The position numbers and the translations under genes are program-made. A DNA stretch of 64,000 bases from Balneolaceae bacterium. GTDB lineage: Bacteria > Bacteroidota > Rhodothermia > Balneolales > Balneolaceae. Shown here one piece after another: positions 1 through 64,000 of this stretch. How positions within the stretch are numbered: the stretch's first letter is position 1; each line of letters starts with the position of its first letter. The stretch is taken from positions 558,001 to 622,000 of the forward strand of contig JAXHMK010000010.1 in assembly GCA_034521495.1 (NCBI GenBank), given 5' to 3'. The notes below the pieces were generated by a model. That model was not told where the DNA came from and did no database searches. It saw only the letters and a list, made by a program, of their open reading frames with translations.

Positions 1-503
1 TATGGAATTCCAAGATCAAGACAATATTGTCGCCAGTTTGAAAATGATTCACTTGCCGGAAAGGAGATCAGAATTATTCCACCCGGTTTCAACGAAGAGG
101 CAATATTTGATAAAGTTTGTGCAGGATGTTTAAACCATTGTGAAACATAATTTCCAGCTATCAGAGCATATATTGACTCCTCAAATTCTGCCTGTTCGGC
201 ATCCAATGTTTGAAATGATATAGAACCTGTCTCTGAAAATTGTTCTTTGCAATATTCAATCATTTCTTTCGACAGATCCGTAATCATTAACTCTCTATCA
301 CTAAACATTTCATAAAGATATTTCGTGAAATAGCCGGTTCCCGCACCAATTTCCAGAATGGGTCCCTCGGGAACAGAATACTGCCACGGTTCCAGTGCCT
401 TTGCAAGCCGATCCGCAATATTTTTTTGGAGATCTGCATGCTCATGGTAATAGTGAACTGCACTGGAAAAATTATTTCTGATATTCTTTTTCAAATCAGC
501 CAA
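1..503 (-). CDS. bioC: Malonyl-ACP O-methyltransferase BioC, 3' end outside the window
   Basis: SAM-dependent methyltransferase that methylates malonyl-ACP to open pimelate synthesis for biotin. Translated by hand, 167 residues are visible. The SAM-binding motif LEIGAGTGYFT is at residues 50-60, an acidic strand-2 end (ITDLS) near 74-78, a BioC-like SQWF at 121-124, and the late motif LKPGGIILISF at 138-148. There is no ATG in frame; the best start is TTG at 503, 28 bases after the bioH-like stop. The gene is last in the bioF-bioH-bioC cluster. A generic class I methyltransferase is the alternative, but the neighbours and SQWF favour BioC. Confidence 0.8.
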   Translation of the reverse strand, partial: MADLKKNIRNNFSSAVHYYHEHADLQKNIADRLAKALEPWQYSVPEGPILEIGAGTGYFTKYLYEMFSDRELMITDLSKEMIEYCKEQFSETGSISFQTLDAEQAEFEESIYALIAGNYVSQWFKHPAQTLSNIASSLKPGGIILISFPASESFSNWRQYCLDLGIP

Positions 504-531
504 AATGTAGCCTGTAGTAATAAAATAGTTC

Positions 532-1215
532 TTAATTAAATTTTAGCAGAGAGTTTAATATCTCAAATATTTTTGAACTGTGAGTATATGGAACACCGTG
601 CCCCGCTTTTTTTATCTCAAAATATTGACTCCTCAAACGGAGCTTTGAAAACATATACCGGGCCAATTCATTATTAACAATTTTATCCTCACTCCCATGG
701 ATAATTGTAATGGAATTTGTATCAAAGATATCTGCATTCTGTCGATTATCATGATCCAGGTCACCAAGATCGGAAAGTAAGAGGTCGTGTTGTAAATTCT
801 TGGGCAGATCAAGTTCGGGTTCCTGAGGATAAAAGACGCGCTCATAAAACTTCTGAAGTACTTTTCTTGGTGAGTCTACAAATTGCGATTGCATCTTCCT
901 GAGTGCAAATTTGGATCTCTTGTACTCTTTTCCTGATTCAGGATGAAATTTTAGAAATCCACTGATAATTACAAGATGATCAGCTTTTTGAAGTACTTCG
1001 GAATCACACCAGTGGAGTCCGTATGAATGGACCAACAACAGTTTTTCTGAGTTCAAAGATTCATCCCAGGAAGGTAACATTGAACCGGAGAAGTAGCCTC
1101 TGTCAGCTGCCTGGAAATGAGCCGATGGAGTCATTTTTTCTTGCAGTGGCTGCCAAATAGATGGGTCAAATCCCCAGCCATGATATGCGATTACCTGGTA
1201 CTTCTTATCACTCAT
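532..1215 (-). CDS. BioH-like alpha/beta hydrolase (pimeloyl-ACP methyl ester esterase)
   Basis: Predicted to remove the methyl ester from pimeloyl-ACP, the step between BioC and BioF. The 227-residue product has an alpha/beta hydrolase plan: oxyanion region YHGWG at 11-15, nucleophile elbow LVHSYG with Ser64, probable acid in GSEDKIV near residue 177, and the catalytic His in AGHGVP near 206. The elbow is V-H-S-Y-G, so the first glycine of the usual G-x-S-x-G is missing. I chose ATG 1215 because it overlaps the bioF stop as ATGA; a longer open frame reaches 1248 but has a poor N terminus. It could be a BioG- or BioV-type isofunctional esterase instead of true BioH. Confidence 0.75.
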   Translation of the reverse strand: MSDKKYQVIAYHGWGFDPSIWQPLQEKMTPSAHFQAADRGYFSGSMLPSWDESLNSEKLLLVHSYGLHWCDSEVLQKADHLVIISGFLKFHPESGKEYKRSKFALRKMQSQFVDSPRKVLQKFYERVFYPQEPELDLPKNLQHDLLLSDLGDLDHDNRQNADIFDTNSITIIHGSEDKIVNNELARYMFSKLRLRSQYFEIKKAGHGVPYTHSSKIFEILNSLLKFN

Positions 1216-2378
1216 GAGTTTGATAACAGCTCCAATAATTTGTTGCAATCTTCTTTGCGATGTGCAGTTGTTAGTGAGATTCTAAATCTGGACCTGTTTT
1301 CCGGTACTGTTGGAGGGCGAATGGCCGTAACAATCATGCCTGCTGCCTTTAATTCGTCGCTTTTTTTGAGAACTGCTTTATCCTCCCCTTCGATAATTGG
1401 AAGAATATGAGAGGGATTTTCACTTGTCTCAAAACTATTCTCTTTTAGTTTTTGATGAAAAAATTTCGACAATTCGTGTAAATACCTTCGTTCTTTCTCC
1501 ATATCCGGAATCAAATCGAGGGCAGCTTCAATCGAGCCGACTATTGAGGGCGGCGGAGCCGTTGAGTAAATAAAACCACTGCAATAATTGATCAAAGCTT
1601 CAGTAATTATTTTGGATGAAGCTACAAAAGCTCCAAACGATCCTGCAGCTTTACCAAACGTTCCGATTAGCAGATCGATCTCCTTATAGTCTTCACCAAA
1701 ACCCAATCCATTTTCTCCATAAACTCCAAACGCATGTGCATCATCTACATAGAGTTTCGCTCCATACTTCCTGGATAATTGAATAATTTTATCCAATGGC
1801 GCCCGATCTCCATCCATACTAAAAAGTGACTCGGTTACAATCCAAACTTCTGAAGATTTACCATTGGATTTTCGTTTTAAAAAAGTTTCAAGATGATCCA
1901 TGTCATTATGCCTGAACCGATAAAAATCGGCTTTTGATGCCAGGCAACCAGTTAAAATACTGTTGTGGCATAGCTGATCCGTTATGATCACATCATTTTT
2001 ATCCGTTATTGCAGGAAGAATTGTGCTGTTTGCCTGGAACCCGGTACTAAACAAAAGCGCATCATCTTTTTGATAAAGTGAAGCCAGTCTCTCTTCTAAA
2101 TTTCTGTGGATAGCAAGCGTACCTGTTATCAGCCTTGAAGAAGATGAGCCCACACCAAACCGCTCTGCATATTCAATGCTTTTATTCTTCAGGGCGGGAT
2201 GATTAGAGAGATTCAGATAATCATTACTGCAGAAGTTCAGGTACTCTTCTCCATCCATCTTGAGTAAACGGGATGTATAAACCGAATCGATTTTGTTTAG
2301 AGACCTGTAGCGATGCTCTGATTGCCTCTTCTCAAGTTTTTTTTGCAGCTTTTCGTGAGTAGATCCGCTATTCTTCAC
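1212..2378 (-). CDS. bioF: 8-amino-7-oxononanoate synthase
   Basis: PLP enzyme joining pimeloyl-ACP (or -CoA) and alanine to give 8-amino-7-oxononanoate in biotin synthesis. The 388 residues are normal for the family. PLP-enzyme landmarks are present: FCSNDYL at 49-55, STGFQAN at 111-117, VDDAHAFGVYG at 211-221 and the PLP lysine in GTFGKAAGS (Lys243). It starts with GTG at 2378, inside the last codons of the DUF4837 gene, and its stop overlaps the next start, so translational coupling is likely. A 2-amino-3-ketobutyrate CoA ligase is the usual confusion, but bioH and bioC downstream settle it. Confidence 0.92.
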   Translation of the reverse strand: MKNSGSTHEKLQKKLEKRQSEHRYRSLNKIDSVYTSRLLKMDGEEYLNFCSNDYLNLSNHPALKNKSIEYAERFGVGSSSSRLITGTLAIHRNLEERLASLYQKDDALLFSTGFQANSTILPAITDKNDVIITDQLCHNSILTGCLASKADFYRFRHNDMDHLETFLKRKSNGKSSEVWIVTESLFSMDGDRAPLDKIIQLSRKYGAKLYVDDAHAFGVYGENGLGFGEDYKEIDLLIGTFGKAAGSFGAFVASSKIITEALINYCSGFIYSTAPPPSIVGSIEAALDLIPDMEKERRYLHELSKFFHQKLKENSFETSENPSHILPIIEGEDKAVLKKSDELKAAGMIVTAIRPPTVPENRSRFRISLTTAHRKEDCNKLLELLSNS

Positions 2379-3477
2379 GCATCAGGTTTGTTATGGATTC
2401 TGAATCGCTATTCCAGGTTGAATCGGATTCAAACGTACGGCCCATTGTCCGAAATTGCCGAACGAATCTGCGCTTACGTACACTTGGGGCAAATTGTCCA
2501 TACTCGATCATAAAGAGGCGTTCCGTTTTCGGATCATAGTAAGTAAAATTCACAAACGGCCCACCCATAAAATCGTTGGTCATTCTCCAGGTACCAAGTG
2601 TTTCATACCCGATGATACGATCCTCCCGGTTCATTTGATTGGTAATAACCTTTCTTGGACTTCTGTACTCAGTTGTTACGTACGATCCCTCCCTGCTTCC
2701 CTGGATATATTTTTGAAGCAGTGAATCGCGCGTGGCATTTATCCATTCTCTATCAATAAAGCCGATTCCTTCTACATCGTTTTGCCACCACGCCATCATC
2801 CAGCGGTCATTTTCGGGAAGAGACCGTCTAAACACAACTACATTTGAGGTATCTACTGTCTGAATATAATCATGCTGCATTCTCACTTTCCAACCGTGCT
2901 CATTCCAAAGCGAATCAGATATCGCGGTCTGTTCGCCCCGTCTGTAAATTTCATATTCACGGCGCTCAAATTCTCTTTCCATCAAATGACTTACGAGAGA
3001 ATTCTCGGAGTTTCGAATTTTTTGCGATAAGGTAGAATCTGTAGTAGAGGTTAAGATTAACACCCATTGGTCTCGCACCCACTGATCTTTAAGTGGAAAA
3101 GCAAAACTCTCGCCCTCTCGTACCCGTTCTTCAACTTCGTCGCTCAATAGAGCCCGGATCAATCTGCCAACATTATTTTCGGCATCAATGGGAGCAGCAA
3201 GTATAATATTTTTTAAGTTTTGGATATTGTCTAACTCATCATTTGTATTAAATTCACGAAAAGTCAGATCATAGGTAGCTTCAAAGCTTGGAAGTGTTTC
3301 AATGCCCTTACCAAACGTTTCCTCAATAGCCAGTGCCGATTCACTATTCCAATCCGTTGAATCCATTACAACATACACTTCGTCAACTGCGCCAACTGAT
3401 CGTGACCTGTAATCTCCTTCGCAGGCTGAAATGAAAGCAATTCCAATTATCGTTAAAATCAATAAAAACCTATTCAT
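2368..3477 (-). CDS. DUF4837 family lipoprotein
   Basis: A 369-residue protein with a lipoprotein signal: hydrophobic stretch at residues 4-16 and lipobox ISAC with Cys19. It should be anchored in the outer membrane or face the periplasm. The rest matches my memory of DUF4837, a Bacteroidota/Balneolota family without a known function. It has no catalytic motif I can name and is rich in Trp, Arg and acidic residues. Its ATG overlaps the trpA stop (ATGA) and its end overlaps bioF, so it is transcribed with the trp-bio genes, though nothing ties it to either pathway. Confidence 0.7.
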   Translation of the reverse strand: MNRFLLILTIIGIAFISACEGDYRSRSVGAVDEVYVVMDSTDWNSESALAIEETFGKGIETLPSFEATYDLTFREFNTNDELDNIQNLKNIILAAPIDAENNVGRLIRALLSDEVEERVREGESFAFPLKDQWVRDQWVLILTSTTDSTLSQKIRNSENSLVSHLMEREFERREYEIYRRGEQTAISDSLWNEHGWKVRMQHDYIQTVDTSNVVVFRRSLPENDRWMMAWWQNDVEGIGFIDREWINATRDSLLQKYIQGSREGSYVTTEYRSPRKVITNQMNREDRIIGYETLGTWRMTNDFMGGPFVNFTYYDPKTERLFMIEYGQFAPSVRKRRFVRQFRTMGRTFESDSTWNSDSESITNLMREE

Positions 3478-4310
3478 AGTGATCTTTCTTTTTGGGATTC
3501 TGTTTTCCCGTATTTCAATCTTCTAACAAAACTAAAAACGTTATCCTTCCAACCCTCTTCCGGGTATACTTTTTTAATTGTATCAATGAGAGCACTTCCT
3601 ACAATGAAACCATCTACCTCTTTCGATATTATCTGAGCATCCTCATAACTTTTAATTCCAAACCCAACAAGTTTAGGATTCTTTGTGACATTAGTTTTTA
3701 CACGATGGATAAATTTTTCCACCGATTTTGCCACTTCATCACCTTGCCGGGCTCCGGTTACACCGGTAACTGATACACAATAGACAAATCCATTACTGTG
3801 TTGATCTACAACTTGCATTCTTTCATTCGAAGAGTTTGGAGCGACAAGAAATATCAGATTCAAATTGTGTTGTTCGGCCTTTTTGGAAATAATGGATGAT
3901 TCTTCAACCGGAGCATCCGGAATGATCAGCCCGTCCACACCATTTTTCTCAGCCTGTTCACAAAACCGATCCACCCCATATTTTAGAATAGGGTTGATAT
4001 AACCCATCAGAATTAATGGAATTTCGGATGATTTTCGGATTTCACGAACCATCCCAAAAATCTTGTCCATAGTAATACCATTTTTGATGGCGGTGTTGCT
4101 TGCGTATTGAATGGTGGGCCCATCAGCCAGCGGATCACTAAAAGGCATACCCAATTCAATGAGATCGGCGCCATTCTTTTCAAATCCAAGGATTAAATCA
4201 ACTGTTGAATCGAGGTCAGGATACCCGGCCGAGATAAAAAGCGACATTACTTTTTCCGAGTCACCTTTATTTTCAAATAGCGTCTGAATTCGTGTTTTTT
4301 CTTTAATCAT
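3474..4310 (-). CDS. trpA: Tryptophan synthase alpha chain
   Basis: Alpha subunit of tryptophan synthase: cleaves indole-3-glycerol phosphate to indole and glyceraldehyde 3-phosphate and passes indole to TrpB. The 278 residues show the TIM-barrel signature with catalytic Glu52 in LIELGMPFSDP and Asp63 in LADGPTIQ, plus the phosphate-binding GFGIKS segment near the C terminus. It starts 22 bases after trpB and overlaps the DUF4837 start by four bases. Confidence 0.96.
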   Translation of the reverse strand: MIKEKTRIQTLFENKGDSEKVMSLFISAGYPDLDSTVDLILGFEKNGADLIELGMPFSDPLADGPTIQYASNTAIKNGITMDKIFGMVREIRKSSEIPLILMGYINPILKYGVDRFCEQAEKNGVDGLIIPDAPVEESSIISKKAEQHNLNLIFLVAPNSSNERMQVVDQHSNGFVYCVSVTGVTGARQGDEVAKSVEKFIHRVKTNVTKNPKLVGFGIKSYEDAQIISKEVDGFIVGSALIDTIKKVYPEEGWKDNVFSFVRRLKYGKTESQKERSL

Positions 4311-4332
4311 AAAGTTCTAAAATGATAAATAT

Positions 4333-5523
4333 TTAATCCGAAAACCACTCAGAAATTGTTCCCATATCTTTGTCACCACGGCCTGAACAGTTAACAACTA
4401 CAATATCATCTTCCTGGGTTACCGGCATTAATGTATCCAGATATGCCAGGGCGTGTGCAGTTTCAATCGCTGGTATAATCCCCTCTTTCTCCGACAAAAG
4501 CTTTACAGCTTCCATTGCATCATTATCGGTCACACCATAGTAATGAACTCGTTTAGTGTCGTGAAGATAGGAATGTTCGGGACCAATTCCGGGATAATCC
4601 AGGCCAGCACTTATGGAATGAGCCAGTTGAATTTGTCCCTCATCACTTTGCAGAAGATAACTGAGTGAACCGTGCAAAACTCCCCGGGTGCCTTTCGTTA
4701 AAGTGGCTGCGGTTTGATCGGTATCTGCTCCAAGACCGGCAGCTTCAATACCTATCATTTTCACATCTTCATCCTCAATAAAGGGATAGAAGAATCCAAT
4801 AGCATTGCTTCCGCCTCCAACACATGCCACGAGATAATTCGGCAATCGCCCTTCCGCTTTTTTAAGCTGATCTTTGGTCTCCTCTCCAATCACCCGATGA
4901 AAATTCCGTGTCATCATCGGGTAAGGATGCGGTCCCACTACCGAGCCGATGATATAAAATGTATCATCAACATTGGTTACCCAATCGCGAATAGCTTCGT
5001 TAGTGGCATCTTTCAACGTCTGAGAACCACTTGTTACTTCTCGAACTTCCGCACCCAAAAGCTCCATACGGTCTACATTCAATTTCTGTCGCTCCATATC
5101 TTCGGCGCCCATGTAGATCACACAATCGAATCCAAATTTGGCACAGGCAGTAGCAGTCGCCACGCCATGTTGACCCGCTCCGGTTTCGGCAATGATTCGG
5201 GTTTTTCCCATTTTCCGGGCAAGCAAGAGCTGTCCGATTGCATTATTTATTTTATGAGCACCGGTATGGCATAGATCCTCTCTTTTAAGATAGATTTTTG
5301 CCTTTCCATAATGTTCAGTCAAGCGGTTTGCGAAAGTTAGTTTAGTCGGCCGCCCAACATATTCTCGAAGAAGATCGTAATATTCCTTCTGGAAAAGCGG
5401 ATCATTTAATGCTTCCTCGTAAGCAACCTCCAACTCCTCAAGTACGGGTATCAATATTTCAGGAACAAACTTCCCGCCGTATTCGCCAAAATATCCTGTT
5501 TTTGTTGGTGCTGTGTATTTCAT
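4333..5523 (-). CDS. trpB: Tryptophan synthase beta chain
   Basis: PLP-dependent beta subunit that condenses indole with serine to tryptophan. It is 396 residues, the usual TrpB1 length. The PLP lysine is Lys91 in [13 protein letters not shown], the phosphate-binding loop is [10 protein letters not shown], and the N terminus [12 protein letters not shown] is typical. It directly precedes trpA, its partner, and follows the four-helix-bundle gene that separates it from trpF. Confidence 0.97.
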
Positions 5524-5544
5524 TATCGTTAATAGTGTAATAGT

Positions 5545-5991
5545 TTATTCGTTATTCGGCTTTTTAAAAATATCAATGTGATAGGGGATTCCATCTTCTT
5601 TGACGGAATTTCCTAAATCTTTTTTAGCTCTCCTTAAATAGTTTATATAGCCATTTATCATTTTAATGCATCTTACAATGTTTTTATTATAAGCCTGAAA
5701 TTCCTCCTTAGAAATATATTTACAATCAAGTGCGGTAATGAGTTGATTTTTTAATTCGTAGGCAGAACCTCTGGCCTGTCTGCAGTACTGAATATTTTCC
5801 TGATAGTGAAATCGACCATATCCTTCTGCAATTTGATCTGTAATTGATCGTGATGATCTAATCATTTGATCTGTAAGTCTGTATAACTCAACTTTTGGGA
5901 AGCTTTTAACTCGTTCAAAAATCTCGTTTCTAATCTCTCTACCGAGTTGCCATACCTTTAGGTCTTCAAATGATCGAATCTCTGATTTCAT
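5545..5991 (-). CDS. Four-helix-bundle protein of the 23S rRNA intervening-sequence (S23/IVP) family
   Basis: A 148-residue, largely helical protein with family landmarks FEDLKVWQ (residues 8-15), a central SRSITDQIAEGYGR and a C-terminal YINYLRRA helix. The family was first seen in 23S rRNA intervening sequences and also occurs as free-standing genes in Bacteroidota; its role is not established. It sits between trpF and trpB with short gaps on both sides and is more AT-rich than its neighbours, which suggests later insertion into the trp operon. The C-terminal 20 residues (DIFKKPNNE end) look like a non-conserved tail. Confidence 0.85.
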   Translation of the reverse strand: MKSEIRSFEDLKVWQLGREIRNEIFERVKSFPKVELYRLTDQMIRSSRSITDQIAEGYGRFHYQENIQYCRQARGSAYELKNQLITALDCKYISKEEFQAYNKNIVRCIKMINGYINYLRRAKKDLGNSVKEDGIPYHIDIFKKPNNE

Positions 5992-6091
5992 ATTATAATC
6001 TTTTATTTAACATATTAAGACCAATAAATTTGAAAAGTAAAACCATTACACCAATAACCATTAGACAATTAACCCTCATCAACTCCCCAAC

Positions 6092-6742
6092 TCACAAACT
6101 CCTCATCACATCAAAAAACTCTTCAATCTTATCAAAATCCTTCAATCCCGGGGACTCTTCCAATCCGCTGGACAGATCCACTACATCCGGGGATACTTTA
6201 TCGATTGCTTCACTCACATTCTGAGCATTCAATCCGCCCGACAGAAAAAACGATTTTCCCATCGACAGATTTTCTAAAAGCTTCCAATCAAATGTTTTAC
6301 CCGTTCCTCCGTAGAGTCCGTCAATTTTAGTATCAAAAAGAAAATAATCGGCTGAATTTTTATAGACTTCTATGTCTGAAGCGAGTTCATCCGCATTTGT
6401 TTCTGAGGTGATGTGAAACACTTTTATAACCGGAAAATTGATCATATCACAATATCCGGGCGATTCATCCCCATGAAGTTGAACCAGGTCAATTCCTGTT
6501 TGAGTGGCAATATCATTTACATCATCAAGAGCCTGATTCACAAAAACACCTACTTTCTCCGGGCCTTCAATCCAATTGATGATCGCTCCCGCTTTTGCCG
6601 GTTCAATGTATCGCGGACTTTTGTCGTAAAAAATAAATCCAAGGTAATCGGCCAGCGCACCAGCTGCAAAACGAGCATCCTCTAATGTGGTGATCCCACA
6701 AACTTTTACCTTTGTTCTTTTATTAATGCTTTCTGCTGTCAT
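6092..6742 (-). CDS. trpF: Phosphoribosylanthranilate isomerase
   Basis: Converts N-(5-phosphoribosyl)anthranilate to CdRP in tryptophan synthesis. The 216 residues form a TIM barrel with KVCGITTLEDA (catalytic Cys near residue 14), VGVFVNQ, VQLHGDES, the catalytic Asp in LFDTKIDG and the phosphate loop in LSGGLNAQNV and DLSSGLEESPGLKD. A palindromic repeat separates it from trpC upstream. Confidence 0.95.
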   Translation of the reverse strand: MTAESINKRTKVKVCGITTLEDARFAAGALADYLGFIFYDKSPRYIEPAKAGAIINWIEGPEKVGVFVNQALDDVNDIATQTGIDLVQLHGDESPGYCDMINFPVIKVFHITSETNADELASDIEVYKNSADYFLFDTKIDGLYGGTGKTFDWKLLENLSMGKSFFLSGGLNAQNVSEAIDKVSPDVVDLSSGLEESPGLKDFDKIEEFFDVMRSL

Positions 6743-6763
6743 AAAATCTTAAACATAGCAACC

Positions 6764-6862
6764 TTGAAGCGTCCGAAGGTCCTTCAAGCGTTGCGGTTAA
6801 ATCTTCAACTAAACGCTTCAAGGACTTTCACCCGATTGCTGTCGGGTTACAGACGCTTGAAG
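6764..6862. repeat. Palindromic repeat cluster between trpF and trpC, running into the trpC end
   Basis: Several copies of CTTGAAG / CTTCAAG words in both orientations surround CGTCC or ACGC cores, and a separate hairpin CCCGA-N6-TCGGG lies near 6832-6847. The copies alternate in orientation, so the RNA can fold into tandem hairpins. The right part is translated as the C-terminal tail of TrpC. Confidence 0.6.
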
Positions 6863-7657
6863 GTTTTTCAATTCTTCAAATTCCTCAATAAAACGTTTCA
6901 GACCATCTCCAATATCAGGCTGTCTCATAAAATGTTCACCCACAAGAGCAGAATGAATCTTATGCTCATACAGTTTCATCAAATCCTGTGGTTTGTGAAT
7001 ACCACTTTCCGAAACAGTGACTACATCATCACGCGCCATCTCCAACAGTTCTATTCCCCGATGAAGATCCACTTCAAACTTCTTCAAATCACGATTATTG
7101 ACTCCCAATATTTGGATCTCATTCCAATCTAAACTTTCAACCTCTTCTTTCTCGTAACACTCAACTAACGCCTGAATTCCAAACTCATTTGCGGCGGCAA
7201 GAAGTTCCAACAACTGACTTCCTTCGTACATTGTTACGATCAAAAGTACTGCGTCAGCTCCATAAGCTTTTGCTTCTTTTACTTGATATGGTTCAATCAC
7301 AAAATCTTTGCGCAACAATGGAATAGGAGAAATATCTGATATTTGTTCAAGATATTTGAGCGATCCCTGGAAAAACGGTTCATCGGTCAAAACAGATATT
7401 GCTGAAGCTCCATTTTCGATGTATGCATCGGCTATTTTCAACGGATCAAAATCATCCCGTATCACTCCTTTGGATGGTGATGCCTTCTTCACTTCTGCAA
7501 TAATGGAGACAGAGTCCGATTTCAAAGCACCGGCAAAATCGAGTCTGTTTTTTTCATAACCTTTCAGAGATTCCAGATCCCGAAAGGAGATCTCCCGTTT
7601 TCTTTTTTTGATATCTTCCAGAGTTTGACGGGCTATTTTTTCAAGAATATCTGCCAT
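6818..7657 (-). CDS. trpC: Indole-3-glycerol-phosphate synthase with a repeat-derived tail
   Basis: Closes the indole ring of indole-3-glycerol phosphate from CdRP. Recognisable: IIAEVKKASPSKG (catalytic Lys), LTDEPFFQGS, LLRKDFVIEPYQ, GVNNRDLKKFEVD, VSESGIHKPQDL and LVGEHFMRQPDIG. At 279 residues it is about 15-20 longer than usual; the extra end (QASVTRQQSGESP) is encoded by palindromic repeat DNA, so it is probably not functional. The ~150 bases upstream, to trpD, contain a long hairpin. Confidence 0.95.
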   Translation of the reverse strand: MADILEKIARQTLEDIKKRKREISFRDLESLKGYEKNRLDFAGALKSDSVSIIAEVKKASPSKGVIRDDFDPLKIADAYIENGASAISVLTDEPFFQGSLKYLEQISDISPIPLLRKDFVIEPYQVKEAKAYGADAVLLIVTMYEGSQLLELLAAANEFGIQALVECYEKEEVESLDWNEIQILGVNNRDLKKFEVDLHRGIELLEMARDDVVTVSESGIHKPQDLMKLYEHKIHSALVGEHFMRQPDIGDGLKRFIEEFEELKNLQASVTRQQSGESP

Positions 7658-7693
7658 ACCTATTTAGTGTTTGTAAGAAAACTCATAGTGTCC

Positions 7694-7800
7694 TAAGAAA
7701 ACGTCAAGATCAAGGCGCGCGCAGTCCCAAAAAGCGCAGTGTACTACGTGTACATGAGCAGTTTTGGGGCAAGCGGAACGCAGAGATTGACGTTTTCTTA
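7694..7800. repeat. 107-bp imperfect palindromic element between trpC and trpD
   Basis: Perfect 14-base complementary ends (TAAGAAAACGTCAA at 7694-7707 and its complement at 7787-7800) enclose a longer imperfect palindrome: CCCAAAAA near 7726 faces TTTTGGGG near 7762, and the centre holds GTACTACGTGTAC. The whole element could fold into one long hairpin inside the trp mRNA. It has no coding content and no T-run, so it is not a simple terminator. It resembles a MITE or BIME-type element; only one copy is in the window. Confidence 0.75.
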
Positions 7801-7806
7801 GAGACA

Positions 7807-8844
7807 TTATTTAGCTGAAATCGCTTGAGATTCTTTAATAAACTGGTCCAGTTTCTGCTTGGCTTTACCAGAATCGATACTTTCAACTGCCATCTCCTTC
7901 GCCTCTTCCAAATCATCTGTAATGTTTGAAGCACGGATTGCAAATGTGGCATTCAATTCGGCAATGTCTCGTTGGGCTTTCGTCGATTTTCCACCTAAAA
8001 TATTCAACATAATCTCAGCATTTTTCTTTGCATCTCCGCCCAACAAGGATTCGTGATTGGTCTTTTCATATCCAAGCGATACAGGATCAAACGTTACCGA
8101 ATCGCCGCTGAGATGTGTTTGGAGTTCAAAAATTTCACTTTGAGATGCGGTGCTTACTTCATCCAAACCATCGTGTGCATTTACTGTATAAGCATTTTCG
8201 GTTTTAAGATTGCCCAGAATCTGTATCATCTTTTGAGCTGTCTCTTTATTGAATGCCCCAATCACCTGGCACTTTACATTCGCAGGGTTAACGAGCGGTC
8301 CCAGAATATTGAAAAAGGTTCTCATTTTTAGCGATCGTCGAGCCGGCATCACATGCTTCATGGCCGGATGGAAATTTGGAGCAAACATAAACGCCATTCC
8401 GGTCTTTTCAAACAGTTCTTCTACCTGCTCTTTCTGAAGATTTGGAACCACTCCAAGCGACTCCAGAACATCGTAACTTCCGCTTTTACTCGAAACGCTT
8501 CGATTCCCATGCTTCAAAACAGGAACCCCCGCCCCGGCAACGATAAACATAGCCGTGGTGGAGATATTAAAAGTACCGGATTTATCACCACCGGTTCCGC
8601 AGAGGTCAACGGCATTTGTGGTATCAACTTCTACAGAGACCGCGGCATCACGCATCTCTTTCACAAAAGATGTCAACTCTGTTACCGTCTCCCCCTTCAT
8701 CCTCATTCCCATCAAAAATGCGGCGATCTCCTCGTTGGAAATCTCTCCTTGTAAAATCCAGCGCATTGCGGATTCAGCTTCTTCATCTGAGAGATCTTCG
8801 TGATTAGAAACTTTTTCAAGTATTTCTGTAAATGTTTTACTCAC
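7807..8844 (-). CDS. trpD: Anthranilate phosphoribosyltransferase
   Basis: Transfers phosphoribosyl from PRPP to anthranilate. The 345 residues match the family. The glycine-rich PRPP loop GTGGDKSGTFNIST is at 83-96, KHGNRSVSSKSGS follows near 114-126, and MKHVMPARRSLKMRTFFNILGPL carries the arginine that binds anthranilate. It follows trpG by 15 bases. The short N-terminal helical domain (AMRWILQGEISNEEIAAFLMGMR) is intact. Confidence 0.96.
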   Translation of the reverse strand: MSKTFTEILEKVSNHEDLSDEEAESAMRWILQGEISNEEIAAFLMGMRMKGETVTELTSFVKEMRDAAVSVEVDTTNAVDLCGTGGDKSGTFNISTTAMFIVAGAGVPVLKHGNRSVSSKSGSYDVLESLGVVPNLQKEQVEELFEKTGMAFMFAPNFHPAMKHVMPARRSLKMRTFFNILGPLVNPANVKCQVIGAFNKETAQKMIQILGNLKTENAYTVNAHDGLDEVSTASQSEIFELQTHLSGDSVTFDPVSLGYEKTNHESLLGGDAKKNAEIMLNILGGKSTKAQRDIAELNATFAIRASNITDDLEEAKEMAVESIDSGKAKQKLDQFIKESQAISAK

Positions 8845-8859
8845 AATATGTTAATTTAT

Positions 8860-9444
8860 TTAAACATTGACTTTTTGATAGCTCATCTTCAGCCAGTTTT
8901 TAACAATCCTTGGACCTTCCGTCGTTAAAATACTTTCGGGATGAAACTGAATTCCCTCAACCGGATAGGATTTGTGACGAACTCCCATTATCACTCCGTC
9001 ATCTGCTTTTGACGTTACATCCAGCTCTTTCGGAATTGTATCCGGATCTAACACCAAAGAGTGATAGCGTGTGGCTGTAAATCCATCTTCGATTCCTTTA
9101 AATACTGATTTTCCATCATGAAATATCTCGGAAGTTTTACCATGCATCAATATTGGAGCGTGAATCACTTTTGCACCAAAAACCTGGCCAATCGCCTGGT
9201 GGCCTAAACAAACTCCGAGAACAGGAATTTCAGCTCCCAATTCCTGAATCAACTCCTCAGTAATACCCGCATCTTCAGGACGCCCCGGTCCGGGTGAAAT
9301 CAAAATCTTATCGGGGTTCAATTCCCTCACTTCTTCCACTGTCATCGCGTCATTGCGAATCACTTTGTAATCATCTGTTTCCGTTGCCACAATGTGAACA
9401 AGGTTGTAGGTAAAGGAGTCGTAATTGTCGATTATTAAGATCAT
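8860..9444 (-). CDS. trpG: Anthranilate synthase component II (glutamine amidotransferase)
   Basis: Supplies ammonia from glutamine to TrpE. The 194-residue class I amidotransferase begins MILIIDNYDSFTYNL; that ATG at 9444 is the natural start, although the frame stays open to 9489. Catalytic Cys79 is in GVCLGHQAIG, and the His-Glu pair is in IQFHPESILT. PGPGRPEDAG at 51-60 is the usual oxyanion loop. A GCT-loop palindrome lies just upstream, between it and trpS. It may also serve folate synthesis as PabA; no other copy is in the window. Confidence 0.94.
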   Translation of the reverse strand: MILIIDNYDSFTYNLVHIVATETDDYKVIRNDAMTVEEVRELNPDKILISPGPGRPEDAGITEELIQELGAEIPVLGVCLGHQAIGQVFGAKVIHAPILMHGKTSEIFHDGKSVFKGIEDGFTATRYHSLVLDPDTIPKELDVTSKADDGVIMGVRHKSYPVEGIQFHPESILTTEGPRIVKNWLKMSYQKVNV

Positions 9445-9468
9445 TAGTATTGAGTTGTAAGGTTGTAA

Positions 9469-9546
9469 GCCGGACAGCTTGTCCGGCACCTCAAATCTTC
9501 ATTTTATGCAATAATTTGGTTTATCGGTAACGGACAAGCTGTCCGT
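9469..9546. repeat. Pair of three-base-loop palindromes between trpG and trpS
   Basis: GCCGGACA-GCT-TGTCCGGC at 9469-9487 and ACGGACA-AGC-TGTCCGT at 9530-9546 share the core GGACA and are in opposite orientation (the loop reads GCT on one strand and AGC on the other). They belong to the dispersed palindrome family also seen near 10742, 37930, 54873 and 55500. Confidence 0.8.
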
Positions 9547-9555
9547 TGTACAATA

Positions 9556-10542
9556 TTAAAAACTTCGATACAGCCCGGTAACAGAACGAATCGGCTCCAT
9601 CACGCTTTCGGCTCGTTCGCGGGCTCTTTGGCCGCCTTCTTTCAGTACGTCGTGAACGTAATCCATATCCTTTTCTAACTCTTTTCGTTTTTCGCGAGCT
9701 TCAGCAAAGTAATCTGAGATCATGGCTAATAGTTCCTTTTTAGCGTGGCCATAACCATATCCACCCGCTCTATATTTCTCAGCAATCTCATTCTTTTGAT
9801 CTTCATCAGCAAAGAGTTTGATTAATGCAAAAACGTTGCAAGTCTCTGGATCTTTTGGATCTTCGAGCGGTGTTGAATCGGTTTGAATGGACATCACTCT
9901 TTTTTTAAGTGATTTTCCTTCATCAAAAATCTGGATAGTATTATTATATGATTTACTCATTTTTTGTCCGTCGATACCGGGAACAACCGCAACACTTTTA
10001 ACAATATACTCTTCTGGAATTTTTAGAAGTTCTTCATCATACGCCCGGTTTAGCTTCCCGGCAAGATCCCGACAGATTTCAATATTCTGCTTTTGATCTT
10101 CCCCAACCGGAACTACATCAGAGTGATATATCAAAATATCAGCAGCCTGTAAAATAGGATAACTGAACAATCCAATATTCGGATTGAGTCCCTGGGCAAC
10201 TTTATCCTTGTATGAAACTCCCTTCTCCATGAGGGAAACCGGAGTTACCGTTCCTAAAATCCAGGCCAATTCTGTTGTTTGAGGCACATCCGACTGAGCA
10301 AAAAACGTACATTTATTTGGATCGAGCCCCAGTGCGAGGTAATCAAGAACAACATCCAGCGTATATTCTTTGAGCTTTTCACCGTTGTTGATGGATGTTA
10401 GTGTATGATAGTTTGCAAGAAAATAGAAGGCGTCTCCCTCCTCCTGCATTTGTATATGCTGACGCATTGCTCCAAAATAGTTGCCAATATGGAGTTTCCC
10501 GGAAGGTTGAATGCCTGATAAGATTGTTTTCTTTTCGCTCAT
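9556..10542 (-). CDS. trpS: Tryptophanyl-tRNA synthetase
   Basis: Class I synthetase charging tRNA-Trp. The 328 residues carry the HIGH-type motif SGKLHIGNYFGAM at 14-26 and KMSKS in GQKMSKSYNN near 195. It lies within the trp operon between trpE and trpG, so the attenuator upstream of trpE would lower charging capacity and synthesis together. No T-box was seen before it. Confidence 0.97.
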   Translation of the reverse strand: MSEKKTILSGIQPSGKLHIGNYFGAMRQHIQMQEEGDAFYFLANYHTLTSINNGEKLKEYTLDVVLDYLALGLDPNKCTFFAQSDVPQTTELAWILGTVTPVSLMEKGVSYKDKVAQGLNPNIGLFSYPILQAADILIYHSDVVPVGEDQKQNIEICRDLAGKLNRAYDEELLKIPEEYIVKSVAVVPGIDGQKMSKSYNNTIQIFDEGKSLKKRVMSIQTDSTPLEDPKDPETCNVFALIKLFADEDQKNEIAEKYRAGGYGYGHAKKELLAMISDYFAEAREKRKELEKDMDYVHDVLKEGGQRARERAESVMEPIRSVTGLYRSF

Positions 10543-10699
10543 TTTTTGATCGTGGTACTTCGTTTGTTTCTGAAATTTTAAGTCAAAATATCATTCTGAG
10601 GGTCATCCCCCTCGAATCAACGTCATGTTTAGATTTCTGATTCCTCCTTCAAAGGTGGGAAGTTCTGCATAAGCTTGTACCTCGAAAGAATCCGCTTAC

Positions 10700-10760
10700 A
10701 GGTTGCAAACTTGCGCGAGTAATTATATTGTCATATAGACACAAGCGGGACGCTTGCGCC
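10700..10760. repeat. Three-base-loop palindrome CAAGCG-GGA-CGCTTG between trpS and trpE
   Basis: A perfect palindrome CAAGCG-GGA-CGCTTG at 10742-10756, followed by CGCCA as in the copies at 37930 and 55545. A degenerate second unit (AGGTTGCAAACTTGCGCGAG, near 10702-10721) resembles the CAAGTTT-C-AAACTTG unit near 55458. The 236-base trpS-trpE gap has nothing else recognisable. Confidence 0.7.
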
Positions 10761-10778
10761 AGCCGTAAATTAAATTTT

Positions 10779-12245
10779 CTATGTTGTGATTTCGAGTGCT
10801 ACGCTGAGTGCTTCAACCAACGCACCCGCTTTGTTTTTGGTTTCTTCGAACTCTTTTTGAGGATCGCTGTCAGCCACAATTCCTGCCCCGGCCTGGATGT
10901 ACACGCGATCTCCGGTCACCAGCATGGTTCGGATTGCGATGCATGTGTCCATATTGCCTGAGAAATCGAAGTAACCAACCGCACCCGCGTATGGACCTCG
11001 TTTCGTCGGTTCAAGCTCGTCGATGATCTCCATGGCTCGAATTTTTGGTGCACCGCTGACTGTTCCGGCCGGGAAACACTGCATCAATGCATCAACTGAA
11101 TTTTTGTCCTCAGCGATCTCCCCGACTACATCCGACACGATGTGCATCACATGAGAAAACCGCTCAATACTTTGATTTCTTTCCAGATGTACGGTACCGG
11201 ATTTTGATACCCGTGACAGATCATTTCGTCCTAAATCAACAAGCATAATGTGCTCCGCGATCTCTTTGGGATCTTTTTTGAGATCTTCCTCGAGTGCCAA
11301 ATCCTCTTCGTGGGTTTTCCCTCGCGGACGAGTTCCGGCAATAGGGAGTAATCTCACTTCAGTATCGGTCACCCGAACCAATACTTCCGGTGAAGAACCG
11401 ACAAGTGAAAAGCCTTCAAAATCTAAATAGAACAAATATGGTGACGGATTCACCATCCGAAGCGCGCGGTAAAGCGTAAAACTGTCGCCCTCAAACGGAA
11501 CCTCAAACCGCTGGGACAGAACCACCTGGAAAATATCTCCTTCGTAAATATAATCTTTGCCTTTCTCCACCATGGAGTGAAATTTATCCTGCTCCATATT
11601 ACTTGAAAGATGTTCGGCATCCAGATGAAAAGATCCGCCCTGTTTAACCTGACGAACAGCTGTTTTTTCCATCCGATCGAGGGATTCGACTGCTGAATTA
11701 TACGCTTGTCTCAAATCAGTTTCGTCATCAACAAAAACGGTTTTCATCAACACAATCTGCTGTTTGACGTGATCGAAAGCGTAGACCTCATCATAAAAAG
11801 ACCAGATTGCCTCGGGTGTATGGAGGTCATCATCAGGAACATCCGGAAGATATTCTACATCCCGAACTGTATCGTACGAAGAAAAACCAACCGCACCCCC
11901 CGTCAACCGTGGAAGCTCAGGTAATTTTGGTTCTGAATGTTGATGAATAAGCCGGTCCAGAGCATCAAAGTAAGACTCATCGAGGAGAGTCGCTTCACCA
12001 TTAGAACCGGTCAGATTTACGCCCTCCTGATCAACTTTTAAAACCTGATATGGATTGCAACCAATAAAAGAATAACGAGCAAGGTTTTCGCCACCCTCAA
12101 CGGATTCTAACAAAAACGGATAGCTGGCTCCCTCACGGATAGAGAGAAAGAGCGAGACCGGAGTAAGAATATCGGCCAGCATCCTCCTGGAGACCGGAAT
12201 TGCCGTATAATTTTTTGCAAGTTTTGAAAATGTTTCGAATGTCAT
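10779..12245 (-). CDS. trpE: Anthranilate synthase component I
   Basis: Chorismate-utilising subunit that makes anthranilate with TrpG. Starting at ATG 12245 it has 488 residues; the frame extends three codons to a TTG that lies almost in the attenuator T-run and is less likely. Family motifs are present: [27 protein letters not shown] with the LLES segment used for Trp feedback binding, [64 protein letters not shown] and [17 protein letters not shown]. It is the first structural gene after trpL. Confidence 0.96.
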
Positions 12246-12258
12246 AAATACCAAAAAT

Positions 12259-12292
12259 AAAAAAACCCACTCCAGAAAACTGCAGTGGGTTT
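12259..12292 (-). terminator. trp attenuator terminator
   Basis: On the minus strand AAACCCACT (12292-12284) pairs perfectly with AGTGGGTTT (12271-12263), followed by a T-run to 12259. It lies 14 bases before the trpE start. Its 5' arm can instead pair with leader bases 12336-12330 (GCAGTGG with CCACTGC at 12288-12282), which would block the terminator. This is the arrangement of a ribosome-mediated attenuator. Confidence 0.9.
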
Positions 12293-12318
12293 GAAAATCG
12301 TTTTAAAAATAGTTCAGA

Positions 12319-12390
12319 TCATAGTGATTCCACTGCCAAATATGTTTGACCGTGCCACCACCAATTGTTATGTGTTAAACTATTTTTCAT
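12319..12390 (-). CDS. trpL: trp operon leader peptide with three consecutive Trp codons
   Basis: A 23-codon reading frame too short for normal gene calling. It runs from ATG at 12390 to TGA at 12319 and contains NNWWWHG: TGG TGG TGG at 12363-12355. Trp is about 1% of residues in ordinary proteins, so a run of three directly ahead of a terminator and trpE is strong evidence for a leader peptide. A ribosome stalled at these codons would leave GCAGTGG (12336-12330) free to pair with the terminator's 5' arm and allow trpE-trpA-bio transcription; with ample Trp-tRNA the ribosome would cover it and the terminator would form. No good Shine-Dalgarno is seen, as usual in this phylum. Confidence 0.9.
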   Translation of the reverse strand: MKNSLTHNNWWWHGQTYLAVESL

Positions 12391-12450
12391 GATGAGGGAA
12401 ACTATCAGATCGAAATTTTAAATGCAACTGTTGTGGCAAATTTTTAAAAT

Positions 12451-13158
12451 TTATTTGCGGAACCAGGCCGGATTTCTTTCAATGAATTTTTGAATGAGTG
12501 ACCTGACAAAAAAATCCTGCTTTTTCTTTAGGTACCACCATCCATTCAAACAAATTATTAGTGCTCCAGCTGCATTCACAATCATATCCCACATCGTATC
12601 GGTTAACCCGGATGCATCCCCGAACATCTCTTTCTGCATATTGAGTCCGAGAAACTGATCCATAGCAAATTCAAAGATTTCCCAGACTGTGCCGATTGAT
12701 ACAGCAAACATAAATGCAAAAAGAGCAATAAATGCCGAACTCATTTGCAGTTCAACTTTCTTGCTTTCATTCAATATATATACCAACAAAAATCCCACGA
12801 TACCCATCATGAGGCCGGCAGTTGCATGGAGTGCCATATCCCACCACCAGATACGACGATAAAATTCCTGAATCTCACCAAGATAGAGTGCAGCAAACAC
12901 AAAAAGTACTGCCATAAAATGGAATTCGGCCGGGAGTTCCAGATCCATTTTATTTTTAAATAGAAATGGAGCAAAAAGGCTAAACAGAATTAATGTTACC
13001 AGGAAAAGAGAAAGCCACTGTTGTTCATATAAAAGATAAGCCCATTCTACCGTTAAAATGACAAGTAATATCCGATTAAAGAAATTGTGAATTTGATGTT
13101 CGCTTCTAAAGGCTTTTTGTGATTTCGCGGTATTTTTTTCCTCAGGTTTTTGGCTCAT
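12451..13158 (-). CDS. YjdF/DUF2238 (VanZ-like) integral membrane protein
   Basis: A 235-residue protein with about six membrane segments. The family signature is present: WWWDMALHATAGLMMGIVGF in the middle, then IGTVWEIFEFAMDQFLG and DTMWDMIVNAAGALI near the C terminus; the His, Glu and Asp residues in these segments are the conserved ones. The function is unknown. It lies upstream of trpL with its own reading frame ending 60 bases before the leader, so it is probably a separate unit. Confidence 0.75.
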   Translation of the reverse strand: MSQKPEEKNTAKSQKAFRSEHQIHNFFNRILLVILTVEWAYLLYEQQWLSLFLVTLILFSLFAPFLFKNKMDLELPAEFHFMAVLFVFAALYLGEIQEFYRRIWWWDMALHATAGLMMGIVGFLLVYILNESKKVELQMSSAFIALFAFMFAVSIGTVWEIFEFAMDQFLGLNMQKEMFGDASGLTDTMWDMIVNAAGALIICLNGWWYLKKKQDFFVRSLIQKFIERNPAWFRK

Positions 13159-13783
13159 TCTAACATTTAATTAAACAGCCTTTATCAGTGAATTTTTTGA
13201 CGGTTCTGTTTTTAAAATTTCCTCAGTTTATGCAAAAGTCATCCATAACCCAAAACAGGCAACTTCTGATGATTCAAAATTTTACAGATTTTGGATTTCG
13301 CACGATTTTAAATCAATGATCTACTCTGAGATTTTTTTATGAAACTTGGAAATTTATCTTTCGAAAAGGCAACGCCCCTGCTTTCAGTTTTTTTCGACGA
13401 AAACAATTCCCGTTAATTTTTATATGTATTGATGCCTTTCAGATTAGATAAAATAACTCATCTCAAAGAAGAAGGTTGTATTATTTATCGTAAGGATCGC
13501 ATTTAAAATATATGATATTCATCGAATTGGAATTTAAACAAGTCATAGTGATGTCATCTTCGATGCGGAATGCTTGTCAGATCTATAAATAACAACAACG
13601 ACTTGTAATAGAGAGGAAGAATTAATTCCAGTATTTGATTAAATAACAGTTTAATGTGTTATTTATATTGAAATGTAAGAATGGCTTATTTTCGTGAGTT
13701 AGTAATTGAAGCTTTGTAAATGATCCCTAAACAGATAACGTTAGTCTACAAGACATTTTTGTTTGAGCAGTATTAAGCACTAT
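13159..13783. other. Long AT-rich non-coding stretch
   Basis: About 625 bases with no convincing gene on either strand. The only open frames are under 30 codons. It separates the YjdF-like gene (start 13158) from the terminator behind the peptidase gene, so it holds the promoter for the former; I could not pick out the promoter elements. Confidence 0.5.
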
Positions 13784-13820
13784 TAAAAGAACCACCCCGA
13801 ACTAATCAGAGTGGCTCATT
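13784..13820 (-). terminator. Probable intrinsic terminator of the S8 peptidase gene
   Basis: On the minus strand GAGCCAC (13817-13811) can pair with GTGGTTC (13795-13789) with one G-U pair and a 15-base loop, followed by CTTTT. It begins about 35 bases after the stop codon. Confidence 0.55.
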
Positions 13821-13851
13821 TTAAAAAATTAGTGTAATATTAATCTTTAAG

Positions 13852-16179
13852 TTAAAAGCTAACCAATACTTCATTTGAGCAGGTAGTAGTACCCGATTCA
13901 CATACTTGGTATGTAAGTGATCCCCCGCCTCTAAAGTTTGTATTATCCGTATATGATCCTGAATTGCTTGTAGTGGTTATCACCGAACCATCTCTGTAAA
14001 TATCTACATTGGTTGATGTAGCTCCACTCCATGTCAAATCTGTTGTCCATCTGCCTTTCTCTTTGTATCCATTTGCATTCAGAGTTATTTCAGATGGATC
14101 TCCTGTGTCTTCCTCCTCAACAGTTACAGTTCTTGAAACTGAATCACTGTCTCCTGCATCATCCGTTACTGTTAATGTTACAGTATAGGTTCCTGCCTGA
14201 CCGTATGTGTAGGATGGATTTTGAGTTGAGGAAGTTGACCCATCTCCGAATTCCCATGACCAACTGGAAATTGATCCATCTGAATCAGTGCTTTGATCTG
14301 AAAATTGTACATTCAGGAAATCTGAACTATATGTAAAGTCCGCTGTCGGTAAGGAATTTTCCCCATCTCCACCATCATCGCCTCCGTCTGAACCATCAAG
14401 ATTCTTTGTTGATGAAACACTATTCCCATTGGAATCGGTAACAGTAAGACGAACAGCATCTGCACTATTTCTTGTCCTGTGTTCATGAAGTCCGGAAGCA
14501 GTCTCTCCACTTATGGAACTGGAGAGAGTCTCAACAACTGATGTACCGTTTAATAACTCGGTTTTAAGTGATGCAAGATTAGAATTAATATCAGAAACTG
14601 ACCAGGAAACATCTGCCCGGTTCCAGGGGCCTGTGTTATAGGCATTTATACTAAATGAATCGATTACAGGCGCTGCTTCATCAACTTGTTCATTTACGGT
14701 TATATTTTTCGAAATCGAATCTGAATCTCCTGCGTCATCGGTTACCGTCAGAGAAACTGTGTAGCTTCCTTCCTGGCTGTATGTATGCGATGGATTTTGA
14801 GAAGATGATGTTGCTCCATCGCCAAAATCCCAGGACCAACTTGAAATTGATCCATCAGAATCAGTACTGGCATCAGTAAACTGTACAGCCAAATAATCAG
14901 CAGTATATGTAAAATCGGCCGTTGGTAATGAATTTTCACCGCTTCCATCATCCCCGGATCCATCAAAAATTGTATAAAGAAGGTGGTTATTTTCTGTATT
15001 GCTGTCTGTAATTATGTTCTGAGTAGCAAACGAAATCAATGAAGATTCAACTTCCGATGGTGTTGCACTTGAATTTGAAAACAGATAGAGAGCAGCCGCT
15101 CCGGCAACATGAGGAGAGGCCATTGAAGTACCACTTATTGTATTAGTTGCTGTTGTGCTGCCAATCCATGCTGAGGTAATACCACTGCCGGGCGCAAAAA
15201 GATCCACACAACTTCCATAATTTGAGAATGAAGACCGTGTATCCGAGCTTGTGGATGATCCCACAGTAATTGCCGATGGCACTCGTGCCGGACTGTAGTT
15301 GCAGGCATTATCTCCGCTATTCCCTGCTGCAACTACATATGTAATTCCGGCAGCAATTGAATTTTCAACGGCACTATCCAATGTGGAGGATGCTCCACCA
15401 CCAAGGCTCATATTCACTACTGAAGGTCCATCTGCATTTGCTGTAATCCAGTCTATTCCGGCTATAACACCACTCAAACTACCACTCCCGCTGCAGTCAA
15501 GAACTCTTACTGAAACTAAATCAATATTTTTTGCTATTCCCCATTGGGAACCACCCACCGTACCTGAAACATGAGTACCGTGACCATCACAATCTTCACC
15601 ATCTCCTCCAAAAGCATCGTAACCCAATGTAGCTCTACCCCCAAAATCTTCATGCGAATAGTTAATTCCGGTATCAGCTATATATACCGTTATATTTTCT
15701 CCGGTAGATGAGTAGTTATAAACATCATCGAGAGGTAAATTTCGCTGGTCAGAACGGTCTAAACCCCAGGTTGCATTTGTTTGACTTTCAAATGCCTGGA
15801 CTTTCATATCCTTTTCGATATAATCAACATTTGGATTGTTTCGAATTGCATTTAAAACATTTGAAGAGGCTTGTTCTGGAAGCTCTAAAGCAAAACCCTT
15901 AATAACATTTTCATACAAGTACTTAATTTTTCCATTTGTAGAAGAAGCAATTTGACTTGCTGAATTTTTTACAGAACCCACATTCTCTTTAAATACAACA
16001 ATGTAATTGTTTTTAATTTTTTCATTTTTTACTGCGCTATAAGCAGTTTCAGTTCCCTCTACTTTATCTTTTGAGTTATCAATATTATTTGAAGTCGGAG
16101 AATCACATGCCGACAGTCCAACAAGAACTGCAACACCGATAATCGCTACAATTTGACGAATACTACTTAGTTTCTTCAT
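13852..16179 (-). CDS. Secreted subtilisin-family (S8) serine protease with two PKD domains
   Basis: A 775-residue surface or secreted protease. In order: lipoprotein-type signal with LSAC (Cys25), an I9 inhibitor propeptide (about 57-128, ending NPNVDYIEKDMKV), the S8 domain with Asp169 (ADTGINYSHED), His200 (DGHGTHVSG), the oxyanion Asn in AAGNSG and Ser352 (GTSMASPHVAG), two PKD domains (about 430-505 and 620-695, each with WSWDFGDG or WSWEFGDG), a beta-rich domain between them, and a C-terminal beta module with a Cys pair. All catalytic residues are present. The PKD units share long identical stretches, pointing to recent duplication. A 24-bp perfect palindrome lies 68 bases upstream of the start. 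Confidence 0.93.
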   Translation of the reverse strand: MKKLSSIRQIVAIIGVAVLVGLSACDSPTSNNIDNSKDKVEGTETAYSAVKNEKIKNNYIVVFKENVGSVKNSASQIASSTNGKIKYLYENVIKGFALELPEQASSNVLNAIRNNPNVDYIEKDMKVQAFESQTNATWGLDRSDQRNLPLDDVYNYSSTGENITVYIADTGINYSHEDFGGRATLGYDAFGGDGEDCDGHGTHVSGTVGGSQWGIAKNIDLVSVRVLDCSGSGSLSGVIAGIDWITANADGPSVVNMSLGGGASSTLDSAVENSIAAGITYVVAAGNSGDNACNYSPARVPSAITVGSSTSSDTRSSFSNYGSCVDLFAPGSGITSAWIGSTTATNTISGTSMASPHVAGAAALYLFSNSSATPSEVESSLISFATQNIITDSNTENNHLLYTIFDGSGDDGSGENSLPTADFTYTADYLAVQFTDASTDSDGSISSWSWDFGDGATSSSQNPSHTYSQEGSYTVSLTVTDDAGDSDSISKNITVNEQVDEAAPVIDSFSINAYNTGPWNRADVSWSVSDINSNLASLKTELLNGTSVVETLSSSISGETASGLHEHRTRNSADAVRLTVTDSNGNSVSSTKNLDGSDGGDDGGDGENSLPTADFTYSSDFLNVQFSDQSTDSDGSISSWSWEFGDGSTSSTQNPSYTYGQAGTYTVTLTVTDDAGDSDSVSRTVTVEEEDTGDPSEITLNANGYKEKGRWTTDLTWSGATSTNVDIYRDGSVITTTSNSGSYTDNTNFRGGGSLTYQVCESGTTTCSNEVLVSF

Positions 16180-16246
16180 TTTTAAATTAATTAATTTGAG
16201 AAGGGATTTAATGTAGTTGATGATCCCTTAATTTTTGCCAACGCCA

Positions 16247-16270
16247 TAATATTAGAAATTTCTAATATTA
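16247..16270. promoter_or_regulatory. 24-bp perfect palindrome in the divergent promoter region
   Basis: Half-site TAATATTAGAAA followed at once by its exact complement, centred at 16258/16259. It lies between the divergent S8 protease and FAD oxidoreductase genes. A perfect palindrome this long with no T-run is more like a dimeric regulator's operator than a terminator. The regulator is unknown. Confidence 0.55.
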
Positions 16271-16383
16271 AAATAAAGTTATTTATTAAGATATTTTAAT
16301 GTTCAGTTTAAATTAAACACACTTCAGCTTTGATGAATCATTTGTATCTTTTTCCCTGTTCTGATAAGAAATAAACAGCTCTC

Positions 16384-17844
16384 TTGGAAGCAAATAATTT
16401 ATCTTATGACGCGATTATTGTAGGTTCAGGCCCGAACGGTCTTGCGGCCGGAATTCGGCTCGCCCTTGAAGGATATTCAGTAAAAATATTCGAGGCTGCC
16501 GGAACTATTGGGGGAGGAATGCGCACCAAAGAGCTAATCAGGCCAGGCTATTATCATGATGTCTGTTCTGCGATTCATCCCATGGCTGCCTCTGCCCCAT
16601 TCCTGAAACAGTTACCGCTTGATGATTATGGACTGAAGTGGATTCATCCTAAAATTCCAGCCGCTCATCCCCTTGACAGTGAACCGGCTGTTACTTTGTA
16701 CAACGATCTATATAAAACGGCGCTGCACCTGGAAGCTGATAATACTCTCTATCAAAAAATAGTTGAGCCAATTGAGCAAAACTGGGATAGTTTAAGCAGA
16801 GATTTCCTGGGACCCTTGAAGTTTCCAAACAATCCTCTCCAAATGGGACTCTTTGGACTGAAGGCATTACAGCCCGCCACTTTATTCCAAAAACGATTTC
16901 AAACGGAGCGAGCCAAAGCACTTTTCGCCGGAATGGCTGCTCACTCGATTCTTCCGCTGGATGCCATCGCCACAACCGCCATTGCTCTCGTATTTTTTGG
17001 AACAGCTCATACCGGAGGATGGCCGCTGCCCGAGGGAGGATCACAATCTATTGCAAATGCAATGGCCGGGTATTTTGAATCACTCGGAGGTGAAATTGAA
17101 ACTGCATTTCCAGTGAAATCTCTGAACCAACTTCCATCATCCAAAGCAATATTATTTGATCTGTCTCCTCAGCAAGTTTCTGATATTGTTGGTGATAAAT
17201 TTCCATCCTCCTACAAGCAAAAGCTTCGTAAATTTAAAAAAGGATCCGGGGTTTTTAAGATCGATTACATTCTGAACGAGCCTGTTCCGTGGAAAGATCC
17301 AGAATGCCGAAAAGCCGGAACTGTTCATCTTGGCGGTACTTTTGATGAAATTGCCGCATCAGAAAAAGAGATGGATGAAGGAGGGCACCCCGAAAACCCA
17401 TACGTGCTTGTAACCCAACAGAGTTTGTTTGATAATACCCGAACCCCAAATGAAAAAGAAACGCTGTGGGCGTATTGCCATGTCCCAAATGGCTCAACGG
17501 TTGATATGACGAACGCAATCGAAAACCAGATTGAGCGCTTTGCTCCGGGTTTTAAAGATGTGATTGATGAAAAGGTGATGATGAACACTCAGGATTTTCA
17601 AAACTATAATGCCAACTATATTGGCGGAGATATTAATGGAGGAAGACAAGATATCACACAACTATTTACGCGACCGGTAAATCTCATACACCCTTATGCA
17701 ACTCCCGCAAAAGGCATTTATATTTGCTCTGCCTCTACTCCACCCGGCGGCGGCGTTCACGGAATGTGTGGTTACCACGCTGCCAATCTCGTACTGAAAA
17801 AGGAGTTCGACCGACAACCTTCCGAATGGAAATTCAAGATTTAA
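16384..17844 (+). CDS. FAD-dependent oxidoreductase of the phytoene desaturase-like family
   Basis: 486 residues. The N-terminal dinucleotide fold is DAIIVGSGPNGLAAG, followed by FEAAGTIGGGMRT, the usual start of amine-oxidase or phytoene-desaturase-like flavoproteins (the NAD(P)/FAD-dependent group related to PYROXD2). The C-terminal FAD-binding part is IYICSASTPPGGGVHGMCGYHAANLVL. The substrate cannot be told; there is no carotenoid cluster nearby. It starts with TTG at 16384, the only start before the fold. The ABC permease follows 11 bases later, so the two are probably cotranscribed. Confidence 0.8.
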   Translation: MEANNLSYDAIIVGSGPNGLAAGIRLALEGYSVKIFEAAGTIGGGMRTKELIRPGYYHDVCSAIHPMAASAPFLKQLPLDDYGLKWIHPKIPAAHPLDSEPAVTLYNDLYKTALHLEADNTLYQKIVEPIEQNWDSLSRDFLGPLKFPNNPLQMGLFGLKALQPATLFQKRFQTERAKALFAGMAAHSILPLDAIATTAIALVFFGTAHTGGWPLPEGGSQSIANAMAGYFESLGGEIETAFPVKSLNQLPSSKAILFDLSPQQVSDIVGDKFPSSYKQKLRKFKKGSGVFKIDYILNEPVPWKDPECRKAGTVHLGGTFDEIAASEKEMDEGGHPENPYVLVTQQSLFDNTRTPNEKETLWAYCHVPNGSTVDMTNAIENQIERFAPGFKDVIDEKVMMNTQDFQNYNANYIGGDINGGRQDITQLFTRPVNLIHPYATPAKGIYICSASTPPGGGVHGMCGYHAANLVLKKEFDRQPSEWKFKI

Positions 17845-17855
17845 GATTTTTTTAA

Positions 17856-19562
17856 ATGATTCGAAATATTCTTGAGATGACCCGGAACAGTGAATTCTGG
17901 CCAACTCCGGGATCCATTAAATCGGAGTCGGGCTGGTGGAATGCTGCTACTATTTTTATTGCACTGCTGGTTGCAGTACCGGTTTTAACTGTTGCTGCAA
18001 ATATCTTTGTTCCAAGCGGAGATGTCTGGCAGCATCTTGCCTCAACTGTTCTCCCCGACTACATAAAAAACTCCTTAATTTTGATGGTTGGTGTGGGGGC
18101 CGGCGTATTTATCCTGGGAGTTGGAAATGCCTGGCTGGTAACCATGTGCCGCTTTCCGGGCAGCAAACAGTTTAACTGGTTGTTGATTTTACCCATGGCC
18201 GTACCCGCCTACCTGATGGCATATACCTACACTGATTTTCTAACCTACACGGGACCGCTTCAAAACATGATCCGCGACCTGACCGGATGGGGCCTGGGTG
18301 ATTATTATTTCCCGGATGTGCGATCCATCGGTGGTGCAATTATCATGATGTCATTCGTTTTCTTTCCCTATGTGTACCTGATTACAAGAGCCGCTTTCAT
18401 GGAACAGTCCAACTCTTTACTGGAAGCCAGCCGAAGCCTCGGAGCATCTCCGTTTCAGAGTTTTTATAAGATTGCACTGCCCCTGGCACGTCCCTCTATT
18501 TCAGCGGGAATGGCCCTGGCATTGATGGAAACCCTGAATGATTTCGGAACGGTAGATTATTTCGGAGTGCAAACATTTACAACCGGAATCTACCGAACCT
18601 GGTTTGGTTTAGGTGAAAGGGCTGCCGCTGCACAACTTGCGGCTTTCCTGCTCATTTTTATCCTCTTTCTGATATTGCTGGAACGCACAAGCAGAAATAG
18701 TATGAGTTTAAAACAGGAGACAACCGGCCGGTACAAAAGCCTTTCTGTTTATCGTCTTACAGGTTGGAAAGCATGGGGAAGTACTATCTTTTGCACCATT
18801 CCCGTATTGGTGGGATTTTTATTTCCTACGTTGATTCTTACCGATATGATGATTGCCAATTTCGATGTAGCTGTCGATTCAAGATTCCTCGAATTTAGCT
18901 TTAATACGGTTTTGGTTGCTCTCATTGCCGGATTTGTAGCACTGGCCGTTGCTTTAGTTATGGCTTACGGCGCACGTCTCAACCCGAATCTACTCACAAG
19001 AACAGCTACACGTATCGGTTCTATGGGATATGCCATACCCGGTTCTGTCATTGCTGTCGGTATTCTTATTCCGTTTGGATGGGTTGATAATACTCTCGAT
19101 AGCTGGATGCGTGATACATTTGGCCTTTCTACGGGCCTTTTGCTGAGCGGAACGATCTTTGCCCTGATCTTCGCTTACGTCGTTCGGTTTCTCGCTGTTG
19201 CTTACAATACAGTTGAGGCGAGTCTTGGAAAGATTACCCCAAGTATGGATGAAGCTGCGGAGGGAATGGGGTACGGATTCGGAAAAATTCTCCGGAAAAT
19301 TCACATGCCTATCATGTCAGGCAGCTTATTTGCGGCTATCATGTTGGTAATTGTTGATGTCATTAAAGAACTGCCTGCCACAATTATCGTCCGTCCGTTT
19401 AATTTTGATACACTTGCTGTGCAGGTATACAGATTGGCATCAGATGAAAGGCTCGCCGAATCTTCCGGTGCAGCACTGGCAATTATTTTAGTCGGGCTGG
19501 TACCCGTATTTATCCTGAGCCGCTCGATTGCGAAGACCCGGAAATCAGAAGAGAAAGAGTAG
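17856..19562 (+). CDS. Ferric-iron type ABC transporter permease (two fused halves)
   Basis: 568 residues with about twelve membrane segments in two repeats, as in FbpB/SfuB/AfuB. Each half carries the EAA loop that docks the ATPase: EASRSLGASPFQSFYKIALPLARPS near residue 190 and EAAEGMGYGFGKILRKIHMPIMSGS near 470. It would move Fe(III), delivered by the binding protein coded convergently at 19868-20884. No ATP-binding subunit is adjacent. A thiamine or spermidine permease is possible but the neighbour argues for iron. Confidence 0.85.
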   Translation: MIRNILEMTRNSEFWPTPGSIKSESGWWNAATIFIALLVAVPVLTVAANIFVPSGDVWQHLASTVLPDYIKNSLILMVGVGAGVFILGVGNAWLVTMCRFPGSKQFNWLLILPMAVPAYLMAYTYTDFLTYTGPLQNMIRDLTGWGLGDYYFPDVRSIGGAIIMMSFVFFPYVYLITRAAFMEQSNSLLEASRSLGASPFQSFYKIALPLARPSISAGMALALMETLNDFGTVDYFGVQTFTTGIYRTWFGLGERAAAAQLAAFLLIFILFLILLERTSRNSMSLKQETTGRYKSLSVYRLTGWKAWGSTIFCTIPVLVGFLFPTLILTDMMIANFDVAVDSRFLEFSFNTVLVALIAGFVALAVALVMAYGARLNPNLLTRTATRIGSMGYAIPGSVIAVGILIPFGWVDNTLDSWMRDTFGLSTGLLLSGTIFALIFAYVVRFLAVAYNTVEASLGKITPSMDEAAEGMGYGFGKILRKIHMPIMSGSLFAAIMLVIVDVIKELPATIIVRPFNFDTLAVQVYRLASDERLAESSGAALAIILVGLVPVFILSRSIAKTRKSEEKE

Positions 19563-19637
19563 TCGTAGAATTCACCGTATGAGTAAAATTGCTTTAACTG
19601 GCTAACTGCTAAGTCCACTCATCCAATTAATTAAGAT

Positions 19638-19733
19638 AGACATGGTATTTTTGGAGCCATTAATCGATTTTAAAATAGCAATAACATCTTTGCCATAACT
19701 TAACTTCTTACAGGCAATAAAAATACCATGTCT
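19638..19733. repeat. ~96-bp element with complementary ends (copy 1)
   Basis: AGACATGGTATTTTT at the left (from 19638) and its complement AAAAATACCATGTCT at the right (19719-19733). The interior is AT-rich and unlike the other copies. It lies between the convergent iron permease and binding-protein genes. Confidence 0.75.
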
Positions 19734-19757
19734 TGGGACTGGGATAGAGACACTGCT

Positions 19758-19857
19758 GAGACATGGTATTTTTTCGAATACCTAATAAGTTTTGTTGTTG
19801 CACAAATTATTGTATTAACAGCACATATTTTGCAAGCACGAAAAATACCATGTCTTA
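19758..19857. repeat. ~100-bp element with complementary ends (copy 2)
   Basis: Left end GAGACATGGTATTTTTTCG (19758-19776) and right end CGAAAAATACCATGTCTTA (19839-19857) are complementary. It is tandem to copy 1, 25 bases away, but its interior has a different sequence. Confidence 0.75.
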
Positions 19858-19867
19858 TATGGATTAA

Positions 19868-20884
19868 TTACTGCCAGCCGGCTCTGTCCATTACCCGTAT
19901 AGCTATTGGGTTGTTGTTGCCATATGCAGCTACATTTATTCCATCGGTATCAAACTCTCCAAATTGATCGAGCACATCTGGTAGTTCCATCCCTTCTAAA
20001 ACCGGAAATTCGTTATTTGCAATTGCATAGTATTGCTGTGCTTCTTCTGTAGCCAGGTATTCGATAAATCGAATAGCATTTGTTTCGTTAGGTGAATTTG
20101 CAGCCAGTCCTGCACCGCTAATATTCACGTGAGCACCGCCATGTTCTTCAGGAGGGAAATAGATTGCCACTTTTGAGGCCACCTCCTGGTCTTCTTCAGT
20201 ATCAGATTGCATCAAACGAGCCAGGTAGTAGTGATTTGCTATTGCTACATCACAAATCCCTGCCGCCGCTGCACGTATTTGATCGGTATCTCCGCCCTGG
20301 GGAGATCGGGCAAAATTGTTTACAAAATTGGTCGCCCACTCTTCCGTGGCTTCTTCACCATGCCGTTCAATCAGAGAGGCTACAAGTGATTGATTATAGA
20401 TATTATTGGATGATCGAATACAAATGCGTCCTTCCCACTGTTCATCTGCAAGTTCCCAATATCCTTCAAGATCTGCGGTATCAACAGCTTCTGTATTGTA
20501 AACAATACCTCTTACACGATTCGAAAGACCTACCCAGTACCCCTCAGGGTCTCGCATTTCTGAATCGATATTCTCACTCAAATAGTCTGATTCGAACGGT
20601 TGAAGTACACCCGCATCTTTCGCTCGCCATAAACGGCCGGCATCAACTGTAATTACAACATCAGCAGGGCTGTTAATGCCCTCGTTATTTATACGTTCGA
20701 TAAGTTCGTCACTTGAACCTTCAATTAAGTTTACTTCAATACCGGTTTGTTCGGTAAAGTTATCATATAAATGCTGATCTGTGTCGTAATGTCTTGCTGA
20801 GTAGATGTTTACAACTTCACTTTCCGAGCAGGAAACCAGGAAAAAGAATCCTAAAAAGATGGTTAAAATAGTTTTGTTAGCCAT
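19868..20884 (-). CDS. Fe(III) ABC transporter substrate-binding lipoprotein (FutA/FbpA-like)
   Basis: 338 residues with lipoprotein signal LVSC (Cys19). The start of the mature part, VVNIYSARHYDTDQHLYDNFTEQTGIEVNLIEG, is typical of FutA/FbpA iron-binding proteins, as are ADVVITVDAGRLWRAKDAGVLQP and the C-terminal NHYYLARL, whose tyrosines normally bind iron. It faces the permease gene across 305 bases holding two inverted-repeat elements. The two genes act together but are transcribed separately. Confidence 0.9.
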   Translation of the reverse strand: MANKTILTIFLGFFFLVSCSESEVVNIYSARHYDTDQHLYDNFTEQTGIEVNLIEGSSDELIERINNEGINSPADVVITVDAGRLWRAKDAGVLQPFESDYLSENIDSEMRDPEGYWVGLSNRVRGIVYNTEAVDTADLEGYWELADEQWEGRICIRSSNNIYNQSLVASLIERHGEEATEEWATNFVNNFARSPQGGDTDQIRAAAAGICDVAIANHYYLARLMQSDTEEDQEVASKVAIYFPPEEHGGAHVNISGAGLAANSPNETNAIRFIEYLATEEAQQYYAIANNEFPVLEGMELPDVLDQFGEFDTDGINVAAYGNNNPIAIRVMDRAGWQ

Positions 20885-20973
20885 AGTCTGTTTTTGTACT
20901 GAATTAATTTGGATTAATTCTAAATAATATAAGACTTACCCATTCCTTATTGCAAGCTTGAATTACATCCATA

Positions 20974-22269
20974 TTAAATATCCAGGTAGTTTTCCAGATA
21001 GCTGTATTTTGGAGTGAGTTTACCGAGGTGAACAACCACTGCATTTTTAATCGGTGCAGGAAGAGACAGATCTTCGAATGAAACAGAAAAATCGGTCTCA
21101 GCCATTTTTTTGATATAAGGTTTTAAAGCTTCACTAAAGTGGATGGACGCTTCTCTGGGAAGTTCGCTCGGAAGAATATCCACGGCCATCACCGCCAGGC
21201 CGCTGCCTTCAAAACCCATTTCGTAACTGTCCTCAAGAGGATCATAAACAAAAACCGGATCTTCTATAGCCGTAGCCGTTTCCGTGCATTCCACCGAACC
21301 GTTAATATCGCAGGTAATGTCTCCTATTACTGCTAAATTCAGTATTCCCTCCCGATCCATTTTTGATAGCCACTCTTTTGTAATAAGCCTTGGATAGTTT
21401 TCATCCCAATAAATTCCATTTACAAGTACATTTATATTTGGCAAATAGTCTTCAATTGCTGAACTGTAGAGATCTGGAAAATTGATGTAATGCTGAAGAT
21501 CAAACGGACGATCTTTCTCCGGTACCATATAGTCTTCAACCAATAAATTCACTTTTATGATCTCCTGGTTCCGGTCATAATCGCCATCTTTCAGCTCATC
21601 TGCTGATATATAGGGACCCGGGAGAAGGTCCAGAATTTCCATCGCCCCATTTGAAACATTGCCATCACCGGTTACTGCAATTACCAGTGGTTTCATCTCT
21701 TCAGGCAGTCCATGAACGTTTATCTTTTCAGCAACATCCTTAATACTTGTTCTGGCTTCATCGAGCGAGTCATATTGATATGTTTGTTTTAAGTTGGCAA
21801 GCGGTGAGTGGACCCCGCGTTCTTTGTAGCGCTGCCCCGTTGCCCATAGCGTGTTGATCATACCGGCAAGGCCCGCATAGCGGCCAAAAAAGATCAGTCG
21901 TTGTCCATCCTGATCTTCAATTTTTTCATAGTCGATAAGGGTAGCTCCACTGTTGATGATATTTCTAAGCATCGGCATGTTGTAGGGCTGGCCTTTAATC
22001 ACATGAGAGAAAAATAGATAGGCTTTGTTCTTCTCGAAGTAATCCTCAGGCATCTCCTTCACACCAAATATCAGATCAGCTTCCGTTAAATTTTCTCTGA
22101 TTTCCGCTCCCGCTTCTTTGTATTCCTGATCAGAAAATACCCGTTTCTCTGACTGCTCAACAGAAATTGAGATACCCCTGCTAATCAGTTCGCTAACATG
22201 CTCCGGGATAATTGGAGTTCTGCGTTCAAATTTATACTTGTTCTCGTGTCTGATTCCAATATGGTTCAT
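20974..22269 (-). CDS. Lysine-ketoglutarate reductase / saccharopine dehydrogenase-family protein
   Basis: 431 residues resembling the LKR half of eukaryotic AASS: N-terminal IGIRHENKYKFERRTPIIPEHVSEL and FFGRYAGLAGMINTLWATGQR are the alanine dehydrogenase-like N-terminal domain, and VIAVTGDGNVSNGAMEILDLL is the nucleotide-binding turn. It probably forms or uses saccharopine in lysine breakdown. The C-terminal true saccharopine dehydrogenase part of AASS is absent, and no such gene is adjacent. It precedes a small membrane protein by five bases. Confidence 0.75.
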   Translation of the reverse strand: MNHIGIRHENKYKFERRTPIIPEHVSELISRGISISVEQSEKRVFSDQEYKEAGAEIRENLTEADLIFGVKEMPEDYFEKNKAYLFFSHVIKGQPYNMPMLRNIINSGATLIDYEKIEDQDGQRLIFFGRYAGLAGMINTLWATGQRYKERGVHSPLANLKQTYQYDSLDEARTSIKDVAEKINVHGLPEEMKPLVIAVTGDGNVSNGAMEILDLLPGPYISADELKDGDYDRNQEIIKVNLLVEDYMVPEKDRPFDLQHYINFPDLYSSAIEDYLPNINVLVNGIYWDENYPRLITKEWLSKMDREGILNLAVIGDITCDINGSVECTETATAIEDPVFVYDPLEDSYEMGFEGSGLAVMAVDILPSELPREASIHFSEALKPYIKKMAETDFSVSFEDLSLPAPIKNAVVVHLGKLTPKYSYLENYLDI

Positions 22270-22274
22270 AGATA

Positions 22275-22694
22275 TTACAATTTGGTTTTATGATTCAGTG
22301 GATCTGTCATGTTACTTTCAAAATCCATTTCCATCAGCCACTCCCCTACTTTCATTTTCAGTGTCATATTGTACAATACAAAAGCCAGCAGCGGCGCAAA
22401 TTTAAATGCTATCAGCAGCAGATTATCGTTCGGGAAAAACAGAAGAGGTACAGATGAGAACCCCATCAGAATTAAAAACCCGTATATCCAACCCTTCTTA
22501 TCATATTTATACAAAACTATCATCATATAGAGCGAGAATGGAATGGCAATCATAATTAAGAGGATGGACATCAGCCAGACAAGATTCATATAAAAAAAGA
22601 AGACAATACTAAATATCAACACACCATAACCTATCCTTTCGCTGCTTAATAGGTCATATAGTTGTGAAAGTGTTAGATATTCCCTTCCAATCAT
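22275..22694 (-). CDS. Small hypothetical membrane protein
   Basis: 139 residues with three or four hydrophobic segments (about 20-60, 70-90 and 95-115) and a charged C-terminal tail (DFESNMTDPLNHKTKL). I do not recognise a family. It lies between the inositol monophosphatase-family gene (14 bases upstream) and the LKR-like gene (5 bases downstream), so the three look like one operon. Confidence 0.6.
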   Translation of the reverse strand: MIGREYLTLSQLYDLLSSERIGYGVLIFSIVFFFYMNLVWLMSILLIMIAIPFSLYMMIVLYKYDKKGWIYGFLILMGFSSVPLLFFPNDNLLLIAFKFAPLLAFVLYNMTLKMKVGEWLMEMDFESNMTDPLNHKTKL

Positions 22695-22708
22695 AGTAAA
22701 AGATTTAA

Positions 22709-23518
22709 CTAAGCATTGATTACTCTTCTCTGCTCATCCGGAATCATCTCTTCAATAGTGCTTAAAAGATACGAGTGTATCTCAGCGTTACCGGTCACAA
22801 TTCGCTGACCAAACGCCCATCGGTCCCCTCCATTCCAATCGGTTATAACACCGCCTGCTTCTTTAATGATGAGAGCTGCAGCTGCAAGATCCCAAATATG
22901 AAGTGAATATTCATAAAATCCATCGAATCGGCCGCAAGCCACACAACAAAGATCATATGCAGCAGAACCTGGCCGGCGTATTCCCTGAAGTTCTTCCATC
23001 AGCTTTCGGAATAGTTTTAAATAGGGATCAACCAGCGAAAGATCATTATAAGGAAACCCTGTGCCTACAAATGCTTTTTTGTGATTGCTCTTTGTGGAAA
23101 CATGAATCTTCTCCCCATTCAGCCAGGCTCCTTTTCCGGCAATTGCTGTAAACTCTTCATCACGATTGACTTCAATCACAATTCCAACTTTTGGAGCCTT
23201 CTTTTCCCAGAGCGCAACAGATACACAGTAGATTGGAAAACCGTGTGCAAAGTTAGTGGTTCCGTCAATCGGATCTATGATCCATGTTCGTGAATCGCTT
23301 AAATGATCTTCCGCAGCGGATTCCTCGGCCAGAATCTCATCATCGGGAAAATACTGTTTGATTATCTCGATGATCGCTTTTTCAGTAGCAATATCTGCAT
23401 CTGTAATCAGATCATGAAATCCTTTTTGTTCAATATTAATCCCCTTTTCTTTATACGCCCTGATGGTACGAACACCCTCTCTTGCTGCCTGTTTTGCAAC
23501 GTCAAGATCTGAAATCAT
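22709..23518 (-). CDS. Inositol monophosphatase family protein
   Basis: 269-residue Mg-dependent phosphatase of the IMPase/SuhB fold. The metal sites are clear: LAEESAAEDH (Glu), WIIDPIDGTTNFAHGFP (Asp-x-Ile-Asp-Gly-Thr) and IWDLAAAALIIKEAGG (Trp-Asp). Substrates in the family include myo-inositol 1-phosphate and other sugar phosphates; I cannot choose. A second, more HisN-like paralogue is at 46177-46953. Confidence 0.9.
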   Translation of the reverse strand: MISDLDVAKQAAREGVRTIRAYKEKGINIEQKGFHDLITDADIATEKAIIEIIKQYFPDDEILAEESAAEDHLSDSRTWIIDPIDGTTNFAHGFPIYCVSVALWEKKAPKVGIVIEVNRDEEFTAIAGKGAWLNGEKIHVSTKSNHKKAFVGTGFPYNDLSLVDPYLKLFRKLMEELQGIRRPGSAAYDLCCVACGRFDGFYEYSLHIWDLAAAALIIKEAGGVITDWNGGDRWAFGQRIVTGNAEIHSYLLSTIEEMIPDEQRRVINA

Positions 23519-23781
23519 ATCTGCTATTTTATTGTATTAGATGATAAATGGATATGAAATATATCGTTGTTTTATCAAAACCTTAAAAATAAATAATCGA
23601 GGCTTTGCAGAAGCAATCATTTGTTTTCCACTTCACCGACGGTTCCTATCGAGTGGACAAAAGGTTAGAGTAGAAAAAGAAGATCCTTCCTCATCTCGTC
23701 AGAAAAAGCTGACGGAATTCATCAGATAGACATTGTTTCAAGTTCAGTCGATTGTAAAAAACTTCGTCAAAGATCGCCTGT

Positions 23782-25800
23782 TTACTTTTTTGACTCCCTT
23801 TCTATCTTGCTTTTCATATGATATTCAAAACTCTTCTTTGCCTCTACTTTTCCGCCTTTTATGAATTCGGGATCATCAAAAAGATCGTCAGCAGATGTTT
23901 TTTTGATGCGCGTAATCTCTTTTTGAAGTTTGCTCAGCATCCTCACCAACTTCTCTTTCTCCTCCGTTGAAGCCTGTCCGATAATACGGGATATCTCATC
24001 TTTCCTTCTTTCACAGTACGATAAACGCAACGGTTTCATGGCAGATTTTGCTGAAAGAATCGGGTTTCTGTCTTTTCGGTATTCGCTTCCCGTCCGTTTT
24101 GCAAATTTCTCACTGATGGAATGCCGGTCCACCACGATATCTCCCAACAAAGACGGGTACGGATTTTCCCGGTTCATATAATGCTCAACACTAATCTCCT
24201 CTTCATTTACGTGCCGCTCTATGATATCACTAAAGAATCCACGTATTTGCTCATCTTCAAAATGATCTTCCCCAATATTGTGCCCGATAAAACGCCGCAT
24301 ATTCTCCCCGAATTGAAGTAAAAGACGGATGATCTCCAACTCGTAATGGGCACGTTTTCTATTGCTTACTTCTTTTTGTTGATTGGGTGATTGACCCGAT
24401 TGTTCATCCTGCACCGGCACGGAAGATTCTGTATCTCTTTGCCTGGAAAAGTCCTCCCTCCTCTTTTTAAATCGTCTCTGTTTTTTTCGTTCATTGAGAA
24501 TCATATCAAGCTGCTGGAACAGTTCCCGGTCCGATCCTTTTCGATACATCTGTGTTTTTTGATGCAGGTGCTGAACGTAAACCTGCCGGTCCAGCTCCCC
24601 GGGAATTCGGGCTATACTATCCAATATCTGTTTGATGACGGAAGAGCGATCTCCGGGACTTTCCATCCGCCCGGCATTTTCCGCTTTGTGAATGGTGAAT
24701 GTGATGAAATCTTCCGCGTTTTTCTTTTTGAAATCCAGGAAAGATTCTTTTCCATACTGCTTCACAAACGAATCGGGATCTTCGCCCTCAGGTAGTTCCA
24801 TTAGGTTGACCTCCATCCCCTGCTCCAGTGCGATATTCATTCCGCGTTCCATCGCAGTTTGGCCGGCGGTATCCGCATCATAAATCATCACAATTCGGTT
24901 TCCGTACCGCTGAAGAATTTTGATCTGCCCGGCCGTTAGAGAAGTTCCGCTCGATGCCACCACATTTTTGATTCCTTTCTGATGCATCGTGATCACATCC
25001 GTGTACCCCTCAACCAGGATTACCTCCTCCTCTTTACGAATCTCGTTCTTCGCAAAATTGACGCCATACACCACTTCACTCTTGTTGTAAACAATCGTCT
25101 GCGAGGAGTTGATATACTTCGCTGTTTTCTTGTTCTCATTCAGAATTCGCCCGGCAAAGGCGATCAGTTTGCCCGATGGATTAAAGATCGGAAACATCAA
25201 TCGGTCACGAAATGAATCAAAATAACCGTCGTCTCGATTGCTGGGTTTGATCAGATCGGCTTCCAGCAAATATTCCTCTTTGATCCCCTCTTCTTGAGCC
25301 TCTTTCAACAGTGCAGATCCGCTTGGCGAAAATCCCAGCCCAAAATTCTTCCAGATTTTTGTGGGATAACCGCGGCTTTCGAGATAGGATCGCGCTTTTT
25401 CTGCCTCAGGAGATTCAAGCAACTGGCGATGATAAAACAATCCGGCAAACTTCAGAGCATGCAGAACACCTTCCCGCTTTTTGGTCGCTTCGCTATCCTC
25501 ATCGGAGTGGTCATCGGGGATATCAATTCCATATCGTTCGGCAAGTGTTCGGAGTGATTCCGGAAATCCGATTCCCTCCATCTCCATCACAAAGTTAAAG
25601 ACGTCACCACTTTCACCGCATCCAAAACATTTGTAGATCCCAAGACGAGGTGTTACATGAAATGAAGGCGTATTCTCATCATGAAACGGACAAAGCCCTA
25701 CAAATCCGCTGCCCGATTTCTTGAGCTTCACATAATCGCCGACCACATCCACGATGTCCGCCGCCGCACGAATTTCCTCTTTTTTATCGTCTGTTATCAT
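23782..25800 (-). CDS. dnaG: DNA primase
   Basis: Makes RNA primers at the replication fork. 672 residues: CHC2 zinc domain with Cys37, His40, Cys58 and Cys61 (CPFHDEN and YKCFGCGESGD), the primase catalytic core, and the Toprim domain with LVEGYTDVITMHQKG and VMIYDADTAGQTAMERG. The C-terminal 240 residues are charged and less conserved, as expected for the helicase-binding domain. It is divergent from sucD across 288 bases that hold an imperfect inverted repeat. Confidence 0.96.
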   Translation of the reverse strand: MITDDKKEEIRAAADIVDVVGDYVKLKKSGSGFVGLCPFHDENTPSFHVTPRLGIYKCFGCGESGDVFNFVMEMEGIGFPESLRTLAERYGIDIPDDHSDEDSEATKKREGVLHALKFAGLFYHRQLLESPEAEKARSYLESRGYPTKIWKNFGLGFSPSGSALLKEAQEEGIKEEYLLEADLIKPSNRDDGYFDSFRDRLMFPIFNPSGKLIAFAGRILNENKKTAKYINSSQTIVYNKSEVVYGVNFAKNEIRKEEEVILVEGYTDVITMHQKGIKNVVASSGTSLTAGQIKILQRYGNRIVMIYDADTAGQTAMERGMNIALEQGMEVNLMELPEGEDPDSFVKQYGKESFLDFKKKNAEDFITFTIHKAENAGRMESPGDRSSVIKQILDSIARIPGELDRQVYVQHLHQKTQMYRKGSDRELFQQLDMILNERKKQRRFKKRREDFSRQRDTESSVPVQDEQSGQSPNQQKEVSNRKRAHYELEIIRLLLQFGENMRRFIGHNIGEDHFEDEQIRGFFSDIIERHVNEEEISVEHYMNRENPYPSLLGDIVVDRHSISEKFAKRTGSEYRKDRNPILSAKSAMKPLRLSYCERRKDEISRIIGQASTEEKEKLVRMLSKLQKEITRIKKTSADDLFDDPEFIKGGKVEAKKSFEYHMKSKIERESKK

Positions 25801-25870
25801 AGGGAAATGATAGGGAAAAATGGAGCGTTGATAAAGTACTTTGCCTCATTTTCATTCAAAAGCTTTTGTA

Positions 25871-25960
25871 TGCGGAATGAGGAATGTGGTTTGCGGAGGG
25901 TGGAGTGTGGGGTGAGGAAAAACTCCCCATTCCCCAAACCGCATTCCGCACTCCACTCAG
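25871..25960. repeat. Imperfect inverted repeat between dnaG and sucD
   Basis: A left arm rich in GGAATG, TTTGCGGA and GGAGTG words faces a right arm with the complementary CACTCC, GCATTCC and CCCATTCC words, around a GAGGAAAAACTC centre. The arms can form a long imperfect stem. Confidence 0.55.
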
Positions 25961-26088
25961 AAAAGGCAAGAAACTACGATCAACCATAAACACAGAAACG
26001 AGCCCTCACACTTTGGCAATGATTCCCAATGATGGTATATTCAAACCGAATCAATAAAACCAGAAAATAAACGAAATTAACCTGTTTC

Positions 26089-26958
26089 ATGAGTGTATTA
26101 GTTGGTAATGAAACCCGCCTGATTGTACAAGGCTTTACCGGCAGCGAGGGAACGTTCCATGCCGGCCAGATGATTGAATACGGAACGAATGTAGTTGGCG
26201 GTGTAACGCCCGGAAAAGGCGGACAAACCCATCTCGAGAAACCCGTTTTTAACACCGTTTCCGAAGCTGTAACCCAAGAGGAAGCGAACACGTCTGTTAT
26301 TTTTGTACCGCCTCCATTTGCGGGCGATGCCATTATCGAATCCGCGCTTGCCGGAATTAAAGTGATTATCTGTATTACGGAGGGAATTCCCGTGCAGGAT
26401 ATGGTGAAAGCGAAACAGGTTTGCAAGAATCACGGGGCCACATTGGTTGGGCCGAACTGCCCCGGCGTGATTACGCCCGGCGAGGCAAAAGTTGGCATTA
26501 TGCCCGGCATGATTTTTACACCCGGAAATGTTGGGTTGATCTCACGTTCCGGAACGCTTACCTATGAAGCGGTAGACCAGTTGACCAAAGCCGGACTCGG
26601 ACAAAGTACAGCAATCGGAATTGGCGGTGACCCTGTCATCGGAACCACCCACACCGATGCCGTAAAACTGTTCCAGGACGATCCCGATACCGAAGCGATT
26701 GTGCTGATTGGCGAGATTGGCGGATCTGCCGAGGAAGAAGCCGCAGCTTATATTAAAGAGAATGTGGACAAACCGGTTGTAGCCTTTATTGCCGGAAGCA
26801 CCGCCCCTCCCGGGCGACGAATGGGCCACGCAGGCGCCATCATCTCCGGCGGAAAAGGAACAGCCGCAGATAAGAAACAAGCCCTGAAAGATGCCGGCGT
26901 AACCGTCTCCGAAAGCCCCGCCGAAATTGGCGTTACACTGAAAGAGTTATTGGGATAG
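26089..26958 (+). CDS. sucD: Succinyl-CoA ligase (ADP-forming) alpha subunit
   Basis: TCA-cycle enzyme subunit that binds CoA and carries the phosphohistidine. 289 residues: [21 protein letters not shown] at the N terminus, the CoA-binding [23 protein letters not shown] and the phosphohistidine loop [15 protein letters not shown] near residue 245. The beta subunit (sucC) is not beside it. It is followed by a strong terminator. Confidence 0.96.
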
Positions 26959-26982
26959 AATTCCTGATTCGATTGAATTTCA

Positions 26983-27018
26983 AAAGCCATCCGGGTTTGT
27001 TCCTGGATGGCTTTTTTT
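26983..27018 (+). terminator. Intrinsic terminator of sucD
   Basis: AAGCCATCC pairs with GGATGGCTT around a short GGGTTTGTTCCT loop, followed by seven T residues. Confidence 0.9.
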
Positions 27019-27225
27019 GTTTGATATAAAATATTTGAATTGCTTAAAAAATGAGTCTTTCAACAATGTTCAATAAATATTTATCTGAATCACATATCTG
27101 AACATTTTAGCCTAAAATCCTTGATTTTCTGATCTAAAGCCAATCGTTGAGTTGTTTATCGAAAAGAAGTAAGTTCATCAAGAATATATTAGGCATATTA
27201 ACTTTAATAAGAATGAAATAATGCC

Positions 27226-27663
27226 ATGAAAATCCTTCTACAATCTAATGATAAAAAGTTTATAGACGATGTTAATTCAAGCTTAAAAGAAGACATGCTG
27301 ACAGCAACTTGTTCAAGTATGTTGATTATCAAATTGAAAAATCTGAACAAAATAGTAATCATTTTTACGAGGGTGATCCCATATCTATATCAATGATTAT
27401 TATCGCACTTGTAAGTGGAGGAGGGGCGTTGGCAGTTTCAGTAGGTAAGGATGGTTTCATCACTCGCCTAGCAAATGTACTTGATACATATATTAAGCGT
27501 GGTTTAGAAGTAACCGTTGAAAAACAAGATGGAGAAATAATTCACTTGAAGGGATCTGCTAAGCATGTTGAGTCTATTTTGAAAGATATATTCCTCAAGG
27601 AGAACGATCAATGCGAGAGGCAAGATGCTTCTCTGTTTATGAACAAGATCATTCGACGCTGAG
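27226..27663 (+). pseudogene. EACC1-like small membrane-associated protein, frameshifted
   Basis: The first 24 codons (MKILLQSNDKKF start at 27226) are in one frame and the rest in another, with the shift near 27295. The second frame has a hydrophobic segment SMIIIALVSGGGALAVSVG, then a beta-rich end RGLEVTVEKQDGEIIHLKGS, which resembles EACC1 (effector-associated constant component 1), a component of predicted bacterial conflict systems. It overlaps the start of the caspase-like gene by about 50 bases, the coupling expected for such a pair. EACC1 is a family-resemblance call from memory, not a search. Confidence 0.5.
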
Positions 27664-28330
27664 CGCCGATTCCTCGCGATGTAAAAAGGATCTCATCAGA
27701 ATCAGTGCAGTTCCTCAGTCTTGCCAAAGTGTGGATTTCAAGTATCAACAGTAGCTAATCCTGCTCATCATGAAGTAAAGGAAAAACTTTGGAATTCTCT
27801 TCATAGTTTGACTCGTAAAGACCATGCCCTAATTTACTTCTCTGGACGTGGACGACGCAATAACCAACGCCGTCTTCAGCTTTGCACTCGTGATACCTGA
27901 TCCCGAAAAACTTGTTGTAACGTCTGCCTCATTTTAGTGAGTTGCTAAGCGTAATAAGAGAAATCGATATTGGATCCGTCTTATTTATTCTGGATTGCTG
28001 TTTCAGCGGTGCAGCAGGACGAACGATATTTTATAAAGGAAGGGCGAATATTCTTGAACAACATGAAGAAACTATCAGTTCAGGTCGCGGACTTTCGGTT
28101 TTGTGTTCTTCAGATGCTCCTGTCTGAAATTGCAGCCGCCTCTCCAGACATGGAGATGAGCATTTTTTCATCTTGTTTCTTGAAAGCATGTCAAAAATTA
28201 GAAAGTGAACGTAGTGGCTGGATTACAGCTGCTAATATATATGAAGAACTGAAAGGAGAAATAACTACACATAAACCACAATTATTAGGTGAAAATCCAC
28301 TCTTTCCAATACTCAAGGGCAATAATGGTC
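27611..28330 (+). pseudogene. Caspase-like (peptidase C14) protease, frameshifted and lacking the catalytic His
   Basis: Fragments in three frames assemble into a C14 caspase-like domain: an N terminus from ATG 27611, then GFQVSTVANPAHHEVKEKL near 27730, the His-motif region ALIYFSGRGRR, and LFILDCCFSGAAGR with the catalytic Cys codon at 27999-28001. In the family the motif is SGHG; here codon 27847-27849 is CGT (Arg). There is a stop at 27899, a shift near 27940 and another near 28120 (CSSDAP to SEIAAASPD). The domain end, FSSCFLKACQKLESERSGWITAANIYEEL, is typical. The gene is dead by several independent lesions. Confidence 0.8.
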
Positions 28331-28339
28331 TTGAAAGTA

Positions 28340-29260
28340 AAATCTGCCCAAAAAGTGAAGCCACGTATAAAAATTTATGATGGTAATTACCCTCTTTTTT
28401 ACAGTTTACTTGTAATGCCTAAATTTCGAGCGTGGCTCATTCTGCTAGGAAAACAAGTCCCACCTAAGACTGCTGAAAAAGTTACTAATGGGGTATACGC
28501 ATTATATAATCCTGATGAAGCATATAAGTCAAAAATCGATGCTGCCAGAGAAGATATACTATCATCAAATAGTATTCTAAATTCAAACAGCGAGATATAC
28601 TTAATAGCAACCTCGTATTACTGTACCCTATTGCTATTGATACTGGCAACATACAAGCGTTTTTGTGGAACTGATCGAAAATACATATTAAAAAATTGCT
28701 TGAATATTCAATCTGGCCATTTTCTGATGATTGAAGGTGAACACCTTCCACTATTAGCTATTGATGACGAGACGCAAAATTTGTTCATCTATGCTCAACC
28801 AAGACTATACTGAAAGAGGCATTTGGTGTTCTCGACAACTACCTCCTACGAATACGCGTAAAGAAACTTTTGATTGTCAAAGAAGATACTTTTGTGAGGA
28901 ATTCAAAATATGTTGTCCGCTAGAAAAGTTTAGCAATAGATTGTTAAACTCTGCTGCGTCTGGTTCAAATAAAGAGGAAGCCCATATAGCTTTTGTTACT
29001 GATACTGATATACATGAACATTTTCGAGGTATCAATTTTTACCGAACGAAGTGAACTTCCTACAATGAGTGAAAGCCTTCAAAGATGCACGTCTCCAAAA
29101 ACAAAGAAAAGATTTAGGAGATGGCGGCCCGTATGTACCTATTGCATGGACGAAAAATATATTGTTGTCAGAGCACAATTTCGAGAACATATCGAGTACC
29201 TTGTAAAAAGTGCAATTCGGAAGAAAATAAATCGTGGATGGCATTCCTTGATATAGAAGA
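28340..29260 (+). pseudogene. Unrecognised decayed gene(s) downstream of the caspase-like gene
   Basis: At least three frames are used: 28289-28813 (FYSLLVMPKFRAWLILLGKQ and later ILKNCLNIQSGHFLMIEGEH), then VLDNYLLRIRVKKLLIVKED near 28830, then SAASGSNKEEAHIAFVTDTD to about 29050 and FKDARLQKQRKDLGDGGPYV near 29080. The pieces read on smoothly only if frameshifts are allowed. I do not recognise a family. Position after an EACC1-caspase pair suggests a partner or sensor of that system, which is inference only. Confidence 0.45.
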
Positions 29261-29281
29261 TAATATCCCATAATTGTGATT

Positions 29282-29418
29282 ATGCCTAACCAGCGCTTCA
29301 AGGGTGACACAGCCTCGCCGTTGGTTTTGGTTCTCGCCCAGTCAATGGTCAAACTGGTAGACTTTCAATAATTTTTTACGCTAAACTCTGTGCACCTTAA
29401 GCGCAAGGCCGTTATAGC
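29282..29418 (+). repeat. attC-like recombination site 1
   Basis: Inverse core GCCTAAC (29284-29290, fits RYYYAAC) and core GTTATAGC (29411-29418). The arm after the inverse core, GCGCTTcAAGGgTGaCACAG, pairs with CTGTGCACCTTAAGCGC just before the core: 17 pairs with three single unpaired bases, all on one arm. This is the extrahelical-base pattern of attC; the C bulge sits as in Vibrio VCRs. Total length is about 134 bases, inside the usual range. Confidence 0.75.
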
Positions 29419-29478
29419 ACAAGAAATCAGACTTCCCAATTGGCTTTCAAATCTTATTAAATTAACTTTAAAAACGAA

Positions 29479-32009
29479 ATGGTAGATTTCAGAAAAAGAC
29501 AACTGGGAAAAAACAAGAAGAGAATAAAATTGATCCATTTGAAATATATGATTCATTAGATAGGAGAAGTGTTACAGGGCCATTAAGACCTATACAAGAA
29601 ACTATTTTGAGAGAATGGCATGAAGAAAAAAGGGATGTAGACGATTTAGTTATTAAACTTCACACTGGTTCAGGAAAAACACTTATTGGATTATTAATAC
29701 TCCAATCTCAATTAAATAAAAATTCAAAACCATGTTACTTTTATGTTTTGCCCCAACATTTATTCAACTAATCGAGTCTGTTTAGAAGCAATAAATTTTG
29801 GCATTCCTTATTGCATAATCGGTGAGGATAAATGAACTCCGAAATGATTTTATTGAGGGTAAAATAAAAAAATCCTTACCACTTATACCGACAAAAGTTA
29901 TTCAATGGTAAGACGAAATTTGGATTAGATAATAATTATGTCGCATGCGATAGTATTATTTTAGATGACTCTCATGCGTGTATTGATGCTATAAGAAGTG
30001 CGTTTACCATAACTATAAATCGAGATCATTTCATTATTTGAAAAATTTCGCCAATTATTTGAGGATGACTTAAAGAGCATAGGACAAGGAGCATATTTGG
30101 AAATAATAGACGGAGAGTACGAATCTCAACTCCCAGCGCCTTATTGGAGCTTTCAAGATAAAAAAGATGAAGTGCTTCAATTACTGTCCAAATATAAAGA
30201 AGAAAGAGAAATCCTATTTACTTGGCCTCTAATTGAAGATTCATTGCATAATCGACAATTACATATCTGAGGATATCAACTTGAAACTTCTCCATATCAT
30301 TTGCCAATTGAAAGGTTTGGTACTTTTCATCATGCAAATCATAGAGTTTTAATGTCAGCTACAACACAAGATGATTCATTCTTCATTAAAGGATTGGCAT
30401 TCTCAAAAAATTCTGTACTCAATCCACTTGAAGATCCTAAACGATTATGGTCAGGTGAAAAAATGCTACTCATACCTTCTTTAATTAGTGAAGAGCTTGA
30501 TAGAAACTTAATTATCACAAAATTGGCTAAAGAAAATGAAAATTTGAAATTTGGCAGAGTAGCAATTACACCCAGTTTTCCATTATCCTCACAGTATGAA
30601 GCACTTGGAATGCCGCTAAGCCCGGTGATATTTTTGAAAAATTACAACATTTAACACAAGGGAATTAGAAACACTCTGTTTTGGTTAGATATATGAACTG
30701 GCTAGATTTACCAGATGAAAATTGTCGAATTTTAATAATTGATGAAAACCTTATTTAAATTCACTATTGAGACAAATATGAAGAAAGTTGTCGTTTAAAA
30801 ATAGCGACATGATTACATTGAACTGCTCAAAGTTGAACAAGGTTTAGGAAGAAGTGTTAGAGGGGAAAATATTACTGTGGCGACTTTAATTGATGATCTA
30901 ATTCGATTTATAAGGAGTTCAAAAACAAATAAATACTTTTCTGATCAAACAAAAAAGCAAATTGATATAGGTTTAGAGATTGCTGAATTAGCAACTGATG
31001 ACTTGGATGAGGAAGATCCTTTAAAATGATAAGCTCTTTTATTAAACCAAGCCATTATTAAAAGAGATTCAGGATGGAAAGCATTTTATAGTGAAAAAAT
31101 GAATGAGCTAAAACCTTCTACGAAAGATTATAATATTTATGACATACTTGAAAAAGAAAGAATAGCAGAGGAATATTTATATGTCAGAAATTCAGAAAAA
31201 TCTGCGGAATTGTTTCAAGATATTGTCTATAAAGAATGTACAAAAGCCATGAAAAGGATGGGGATTTACAACAGATGGCAAGAGCAACTATACTCCAAGT
31301 AAATCTGATTCAAATAGTATTTTTTTAAAAAGCGCTTTTGAAAGAAATCATCAATTGCTAAAACCAAAGGAAGGAGTCAGCTACAAAAAAGTTGAATTCA
31401 TTGATCAAAATAGAATTCTAAATATTAAAAAATGGATTCAACAATTCGAATCATACTCTGATTTAATGATTGCAGTAAATGGTTTATTTGCAGATTTAAG
31501 TTTTGGCATGCCTGCTGAGAAATTTGAATCCGCGCTTAAAGAACTTGGAATGGCTCTTGGTTTAATCAGTGAAATACCCTACAAGAAAAAGAAAACAGGA
31601 CCTGATAACCTTTGTGTGGTACAAATAATAGATATATAATTTTTGAATGTAAAGTGAGGTGGATTCGAAGATAACCAGATTTTAAATCAGAAGCCGCTCA
31701 AATGGAATACTCATGCTGCATGGTTTAAGGATATCTACGGCAATGTTTCTGTAACGCGAATTTTAGTCATACCAACCAAAGAATTATCAGCTCTCGCAAA
31801 TTTTACACATGAAGTTGTAATCATGAGAAAAAATAAACTTCGATCGCTCCAGTCAAATGTCACTTCTTTGAATAATTCAAGAAATATGAATTAAAGAATC
31901 AGCGAAAAAGAAATCGATACGAAGTTTGCATTACATCATTTACAAATGAAGGATCTTGAAGAAAGATATACAGAACCATACTACAAAAAAAGGTAGAAGA
32001 AACATCTGT
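29479..32009 (+). pseudogene. DEAD/DEAH-like SF2 helicase with a C-terminal PD-(D/E)XK-like domain, many frameshifts
   Basis: Starts MVDFRKRQLGKN at 29479. Pieces in order: IDPFEIYDSLDRRSVTGPLR, Walker A KLHTGSGKTLIGLLILQS, the DEAH-like DDSHACIDAI near 29960, VLMSATTQDD (motif III-like SAT) near 30350, motif VI QGLGRSVRGEN near 30840, then a helical part and finally YIIFECKSE near 31635 with QILKSEAAQM and VTRILVIPTKELS, which look like a PD-(D/E)XK nuclease core. At least eight shifts or stops interrupt it. Helicase-nuclease proteins of this kind are usual in defence islands. The exact system is not identified. Confidence 0.65.
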
Positions 32010-32013
32010 GAGT

Positions 32014-32042
32014 TTGTGCTATAACCGCCAGACCGTTATAGC
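32014..32042 (+). repeat. Shortened attC-like site 2
   Basis: GCTATAAC (32018-32025) and GTTATAGC (32035-32042) are perfect complements only nine bases apart. The first 11 bases, TTGTGCTATAA, are the exact complement of the cassette start at 29412. At about 25 bases it is far shorter than a working attC, so the folded stem seems to have been lost by deletion. Confidence 0.5.
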
Positions 32043-32098
32043 TACTTTTGAAATTCTAAATATATTTAACAAAAATTTTTACTATAAAACTTGAAGAA

Positions 32099-33470
32099 AT
32101 GGGAATTGGGAAAACAGCAAAAGAAGAACATCTTAACTCTCAGCCGCAGCCGCAGAAAAATATGATGAGATCTATGAAGCTTCAAATTTTGCGACTTGGT
32201 AGTTACATGAAGTATGAATTAGATGTCTTAAAAAAATATTCCAATGAACTGAAAATAAATAGTATCGCTTTAGATTTAGGTTGTGGAACGGGTCGCGATA
32301 GCTTTTTTCTTTCTAAACATTTCGAGCAGGTGTATGGGTACGAATTTTCTCTGATGATTTTAAATGCTAATAAAAATAAAATCAAACATAATGTTGGAAA
32401 TGTTTCTTTTAGAGGTATTAGATATAGAGGATCGAGAGCTACCTTGGAAAAAAAGTTCTATACCATTCATTAATACAGCATTTGGAATGGGTAGCTTTAT
32501 AGAACATATTGAACAGTTATTTAGAGAAATTAGACGGGTATTAATACCCGGAGGTATAACTGTGCTATCTTTTTATAATTCTGATGCTCTAGTAAACCAA
32601 CTAAATTTAGAATGGAAGCCTGCATTAGCAGCAAGAGTTGTCTAGAATGAAGTATTGTTTAGAAGTTGAATTTGAAGATAAAAAGTTTAGAATAGCAGCG
32701 AAGGCATATACCCCAACAGAAGCAAAAAAAGGTTAGTCAAAGTTTTGGAGAACATAACCTTTTAGAAATAACTACATTTCCAACTTTGTCAGCTCTTTTT
32801 CCTCAAAGTTTGTTTAATAATGAAAAGGCTAGAGAGTTATGTACTAATGTTGATAAGCTTTTATCCACTAACTTAGATGTTGCTGCTGGACCTTATATTG
32901 TTGCAGTATGTAAAAAAGGTGGAAAAACTAAGATTAACAATAAGCTAAAAGGATATGCAAATGTATTGTCTTTATTAAATAAACATAACATAAATACCAC
33001 AACCAGAATAAAAGAACATAAGCCGGTAAAGACAATGGCAGATGTTAAAGAAGTTTTAGATGTAGATGTAAGTTCAATGGTAAAATCTGTATTGGTTATG
33101 ACAAAAAACAATTCCAACAAAAGCGATTTAAGTCATTTATATGAAAAATTATTTTTAATAGGCGTGCCTGCTAACAGAAAAGTAGATTTTGGAAGGGTCT
33201 CTACAATTTTAGATGTTTCTCGGAATAAACTTAAAATGGCAAATCAAATACAAGTTGAGGAAATAACAGGATTTCAAGTTGGAAGTATACCTCCATTTGA
33301 GATTCACCTAAGAAATGTACCCCGTCTACTTCTTGATACATCCTTTTTAGAATTAAATGAGATATGGTGTGGAACTGGTAAATCGACAGATAATCACTAA
33401 GATTAACCCTTGAAGAATTGAAAGCATTAAGTAATCCTACTTTTAATGAGGTTTCTAAACCCGGTGAGTA
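32099..33470 (+). pseudogene. SAM methyltransferase fused to a YbaK/ProX-type editing domain, frameshifted
   Basis: The methyltransferase part has KYDEIYEASNFATW in one frame, SIALDLGCGTGRDSFFLSKH (motif I) in another, and FREIRRVLIPGGITVLSFYN in a third. After PALAARVV the reading goes on through FEDKKFRIAAKAYTPTEAKK to a domain with NTTTRIKEHKPVKTMADVKE, FLIGVPANRKVDF and EEITGFQVGSIPPFEIHL, the signature of the YbaK/aminoacyl-tRNA deacylase family. The two parts seem to be one protein broken by shifts near 32160, 32410, 32645 and 32735. Separate genes are the alternative. Confidence 0.6.
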
Positions 33471-34110
33471 ATGGTGAAAGTCATTAAAGATAGTTTTGAA
33501 TATATACAAATAATAACTTCTCAAGATATTAAAACTGGTGAAGTTTATTGTCTTAACTTTTTACCTAGCGCCCTATTTCCAAAGGATACTATAAACTACT
33601 TTTACCACAAAAAAGATTATATAGATCAGCATAATAAAGCTTCGGAAAGATTGTGGACTCATGGTAAAAAGCAAATAAAAAAAATTGAGCAAGATGAAAT
33701 TACAATTGGGGTAGAACTAAAATCTTTACAAACGTTTATTTCTAAAGGTATTGTTCATGAAGCATCTCCCAATTTTGAAGTTTCACTTTCAATACGTATT
33801 GAGGCAATTGATCAAATAATTAATAACATTAAAAATTTTTTCTTTATACCAGAACCTATTCCTTACACCTTTAGTATTAGTCCGCCCGAGATACAATTAT
33901 TTCGGATGTAGCCAAGAGACACTGCTTCACAACTTATACAAGGAATTCAAATAATTGATGACCAAGCTTATAAAGATTTTGAAATGGAATTTGAGCGACT
34001 AAAGAATATTAGTAATAGCAAAATTAATAAAAAAGAACTAGTTGATAAATTAAATGATGCAAAAACAAAATTATCAAGTGGTTTTAAGGCTGTATTGGAA
34101 ATCATATAGG
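33471..34110 (+). pseudogene. Unrecognised protein, split by a frame change near 33905
   Basis: The first frame (33471-33911) gives 146 residues, MVKVIKDSFEYIQIITS onward, ending IPYTFSISPPEIQLF. Just after the stop another frame continues with SQLIQGIQIIDDQAYKDFEM and a lysine-rich coiled-coil-like end to about 34110. I know no family for it. It starts within bases of the methyltransferase-YbaK end, so they were probably one operon in the same cassette. Confidence 0.4.
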
Positions 34111-34118
34111 TAAACAGT

Positions 34119-34244
34119 GCTATAATTACGGTTTCAATCGCTGACGTACTTGACCGCTGTTTGCCAGTTTCAGAATTCGGGGTCTTGTAGAAATTCAAAG
34201 ATTTTTAAAACCATTACCAGATTATAAGGCCAAGCCGGTTAAAC
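34119..34244 (+). repeat. attC-like site 3, degenerate
   Basis: Inverse-core-like GCTATAAT (34119-34126; the final C is changed to T) and core GTTAAAC (34238-34244), which fits GTTRRRY. GCTATAA complements the segment start at 32036. The internal stem is weak. Confidence 0.35.
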
Positions 34245-34336
34245 CGTAGACCGCTGGATCCCTCCCTCTCCTGCTTTTCAGAATTCTTAACTCAATGAAT
34301 TGCTTTCAACCACGTTTTTATTCAAGTTAAGTTATA

Positions 34337-34570
34337 ATTACTAATAAACGACATAACGAGGAAAAGACCTTACTTGAAGAGCTTTCTCAGCTCAATAAAA
34401 GCGAAAAGTTGATTTTGGTTGAAGCTTTGTGGGATTCAATTGCTTCAGACCCATCGGAAGTCGAAGTTCCTGAGCATCACAAAGCAATTATTGAAGAACG
34501 GCTTAAAACGCTTGAGCAGGATAAACAATCGGGATCAAGCTGGGAAGAAGTCCGTCAAAAATATTTATAA
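34337..34570 (+). CDS. Addiction-module antitoxin, start codon uncertain
   Basis: A reading frame of about 77 codons that ends EEVRQKYL just six bases before the ParE toxin start. LLEELSQLNKSEKLILVEALWDS and EEVRQKY are typical of the ParD/'addiction module' antitoxin family paired with RelE/ParE toxins. No ATG, GTG or TTG lies in frame upstream of LLEEL; the best I can offer is ATT at 34337, so the start may have mutated. The pair fits well as an integron cassette. Confidence 0.6.
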   Translation: MTNKRHNEEKTLLEELSQLNKSEKLILVEALWDSIASDPSEVEVPEHHKAIIEERLKTLEQDKQSGSSWEEVRQKYL

Positions 34571-34576
34571 ACCACT

Positions 34577-34876
34577 GTGCCAGTATCATTAATACTTACC
34601 GAAAAGGCACAAGAAGATTTGGATGATGCCTTCCAATGGTATGAAGAACAAGAGCCGGGATTAGGCAAAGAGTTCATTCGATGTATAGATGCTAAAATTG
34701 CAGAACTAAACCGTCATCCACTTCATCATCAGGTTGTTCAAAGCGACCGGGTTCGACGTGCACTTGTCAACAGATTTCCCTTTTCTATTTATTTTGTAAA
34801 TGAAGATGAGCTGATCACCTTTTTTGCTATTCTTCATCAAAGAAAAAGTCCTGAGTTTTGGAAGTCGAAAATATAG
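34577..34876 (+). CDS. RelE/ParE-family toxin
   Basis: 99 residues, the usual length. LTEKAQEDLDDAFQWYEEQEPGLGKEFI and the C-terminal ALVNRFPFSIYFVNEDELITFFAILHQRKSPEFW are characteristic. ParE-type members poison gyrase and RelE-type members cleave mRNA on the ribosome; this one looks ParE-like by the conserved 'RRFPYxIxY' style segment. It starts with GTG at 34577, six bases after the antitoxin stop. The frame is intact, in contrast to the decayed genes to its left. Confidence 0.85.
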   Translation: MPVSLILTEKAQEDLDDAFQWYEEQEPGLGKEFIRCIDAKIAELNRHPLHHQVVQSDRVRRALVNRFPFSIYFVNEDELITFFAILHQRKSPEFWKSKI

Positions 34877-34884
34877 CCCTGGAA

Positions 34885-35043
34885 ATTTAACAAGCGTTTC
34901 TCCCAAGGAGTCCTTTGGACAACCGGATTTTGCCGCTCACAGTTGGCAATAAAAATTTTCAGTTTTGCGGTCAGAGTCTTGCTTTTTGACACACTTCAGT
35001 CGCTGAAAGTGGCAAAAGCGGCTTGATCGCCAAACCGTTAACC
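34885..35043 (+). repeat. attC-like site 4
   Basis: Inverse core ATTTAAC (34885-34891) fits RYYYAAC; core-like GTTAACC at 35037-35043. The inner arms CCGGATTTTGCCGCTCACAG and CTGAAAGTGGCAAAAGCGGC pair imperfectly. A small extra hairpin (TCC-AAGGA against TCCTT-GGA) near 34902-34920 makes it longer than typical (159 bases). Confidence 0.4.
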
Positions 35044-35066
35044 GATAATGTTTCAAGGAATTAGCT

Positions 35067-35423
35067 ATGACGAATTACATAAGAAAAAAAGGTACTCGTG
35101 AATCTTTAGAGGTAACTGCAGGTCAGGGAACGACCATGCAGGTTCTCATCAGTTCCGAAGAAGCACCGAACTTCGCTTGTAGAAAATTTGTGATGGCTCC
35201 TCATGGAGGAATGCCAAAACACACAAATCTTGTAGAACATGAGCAATATGTCCTCAGAGGTTCTGCCACCGTAGAGATAGGAGATGATGTATATGAAGTG
35301 TCTGAGGGTGATTCTGTTTATATCCCAAGTCAGGTCCCGCACTCATATAAAGCCGGAAACGATGGTTTTGAGTTTATTTGCGTTGTTCCAAACAAAGAAG
35401 ATAAAATTGAAATCGTGGAATAG
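35067..35423 (+). CDS. Cupin-domain protein
   Basis: 118-residue single-domain cupin. Metal-site residues are visible in GMPKHTNLVEHEQYVLRGSATVEIG (motif 1, two His and Glu) and in GDSVYIPSQVPHSYK (motif 2 His). The substrate is unknown. Small cupins are common integron cassettes. It follows attC-like site 4 by 24 bases. A possible own cassette end lies near 35498-35508, where TATCGG..CTAAC partly complements the cassette start TTAACCGATA. Confidence 0.8.
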   Translation: MTNYIRKKGTRESLEVTAGQGTTMQVLISSEEAPNFACRKFVMAPHGGMPKHTNLVEHEQYVLRGSATVEIGDDVYEVSEGDSVYIPSQVPHSYKAGNDGFEFICVVPNKEDKIEIVE

Positions 35424-35794
35424 ATATCTAAGCGTTTCAGAAATTGCAGGCCTCGATGTTGCTTTACTGACCAAACACGAAGTATAAACTGGTTTTTATC
35501 GGAGCTAACTCAGGAATTGTACAGGGAAAACCCGAGTATGAACCAGTGGTTTTGATATTTGACATGAGACCTCAGACTTCTTTACGAACTATAACTCCCC
35601 TCTATTTGGTTGTGGGAGGAAATGAGTTTATCCAACCACAGGTGTGTCTAAGGGTTCAAGTCTAAAGTTTAAGGTCAATTCAAACCTGAAACATTGAACT
35701 TTAAACTGAAGTTCGCTTCGGGTTGACTTAATTATCTTATCTCTTTCCAAATCACTTTCTTATATTATTTGGTGAATGAAATAACTATTTTTTT
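35424..35794. other. Non-coding stretch with one arm of a distant inverted repeat
   Basis: No gene seen. TATCGGAGCTAAC near 35496-35508 may be the remains of a further attC inverse core. GTCTAAAGTTTAAGG at 35660-35674 is the exact complement of 38020-38034, so the two flank the block 35795-37817. Confidence 0.5.
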
Positions 35795-36076
35795 ATGGCA
35801 AATGTAGAGGAAATCAAAAAAAAAGTCCGCCCCGTATTGAAAAAGTATGGAATTCAAAAAGCGGGCATATTTGGATCTGTCGCTCGTGGAGATGCGAATG
35901 CAAAGGATATAGATTTGCTTGTAAAGATTGATCAAAAAATTAGCTTATTGGATTTTATTGGAATCCAGCAAGAGTTAGAAGACGAGCTTGATATGAACGT
36001 AGATCTTGTTGAGTATGATTCACTAAAGCCTGCCCTTAAAGAGGATATTCTTAAAGATGAAGTGCCGGTTCTATGA
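35795..36076 (+). CDS. mntA: MntA-type nucleotidyltransferase antitoxin
   Basis: 93-residue minimal nucleotidyltransferase. The active site is IFGSVARGDANAKDIDLLVKID (GSxxRG then D-x-D). In HepT/MntA modules this enzyme adds AMP to a tyrosine of HepT and blocks its RNase. The stop overlaps the hepT start (ATGA), so the two are coupled. An intact start at ATG 35795 follows a short AT-rich leader. Confidence 0.85.
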   Translation: MANVEEIKKKVRPVLKKYGIQKAGIFGSVARGDANAKDIDLLVKIDQKISLLDFIGIQQELEDELDMNVDLVEYDSLKPALKEDILKDEVPVL

Positions 36077-36426
36077 GCAAACGCAAACCGGACGTTTATC
36101 TGCAAGATATTTTAGAAAGTATCGGCCAAATTGAAGAATATCTCGATGATATAACAGAAAACGAATTTTATCAAAATTCAGAAAAACAAGATGCTGTCTT
36201 ACGACGCCTTGAAATTATTGGCGAAGCAGTCAAACACATTTCTGATGACATTCGTGATAAACATGATAAGGTCCCTTGGCGAAAAATAGCCGGAATGAGA
36301 GACATTATTATCCACGAATATTTTGGGGTTACCCTGAGCATGATTTGGGTCGTTGCCCGGCGAGATCTTCCGCGTCTAAAATCAAAAATTCAAGATATCA
36401 TCAATAATCAAAACACGAACTCGTGA
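36073..36426 (+). CDS. hepT: HepT-family RNase toxin (DUF86)
   Basis: 117-residue HEPN protein. The R-x4-H-x-Y motif is RDIIIHEYF near residue 76, the catalytic RNase site and the tyrosine that MntA modifies. RRLEIIGEAVKHIS is the usual helix before it. It is coded directly after and overlapping mntA. Its stop overlaps the start of the next gene (GTGA), so the lipoprotein may be expressed with the toxin-antitoxin pair. Confidence 0.88.
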   Translation: MSKRKPDVYLQDILESIGQIEEYLDDITENEFYQNSEKQDAVLRRLEIIGEAVKHISDDIRDKHDKVPWRKIAGMRDIIIHEYFGVTLSMIWVVARRDLPRLKSKIQDIINNQNTNS

Positions 36427-37559
36427 TCTCTAAAACATATCTGCCACTCCTCGCTCTCTCCCTCCTATTGTGTATCTCGTGTACAACCACTACTGAACAA
36501 CAAGAAACCGTTTTCACGTTAGAAGGCAAACTGCATAATGCCGACCAGGAGACAATCCGTCTATTCCAGGCCACGGGCCTGAACGCAAATGAGTTTGATG
36601 TTGTGGATACGCTGTCCGTACATGCAGACAGTACGTTTTCAGCATCCTACAGCCTTGAGCCCCATTTTTACCAGTTACGAATTAACGATTCTCTGGATGT
36701 ACCGATTGTTGCGGATTCCAGTCAGAATATCGCGATTACAGTTTCTTCTGTTGGGGAGTACGACGTAACCGGCTCGCCAGACACGGAACTTTTTGAGGAG
36801 TATGAGGAATATCGAACGAATATTTTGGAAGAGATCGTCTATCCGATTAGAGGTCAGTTAAACGATTTGCGGGACCAGAACAACCCGGATGATGCCCAGC
36901 GAATTGAGGAACTTGGGGCACAAGTTTTACGAGCGGAAGCCACCTATCGCGATACGCTGATCCATGCGGTGCGGGAGATGGGAACATCGATCGCCATCTA
37001 CCCAACCATGGTCCGCTGGAACGGCGATAAACATATCGACTACTATGAAGAGCTGGCGGCAGATTTCTCAGAAGAGCATGAAGGTCTTGAAGTGGCAGAA
37101 CTGGTATCGGAGAAAGTCAGGATATTGAAACAGGTGTCCATCGGAGGTAAAGTCTCTGAGATTACGGCTCCGAATCCCGAAGGCGTAGAGAAGTCGCTTT
37201 ATAATAATCTCGGTACCTACACCCTTATCGACTTTTTTGGAAGCTGGTGCGGCCCCTGCCGATCCGAAAGCGATCATTTGAACAGAATGTACAATCAGTA
37301 CAATGATCAAGGCTTTGAGATCTTTGGATTTGGCGTGGAGTTTGACAGACAAAGCTGGCTCCGTGCGCTTGACCAGGATAACCGGACCTGGACCAACGTT
37401 TCTACTGTCAGTGGCTATGAGGGTGAAATTACGAAAGAATATGCCATCACCTCCCTCCCAAAAAACTTCCTCGTGGATGAGAATGGAATCATCATTGCAA
37501 AAGATCTTCACGGCGAGGAACTGGAAGAGAAACTGGCTGAGTTGTTTTCGGAAATCTGA
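36423..37559 (+). CDS. TlpA/AhpC-like thioredoxin-fold lipoprotein with N-terminal DUF4369-like domain
   Basis: 378 residues. Lipobox LLCISC with Cys20 places it in the periplasm. Residues about 30-120 look like the DUF4369 beta domain common in Bacteroidota; a helical linker follows; the C-terminal thioredoxin fold has FFGSWCGPCRSES with Cys276 and Cys279, and the cis-proline in SLPKNFLVDENG. Likely a disulfide reductase for secreted proteins or cytochrome c. It begins with GTG inside the hepT stop. Its last codon touches the cut end of a DUF4199 gene on the other strand. Confidence 0.85.
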   Translation: MISKTYLPLLALSLLLCISCTTTTEQQETVFTLEGKLHNADQETIRLFQATGLNANEFDVVDTLSVHADSTFSASYSLEPHFYQLRINDSLDVPIVADSSQNIAITVSSVGEYDVTGSPDTELFEEYEEYRTNILEEIVYPIRGQLNDLRDQNNPDDAQRIEELGAQVLRAEATYRDTLIHAVREMGTSIAIYPTMVRWNGDKHIDYYEELAADFSEEHEGLEVAELVSEKVRILKQVSIGGKVSEITAPNPEGVEKSLYNNLGTYTLIDFFGSWCGPCRSESDHLNRMYNQYNDQGFEIFGFGVEFDRQSWLRALDQDNRTWTNVSTVSGYEGEITKEYAITSLPKNFLVDENGIIIAKDLHGEELEEKLAELFSEI

Positions 37560-37817
37560 AACTACAACCAGTGTGATGATTAACCCAGATGTGAATCCCT
37601 GTCCCCATGTCATAATCCCGCCGAGATCGTTTTTTCTCTTATCCAGAAGTGCTAAGATGTAGATGACAATCGCCGGAATAGCGAAAAGATTGGTCATGGT
37701 AGCATGCTGGCCAATGTTTTCACCATGCCATCCCATCAATCGCTCGAATACCATCCATAAAAGAGTAATAATTGTAAAATTCAGCCCCCATTTAATCTCC
37801 GTTGTATAATTATTCAT
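37560..37817 (-). pseudogene. DUF4199 family membrane protein, 3' part missing
   Basis: From ATG 37817 the first ~86 codons match the start of DUF4199 proteins (NNYTTEIKWGLNFTIITLLW, NIGQHATMTNLFAIPAIVIY, MTWGQGFTSGLIITLVV): two membrane segments. Full members have about 160-180 residues and four segments. The match stops where the thioredoxin-like gene ends; beyond it the frame reads the complement of that gene. So the 3' half was removed when the neighbouring block arrived. Confidence 0.75.
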
Positions 37818-37924
37818 AAGCTCCCGCCATTTGTGAAAGTTTTACAGAAAATGTAGTACAGGCGAAGAAATAATCCTATAGAAAAGTCTAAACGGTGTTG
37901 GATGGAGTATTACAGCAGAGAAAA

Positions 37925-38034
37925 AGGCACAAGCGGGACGCTTGCGCCATCACATAAAGGAATACTAAAGAAAAAATCGGTTTAAAGTTTAAAGACCAAA
38001 ATTTAAGGTTAACCTTAAACCTTAAACTTTAGAC
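37925..38034. repeat. Palindrome CAAGCG-GGA-CGCTTG plus AAAGTTTAA-type inverted repeats
   Basis: CAAGCG-GGA-CGCTTG at 37930-37944 with the same flanks as the copy at 55545. Further on, TTTAAAGTTTAAAG, TTTAAGGTTAACCTTAAA and CCTTAAACTTTAGAC (38020-38034) form overlapping palindromes; the last is the complement of 35660-35674. Confidence 0.7.
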
Positions 38035-38102
38035 ACTGAATGGCACCGTAACCAGTAAAAGGCTGATTCACCAATCATCAACTTCCAAAGTACAACCAAA
38101 GC

Positions 38103-39380
38103 TTAGATGCTGTACCCATCCGGTATCACCTCTCCTTTCTGGATGATCACGATACCGTCAACAACGGAGTGTTTTTCATATTCGCCATCTTCGAGATGAT
38201 TTCCACCGGTGATTTTTACATCGTTACCGATTCTTACATTTTTATCGATGATAGCGCGGCTGATAAAACACCTCTGGCCAATTCCCATTAACGGCCGGTT
38301 ATCGGATTGATAATCCATATCTTCCCGGGTGGCAAATGTGTCATTCCCCATCACAATGGAGTTCTCAATCGTTGTTCCTTTACCAATACGTGCCCGAATA
38401 CCAATAACTGAGTTTTCAATTCGGCTGGCTTCAATAATACATCCTTCGGCAATTAATACTCGCTCAAGATTTGTACCTGTCAATTTTGATGCAGGCAGGT
38501 AACGAGCGCGGGTATAGATAACCTGGTCGTTATCATATAAATTAAATTCAGGGAGTGTTTTTGCAAGATCCAGGTTAGCCTCAAAAAAGGAACTAATTGT
38601 ACCAATATCTGTCCAGTATCCGTCAAATGAGTAGCTGGATACTTTACTGCCCTCTTCAATAGCTTTTGGAATAATCTCTTTTCCAAAATCAGTGGCATCC
38701 GGATTTTCATCAAACAGGCGAAGCATGATATCTTTACTAAATACATAAATTCCCATTGATGCCAGGTACACCCTGCCCTGTTGCTGCATCTCCGGGGATG
38801 TTTCTGATGACCATTGGCTAAGTTCATCAGATGAGGGTTTCTCCACAAAGCTTTCAATCAGTCCCTCTTCATTGGTTTTCATAATACCAAAACCGGTCGC
38901 TTCATCAGCAGTAACGGGTAATGTGGCAATCGTTACATCAGAATTCTCCTCCTCATGAACATTCAGCAATTTACGATAGTCCATTTGATAAAGCTGGTCA
39001 CCAGATAACACCAGAACCTGGTCATAATCATAATTGGACAAGTGATGCAACGACTGTCGAACAGCATCTGCCGTACCCTGGAACCAATTCGTACTTTTCG
39101 GAGTCTGCTCGGCGGCCAAAATATCTACAAATCCGTGCGAAAAAAGGTCAAAATTGTAGGTATTCTTAATATGCCTGTTCAGTGAAGCAGAATTAAACTG
39201 TGTGAGAACATATATCTTTCGAATCCATGAGTTCAGGCAGTTAGAGATGGGAATATCCACCAGCCGGTATTTTCCGGCAATAGGAACCGCCGGTTTACTT
39301 CTGTGGCGAGTTAACGGATCCAGGCGCGTACCTCTGCCGCCCCCTAAAATAATTGCAATTGTTTTGTCTTCCATGCTCAT
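38103..39380 (-). CDS. glgC: Glucose-1-phosphate adenylyltransferase
   Basis: Makes ADP-glucose for glycogen. 425 residues: LGGGRGTRLDPLTRHRSKPAVPIAGKYRLVD at the N terminus, FQGTADAVRQSLHHLS, the glucose-1-P lysine in ESFVEKPSSD, and a C-terminal left-handed helix (INGR-type hexapeptides such as IGIRARIGKGTTIENSIVMG). Its start is four bases after the glgA stop, so they are one operon. Confidence 0.95.
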   Translation of the reverse strand: MSMEDKTIAIILGGGRGTRLDPLTRHRSKPAVPIAGKYRLVDIPISNCLNSWIRKIYVLTQFNSASLNRHIKNTYNFDLFSHGFVDILAAEQTPKSTNWFQGTADAVRQSLHHLSNYDYDQVLVLSGDQLYQMDYRKLLNVHEEENSDVTIATLPVTADEATGFGIMKTNEEGLIESFVEKPSSDELSQWSSETSPEMQQQGRVYLASMGIYVFSKDIMLRLFDENPDATDFGKEIIPKAIEEGSKVSSYSFDGYWTDIGTISSFFEANLDLAKTLPEFNLYDNDQVIYTRARYLPASKLTGTNLERVLIAEGCIIEASRIENSVIGIRARIGKGTTIENSIVMGNDTFATREDMDYQSDNRPLMGIGQRCFISRAIIDKNVRIGNDVKITGGNHLEDGEYEKHSVVDGIVIIQKGEVIPDGYSI

Positions 39381-39384
39381 AATT

Positions 39385-40821
39385 CTACGATTTCATTGAT
39401 TGATACATTGAGATATAATTTTCAGCAGCTTTCGTCCAGGAAAAATCCAGGTTCATCACATATCTTCTTTTGTTAGCAAATAACCGTTTTTTTGAAAATA
39501 AATCCACTGCTCTTTCAACAGCTTCAACAGCTTCTTGTAATTTAAAGTCCTCAAACACAAATCCATAACCATCCTCTTCATTTACATCTTTCACTGTATC
39601 TGCAAGTCCGCCGGTTTTTCGAACAACCGGAATGGTGCCATACCTCATACTATAAAGCTGATTGAGACCACAGGGTTCCACTCGCGATGGCATCAGTAAA
39701 AAATCACTGCCAGCATAAATCAGGTGAGCCAATCCTTCGTTGTATTCCAAACGGGAATCGAAATAGCCGGTATATTTATTTTCAAGATTTTCAAATATAG
39801 AGTGTAGATGGGGCTCTCCTGTGCCAAGCACAATAAAGTTAGCTTCCACTCCATTTTCATGGCTCTTTTCTATAATGTCAGGCAGCAGATCGGCCCCTTT
39901 TTCACGTACTAATCTTCCAATAAATGAAAAAAGTGGATTTTCGGGATTCAGGTTAAACTCTTCGCACAGTTTCTCTTTATTTTTTGATTTGCCCACTTTG
40001 TAATTTCTAAGAGAGTAGTGTTCCTCGAGATACGTATCTGTTGAGGGATCCCAAACTTCCGTATCTATCCCGTTCAGAATACCAAGAGTTTTAGCACTTT
40101 CCGCTTTTAGCAGATATTCCAGGCCGTGGCAAAATTCCTGTAGCTCATCCATATAACCCTCTGATACTGTGGATACCTTCCAGGCTGTTTTGATTCCGGC
40201 AGCTAATGAATTTAGCTTGTCATCCCAATCAAGCAAGCCAATTTTAAAGTGATCAAAATCAGGAAGGAGCTGAGCATTTTCTATACTGTACTGCCCCTGG
40301 TATTCTCCGTTATGAATGGTAAGCACGGTTGGCACCCCTTTTAAATCTTCATAGCGATAACTCTGGGTCATCATAAAAGGAATCAGTGCGGAATGGTGAT
40401 CGTGGCAATGGACAATATCCGGTACTTCTTCCTGGCGGTTGATCCAGTCTAATGCTGCAATTTGAAAACTAAAAAAACGCTCTTTTTCATCCCAGTAAGC
40501 ATGACCCGACCACGGATCCAAATACACTCCGGGACGATCAAAACGGCCGGGAATGTCAATCAGAAAAAGATCAAATCCTAAATCTGGTTGTATTAGTTTG
40601 CTGATTCTGTATGAAAACGTCGCCTTTCCAAAAGGTGCCCGGTCTTCATATAACAACTCTGTTTCGGCATCTTCCATCCAGGCATTGTAGTAGTGAGGCA
40701 TAATAACCGATGCATGATGCCCGGCCTGGTTTAAATATTTTGGGAGTGCTCCAACTACATCCCCTAAGCCACCGGCTTTTGCCACCGGGTAACACTCGGC
40801 AGAAATGTGAATGATATTCAT
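39385..40821 (-). CDS. glgA: Glycogen (starch) synthase, GT5
   Basis: Transfers glucose from ADP-glucose to the growing glucan. 478 residues. The ADP-binding KAGGLGDVVGALP is at 15-27, HCHDHHSALIPFMM near 145, FIGRLVREKGADLLPDI starts the second Rossmann half and MPSRVEPCGLNQLYSMRYGTIPVVRKTGGLADTV carries the catalytic Glu. It is first in the glgA-glgC operon. Confidence 0.96.
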   Translation of the reverse strand: MNIIHISAECYPVAKAGGLGDVVGALPKYLNQAGHHASVIMPHYYNAWMEDAETELLYEDRAPFGKATFSYRISKLIQPDLGFDLFLIDIPGRFDRPGVYLDPWSGHAYWDEKERFFSFQIAALDWINRQEEVPDIVHCHDHHSALIPFMMTQSYRYEDLKGVPTVLTIHNGEYQGQYSIENAQLLPDFDHFKIGLLDWDDKLNSLAAGIKTAWKVSTVSEGYMDELQEFCHGLEYLLKAESAKTLGILNGIDTEVWDPSTDTYLEEHYSLRNYKVGKSKNKEKLCEEFNLNPENPLFSFIGRLVREKGADLLPDIIEKSHENGVEANFIVLGTGEPHLHSIFENLENKYTGYFDSRLEYNEGLAHLIYAGSDFLLMPSRVEPCGLNQLYSMRYGTIPVVRKTGGLADTVKDVNEEDGYGFVFEDFKLQEAVEAVERAVDLFSKKRLFANKRRYVMNLDFSWTKAAENYISMYQSMKS

Positions 40822-41540
40822 ATATGTTTATAAATCTTAAGGTAACAGCACAACTGTATTTTCTACTCAGAAGAAATAAAAAGATCGAACCACCTGCAAC
40901 GATGTTTATTATTTGATAACATAAAATGCATAAATCTTTTGAATTTTTTTAGTGCCAAAGCAAAATTGCCAACATATAATCGTCATCATAATTTTTTTTG
41001 CAGTTCGATCTTCAAAGAGGAGGACTTACCCCATTTTTATGAATTAACCTTGTTGCACCTGCTTTGTTCTTTTGTCTTGATACAAAAGAACGAAAAATCA
41101 AGGCTGTGAATACTTGGCGGCGGACACGAGTTCACCGTGGAATCCTTTCAATGGTCCATATCGCTCAAAAACTTTAAAATTCGCTACTCACCGGTATGAA
41201 AGGATTCTTCTCACGGTTCAATCGTTGTCCTTTTACCCGCCAACTATTCAAGGCCAACCTATACCAATTAAGTTTCCACTTATAAAATTATACAAACTAT
41301 TAATATTATTTTATTTATAGATTATGAAGTATGAATTTTAGGGTAACTCCACTCAAAGAGCAGTTAATTGTGTTGCAAGTATCCTCACGGAAGCTCAATC
41401 CGTGCGTTTTACTTACTTCATTTATATCAGAAAGAAATTTCTCATCTCAATACCCTTTTAATAAATGCAGAATCTTACTATTGTAACTCCCTCATTGATC
41501 AAGATTCAGAATCATTACCTAAAAACACTCAAATAATAAG
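40822..41540. other. Long intergenic region between glgA and the ABC exporter, with a dispersed-repeat-like unit
   Basis: About 720 bases between divergent genes. No gene is convincing. The middle, about 41050-41250, looks like a repeat commonly seen in this phylum. It has the nested palindrome given separately, a GGCGGCGGACACGAG segment, and two oppositely oriented GAAAGGATTC/GAATCCTTTC words (near 41139 and 41199). The flanks are AT-rich and must hold both promoters. Confidence 0.5.
41067..41103. repeat. Nested palindrome TTCTTTTGT...ACAAAAGAA with CTTGAT/ATCAAG
   Basis: TTCTTTTGT (41067-41075) pairs with ACAAAAGAA (41082-41090). The loop CTTGAT can instead pair with ATCAAG at 41098-41103, giving two exclusive folds. 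I recall similar sequence as an interspersed repeat in Bacteroidota genomes. Confidence 0.55.
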
Positions 41541-42467
41541 ATGGCTACGATAGAGGTAGATAATTTATGTAAAACATTCGGCAAAACGGTTGCTGTGGAT
41601 CATGTTTCATTTGAAGCTCATGAAGGGCGAATTTTTGGCCTTTTGGGACCAAATGGGGCGGGAAAAACCACAACGATTCGAATGATCAACTACATTATTC
41701 CGCAAGATTCAGGTGGTATTATCATCAAGGGATTAAAAGTGAGTCCAAAGACACAGAAACTGATTGGTTATATGCCTGAAGAGCGCGGACTTTATAAAAA
41801 AATGAAAGTTGGTGAGCAGTTGATGTACCTGGCTCAACTGAAAGGATTGGATGCCTCCACCGCTAAAAAAAAGATACGCTATTGGCTGGAACGGTTTGAT
41901 GCAAGCGACTGGCATTCCAAGGTGGTGGGCGAGCTTTCTAAGGGAATGAGCCAAAAGATTCAGTTCATCGCAACGATTGTCCACGATCCGGAAATTTATA
42001 TTTTTGATGAACCTTTCAGCGGCCTCGATCCCATCAACAGCGAACTGCTCAAAGAGATTATTATTGAACTCAGAGAAAAGGGAAAAACGATTCTCTTTTC
42101 CACCCACCGGATGGAACAGGTGGAACAGATGTGCGATGATATCTGTCTGTTTAACAACGGAAAAGTGGTCATGACCGGTAATCTGAGAAAAATCAAAAAA
42201 GAGTTTGGAAAAAACACCGTTTTGCTGGAATTCCAGGGGGATAGCACCTTCCTGGATGAATTGGATGATGTACGAATCAACAACCGATCTACCAATTTTG
42301 CCGAAATTCGAATCCTGAATGGCTCAAGTCATCAGGAAATATTGAGAAAAGCGATGGAGCGTGCTGAGATCCATAAATTTCAACTCGTAGAACCTTCACT
42401 CAATGAAATTTTTATCTCTACAGTAGGCGAAGACAACATCAAAAATAAAGAGGCATTACAAGCATGA
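41541..42467 (+). CDS. ABC transporter ATP-binding protein (NatA-like)
   Basis: 308 residues. Walker A GPNGAGKTT at 36-44, signature LSKGMSQKI at 132-140, Walker B IYIFDEPFSGLDP at 152-164 and the His switch in LFSTHRMEQVEQM. The C-terminal region (from about 215) fits the DUF4162 tail of NatA/YhaQ-type exporters. The following gene, overlapping by four bases, is its membrane subunit. Substrate may be sodium or a drug or peptide; not determinable here. Confidence 0.92.
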   Translation: MATIEVDNLCKTFGKTVAVDHVSFEAHEGRIFGLLGPNGAGKTTTIRMINYIIPQDSGGIIIKGLKVSPKTQKLIGYMPEERGLYKKMKVGEQLMYLAQLKGLDASTAKKKIRYWLERFDASDWHSKVVGELSKGMSQKIQFIATIVHDPEIYIFDEPFSGLDPINSELLKEIIIELREKGKTILFSTHRMEQVEQMCDDICLFNNGKVVMTGNLRKIKKEFGKNTVLLEFQGDSTFLDELDDVRINNRSTNFAEIRILNGSSHQEILRKAMERAEIHKFQLVEPSLNEIFISTVGEDNIKNKEALQA

Positions 42468-43759
42468 GTTGGCGACAAGTTTATTTAGTACTTCGGCGTG
42501 AGTATATAACCCGCATTAAAAGCAAAGGATTTATTGCAGCAACCATCTTAGTCCCCGTTGGATTTGTAGCTTTGTTCGGGATTGGCATCCTCATTTCTGT
42601 CTGGGATAGTGATCTCTCCTTTGAGATCGGTGTGATTGACCAAACAGAGATCCTGGCTCCGTCACTTGTGGAGATGAACCCCGAACGATACACTAATTAT
42701 TCAAGCCTGCCTGAAGATTCATTGCGAACACTCGTTCAACAGGAGCAAATTACCGGGTATATGATTCTCGACGAGGAGCATATAACTACAGACAAACCTC
42801 TCGACTTGATTTACAGCGGAAGTGGCGGTATTCAATTGTTAAACTCCATTCAGTCCGACATGCGCGAGGTGATTCGCGAGGAACGACTCAAAAGAGCTGA
42901 CGTTTCAGAGGATATTCAAGATATTTTTGAAACCAGTGTTTCTTTAAATTCCCGGCGATTAACAGCCGAAGGTGAAGAGGAAGAAGACGACACGGCATTT
43001 TTTACAGTTGTGGGTATGGCGATGGGTTTTATCATCTTCTTTGCCATTTTTGGATATGGCGGTTATATCATGCGTGGGGTCATTGAAGAGAAAACCAACC
43101 GTATTGTGGAAGTGATTACCTCTTCTGTAAAACCGATTGAACTGCTGTCCGGCAAGATGGCTGGTGTAGGCGCGCTTGCTATTACCCAATTTGGAATTTG
43201 GCTTATAGCACTGTTTGGATTAACGAGTATCGCAGGCCCGATTGCAGCTACTATGATGAGCGATCAATCTGCGCAAATGGAACAAGCAATGGGTGCGGCT
43301 GAACAAGCTGAAATACCCGCTTTTATGGATATTCCAACCATCGAAACATCGTTAATTGTTTACTTTATCCTGTTCTTCCTGTTGGGATATCTTCTCTATA
43401 GCTCGCTTTTTGCTGCCATTGGATCAGCTGCCGATTCCGAAACCGATACACAGCAGTTGATGATGCCGGTGACGATCCCGATTATGCTGGCCTACTTTAT
43501 CATGTTTCATGCCTGGAGAAGCCCGGATAGCACATTATCTGTTTTAAGTTCCCTTTTCCCATTCTTCTCTCCTATTGTGATGATTACCCGGATTGCCATT
43601 ACGGAAGTCCCGTTTTGGCAGATTGGATTAGCAATGCTGTTGATGGTCCTTACGTTTATCGGAACGATGTGGCTCAGTGCCAAGATCTATAAAGTGGGTA
43701 TCCTCAGCTATGGCGGAACGGCCAGTTTTAAGGATATTGCGAAGTGGATCAGGCAATGA
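42464..43759 (+). CDS. ABC transporter permease (NatB-like)
   Basis: 431 residues with the ABC-2 permease plan: first membrane helix at 22-45, a large extracytoplasmic domain (50-180), then five or six helices. The conserved GYGGYIMRGVIEEKTNRIVEVITSSVKPIELLSGKM, the motif between helices 2 and 3 in NatB proteins, is present. It overlaps the ATPase gene by ATGA. A heptamer tandem array follows. Confidence 0.88.
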   Translation: MSWRQVYLVLRREYITRIKSKGFIAATILVPVGFVALFGIGILISVWDSDLSFEIGVIDQTEILAPSLVEMNPERYTNYSSLPEDSLRTLVQQEQITGYMILDEEHITTDKPLDLIYSGSGGIQLLNSIQSDMREVIREERLKRADVSEDIQDIFETSVSLNSRRLTAEGEEEEDDTAFFTVVGMAMGFIIFFAIFGYGGYIMRGVIEEKTNRIVEVITSSVKPIELLSGKMAGVGALAITQFGIWLIALFGLTSIAGPIAATMMSDQSAQMEQAMGAAEQAEIPAFMDIPTIETSLIVYFILFFLLGYLLYSSLFAAIGSAADSETDTQQLMMPVTIPIMLAYFIMFHAWRSPDSTLSVLSSLFPFFSPIVMITRIAITEVPFWQIGLAMLLMVLTFIGTMWLSAKIYKVGILSYGGTASFKDIAKWIRQ

Positions 43760-43785
43760 TGCAGGATTTATGATACAGGTTCCAG

Positions 43786-43831
43786 AAATCTCAAATCTCA
43801 AATCTCAAATCTCAAATCTCAAATCTCAAAT
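43786..43831. repeat. Heptamer tandem repeat, (AAATCTC) x 6
   Basis: Six exact copies of AAATCTC from 43786 to 43827, then AAAT. It lies in the short gap between two convergent genes. Slippage would make its length vary between strains. Confidence 0.95.
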
Positions 43832-43868
43832 AAGCTGTAGATTTTTACCTGTCCAAAATCCAATCAAA

Positions 43869-46175
43869 TCACTGATAATCCTGCAGCACTCTTCTCACTC
43901 TTTCATCATACTCTTCCATTAAGAATTGTTCTGCGAGATCGTCTCTTGATCCTGCATTCACAAACTCAAGGGCTGAGGCGGCTATATACCGAATTCCGGG
44001 ATGTATATCTGAAAGAAGATCAGGTAATCTCTCCTCCCAGTTTGCAGATGATCTGTCGTATTCCAAAACAAGATCAAGAGCTTCTTTTCGAACTTCATAC
44101 GGAAACTGTTCAGCGGTAAATGTTGAGGCCATCTCAACTGCAGACTCTGTTTCACCCTTTTCTGCCAATAACTGAAGTATAGAAGGTACTTGATCCAAAA
44201 CCGGTTCACGAGATATTAGATTTCCAGCAATAGTATTAAAACGGCCGGCATCTGTTACTTCTGCAAGAGAGCGAATTGCTGCTCCTTGAATTTTAGGACT
44301 GCCCGGTTGAAGAATAATATTCTGAAGACGACTGATGATCTGCTCATTGCCCGGGAAATCAGCCAGTGCTTCTACAGCAGCTAAACGAACCGCAGAATGT
44401 CGTTGAGAGGAAGAATAATCCAGGAATCGCTGATCCATCCCAGACGCACCGGATGTTAATACGGATAAAGATCGAACAATTTCTGCATAAACTTGTGGAT
44501 TAGATTCAACCCGAAGTATATCATCCAGAGCCAGCTGAAGATCTGGGTTGTCGGTATAATTAGCGAGTCCTTTTGCTGCTTCAACCCGTTGTTCTGGATC
44601 GGTATCGTTACGCAATTGATTAATCCAGAACATGAACGGTTTTTCAACATTCAAATAGATATCATCCCGATTTTCAATACTCAATTTTAAATTTTCAATC
44701 CCCGGTGAAACACTTATAACTGAACTTTCTGTTTCTCCAGTAAAGGTAACCTCATGTTGATCTGACCCTCGAAATGTGATCTCTTCCACTGAAACCGTTA
44801 CCAACTCATCAATCATTTGATTGACTGCTTCGAAATTGATCTGAACGGTATTATCCGTCTCGTTCCATTCCACTTCAGCCGTGTATTTAACAGTGTCTTT
44901 CTCCTCAATCTCAAATTCTCCAAGCTCAAATCCATTAAAAAACGGCTGACCTGATTCATTATATATTATTTCAGATAATTCCTTCCAGCCCAATATATTG
45001 CGCCCATTTTCTAAAATATTATTCAAAGATGTCTGGAGGGATGCTTTGAATCTCGGTAGCTCGTTTGAAGAGAAAAAATACTCCCATCTTGAATAGTTAT
45101 GAAGTGAAAACACATCATAAGGGGACTGGTCATCCATCTCCACATTGAGTTCAAATTCAAATAACTGATTTGCAAGGACTGCATGAGCGGAATGAATGGC
45201 ATCGGCATCACTCCACTGCTCTTCTCGAATTTGTGTACCAATCCACTGACTCAGTACACCTCTCTGAATTTGTTGGATCATATCTCCATGATCTCTGTAC
45301 ACAAATACAATACCAGCGGCATACGATTTTGTCTCCCAAAAGTCGTTATCTAAAACAACAATAGTCAGATCCCGATATGGATATGATGCGTTTATCTTAT
45401 TCCTTACAGCTTGAATGGTAGTTGCAGCCAGTTCCTCAAAATTGGTTTCTGAAGATAGATCTGATTCAGAATAAACCCTCACCTGTATTGGGCCTTGGCT
45501 GCCTTCTTGACGAGCTCTGTTTACAGATGTTGATGATTGTTCCGATATCTCACCAAGCACCCATCCCAAAGATGTGGCAGGAATAGGAGTATCAGATCTA
45601 TAGGTTGTCCGTTCCTCTTCTACACTTACAACCTCTGACTCTGCTCTTTGGCCATTTGCCACCAAAGTTTGTCCTGATGGATGTGTGACACGCAACTCCG
45701 TTGTAAATTGAACTCTTGGATGGTCAATCACCGGAAGCCAGTGCCGGGTAGATTTAGGAAGTTGAGAAGTCCAGGTTGTTCGGTTTACGTTTCTCAGAAC
45801 CCCAAACCTGGGATTTGCCTTATACTGAATCCTGATATTCAAAACCGATTCCTCTGCAAAAACCTCATTGAGATAGATAACAAGGCTATCATTCAGTGCT
45901 GTAAATTCTCTTTCAGTGTCATTCACTGAAACACCCAGAATATTCAGCCGGCTCGCATCAAAAACCAGTGTATCGGGATCATCAATATTTACTGTCGCAC
46001 GATAGAGCAGATCTCCCTCAATGGCACCAAACTCATCAATATGAATATCGGCGTTTAGGTGCTGCAGTGTAATATCCATTTTCGGATATTTTTGATAATC
46101 CCAATTTTGTGAGTGAGCGAGATTTGACACCCCCATGACAAAGAGAAATGTAAAAAGCAGTATTCGTTTATTCAT
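43869..46175 (-). CDS. M1-aminopeptidase-like protein without a zinc site, with HEAT repeats
   Basis: 768 residues from ATG 46175, chosen because MNKRILLFTFLFVMG is a signal peptide; the frame is open six codons further. The N-terminal 210 residues form the M1 beta saddle (VLNIRIQYKANPRFGVL, LPKSTRHWLPVIDHPRVQFT). Where M1 enzymes have GAMEN and HExxHxWxG, this protein has SYAAGIVF and RGVLSQWIG (305-313), so both Zn His and the catalytic Glu are gone. The C-terminal third (about 550-768) has HEAT-like repeats (VRLAAVEALADFP, IQGAAIRSLAEVT). It is probably a secreted binding or scaffold protein. It follows the HisN-like gene directly. Confidence 0.75.
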   Translation of the reverse strand: MNKRILLFTFLFVMGVSNLAHSQNWDYQKYPKMDITLQHLNADIHIDEFGAIEGDLLYRATVNIDDPDTLVFDASRLNILGVSVNDTEREFTALNDSLVIYLNEVFAEESVLNIRIQYKANPRFGVLRNVNRTTWTSQLPKSTRHWLPVIDHPRVQFTTELRVTHPSGQTLVANGQRAESEVVSVEEERTTYRSDTPIPATSLGWVLGEISEQSSTSVNRARQEGSQGPIQVRVYSESDLSSETNFEELAATTIQAVRNKINASYPYRDLTIVVLDNDFWETKSYAAGIVFVYRDHGDMIQQIQRGVLSQWIGTQIREEQWSDADAIHSAHAVLANQLFEFELNVEMDDQSPYDVFSLHNYSRWEYFFSSNELPRFKASLQTSLNNILENGRNILGWKELSEIIYNESGQPFFNGFELGEFEIEEKDTVKYTAEVEWNETDNTVQINFEAVNQMIDELVTVSVEEITFRGSDQHEVTFTGETESSVISVSPGIENLKLSIENRDDIYLNVEKPFMFWINQLRNDTDPEQRVEAAKGLANYTDNPDLQLALDDILRVESNPQVYAEIVRSLSVLTSGASGMDQRFLDYSSSQRHSAVRLAAVEALADFPGNEQIISRLQNIILQPGSPKIQGAAIRSLAEVTDAGRFNTIAGNLISREPVLDQVPSILQLLAEKGETESAVEMASTFTAEQFPYEVRKEALDLVLEYDRSSANWEERLPDLLSDIHPGIRYIAASALEFVNAGSRDDLAEQFLMEEYDERVRRVLQDYQ

Positions 46176-46176
46176 A

Positions 46177-46953
46177 TCAGGACAGTTCATCAAAAAATGG
46201 AATAATTTGTTTTGCTAACGTTTTATTGGTTGAAATAGCATTTCCGGTTTCAATCGTTTTTTGGCCGAATACATCTGTAAAAGAACCGCCAGCTTCAGTT
46301 ATTACGGGTAATAAAGCGGCCGCATCCCAGATACTTAAAATCGGGTCGATCATGATATCAGCACGCCCTGCAGCAACCATCATATGCCCGTAGGCATCTC
46401 CCCAGGTACGATGGATCCTGGTGGAGCTCAATAAAGATTCAAGAGGTTTTTGAAATCCATGTTCCTTGTAGGTCGTAACATCCGTACTCAAAAATGTGGC
46501 TTTTGAGAGATCTTTACACTCTCTAACCTCTATCTCAGAACCATTCAAAGTAGATCCCAAACCCGTTGCTGCAGATGCCATCTCATCCAACGCCGGTGCG
46601 TAAATCACTCCAACTTCAGGCTTACCTTTTACCAAAATACCAATAAGCGTTGTGTAGAAGGGAATACCGTGAATGAACGACTGTGTTCCGTCAATAGGGT
46701 CCAGCACCCACACCACATCGGCATCTTCATTTTCTGTACCAAACTCCTCCCCGATAATGCCATGATCCGGGTAATGGCTATTGATCAATTCACGAATCAC
46801 TTTTTCGGCGTTACGGTCGGCATTGGTTACCGGGGTATCGTCAGATTTGAATTCAAGGTCGAACGATTTTTTAAAGTAGTTGAGTGTTGATTTACCACCA
46901 GCTTCGGCAAATTCAACCGCAGCATCTTGTAATTCTTTTAGTGATATTTTCAT
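46177..46953 (-). CDS. Inositol monophosphatase-family phosphatase, HisN-like
   Basis: 258 residues. Metal-binding motifs: GIIGEEFGTEN, VWVLDPIDGTQSFIHGIPFY and SIWDAAALLPVITEAGG. The segment RTWGDAYGHMMVAAGRADIMID is typical of HisN-type histidinol phosphatases rather than inositol phosphatases, so histidinol phosphate is the likeliest substrate. No his genes are near. The M1-like gene starts one base after its stop, and both may be one transcript. Confidence 0.8.
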   Translation of the reverse strand: MKISLKELQDAAVEFAEAGGKSTLNYFKKSFDLEFKSDDTPVTNADRNAEKVIRELINSHYPDHGIIGEEFGTENEDADVVWVLDPIDGTQSFIHGIPFYTTLIGILVKGKPEVGVIYAPALDEMASAATGLGSTLNGSEIEVRECKDLSKATFLSTDVTTYKEHGFQKPLESLLSSTRIHRTWGDAYGHMMVAAGRADIMIDPILSIWDAAALLPVITEAGGSFTDVFGQKTIETGNAISTNKTLAKQIIPFFDELS

Positions 46954-47050
46954 ATGGGATTAACCCTTCAGATGTTTATTTTTCTGACTTTTTGAATACA
47001 ATTGAAAGTACTAAAAATCTTATTTCCAGAATTTTAAAGATACGATTTCC

Positions 47051-49225
47051 ATGACCGAATTACAGATTATCAAGCATATTTCCTCAACACTTTCTCTTTC
47101 CGAGAAGCAGGTAAAAACTACAGCTAACTTAATTGATGAGGGATCTACCATTCCATTTTTAGCCAGATACAGAAAAGAGGCTACCGGTGGATTGGATGAA
47201 GAACAACTCCGCTCCGTCCGCGATATGCTTGAATTTCACCGAACACTCGAGGATCGTAAGAAAACGGTTTTGAAAGCTATAAAAGATCAGGACAAACTCA
47301 CGCCTGAACTTGAGGAAAAAATCAAAGCGTGCAAAGAACTTCAGACACTCGAAGATCTTTACCTGCCATATAAGAAGAAGCGAAAAACCAAAGGCGATAT
47401 GGCGAAGGAGAAAGGCCTTGAGCCGTTGGCTGAGCTCGTTTGGAATCAGGAAATTGAGAATGGTAATCCGCTTGAATATGCTCGTGAGTACATCAGTGAA
47501 GAAAATGAGATTCCGGATGCAGATACTGCTTTAACAACTTCACTGGATATTGTTGCCGAATGGATCAACGAATCGGTGGATGTACGTGATACACTTCGTG
47601 CAATTATGAGAAAACATGGAGTGATCACATCAAAGAAAAATCCGGCTGTTAAAGAGCGGACCAATTTTGAGGATTACTATGAATTCAACAATCGTGTGCA
47701 GTACATCAAACCGCATCAGACACTGGCGCTAAATCGCGGTGAGCGCGAAAACGTGCTTTTTGTAAATGTGGAGTTGAACACCGATCGGACACTGGATAAC
47801 CTTGATGATGTGGTGATTAAAAATGATCTCTCCATTTTTACTCCCTATTTGCAGGATGCTGTTGAAGATGCCTACAAACGGCTTTTGTTTCCATCACTTG
47901 AACGGGAACTTCGAAATGAACTTACCGACAAAGCCGACGAACACGCCATTCAGACCTTCGCCACCAATCTCAAAAATCTGTTGATGCAGCCACCACTAAA
48001 GGACCAGGTAGTAATGGGAATTGACCCGGCCTACCGAACCGGTTGTAAAGTGGCCATTGTGAATGAAACAGGTCAGTATTTGGAGGGCTCAACGATCTAT
48101 CCAACTCCTCCGCAGGAAAAAATCGAAGAGAGTGCAGGGGTTATAAACCGGTACATCAACAAGCATAACGTAACACTTATAGCTATCGGAAATGGCACAG
48201 GCAGCCGGGAAACTGAAAAATTTATCGCCGATTTGATTCAAGAGCGTAAAGAGAAAAATCCGGATGAGGAATTGAACTACCTGATCATCAGCGAGGCGGG
48301 AGCTTCGGTTTATTCCGCTTCAAAAATTGCCAGGGAAGAATTTCCAGAACTGGATGCCGCACAGCGCGGTAATATTTCGATTGCACGACGGGTTCAGGAT
48401 CCGCTGGCAGAGTTGGTAAAAATTGATCCGAAATCTATTGGAGTTGGATTGTATCAACATGACATCAACCAAACCGCACTCTCCAAAAAACTGGATGATG
48501 TGGTGGAAAGCTGTGTGAATGATGTGGGTGTGAATTTGAATACAGCAAGTTCGGAGCTTCTTACACACATTTCCGGATTGAGCAGAAATGTGGCCAAAAA
48601 CATTGTTACGTATCGAGAGAAAAAAGGCCGTATTGGGAATCGGGAAGAGATTAAATCCATTTCCGGTGTCGGGGACTTTCGATTTCAGCAGTCAGCCGGG
48701 TTCCTAAGAATTCCTGAAGGCAAACACCCGCTTGATAATACCGCCATCCATCCCGAAAGCTATGAAGCCACTGAAAAGCTCTGTAACCTGTTTGGAATTA
48801 ACATAGATAATCTCTCGAAAGAGAAGAAGAAAATTGAATCGGCCTTATCAGGTATCAACAAAAAACAAGTGGCAGAACAGGTTGGAGTTGGCATTCCTAC
48901 TCTTGAACTCATCATCGAAAATCTCCAAAAACCGGGACGTGATCCTCGCGAATCTCTGCCAAAACCGTTGCTGCGGTCGGATATCCTGAAAATGGAAGAC
49001 CTCTCCCCCGGCATGAAACTGGAAGGTACGGTTCGAAATGTAGTAGACTTCGGCGCATTCGTAGATATCGGCGTAAAACAAGATGGACTCCTTCACATCT
49101 CAAAAATGGCAAAAGAGAAGCGCGTGGATGATCCCCATGATGTCGTTGCGGTTGGAGATATCATTAATGTAGAGATTACCAATATTGATCTGGAGCGCGG
49201 TCGGATTGGCTTGGCTTTGGTGTGA
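47051..49225 (+). CDS. Tex-family RNA-binding transcription accessory protein
   Basis: 724 residues, the usual Tex length. In order: helical N-terminal region, YqgF-like nuclease fold with VVMGIDPAYRTGCKVAIVN near residue 320, helix-hairpin-helix with NTASSELLTHISGLSRNVAKNIV and IKSISGVGDFRFQQSAGFLRI, and the C-terminal S1 domain, GMKLEGTVRNVVDFGAFVDIGVKQDGLLHISKM, at about 655-690. Tex is conserved and nucleic-acid binding; its precise role is unsettled. Confidence 0.93.
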   Translation: MTELQIIKHISSTLSLSEKQVKTTANLIDEGSTIPFLARYRKEATGGLDEEQLRSVRDMLEFHRTLEDRKKTVLKAIKDQDKLTPELEEKIKACKELQTLEDLYLPYKKKRKTKGDMAKEKGLEPLAELVWNQEIENGNPLEYAREYISEENEIPDADTALTTSLDIVAEWINESVDVRDTLRAIMRKHGVITSKKNPAVKERTNFEDYYEFNNRVQYIKPHQTLALNRGERENVLFVNVELNTDRTLDNLDDVVIKNDLSIFTPYLQDAVEDAYKRLLFPSLERELRNELTDKADEHAIQTFATNLKNLLMQPPLKDQVVMGIDPAYRTGCKVAIVNETGQYLEGSTIYPTPPQEKIEESAGVINRYINKHNVTLIAIGNGTGSRETEKFIADLIQERKEKNPDEELNYLIISEAGASVYSASKIAREEFPELDAAQRGNISIARRVQDPLAELVKIDPKSIGVGLYQHDINQTALSKKLDDVVESCVNDVGVNLNTASSELLTHISGLSRNVAKNIVTYREKKGRIGNREEIKSISGVGDFRFQQSAGFLRIPEGKHPLDNTAIHPESYEATEKLCNLFGINIDNLSKEKKKIESALSGINKKQVAEQVGVGIPTLELIIENLQKPGRDPRESLPKPLLRSDILKMEDLSPGMKLEGTVRNVVDFGAFVDIGVKQDGLLHISKMAKEKRVDDPHDVVAVGDIINVEITNIDLERGRIGLALV

Positions 49226-49311
49226 GCCGTTTAGTCATCGTCTCTTAGTCATCGAATGACATTATGTGCTTAAAGTTTGGAAAGTTTCAATAAAACTCAT
49301 CCGATGACTGC

Positions 49312-49539
49312 TTAGGAAATCGAATCGGAAACAGGTTTTTTTTTGAATGGAATTTTTGAAAAGGAAAGATCCTCCAAATCTATCTTTTTACTTGCATTAT
49401 CAATATCGATTCCAACAATATTTCCTTCGCCATCATAATCAATTATAATACCTTCTGATACTTCCTCGCTTGTTACGCTGGTTTTTGATGATAGATCGAT
49501 ATAAAGTGAATCTGTTTGGGGGTAGTAGTTAAATTTCAT
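49312..49539 (-). CDS. DUF2283 domain protein
   Basis: 75 residues: MKFNYYPQTDSLYIDLSSK, EGIIIDYDGEGNIVGIDID and a short helical end are typical of DUF2283. These small proteins are often coded with a RelE-like or DUF4258-like partner and are suspected antitoxins. Here the start overlaps the stop of such a partner by four bases (ATGA). Confidence 0.8.
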   Translation of the reverse strand: MKFNYYPQTDSLYIDLSSKTSVTSEEVSEGIIIDYDGEGNIVGIDIDNASKKIDLEDLSFSKIPFKKKPVSDSIS

Positions 49540-49778
49540 GGCGTGAACCTCCTGTCAGGAAATGCATTATGAATGGTTACTTTATCTTCCAAGGTAATAA
49601 CGCGTAAATATCTATTGTTAAGGTCTTCAATTCTTTTCCAAAAACGAAATCGATTATCCTCCTGTTTCTCAACTTTCTCAGGATTTTCAATCGCTTCAAT
49701 ACACCAATTCTTTTTGATATAAGGTCTTTTTCTGATTACTTCGTTCTCAAAATATTTTGTGTATTTGTAATCTGTCAT
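49536..49778 (-). CDS. DUF4258-like small protein, probable partner of the DUF2283 protein
   Basis: 80 residues from ATG 49778; the longer frame to 49802 adds eight residues. KRPYIKKNWCIEAIENPEKV, then RFRFWKRIEDLNNRYLRVIT and TIHNAFPDRRF follow the DUF4258 pattern (helix, 'I..vi.nPe', two strands and a final 'ts.y.drRf'). The pair looks like a toxin-antitoxin module by size, order and overlap; this is inference. Confidence 0.6.
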   Translation of the reverse strand: MTDYKYTKYFENEVIRKRPYIKKNWCIEAIENPEKVEKQEDNRFRFWKRIEDLNNRYLRVITLEDKVTIHNAFPDRRFTP

Positions 49779-49938
49779 TGATTTAAACCAAACTTCTCTC
49801 AAATATATTCCCAGATATTCTAAAAAATAGATTTATTCATTGCAATAAAAATCATATAAAACTTCCATAAGATATTTCCCTAAAGTCTTTTATTTTATAG
49901 GCTTAAAATCATTTTAAACTTGAAATCGAAGTAACAAC

Positions 49939-50838
49939 TTGTCACAGAATCAAAATAAAATCGACAAAGCCATCTCATCCATTTCGTTCAAAGTCGATGA
50001 AAAGCATCTGCATTCTCTCAAAGACCAACTCATTCTCATCAAAACCGGCGGCAACGCATTAAAAGATGAGGAGACAAAAAACGAAATTGTCTCTCAGATC
50101 TCCATTCTCAGTCAGCTTGGCGCAAAGGTAGTCGTGGTGCACGGCGGTGGAATTGAAATCAAACAACTTTTGGATGATGTTGGTATGGTATCGGAATTCG
50201 TTGGAGGGCATCGAAAAACGGATGCCAAAGCGATGGGCTATGTAGAGATGGCTCTCAGCGGAATGGTGAACAAAGAACTGGTTGGACTGCTGAATGCCAG
50301 AGATGTTCGGGCGGTCGGAATTTCCGGACGCGATGCATCGATGGTCCGTGCCAAAAAACGATTCCATATTGTTGAAACAGACGGAGTCGAAGAAAAACAT
50401 GATTTGGGCTTTGTTGGCGATGTGGATAAAATCGACACAAAATTGATAAAAACCCTGGTTGATGCGGATTATATCCCGGTCCTCTCCCCTGTGTCATCCG
50501 GCGAAAACGGTGAGAGTTATAACATCAATGCAGATATGTTTGCTGGTCATATGGCAGGCGCATTGAATGCAGAGAAATTTATGGCACTCACGAATATCGA
50601 TGGATTACTGGAAGATATTGACGATCCCGATTCGATCATCTCTGAGCTTACCCCTTCCGAAGCTCGAAACCTATTTGGCTCAGTCATACAAGGTGGGATG
50701 ATTCCAAAAATTGAAGCCAGCCTCATTGCATTGGAGGAAGGAGTAGATTCATCGCACATAATTAACGGTACGAAAAAGGAACATTTATTACGTATCTTAT
50801 TGACTGATGAAAGACTTGGAACTGAGATCAAAAACTAA
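49939..50838 (+). CDS. argB: Acetylglutamate kinase
   Basis: Phosphorylates N-acetylglutamate in arginine synthesis. 299 residues with ILIKTGGNALKD, VVVVHGGGIEI, GGHRKTDAKAM, AVGISGRDASM, NINADMFAGHMAGALNAEKF and GGMIPKIEA. The catalytic region starts only at residue 32. The N-terminal extension of about 30 residues and the TTG start at 49939 recall the helix used by hexameric, arginine-sensitive forms, so arginine feedback is possible. It heads argB-argD-argC-argJ. Confidence 0.95.
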   Translation: MSQNQNKIDKAISSISFKVDEKHLHSLKDQLILIKTGGNALKDEETKNEIVSQISILSQLGAKVVVVHGGGIEIKQLLDDVGMVSEFVGGHRKTDAKAMGYVEMALSGMVNKELVGLLNARDVRAVGISGRDASMVRAKKRFHIVETDGVEEKHDLGFVGDVDKIDTKLIKTLVDADYIPVLSPVSSGENGESYNINADMFAGHMAGALNAEKFMALTNIDGLLEDIDDPDSIISELTPSEARNLFGSVIQGGMIPKIEASLIALEEGVDSSHIINGTKKEHLLRILLTDERLGTEIKN

Positions 50839-50876
50839 GATTTTCAAAACCTTAATTAGTCCTCGGATGAGTGGTT

Positions 50877-50982
50877 GCTGAGACATTGTATTTTTCTTTC
50901 TGTTATAAGATTTCTTGAAGTAAATAACATTCGATTTCCGCCGTGATCCAATAATCACAAGAAAAAATACAATGTCTTAGGC
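50877..50982. repeat. ~105-bp element with complementary ends (copy 3)
   Basis: Left end CTGAGACATTGTATTTTTCT and right end AGAAAAAATACAATGTCTTAG. Compared with the copies at 19638 and 19758, G-C has changed to T-A at the same paired position on both arms. It lies between argB and argD. Confidence 0.75.
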
Positions 50983-51032
50983 CTAATGACTTCCAAAAGA
51001 AACTATCAAACAAATTCAATTTTTATAACATC

Positions 51033-52283
51033 ATGCCCACAAATATAACCGGAAAAGTTTTTAAAACGGTAAAAAGCATTTTCGGAAAGGAACCAGCTCA
51101 AAAAAAAGCAGAAAAGTATCATTTTGATCTCTATGGGCGCTATCCCATTGCATTGGTTAAGGGAAAAGGTTCAAAAGTTTGGGATGATGAACGCAATGAA
51201 TATATCGATGCACTTGCCGGTATAGCCGTAAATAGCCTGGGGCATTCTCATCCAAAGATTGTAAAAGCAATTCAGAAACAGGCTGAAAAACTGATTCACG
51301 TTTCAAACTTCTATTATAACGGTCCGCAGAGCGATCTCGCTGAAATGCTGGTAAAGCTTTCGGGTTTGGATAAAGCGTTCTTCTGCAACAGTGGAGCTGA
51401 AGCGGTTGAAGGTTCCATCAAACTTGCCAGGCGGTACTCATACAAAAAAGGCAAGACCGGGACGATTATCAGTATGAAAAACTCCTTCCATGGGCGAACC
51501 CTTGGAACTATTGCGATGGGCAAAGAGAAATACCAGGAAGGTTATAGCCCCATCCCTCCCGGGTTTAAACATATCCATGTGAATGATGTTGAGGAACTTG
51601 AGAATTCAGTGGATGAAGAAACGGTTGCAATCATTATTGAACCGATACAGGGAGAGGGTGGAATTGTTGAGGCAACACCTGAATATCTAAAAACTGCCCG
51701 GAAACTTTGTAATCAATATGAAATACCTTTGATTTTTGATGAGGTTCAGTGCGGTATTGCGCGAACAGGAAAAATGTTTGCTCACGAGCATTATGGCATC
51801 AAACCAGATATTATGCCATTGGCTAAAGCACTTGGTTCCGGTTTCCCAATTGGAGCAGTTGTAGCGAAAGAAGAATTTGCCAATGCGTTTGATCACGGCA
51901 GCCACGGTACTACATTTGGAGGAAATCCGCTCGCTTGTGCCGCAGCCGTTGAAACACTGAAAGTAATTCTCGATGAAGATATTTGCGAAAAAGCCAGGGT
52001 TCGGGGAGATTATCTCAGAACACGCCTTGCTGATCACGCAAGTCATTGGAATGCTATAAGAGACGTTCGCGGCAAAGGGTTGATGGTTGGCGTAGAGTTG
52101 GCTTTTGAAGGCGGTGATGTTGTCAAGGAGATGCTCAAAAGAGGTGTCCTCTCCAATTGCGCCTCCGGAGATGTCATTCGGCTGGTGCCTCCGCTTATCA
52201 TCACTAAAGAAGAGCTGGACACAGTTGTAGATGTACTCGTAGAATCGATTAAAGAAGTAGAAAAAAAGAATGCCAAAGTATAA
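51033..52283 (+). CDS. argD: Acetylornithine/succinylornithine aminotransferase
   Basis: Class III PLP aminotransferase of arginine synthesis. 416 residues: DALAGIAVNSLGHSHPKIV, the PLP phosphate site FFCNSGAEAVEGSIKLARRYS, IIEPIQGEGGI, IFDEVQCGIARTG and the PLP lysine in MPLAKALGSGFPIGA. GTTFGGNPLACAAAVE completes the site. Its end overlaps argC by 14 bases. Confidence 0.93.
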   Translation: MPTNITGKVFKTVKSIFGKEPAQKKAEKYHFDLYGRYPIALVKGKGSKVWDDERNEYIDALAGIAVNSLGHSHPKIVKAIQKQAEKLIHVSNFYYNGPQSDLAEMLVKLSGLDKAFFCNSGAEAVEGSIKLARRYSYKKGKTGTIISMKNSFHGRTLGTIAMGKEKYQEGYSPIPPGFKHIHVNDVEELENSVDEETVAIIIEPIQGEGGIVEATPEYLKTARKLCNQYEIPLIFDEVQCGIARTGKMFAHEHYGIKPDIMPLAKALGSGFPIGAVVAKEEFANAFDHGSHGTTFGGNPLACAAAVETLKVILDEDICEKARVRGDYLRTRLADHASHWNAIRDVRGKGLMVGVELAFEGGDVVKEMLKRGVLSNCASGDVIRLVPPLIITKEELDTVVDVLVESIKEVEKKNAKV

Positions 52284-53307
52284 AGTAGGAATTGTCGGAG
52301 CGACCGGTTATACCGGTTCTGAGTTAGTAAGACTCCTCGTACAGCACCCGGATGTAACCCTGGATTTTGTAACCAGTGAGAGCTATACCGGAAGTAAAAT
52401 CACGGAAATTCATCCTCATCTTCAGGACCTCGTTGATATAACTTTGATTTCGATCGATGATGTTGCTGAGTATGAACCCGATCTTGTTTTCCTGGCACTT
52501 CCTCATGGCGTGTCGATGAATTTTGTAAAAGATCATGGTTTGGATGAATTTATCATTATTGACCTTTCCGGTGATTTTCGATTTTCATCACAAAGTGTTT
52601 ATGAGGAGTGGTATAAAAAAGATCATATATCTGCAGAATATATGGAGCAATCTGTATATGGACTTCCTGAACTGTTTCGTGACAAAATACGGAATGCCCG
52701 TCTTGTTGCTAACCCGGGATGTTATCCCACTTCTGCGATATTAGCTCTTGCGCCTCTGATTAAGCATGGATATATCAATCCCTCCTCCATAGTTGTAGAC
52801 TCAAAATCGGGTGTAACCGGGGCAGGAGCAAAACCCAAAGAAGGTTTACATTTTCCAGATGTGTTTGGAAATTTTTCAGCCTATTCGTTGGTAAACCACC
52901 GGCACACTCCCGAAATTGAAAATACACTTCTGGATTACAGCGGATACTCAACTGAAGTTCTATTTACTCCTCATCTGTTGCCCATTGACCGCGGAATTTT
53001 AACCACCACCTACAGCACGCCAAAAAAGGAAGTAAATACGGAATTGGTAGAAGAGCTTTTTCATTCCGTATATGAGAAGGAACATTTTGTGAGAGTTTTC
53101 GACTCTCCACCCTCTTTAAAAAATATTCGTGGATCCAACTATTGCGATATCCATGCCGCGTATGATGAGCGTACACATAAAATCATTACAATTTCCACCA
53201 TAGATAATCTTGTAAAAGGTGCGGCCGGTCAAGCTGTACAGAATATGAATATTGTTTTTGGGCTGATCGAATCAACGGGATTGAAACATATACCACTAAA
53301 CCCATAA
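52270..53307 (+). CDS. argC: N-acetyl-gamma-glutamyl-phosphate reductase
   Basis: Reduces the ArgB product to the semialdehyde. 345 residues. NADP fold IVGATGYTGSELVRLL at 8-23, catalytic Cys151 in VANPGCYPTS, KSGVTGAGAKP and the substrate site HRHTPEI (near 215) with FTPHLLPIDRGILTT. It starts inside the end of argD. Confidence 0.95.
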   Translation: MPKYKVGIVGATGYTGSELVRLLVQHPDVTLDFVTSESYTGSKITEIHPHLQDLVDITLISIDDVAEYEPDLVFLALPHGVSMNFVKDHGLDEFIIIDLSGDFRFSSQSVYEEWYKKDHISAEYMEQSVYGLPELFRDKIRNARLVANPGCYPTSAILALAPLIKHGYINPSSIVVDSKSGVTGAGAKPKEGLHFPDVFGNFSAYSLVNHRHTPEIENTLLDYSGYSTEVLFTPHLLPIDRGILTTTYSTPKKEVNTELVEELFHSVYEKEHFVRVFDSPPSLKNIRGSNYCDIHAAYDERTHKIITISTIDNLVKGAAGQAVQNMNIVFGLIESTGLKHIPLNP

Positions 53308-53598
53308 AGCTATTTGATCCTTATTTCTGCAATAAAGCTGCGGATAAAATTTTTTGATGAAATTAAATGGATTTTTTTCTTATCATAGAACAAGCTAATG
53401 CGAAACAATCCATTCAACATATTATCAACTGCCAATGGTTCGGGAATTCAACTCCTCAACCCTTTTCCACCGGTACGTATAGCTCCTCCCGGCAGGCGGG
53501 TCTGAACACTTCTCATGTAGAGAAGGCATGCACTGCCCTCTCTTCACTTCGCTTACCAATCAATCGCTTTCTCAAAATAATTTTCATACAATAGAACT
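53308..53598. other. Gap between argC and argJ with no gene
   Basis: About 290 bases. A 75-codon open frame exists (53367-53594) but it resembles no family and is rich in rare codons. The argJ promoter, or readthrough from argC, must lie here. Confidence 0.4.
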
Positions 53599-54810
53599 AT
53601 GTTAAATAATCTTACACACGTACGCGGAATTACCTGCTGGGGAGCCCACATGGGGATCAAATCGAAACGAAGAGATATCGCTCTGATCTATTCAAAAGTA
53701 CCGGCATCAGCTGCAGCTGTATTCACCCGAAATGTAGTAGCTGCAGAACCGATTAAACTGAGTCGGCAGCATATCAAAGATGGGATGGCACAGGCTTTTA
53801 TCATAAACTCCGGTAACGCGAACGCATGCACCGGAAAAGAGGGCTGGAAAGGTGCTGTTGCAATGGCCGAAAGTACCGCCAAAGAATTGAAAATCTCAAA
53901 AGAAGCTGTTCTCGTGGCTTCCACCGGTTTAATTGGCGAACCCTTCCCTACCGAAAAAGTGGTGAAGGGTATCAAAGAATGTGTGAAAAAATTGTCAGAC
54001 CGTGTGATTGCCGGATCTCTCACTGCCAATGCTATTCTTACAACAGATACATTTGCAAAAGAGGGATTTACCTCTTTTTCCGTGGATGGCAAAGAGATCA
54101 ACATGGCCGGAATTGCCAAAGGCAGCGGAATGATTCATCCCGATATGGGGACTATGCTTGGCTTTATTGTATGTGATATTGCCATTAGCTCTGAACTTCT
54201 GGATGAGGCACTCCGTACCGCCGTTGATAAATCCTTCAATATGATTACGGTGGATGGAGATACATCCACAAATGACATGGTTTCGATCATGTGTAATGGC
54301 GAGGCTGGAAACGAAAAGATCACTGAAAAAGATGCGAACTACGATCTGTTTCTTGCCAACCTGGAACAACTTTGTACTCACCTTGCTAAACTGATTATTT
54401 CAGACGGCGAAGGTTCTACAAAACTGATTGAATATCACACCGAAGGAGCTAAAACCGAGAAAGAAGCCCGCCAAGTCGTGCGCACGGTCTCCAACTCCAA
54501 TCTTGTGAAAACAGCCATCTTTGGATCCGACCCCAACTGGGGACGAATCATTGCTGCAGCCGGCAGATCAGGTGTAGATTTCGATCCTGAAAAAGTGGAT
54601 CTGTATATCGGTGCCGAGATTAACAAAATGGAACAGGTTGTAAAAGAGGGACAACCGATTGACGGAGTTCGAAAAAAACTCAAAAAGGTGATGAACGAAT
54701 CGACCATAATTATCATGATCGACCTGAACCAGGGTGATGCAAAAGCCACCGGCTGGGGATCTGACTTCTCGTACGAGTATGTGAGAATTAATGCGGAATA
54801 TACGACGTAA
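53599..54810 (+). CDS. argJ: Bifunctional ornithine acetyltransferase / N-acetylglutamate synthase
   Basis: Moves acetyl from acetylornithine to glutamate, closing the arginine acetyl cycle. 403 residues. It is made as one chain that cleaves itself before the nucleophile Thr185 in GSGMIHPDMGTMLGF. FIINSGNANACTGKEGW, MITVDGDTSTNDM and SDPNWGRIIAAAGRSG are family markers. With argB, argC and argD here this completes acetylornithine synthesis. Confidence 0.95.
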   Translation: MLNNLTHVRGITCWGAHMGIKSKRRDIALIYSKVPASAAAVFTRNVVAAEPIKLSRQHIKDGMAQAFIINSGNANACTGKEGWKGAVAMAESTAKELKISKEAVLVASTGLIGEPFPTEKVVKGIKECVKKLSDRVIAGSLTANAILTTDTFAKEGFTSFSVDGKEINMAGIAKGSGMIHPDMGTMLGFIVCDIAISSELLDEALRTAVDKSFNMITVDGDTSTNDMVSIMCNGEAGNEKITEKDANYDLFLANLEQLCTHLAKLIISDGEGSTKLIEYHTEGAKTEKEARQVVRTVSNSNLVKTAIFGSDPNWGRIIAAAGRSGVDFDPEKVDLYIGAEINKMEQVVKEGQPIDGVRKKLKKVMNESTIIIMIDLNQGDAKATGWGSDFSYEYVRINAEYTT

Positions 54811-54870
54811 TTGAATCTCGCCTGGCGATTGTTTTTTCGGCGAATCCTCCAGGTAGTAGGTAATGAGGGG

Positions 54871-54993
54871 AACAAGCAGGACGCTTGCGCCATTCATGCA
54901 AAGATACGCACGAGCGTCTCGCTCGTGCTATCAATATCGCCCGCTGATAGTTTTTAATGGCGGCGATGTTTCTGGCCCTGCCACCAGATTCTC
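54871..54993. repeat. ~123-bp repeat, copy A, with three-base-loop palindromes
   Basis: Contains CAAGCA-GGA-CGCTTG (54873-54887), ACGAGCG-TCT-CGCTCGT (54910-54926) and a tail CAATATCGCCCGCTGATAG to CCAGATTC. Copy B is at 55543-55662 in the same orientation. Confidence 0.85.
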
Positions 54994-54999
54994 GGCTGC

Positions 55000-55371
55000 C
55001 GGGGGAGTGGTTTTTTTCATGCCGAATCCGACTCTTTTTATCCAGAAATTCTGCAGCAAAAAAAAGCAACAATTCAAAACCCGATCTACATCAATCATAT
55101 TGTTTTGACTGAATGGGTTTGGGTGTTAACTCGATCATATAAGATTGGAAAAACACAGATCGTCAGAGAACTTGAAATTTTACTCGACAGTAAAGAGATC
55201 GAACTTGAAGATAAAGAAACTCTGAGAGTTGCCGTTAACGAATTTGCTCAATCTAATGCCGATTTTTCTGATTGCCTCATCAGTGCTAAAAATCAAAACT
55301 CATCTAAAGATCCGACTTTTACCTTCGACAAAGAAGCATCCAAATTAACAGGAATGCAATTATTGGAATAG
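55000..55371 (+). pseudogene. VapC-type PIN-domain toxin, N terminus missing
   Basis: From about 55050 the frame gives NPIYINHIVLTEWVWVLTRS, then the rest of a PIN domain: EIELEDKETLRVAVNEFAQS, NADFSDCLISAKNQ and TFTFDKEASKLTGMQLLE. The acidic residues Glu (VLTEWVW), Asp (ADFSDCLI) and Asp (TFDKEA) are kept. The usual start with the first Asp (I-x-D-T-N) is absent; the frame runs back through repeat copy A with no start codon. TTG at 55105 would give 88 residues. No antitoxin gene is beside it. So the 5' end was replaced by the repeat. Confidence 0.7.
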
Positions 55372-55457
55372 CGCCCAGACTGAAATTTTTAAAGTACACT
55401 TGCTGGTTCAAGTTTTATACTTGGCCCGATAATCAGCAAACGAACGGCAAACACGCA

Positions 55458-55518
55458 CAAGTTTCAAACTTGCGCGAGTGGGTATACGACATAAAGTAGA
55501 ACGGGTCGCTGACCCGTT
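55458..55518. repeat. Two palindromes, CAAGTTT-C-AAACTTG and AACGGGTC-GCT-GACCCGTT
   Basis: Both are perfect: 55458-55472 and 55500-55518. The second has the GCT loop also seen at 9469. Confidence 0.85.
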
Positions 55519-55542
55519 TAAAACTAGCTTTAGTTTCTGGGG

Positions 55543-55662
55543 CACAAGCGGGACGCTTGCGCCATTCATGCAAAGATAGCGCGAGCGTCTCGCTCGTGCT
55601 ACCAATATCGCCCGCTGATAGTTTTTAAGAGCGGCGAAACTTTTGGCTCTGCTACCAGATTC
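55543..55662. repeat. ~120-bp repeat, copy B
   Basis: CAAGCG-GGA-CGCTTG at 55545-55559, CGAGCG-TCT-CGCTCG at 55582-55596 and the tail CAATATCGCCCGCTGATAG to CCAGATTC. It matches copy A (54871-54993) nearly throughout. It lies just past the threonine aldolase stop. Confidence 0.85.
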
Positions 55663-55674
55663 GGCGAGCCTTTT

Positions 55675-56691
55675 TTACGAATACTCTTCAACGGCTTTCA
55701 ATACTTTTTTCAGATCTTCATCATCCACCTGGAAGTGGAATGTTGCCCGGATTGTTTTTGGCCCGAATGGTACGAGGCCAATTCCAGAATTGGAAAATTT
55801 TTCAAGGGCATCTTTTGCAGTTCCGTCTACAACATCAAACAGAACGATATTTGTATCTACGGTTGAGAGATCGATTTTAAACGCAGAATTATTTGAAATA
55901 ACCTGTGCAAACTCCTTGGCTCGTTTGTGGTCATCATCCAAAAGAGGCCAGTGATTCTCAACGGCAAAATCAGCAGCCTCTGCTAACAGACCAATCTGCC
56001 GCATCCCTCCTCCCCACATTTTCCGTAATCGTCGCGCTTTTTTGATACGCTTTGTACTCGAAAGCATCATCGAACCGACCGGAGCTCCCAACCCTTTGCT
56101 AAAACAGATTGAAATGGTATCTGCAATTGTACCAAAAAATTTCGGCTCTATCCCCGAAGCAGTCATTGCATTCCATATTCTTGCACCATCAAGATGAACG
56201 AACAGATCATGCTTATCAGCACTTGTACGAATGTCTGTTAACTCTTCTTCTGTATAATAAGCGCCTCCGCCTTTGTTTGTCGTGTTTTCAATTGCAACGA
56301 CTTTGGTGTGAGGATCCCAATCATTTTTGGGTCGTATTGCTGCTTCAATCAACTCGGGTCTGAGTTTTCCGCGATTGCCTTTTAACGGTCGTAATTGAAT
56401 GGAAGAAAGATGAGCTGCAGCCCCGGATTCGTAATTAAATACATGACCCGTTTCATCAATAATCACTTCGTCTCCCGGTTCTGTAAGCACATGAAGACAG
56501 AGCTGATTACTCATTGTACCGCTCGGTACAAATAACCCTGCTCCCATTCCAAAGAGATCGGCCATTTTTTGTTGAAATTTGTTGACCGTAGGATCTGCTT
56601 CAAACACATCATCCCCAACCTCAGCCTGGGTCATCGCTTCCAGCATTTCGGGAGTCGGGCGTGTTATGGTATCACTTCGTAAATCTATCAT
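55675..56691 (-). CDS. Low-specificity threonine aldolase
   Basis: PLP enzyme that cleaves threonine to glycine and acetaldehyde. 338 residues: MIDLRSDTITRPTPEMLEAM is the family N terminus; GAGLFVPSGTMSNQL, HLDGARIWNA and the PLP lysine in ISICFSKGLGAPVGS follow. IENTTNKGGGAYYT fits L-type enzymes (LtaE-like). It appears to be a single-gene unit flanked by repeats. Confidence 0.9.
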   Translation of the reverse strand: MIDLRSDTITRPTPEMLEAMTQAEVGDDVFEADPTVNKFQQKMADLFGMGAGLFVPSGTMSNQLCLHVLTEPGDEVIIDETGHVFNYESGAAAHLSSIQLRPLKGNRGKLRPELIEAAIRPKNDWDPHTKVVAIENTTNKGGGAYYTEEELTDIRTSADKHDLFVHLDGARIWNAMTASGIEPKFFGTIADTISICFSKGLGAPVGSMMLSSTKRIKKARRLRKMWGGGMRQIGLLAEAADFAVENHWPLLDDDHKRAKEFAQVISNNSAFKIDLSTVDTNIVLFDVVDGTAKDALEKFSNSGIGLVPFGPKTIRATFHFQVDDEDLKKVLKAVEEYS

Positions 56692-56721
56692 TCTTTTGGA
56701 ATTTTGTGTTCTGAATTTCTT

Positions 56722-56862
56722 CTCCTCTTGAGAGGGGAAAGCCTGAATGCGTTTAGCATGAAGGCGCGGAGTGTGTTAGCGTGATTTCAATGTTACAGTG
56801 AACACACCCCTGATGGTTTCGCTCATCGCTCAACCACCTGTCCCCTCTCAAGATGGGAGTTT
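56722..56862. repeat. Inverted-repeat element between threonine aldolase and 3-hydroxyacyl-CoA dehydrogenase
   Basis: TCTTGAGAGGGGA (56726-56738) is the exact complement of TCCCCTCTCAAGA (56841-56853). The interior includes AAGGCGCGGAGTGTGTTAGCG and ACACACCCCTGATGG. I recall similar sequence as an interspersed repeat in this phylum; only this copy is in the window. Confidence 0.75.
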
Positions 56863-56867
56863 CAATC

Positions 56868-57725
56868 TTAATCATGCTTAAAAAATCCTTCGCCTGTTTT
56901 ATCTCCAAGCTTACCGGCATCTACCATTTTCACCAACAGTGGACACGGACGATATTTCGGGTCTTTAAATCCATCATACAACACATTTAAAATATCCAGG
57001 CATACATCCAATCCAATAAAATCGGCCAGCCTCAGTGGACCCATCGGGTGTGCCATGCCAAGTTTCATAACCTGGTCAATATCTTCAGGTCCGGCAACAC
57101 CTTCATGCACACAAAAAATAGCTTCGTTGATCATCGGCATGAGTACACGGTTCGACACAAACCCCGGTGAATCCTCAGCTGAAACGGGAGCTTTACCAAG
57201 CTTTGCAGCCAGATCCATTACGGATTGAGTAGTATCTTCACTGGTCTCCAATCCATTTATCACTTCTACCAACTTCATTACCGGTACGGGATTAAAAAAA
57301 TGCATGCCGATAAATTTATCCGGTCGTTTGGTTTCTGCCGCCAATTTTGTAATAGAAATAGATGATGTATTTGAAGCCAATATTGCATGTTTTGGAGCAT
57401 TTTCATCAACCTTCTGAAATACCTTTTTTTTGAGTTCAAACTGTTCCGGAATTGCTTCCACCACGAGATCGGCTTTCAAAACACCTTCAACCGTATTAAG
57501 TGTTGAATGTATTCCCTGAAGGGTGGTTTTTTTATCATCATTAGAAATTTTCTGTTTGGAAAGCATTCTATCCAGATTTTTCTCAATGGTATTCAACGCT
57601 TTATCAAGAAATTTCTGCTGGGTATCAATCAGTGTAACGTCAAATCCATTCATTGCAAATACCTGGGCAATACCATTTCCCATCGTTCCACCGCCTATTA
57701 CTGATACATTTTTAACGTCACTCAT
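56868..57725 (-). CDS. 3-hydroxybutyryl-CoA dehydrogenase
   Basis: NAD-dependent oxidation of 3-hydroxyacyl-CoA, single-domain type. 285 residues. NAD fold VIGGGTMGNGIAQVFA at 9-24, VVEAIPEQFELK, SNTSSISI and catalytic His142 in MHFFNPVPVMKLVEV, with SPGFVSNRVLMPMINEAIF after it. It is not next to other beta-oxidation genes, so whether it serves breakdown or butanoate metabolism is open. Confidence 0.9.
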   Translation of the reverse strand: MSDVKNVSVIGGGTMGNGIAQVFAMNGFDVTLIDTQQKFLDKALNTIEKNLDRMLSKQKISNDDKKTTLQGIHSTLNTVEGVLKADLVVEAIPEQFELKKKVFQKVDENAPKHAILASNTSSISITKLAAETKRPDKFIGMHFFNPVPVMKLVEVINGLETSEDTTQSVMDLAAKLGKAPVSAEDSPGFVSNRVLMPMINEAIFCVHEGVAGPEDIDQVMKLGMAHPMGPLRLADFIGLDVCLDILNVLYDGFKDPKYRPCPLLVKMVDAGKLGDKTGEGFFKHD

Positions 57726-57836
57726 CTCAGCTCCAATTTTTCAAATGTTTATCATACCTTTCGGTTGTGAGAGTATGTATTTTGTGATGAATTTTCAATT
57801 TTACACGTAAGTTATTTTTTAGAAAGAAAATCGTTC

Positions 57837-60281
57837 ATGAGATTCATTTTAAAACTGCTGATTTTTTTAGGAATTCTATTTGTCGGGATCGCAGTTCTTT
57901 CCGTTTACTGGACGTTCTACTCTCCGTTACCTGATTATACCTCCAATGTACAACTTGACGGACTTGAACAACAAGCCGAAGTCCACTGGGATACCTATGC
58001 TGTTCCATATATTTATGCTGAGAGTGAGGACGATCTTTATTACACAATTGGATACCTGCATGCACAGGAGCGGTTATGGCAGATGACTCTCTCTCAAATA
58101 GCTGCTGAGGGACGATTTGCTGAATTTCTCGGAGAAGACCTTGTTGAGTATGATATCCATCAGCGAACACTTGGGTTTTGGGAAACCGCAAAACGTATTG
58201 AGGCCGAAGCTCCCGATTCTCTAATCCATTTCCTGGAACGGTATTCCGCCGGTGTAAATGAGTTCGTACGCCAAAATAAAGAAAATTTACCCGTTGAATT
58301 TACCCTGCTTGATGTTAAACCGATTGAATGGACCCCTACCCACTCTATTGCTCTTTCCCGATTGATGGCGTGGGATCAAAATATCCATTGGTGGAGTGAA
58401 TTGACATATGCATATCTCGCTGAGCAGATGGATTCATACAATTTTCAGCAACTTATCCCGGTGTATGATGACCGGTATCCAACCACTCTCTCTGAGGCAG
58501 AATCTGCCGAATTAGCCTCAGCCACCATGCCTTTTTTAGAAACGGAGATGGAATTTCGGGGACTTCTACAAAAGAAGGGGACTCAATTTGGAAGTAATGC
58601 CTGGGCTGTAAATGGAACAAAAACAAATTCGGGCTTGCCCATTCTTGCAGGAGATCCACACATGGGGCTCAGTATTCCGGGGTTTTGGTATGAAGTGTCT
58701 TATCATACACCAAACCACCAAATTTCGGGAGCTACTATTCCCGGTTCTCCTTTTGTTGTACTGGGACAAAATTTAAACCTGGCGTGGTCTATGACAAATA
58801 TTATGTCTGACGACACCGATTTTTTCTCTGAACAGATCAACCCTAATAACTCTAACCAATATGTGGTTGACAGTGTCACCGATTCGGTAACTTCTTACCA
58901 GGAGTTCAGCAAACGAACAGAAATCATTACTGTTAAAGACGCCGACGATGAATTGCATGTTGTTCGGAGTACAAATCACGGTCCTGTTATTTCTGATATT
59001 CACCCCGATTCAACCCTGGGAGATAAAATAATCAGTTTAAACTGGATGGGGCATGAAGTCAGCCAGGAACTCTGGGCTGTTTACAAAATGAATCACGCTG
59101 AATCTATGGCACAGTTTCAAGATGCCGTTGAGATGTTTGATACACCCGGAATGAACTTTATTTATGCGGATATTGAAAATAATATTGCAATTTTTACAGG
59201 TGCTAATTTACCTGTCCGCGATTACAATCCGTTGATGTTCAGGCGAGGCTGGGACCCCTCCTATGATTGGCAATCAACGATCCCATTTGATGAGCTTCCT
59301 CATAAAATTAATCCGGAGGAGGGATTTGTGGCTCATGCCAACAATAAGATGCATACTGACAGCTATCCCTATTACATCTCTACATTCTGGGAACCACCGT
59401 CAAGAATACTGAGAATTAATCAGTTCCTGGAGTCAAGTGACAGTCTGACTATAAAATCTATGGAATCAATGCAATATGATGTGTATTCAGAACAGGCTCG
59501 GGAGATTACCGAAATGATCCTCCCGATTTTGCGAAGCGGTGAAAATGCTGATGACCTGGAAACAGCTCTCTCCTACCTGGAAAATTGGAATTTTGAATAT
59601 ACTGCCTCTTCAACTGCTGCTTCAATTTTTGATCTATTTTTTATCAACTTATCCAGGAATATTTTAGTGGATGATATAGGAGAAGAGATGTTTGAAAATC
59701 TGGCCCGTCTCGAACATCTGCCGGTCATGATAATTTCAGAGATGCTGCGCAATAACAGTATATTTTTTGATGATCGAAATACAACTCAAACGGAGGCTCT
59801 TGAAAAGATTGTACAGGAAAGTATGGCACAAACCCTACAGCAATTAAATGAGGAATTTGGCTCCGAGCCGTTTGAATGGCGTTGGGAAAATGTACTGGAT
59901 TTTACACTACGGCCACCTCTGCTTGGAGAAGCAAGCCAAAGACCCGATGCACCTGCGATTCTAAAAATGATAGTCGACAATCTATTCAGTAAAGGTCCCT
60001 ACACCGTTCGGGGAAATTCTATGTCAATCAATAAAGCTCAATATAGATGGGAATTCCCATTTAAAATGCATTTGGGACCCTCCATCCGAAGAATCATCGA
60101 TTTTTCTTCACCCGGCAGATCGCAAACTGTTTTACCTACGGGGCAATCCGGTAATCCGCTGTCTGCTAATTATGGAGATCAAACCAATCTCTGGCTCGAG
60201 GGCCGCTACCGATTTATCTATCAAGATAGTACCTTCTTTAATGAAAACAGCTATCAAACCATGACGCTAACGCCGAATTAA
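57837..60281 (+). CDS. Penicillin acylase family N-terminal nucleophile hydrolase
   Basis: 814 residues. A membrane or signal segment at 3-25, the A-chain with YIYAESEDDLYYTIGYLHAQ and LWQMTLSQIAAEGRFAEFLG, then self-cleavage before Ser253 in GTQFGSNAWAV, the B-chain nucleophile. GDPHMGLSIPGFWYEV follows, as in cephalosporin and acyl-homoserine lactone acylases. The substrate (lactam, lactone or N-acyl peptide) cannot be read from sequence. It acts outside the cytoplasm. The next gene starts 26 bases later. Confidence 0.9.
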   Translation: MRFILKLLIFLGILFVGIAVLSVYWTFYSPLPDYTSNVQLDGLEQQAEVHWDTYAVPYIYAESEDDLYYTIGYLHAQERLWQMTLSQIAAEGRFAEFLGEDLVEYDIHQRTLGFWETAKRIEAEAPDSLIHFLERYSAGVNEFVRQNKENLPVEFTLLDVKPIEWTPTHSIALSRLMAWDQNIHWWSELTYAYLAEQMDSYNFQQLIPVYDDRYPTTLSEAESAELASATMPFLETEMEFRGLLQKKGTQFGSNAWAVNGTKTNSGLPILAGDPHMGLSIPGFWYEVSYHTPNHQISGATIPGSPFVVLGQNLNLAWSMTNIMSDDTDFFSEQINPNNSNQYVVDSVTDSVTSYQEFSKRTEIITVKDADDELHVVRSTNHGPVISDIHPDSTLGDKIISLNWMGHEVSQELWAVYKMNHAESMAQFQDAVEMFDTPGMNFIYADIENNIAIFTGANLPVRDYNPLMFRRGWDPSYDWQSTIPFDELPHKINPEEGFVAHANNKMHTDSYPYYISTFWEPPSRILRINQFLESSDSLTIKSMESMQYDVYSEQAREITEMILPILRSGENADDLETALSYLENWNFEYTASSTAASIFDLFFINLSRNILVDDIGEEMFENLARLEHLPVMIISEMLRNNSIFFDDRNTTQTEALEKIVQESMAQTLQQLNEEFGSEPFEWRWENVLDFTLRPPLLGEASQRPDAPAILKMIVDNLFSKGPYTVRGNSMSINKAQYRWEFPFKMHLGPSIRRIIDFSSPGRSQTVLPTGQSGNPLSANYGDQTNLWLEGRYRFIYQDSTFFNENSYQTMTLTPN

Positions 60282-60306
60282 AACACACTTAGATCAGATT
60301 CACAAC

Positions 60307-63216
60307 ATGAAACCCCTATTCAATATTTTTCCAATGATGTCGAAATATCGCTCACTTTTCTTACTACTTGTGATTTTATCTGCTTTTGCCATCTATACTA
60401 TTAATGCTCAGATCACAAGCTCAGCGGTTATTACAGAAGATCAGACTCTTCAATCGCAATCGTCAGAATCGGTCATTGATATTGAATCTCTGTTATCTGA
60501 AATGTCTCTTGATGAGAAAATTGGACAACTGTTTATGGTTCGGGCGTACGGTCAATTTTCTAACAATCGTGATTTGGATTACCTTCGGTTAAAAGAGCTG
60601 ATAACGGATTATCATGTGGGGGGAGTCGTTTTTTTCCAGGGTGATGTGTACGGCCAGGCAGTCAGAAATAATGAGTTACAGCAGCTTGCTACGTACCCAT
60701 TATGGATTGCACAGGATATGGAATTTGGTGCCGCCATGCGTATTGATGGTACAACCCGGTTCACGCCGGCAATGGGTGTAGCTGCTACCGGTAATCCCTA
60801 CAATGCATTTCTAAAGGGAAAAATTACAGCTATTGAGGCAAAAGCCGTTGGTGTTCACCAGGTCTATGCTCCGGTTCTGGATGTAAATAATAATCCAAAT
60901 AACCCGGTGATTAATGTACGCTCTTACTCTGCTGACCCACAGATGGTGGCCCAATATGGTGAGGAATTTATGAAAGGTGTACAGAGTGAAGGGCTGATCT
61001 CAACGGGGAAACACTTTCCCGGCCACGGCGACACTGAAACAGACTCTCACCTTGCTCTTCCTACAATCACACACAATTATGCAAGACTTGATTCTGTGGA
61101 GCTTGTTCCCTTTCGTCAATCCATCAACAACGGAATGCAGAGTGTAATGAGTGCACACATCTCATTCCCGAATATCAGTGAGAATGAGGGGCTGCCGGGA
61201 ACACTGGATCCCTCCATCTTGAACAAAATTCTTATAGATAGTCTCTCTTTTAATGGATTGATTGTAACCGATGGATTGGAGATGCAGGGAATCTCAGCTC
61301 ATTACTCTCCAGGCGAAGCTGTGATTCGAGCGTTACAGGCAGGTGCCGATCAAATGCTGGTGAGCACCGATGAAAAAGCAGCCATCAACGAGATCAAAAA
61401 AGCTGTTGAATCCGGTAAATTATCTGAAGAACGAATTGACTACTCTGTCCGTAAAATCCTTCAGTTGAAAGCTGAAAACGGTGTATTTACTGATCGTACT
61501 GTAGATATAGAATCACTCAATTACAAGATAAATACTCCCCAGTTTAAAAATGCAGCTGATCGAATCGCCAGAGAATCGGTCACTGTTTTGAAAAACAATG
61601 ATATCCTTCCGGTTCGGCAGATTGATTACCCAAATGTGTTGGTTGTTGGCATCTCGGATGGAGAAGAACATTCATCGGCAGGCACATTAACTCGCGAAAT
61701 CAGAAAATATCACGAGAACATTCAATATCACTCACTTGACTCAAGAACAAGTTCGGAGGAAGTTCAGGAATTAATGAAGGATGCTGAACAAGCCGACCTG
61801 ATTATTCTCGGGTCATTTATCCGGGTTCGATCTTACCAGGCGTTGCAAATGCCGGAAGAGTATAATCGTATTCTCCATCAACTCTCCGGATTCAACAAAC
61901 CTGAAATTTTACTCTCCTTCGGAAATCCATATATCGTAGAGAATTTTCCTGAGTCTGATGTCCATTTAATGGCATGGTCCGCTGCAAGTGATCAGGTTCG
62001 TGAAACAGTTCCATCTATCTTTGGAGGAGCCGATATACAGGGAAAATTTCCGGGTGTAGTTCCCGGCATGTACCAAATTGGCGATGGAATTGAAATACCA
62101 CAATCTGTCGTTCGATATGACGATCCAATTGCTGTTAATATGTCTGTCGATTCACTGATGCAGGTAGATAAAATTATGCAAAGTGCTATTAACGATTCTG
62201 TTTTCCCGGGAGGTGTTGTAGGTGTGATGCGGAACGGTGCGCTCGTCTGGCAGCAAGAGTATGGTTATCATGATTACTCCAAGACCAAAGCGGTTCGGGA
62301 AAATGGTGTTTACGACATGGCTTCCATCACTAAAATTATGGCTACAACAACCGCCATGATGAAATTGGTAGATGAAGGAAAAGTTTCTTTGGACGATCCC
62401 ATTTCGAAATTTATTCCTGAATTTAATGAAGGCAAGAAAAAAGAGATCACTATCCGGCAATTTCTGTTACACACATCGGGGTTGCCGGCTTATCGAATTT
62501 ATGTTGATGAGTTACGAACACGCAGAGAAATTATTGAGGCTGTCCGAAATGAGCCTCTAATCAACGAACCCGGTGAGGAGTATGTGTACAGTGATTTAGG
62601 TTTTATTTTGCTCGCTGAAATTGTTGAAGTGGTATCCGGGAAACGGCTCGATCAATATGTGCATGATGAATTCTATAACCCGATGGGCATGACATCGACT
62701 ACATTTAATCCTGAAAATATTGGGTATACACTCACAAATAGAATTCCACCCACAGAGATCGACACGGTGTACAATCGTGGGCTTGTTCATAAAAAAGTGC
62801 ACGATGAACGCGCATATTTTATGGATGGTGTTTCGGGCCACGCCGGGTTATTCTCGTCCGTACAGGATATCGCTAAATACTTCTTTATGCTTCTGAATGA
62901 CGGGTATTATGGAGGTCACCAGTATCTCTCTCCAGAAATTATCGAATTATTTACAAGTCATCAGTCGCCCATTAACCAGCGCGGACTGGGATTTGACCGA
63001 AAAAGCGAGGGCTTCAGTACAGCCGGAACGCTGACAAGTGAAAATAGTTTTGGACATACAGGATTCACCGGAACAAGTTTTTGGGTTGATCCGGACAGGA
63101 ACATTGCAATTGTAATTCTTACAAATCGAACGTATCCCAACCGAAGTTATGGCAGCAAGATCAGCCAAATTCGCGCACAGGTTGCGGATGCCGTTATGAA
63201 AAGTATCAACTATTGA
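60307..63216 (+). CDS. GH3 beta-N-acetylhexosaminidase fused to a serine beta-lactamase-like hydrolase
   Basis: 969 residues. Signal segment at 15-35. The N-terminal part is a NagZ-like GH3 barrel: IGQLFMVRAYG, AQDMEFGAAMRIDGT, and GKHFPGHGDTETDSHLALP near 233-251, which carries the His/Asp pair, then a GH3 C-terminal domain. From about 615 a class C beta-lactamase-like domain: Ser673-x-x-Lys676 in MASITKIMATT, YSDLGFILLAE (Tyr-x-Asn position is YSD) and FGHTGFTGTSF (HTG replaces KTG). It probably trims cell-wall muropeptides. Such fusions are usual in Bacteroidota. The cytidine deaminase start overlaps its stop. Confidence 0.9.
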   Translation: MKPLFNIFPMMSKYRSLFLLLVILSAFAIYTINAQITSSAVITEDQTLQSQSSESVIDIESLLSEMSLDEKIGQLFMVRAYGQFSNNRDLDYLRLKELITDYHVGGVVFFQGDVYGQAVRNNELQQLATYPLWIAQDMEFGAAMRIDGTTRFTPAMGVAATGNPYNAFLKGKITAIEAKAVGVHQVYAPVLDVNNNPNNPVINVRSYSADPQMVAQYGEEFMKGVQSEGLISTGKHFPGHGDTETDSHLALPTITHNYARLDSVELVPFRQSINNGMQSVMSAHISFPNISENEGLPGTLDPSILNKILIDSLSFNGLIVTDGLEMQGISAHYSPGEAVIRALQAGADQMLVSTDEKAAINEIKKAVESGKLSEERIDYSVRKILQLKAENGVFTDRTVDIESLNYKINTPQFKNAADRIARESVTVLKNNDILPVRQIDYPNVLVVGISDGEEHSSAGTLTREIRKYHENIQYHSLDSRTSSEEVQELMKDAEQADLIILGSFIRVRSYQALQMPEEYNRILHQLSGFNKPEILLSFGNPYIVENFPESDVHLMAWSAASDQVRETVPSIFGGADIQGKFPGVVPGMYQIGDGIEIPQSVVRYDDPIAVNMSVDSLMQVDKIMQSAINDSVFPGGVVGVMRNGALVWQQEYGYHDYSKTKAVRENGVYDMASITKIMATTTAMMKLVDEGKVSLDDPISKFIPEFNEGKKKEITIRQFLLHTSGLPAYRIYVDELRTRREIIEAVRNEPLINEPGEEYVYSDLGFILLAEIVEVVSGKRLDQYVHDEFYNPMGMTSTTFNPENIGYTLTNRIPPTEIDTVYNRGLVHKKVHDERAYFMDGVSGHAGLFSSVQDIAKYFFMLLNDGYYGGHQYLSPEIIELFTSHQSPINQRGLGFDRKSEGFSTAGTLTSENSFGHTGFTGTSFWVDPDRNIAIVILTNRTYPNRSYGSKISQIRAQVADAVMKSINY

Positions 63217-63908
63217 AAGATTTTAAATTCGATATATCATTAAGGAGTTATACTCCCTATTCAAAGAATCAGGAACATTGTTTTATCCAGGGAAAATCCG
63301 GAATGATCTATCCGGGTGTACGGATTGATAATATTTCATTTCCCCTCACGATACCCGCTATCCAGGCGGCAGTTTGTAGTTGCCTTGGCAACGGAGACAA
63401 ACCTGTGGGAATTATCAATAATAACCGTGATCAGGACATCTCAGAGTTTTGGGTCCGTGTATTCAAACTCAAGAAACTTGACAAAATTCCGGAACATTCA
63501 ACTCTGTATGATCCATTGGTTGAAGAGGTGGATCATGTAACCCACTTTTTAAAAGATTTATGTGATATGAGTGTTTCGGAATATTCAGGATTTCCTGTTA
63601 CGGCCTTGTTGAAGACAGAATCTGGATTCATTCCCGGGGTTAATATTGAATTTGAAGAATGGAGCTTAGGGCTCTGTGCGGAACGGGTTGCTCTCTCAAG
63701 AGCTATTGCGGCCGGATATGAAGACTTTCATGAAATGCATATTTACGCTCCAAAAAGTGAGTTTATAAGTCCTTGTGGTGCCTGCCGCCAAGTACTTTTC
63801 GAATTAATGCCCGATCAGTTCGTTGAGCTTCATCATGATGAAGAATCAAAATCCAGACATTTAGTATCCCACCTTTTACCAAACGGTTTTACAACAAATT
63901 CACTATAG
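63213..63908 (+). CDS. Cytidine deaminase-family protein
   Basis: 231 residues, longer than plain cytidine deaminases (about 130). The deaminase domain is the C-terminal half: FPVTALLKTESGFIPGVNIE, CAERVALSRAIAAGYEDF with Cys-Ala-Glu, and PCGACRQVLFEL with the two zinc cysteines. The N-terminal ~100 residues also look like a deaminase fold without the active site, as in two-domain CDAs. TTG at 63213 overlaps the GH3 stop (TTGA). Confidence 0.8.
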   Translation: MKDFKFDISLRSYTPYSKNQEHCFIQGKSGMIYPGVRIDNISFPLTIPAIQAAVCSCLGNGDKPVGIINNNRDQDISEFWVRVFKLKKLDKIPEHSTLYDPLVEEVDHVTHFLKDLCDMSVSEYSGFPVTALLKTESGFIPGVNIEFEEWSLGLCAERVALSRAIAAGYEDFHEMHIYAPKSEFISPCGACRQVLFELMPDQFVELHHDEESKSRHLVSHLLPNGFTTNSL

Positions 63909-63921
63909 AAATATTACAGAA

Positions 63922-64000
63922 ATGGATTTTTTAGCAGTTCTCGATTACGATCATCTCGACAATGGCGTCTTTTTAACTTCGTTCGCAAAATCACTTGCTA
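63922..64000 (+). CDS. Start of an unrecognised gene, cut by the window end
   Basis: ATG at 63922, 13 bases after the deaminase stop, opens 26 codons: MDFLAVLDYDHLDNGVFLTS and on. I do not recognise it. Spacing suggests it continues the GH3-deaminase operon. Confidence 0.5.
   Translation, partial: MDFLAVLDYDHLDNGVFLTSFAKSLA

Follow-up and report, generated by a model that had tools for sequence, protein, structure and literature searches.

The Trp_leader RNA family (Rfam RF00513) has been described in Proteobacteria. Within the phylum Bacteroidota, a Trp-codon leader peptide RNA is represented by Bacteroid-trp (RF01692), whose Rfam description is that of a Bacteroidete tryptophan peptide leader and which is included in a table of PMC2864571, and clues for leader-peptide attenuation before amino-acid operons are given for another member of this phylum, Flavobacterium psychrophilum, in a section of PMC9723704 that names no trp element of the type considered here. 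In the alphaproteobacterium Sinorhizobium meliloti, the trpL leader ORF, encoding a peptide of 14 residues, is located at the 5′ end of its transcript according to a passage in PMC7298713. Among the papers listed in a literature search, with most subscription journals outside its scope, none was on trp attenuation in Balneolaceae.

The locus compared here with these systems lies upstream of trpE in a 64,000-nt stretch of contig JAXHMK010000010.1 (forward-strand positions 558,001–622,000; "the window") from a Balneolaceae genome denoted G000. It shares with RF00513 the four-segment logic and aligned with this model end to end, Trp codons being placed on Trp codons and terminator on terminator, at 33.5 bits (E 1.8e-5 with a 221-base query), which is below the gathering score of 41. 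Sub-threshold RF00513 matches at E ≤ 0.01 were present in 98 of 296 phylum genomes, none of them above the cut-off, and at least seven (G000, G044, G050, G054, G089, G225 and G314) were positioned just upstream of trpE. The match was rejected as a proof of homology, because such matches are common below the threshold and most of the places listed were not near the TrpE positions at hand; the requirement for pairing with UGG codons may account for the resemblance. Unlike RF00513, the present element has its predicted promoter directly next to the start codon, and there is support for a proximal-distal helix. The RF01692 model, which has the phylum and the Trp-codon leader peptide in common with the present element, scored 20.6 bits against a cut-off of 49. 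In G000 it produced only two matches at E ≤ 10 (E 3.7 and 6.4), neither at the trp leader, and the 15 phylum genomes (of 198) where it scored above the cut-off all belong to family f26; in those of its matches that were judged by eye, the -7 box stood further from the ATG than here. Compared to the S. meliloti trpL, the present leader is longer (23 codons), and its position at the transcript 5′ end is predicted from the promoter.

At gathering cut-offs, no Rfam family was matched within the 64-kb window, and a T-box was found neither there nor among 24 leader matches taken up to E = 10. These results bear on the possibility that the leader is controlled by an RNA-binding protein or directly by tRNA (TRAP-like or T-box) and not by a translating ribosome: such systems, too, are built around a leader that can form either a terminator or an antiterminator helix, but what is conserved here is a reading frame whose Trp codons keep a set distance from segment 2, and together with the Rfam results this makes such control very improbable. 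The preferred reading, held with high confidence on comparative grounds, is a ribosome-mediated transcription attenuator predicted to sense charged tRNA-Trp. Its mechanism is textbook, the distinctive points being a probable leaderless start and an extra helix at the family level. The element was missed by both related Rfam models at their cut-offs, and the alignment of family leaders used below (A2) is ready for building a new family model.

Leader, promoter and predicted switch upstream of trpE

All features of the site are on the minus strand. The leader peptide ORF (12319–12390) consists of 23 codons plus stop, from ATG to TGA, with MKNSLTHNNWWWHGQTYLAVESL as the product, and includes the regulatory codons TGG TGG TGG (12355–12363), seen in the sequence and aligned in A2; such a tandem-codon ORF upstream of a trp operon is expected of a trp-type attenuator. 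Between the ORF and the first structural gene, as expected for an attenuator, an intrinsic terminator (segment 3:4, 12259–12292) was recognized from the RNA fold and a 51-leader alignment. Its stem pairs 12292–12284 with 12271–12263 (9 bp), followed by three inner pairs (12282–12280 with 12275–12273), and the last bases of the 3′ arm are shared with a run of seven T (12265–12259), 13 nt after which the trpE ATG (12245) is located. The terminator 5′ arm, segment 3 (12282–12290), shares 12288–12282 with an antiterminator, in which these bases pair with segment 2 (GCAGTGG, 12330–12336) over 7 bp without a mismatch; this pairing was kept across 51 sequences and is exclusive with the terminator, again as in attenuators. 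According to the RNA fold, the 1:2 (pause or anti-antiterminator) helix spans 12322–12363, with 12363–12357 paired to 12328–12322, 12354–12352 to 12334–12332 and 12350–12345 to 12340–12335. The leader RNA folded at -42.5 kcal/mol, whereas shuffled sequences averaged -24.0 (z -5.35) and none of 200 reached an energy as low. The leader ORF, the three Trp codons, the terminator and the 7-base alternative pairing had been proposed by an earlier sequence-only reading, and all four were re-found on this strand at the coordinates that it had given. A generic consensus terminator scan did not include the trp leader terminator in its list, probably owing to the internal mismatch in the stem.

Upstream of the leader ATG, the sequence conforms to a predicted sigma-A promoter of the TTG-N20-TAnnTT form, with the TTG at -33 (12425–12427) and a -7 box, TAGTTTCC (TAnnTTTG-type, 12397–12404), which ends 6 nt before the ATG and places the predicted +1 at about 12392. 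The box pair was present in 94 of 96 leaders (64 from the family and 32 from the class outside it), with a spacer of exactly 20 in 82 of the 94 and a gap of 4–8 nt to the leader start in 91. Boxes of the TTG-N19–23-TAnnTT type scoring at least 6.5 and lying 3–10 nt before the start were found in 90 of the 96 leaders, compared to a mean of 8.2 and a maximum of 18 of 96 in 200 shuffled sets with the same gap of 3–10 nt allowed. Promoter placement blind to the frame likewise located a promoter in 90 leaders, 86 of which had an ATG within 16 nt of it, and 83 of these 86 (57/60 in the family and 26/26 in the class) had the first ATG after the promoter in the frame of the Trp run, all leaders having been pre-selected for some in-frame start; the drop-outs among the 96 were six without a promoter by the pattern and four without an ATG within 16 nt. 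The same promoter-to-start arrangement occurred in none of the 63 long ORFs of the window, among which the trp leader is too short to count. According to a part of PMC9723704, the Flavobacterium sigma-A box covers positions -12 to -5, counted from the start site, so that a box-to-ATG gap of 4–8 nt would leave a 5′ untranslated leader of 0–4 nt, and of 2 nt in the window. Judged by the promoter position, the trp leader ORF is probably leaderless.

Sequence comparison established the ORF with its Trp codons, both mutually exclusive helices, the geometry and the position of the promoter. The switch itself would operate as follows. RNA polymerase would start at, or a few bases before, the leader ATG, the actual start site being a prediction, and a ribosome would follow on the leader ORF. 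At plentiful charged tRNA-Trp, the ribosome would pass the three Trp codons, reach the stop codon and cover segment 2 (12336–12330), after which segment 3 would pair with segment 4 and transcription would stop in the T run before trpE. When tRNA-Trp is uncharged, we infer that the ribosome would stall on the Trp codons, leaving segment 2 free to capture segment 3 (12288–12282); with this 2:3 pairing the terminator would not form and the trpE-trpS-trpG-D-C-F-(IVP)-B-A unit would be transcribed. In case of no ribosome on the leader, segment 2 would be occupied by the 1:2 helix, closed in the family by a long-range helix, and termination would be the default.

The geometry was examined with an assumed ribosome footprint from -15 to +16 relative to the P-site. 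In 60 of 64 family leaders and 26 of 32 leaders from the class outside the family, segment 2 stayed free of a ribosome placed at the first Trp codon, and a ribosome on the stop codon covered at least half of segment 2 in 62/64 and 20/32, respectively. The window's leader and the family show the classical spacing, which loosens in the class outside; there, segment 2 may have another location or may have been wrongly assigned in the duplex search.

Conservation of the leader and its helices among relatives

TrpE was found in 55 of the 58 family genomes searched, and one partial protein (G030) was left out of the leader count. A leader with at least two Trp codons (WW, WWW or WxW) and a terminator preceded trpE in 48 of the 54 Balneolaceae genomes assessed. 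With named loci included, 71 leaders were extracted, of which 64 were distinct; one more locus, L039, yielded none, its contig beginning inside trpE. The nearest named TrpE, at 94%, was that of Rhodohalobacter sulfatireducens, whose leader DNA is identical to that of G044, a genome listed under the same genus (L032 duplicates L003). A draw of 117 genomes at the level of the class, named Rhodothermia in GTDB, contained 69 from outside the family, 68 of them with TrpE, and in the 40 fetched from these 68 the leader with terminator was present 32 times (9/9 at the order level and 23/31 beyond the order). Among 20 further Bacteroidota genomes picked across families, 11 had a Trp leader with terminator before trpE; by the same criteria it was missing in 8 of the 40 class genomes and 9 of these 20. 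The opposite-strand control gave 0/40 and 0/20, and 20 dinucleotide-shuffled sets averaged 0.1/40, with no set above 1, and 0/20. These counts cover neither the family loci L168–L174 and the RF00513 loci L138–L167 nor 28 of the 68 class genomes with TrpE. Attenuation with a leader peptide had been called seldom described in this phylum by the sequence-only reading, which was overstated in view of RF01692, of the part of PMC9723704 quoted above and of the leaders in 11 of these 20 genomes. Outside the phylum, two Deltaproteobacteria MAGs (L066 and L068) also have a candidate leader ORF, containing EWWWAYHIDRDLCAPFVGY or a near variant, upstream of trpE.

The six family genomes without a Trp leader all belonged to a single genus, g5, and made up all six of its genomes (L125–L129 and L131, with the named loci L052, L054 and L056–L059). 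They retained the promoter and the terminator and had lost the Trp-codon leader, so that the terminator can outlive the leader. Such a state, and the position of an intergenic terminator downstream of a same-strand gene (12451–13158), would also suit a plain terminator of this upstream gene or a constitutive attenuator with incidental Trp codons; against this, a predicted promoter separates the leader from the upstream gene, 48/54 family and 32/40 class genomes conserve the antiterminator along with the Trp codons and their frame, and a plain terminator would need no segment 2, so that this explanation is highly unlikely. Attenuation by a translating ribosome, as the earlier reading had proposed, is upheld by the same comparison, which it had itself named as the place to look for relatives devoid of the Trp codons or the stems: the codons and the two exclusive stems are kept in those 48 genomes and the stems covary. 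By these comparative data, a chance origin of the arrangement is excluded.

The g5 leader itself is conserved and apparently non-coding, with a hairpin of the AAYCU-CYAA-RGRUU form and a closing helix with two-sided changes at two pairs. It is possible that this leader acts as a replacement regulator; a check for a replacement riboswitch, on six sequences only, returned a weak covariation term of -0.77. A search for TGGTGGTGG in the six g5 genomes resulted in counts mostly near those of the reversed-pattern control. In another genus, g21 (L136 and L137), a short leader ending in WWR-stop was noticed, the likely antiterminator of which, by eye, pairs with the terminator loop and 3′ arm and not with the 5′ arm.

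Helix conservation was followed in A2, comprising 51 of the 64 distinct family leaders after exclusion of seven that were close to others and the six most divergent sequences (L060, L061 and L134–L137). Pairing held in 96.7% of cells for the terminator, where 5 of 10 pairs changed on both sides (66 cells vs 23.1 in shuffles), and in 99.4% for the antiterminator, where 2 of 7 pairs did so (12 cells vs 3.8). The strand common to both covaried with either partner, column 123 changing together with column 65 and with column 141. Slid controls had 31.6–59.7% of cells paired for the terminator and 22.8–82.3% for the antiterminator. The number of cells with two-sided changes was above the shuffles for both helices (0/500 as high in each case), while the number of pairs with such changes was not (160/500 and 321/500 as high for the terminator and the antiterminator, respectively). 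In swap tests on whole segments, which retained the divergent leaders, neither 3:4 nor 2:3 partners from other family genomes were as stable in any of 4000 swaps (n = 64), and the same held for the class outside the family (n = 32); with reduced family representatives (n = 17), the result was 0/4000 for 3:4 and a modest 5/4000 for 2:3.

The 1:2 helix was variable, with 67.7% of cells paired in the 51 leaders and two-sided changes at 9 of 16 pairs. The TGG codons are a part of this helix in the window's fold, and the conserved TGGTGGTGG might accordingly have been retained as an RNA pairing element and not as codons. However, the start and the frame are conserved, the alignment gaps from the ATG to the Trp run are of 3 or 6 nt, the WCW and WRW leader variants keep two in-frame Trp codons, and the helix itself is paired in no more than 67.7% of cells; retention for pairing was, hence, given very little credence, and conservation of the Trp codons as codons to be translated is preferred.

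The long-range helix is formed in the RNA fold by a proximal arm in leader codons 2–5 (12376–12387, minus strand) and a distal arm directly after the leader stop codon (12305–12316, minus strand), both arms being also supported by partner swaps. In the family (n = 62), the own arm gave -9.12 kcal/mol compared to -6.45 with an arm from another genome, and none of 4000 swaps was as stable; the same was true for a reduced set (n = 16, 0/4000), and dinucleotide-shuffled partners were as stable in 0 of 50 cases in each family set. A separate run with 59 family leaders, which skipped five of the 64 with segment 2 or 3 not matched by the search patterns, agreed with this (0/5000 permutations as stable). 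Outside the family the helix surpassed the swaps (0/4000) and barely the dinucleotide shuffles (2/50 as stable). The comparisons thus support it as a family-level feature, with arms that shift in position from one sequence to the next. It may serve for default termination in the absence of translation, for blocking a second ribosome, or for both. In enteric trp leaders, a comparable proximal-distal pairing limits leader translation.

The trp operon downstream of the leader

The genes following the leader are all on the minus strand. The first is trpE (10779–12245), also listed as an ORF from an upstream TTG at 12254; the nearest TrpE relatives (90–94%) align from residue 1 of the ATG form. It is followed by trpS for tryptophanyl-tRNA synthetase (9556–10542; PF00579, class I W and Y, the Trp type being assigned from its place), trpG (8860–9489; PF00117), trpD (7807–8844; PF00591 and PF02885), trpC (6818–7657; PF00218), trpF (6092–6742; PF00697) and a gene for a four-helix-bundle protein of the 23S_rRNA_IVP type inserted in the operon (5545–5991; PF05635). 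Two further ORFs at 4333–5523 and 3474–4310, named from their sequences, we take to be trpB and trpA. Next come a DUF4837 lipoprotein gene (2368–3477), which overlaps trpA, and a class I/II aminotransferase gene (1212–2378; PF00155), presumably bioF-like, which overlaps the DUF4837 gene. The last ORF (535–1248) had no Pfam match and continues the chain of overlaps from trpA through the DUF4837 and bioF-like genes.

In 29 of 30 named loci (L032–L061) trpS comes after trpE, the contig ending in L060, and in L053 the trpE, trpS and trpG matches are only 2 and 4 nt apart. The 160 nt preceding the downstream genes contained no leader-type promoter, and the operon gaps no strong terminator; a -12.0 hairpin with a weak tail was seen in the 236-nt gap between trpE and trpS. 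As far as gene order can tell, trpS is very likely a part of the regulated unit, and co-transcription of the downstream genes is likely. Control by the leader had earlier been extended to trpS, the four-helix-bundle gene, the lipoprotein gene and biotin genes: the inclusion of trpS is strengthened by its place in those 29 loci, the four-helix-bundle gene looks inserted, and the lipoprotein and biotin-type genes, joined by overlapping ends, may be under Trp control.

The trpE-trpS gap (10543–10778, 236 nt) carries a GAGGGGGATGACCCTC hairpin resembling a dispersed intergenic repeat, and many relatives have shorter gaps. The trpD-trpC gap (7658–7806) is filled with a palindromic MITE-like repeat of about 150 bp that recurs in the own genome (19 matches, of which 11, this copy among them, are nearly full-length); in the relative L032 the trpD and trpC matches are separated by only 11 nt. 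A distant 23S_rRNA_IVP homologue (31–37%) is located between trpS and trpG on the opposite strand in L032, L033, L035 and L037, which suggests repeated insertion of this ORF into the trp operon.

Cys-type attenuators and a possible common leader design

In 29 of 39 family genomes, model R1, built from A2, had a single strong match (E 7e-28 to 1.7e-11), although many of the matched sequences belong to the model itself and match by construction; the remaining ten genomes, g5 and g21 among them, had weaker matches or none. Eight second-tier matches were fetched, and three of them proved to be attenuators with Cys leaders. The other five (L251–L255) were rejected as attenuators, looking by eye like ordinary gene-end terminators.

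One of the Cys-type elements is a second attenuator in the own genome, on another contig (L249 182–318; G000:C9:225831–225967). Its leader, MFFNISCCCCFAEKRCDL, has four tandem Cys codons, and the element carries GGTAGTGGG, CCCGCTGCC and AAGTGGGTTTTTTT upstream of a cysH-like gene, which, from motifs in its translation, we take to be cysH. A CCACTGCC-type stretch just before the leader ATG could, by eye, pair with segment 2. An exact pattern of segment 2, the terminator 5′ arm, the 3′ arm and the T run, applied to G000 and 16 relatives, matched twice in G000, at the trp site and at the Cys leader, and its reversed control matched in none of the 17 genomes; among the 15 matches listed, L268 has the look of a tRNA gene with a terminator behind it, and L269 was left unassigned. 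Corresponding Cys-run leaders before cysH-like orthologues were found in G044 and G019 (L275 and L276). A cysH-like match, mostly a distant one, was present in 30 other family genomes, and in a scan of all 30 loci these two were the ones with such a leader. Leader ORFs rich in Cys and Met with the same type of terminator were seen in G029 and G035 (L250 183–356 and L256 168–350 among the loci) before a sulfurtransferase-like gene, presumably of the rhodanese type, and similar ORFs in G338 and G012, the loci of the four genomes being L256, L250, L270 and L287. Leader peptides with Cys codons have been reported for Actinobacteria in a part of PMC1262725 and, before cysS, for Rhodobacterales in a part of PMC8632094.

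Tentatively, and with more doubt than confidence, a common design of the class different from the enteric one may be proposed. The leader ORF would sit at the mRNA 5′ end (0–4 nt, no ribosome binding site); in Balneolaceae, the covarying helix between the start and the post-stop region would seal the ORF after the first ribosome, making the leader a single-pass sensor; and the module of segments 2, 3 and 4 would have been refitted with Cys codons before cysH and with Cys/Met codons before the sulfurtransferase gene.

Leaderless mRNAs have been reported as few in Bacteroidota: they make up 5.5% in F. psychrophilum according to a part of PMC9723704, and 5′ UTRs under 10 nt account for about 3.7% in B. 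thetaiotaomicron (PMC7366714). If truly leaderless, the trp leader would provide a natural system for ribosome/RNA polymerase coupling at 5′-end initiation without a ribosome binding site. Within this part of Bacteroidota, trp attenuation is widespread, and its distribution makes it probably old.
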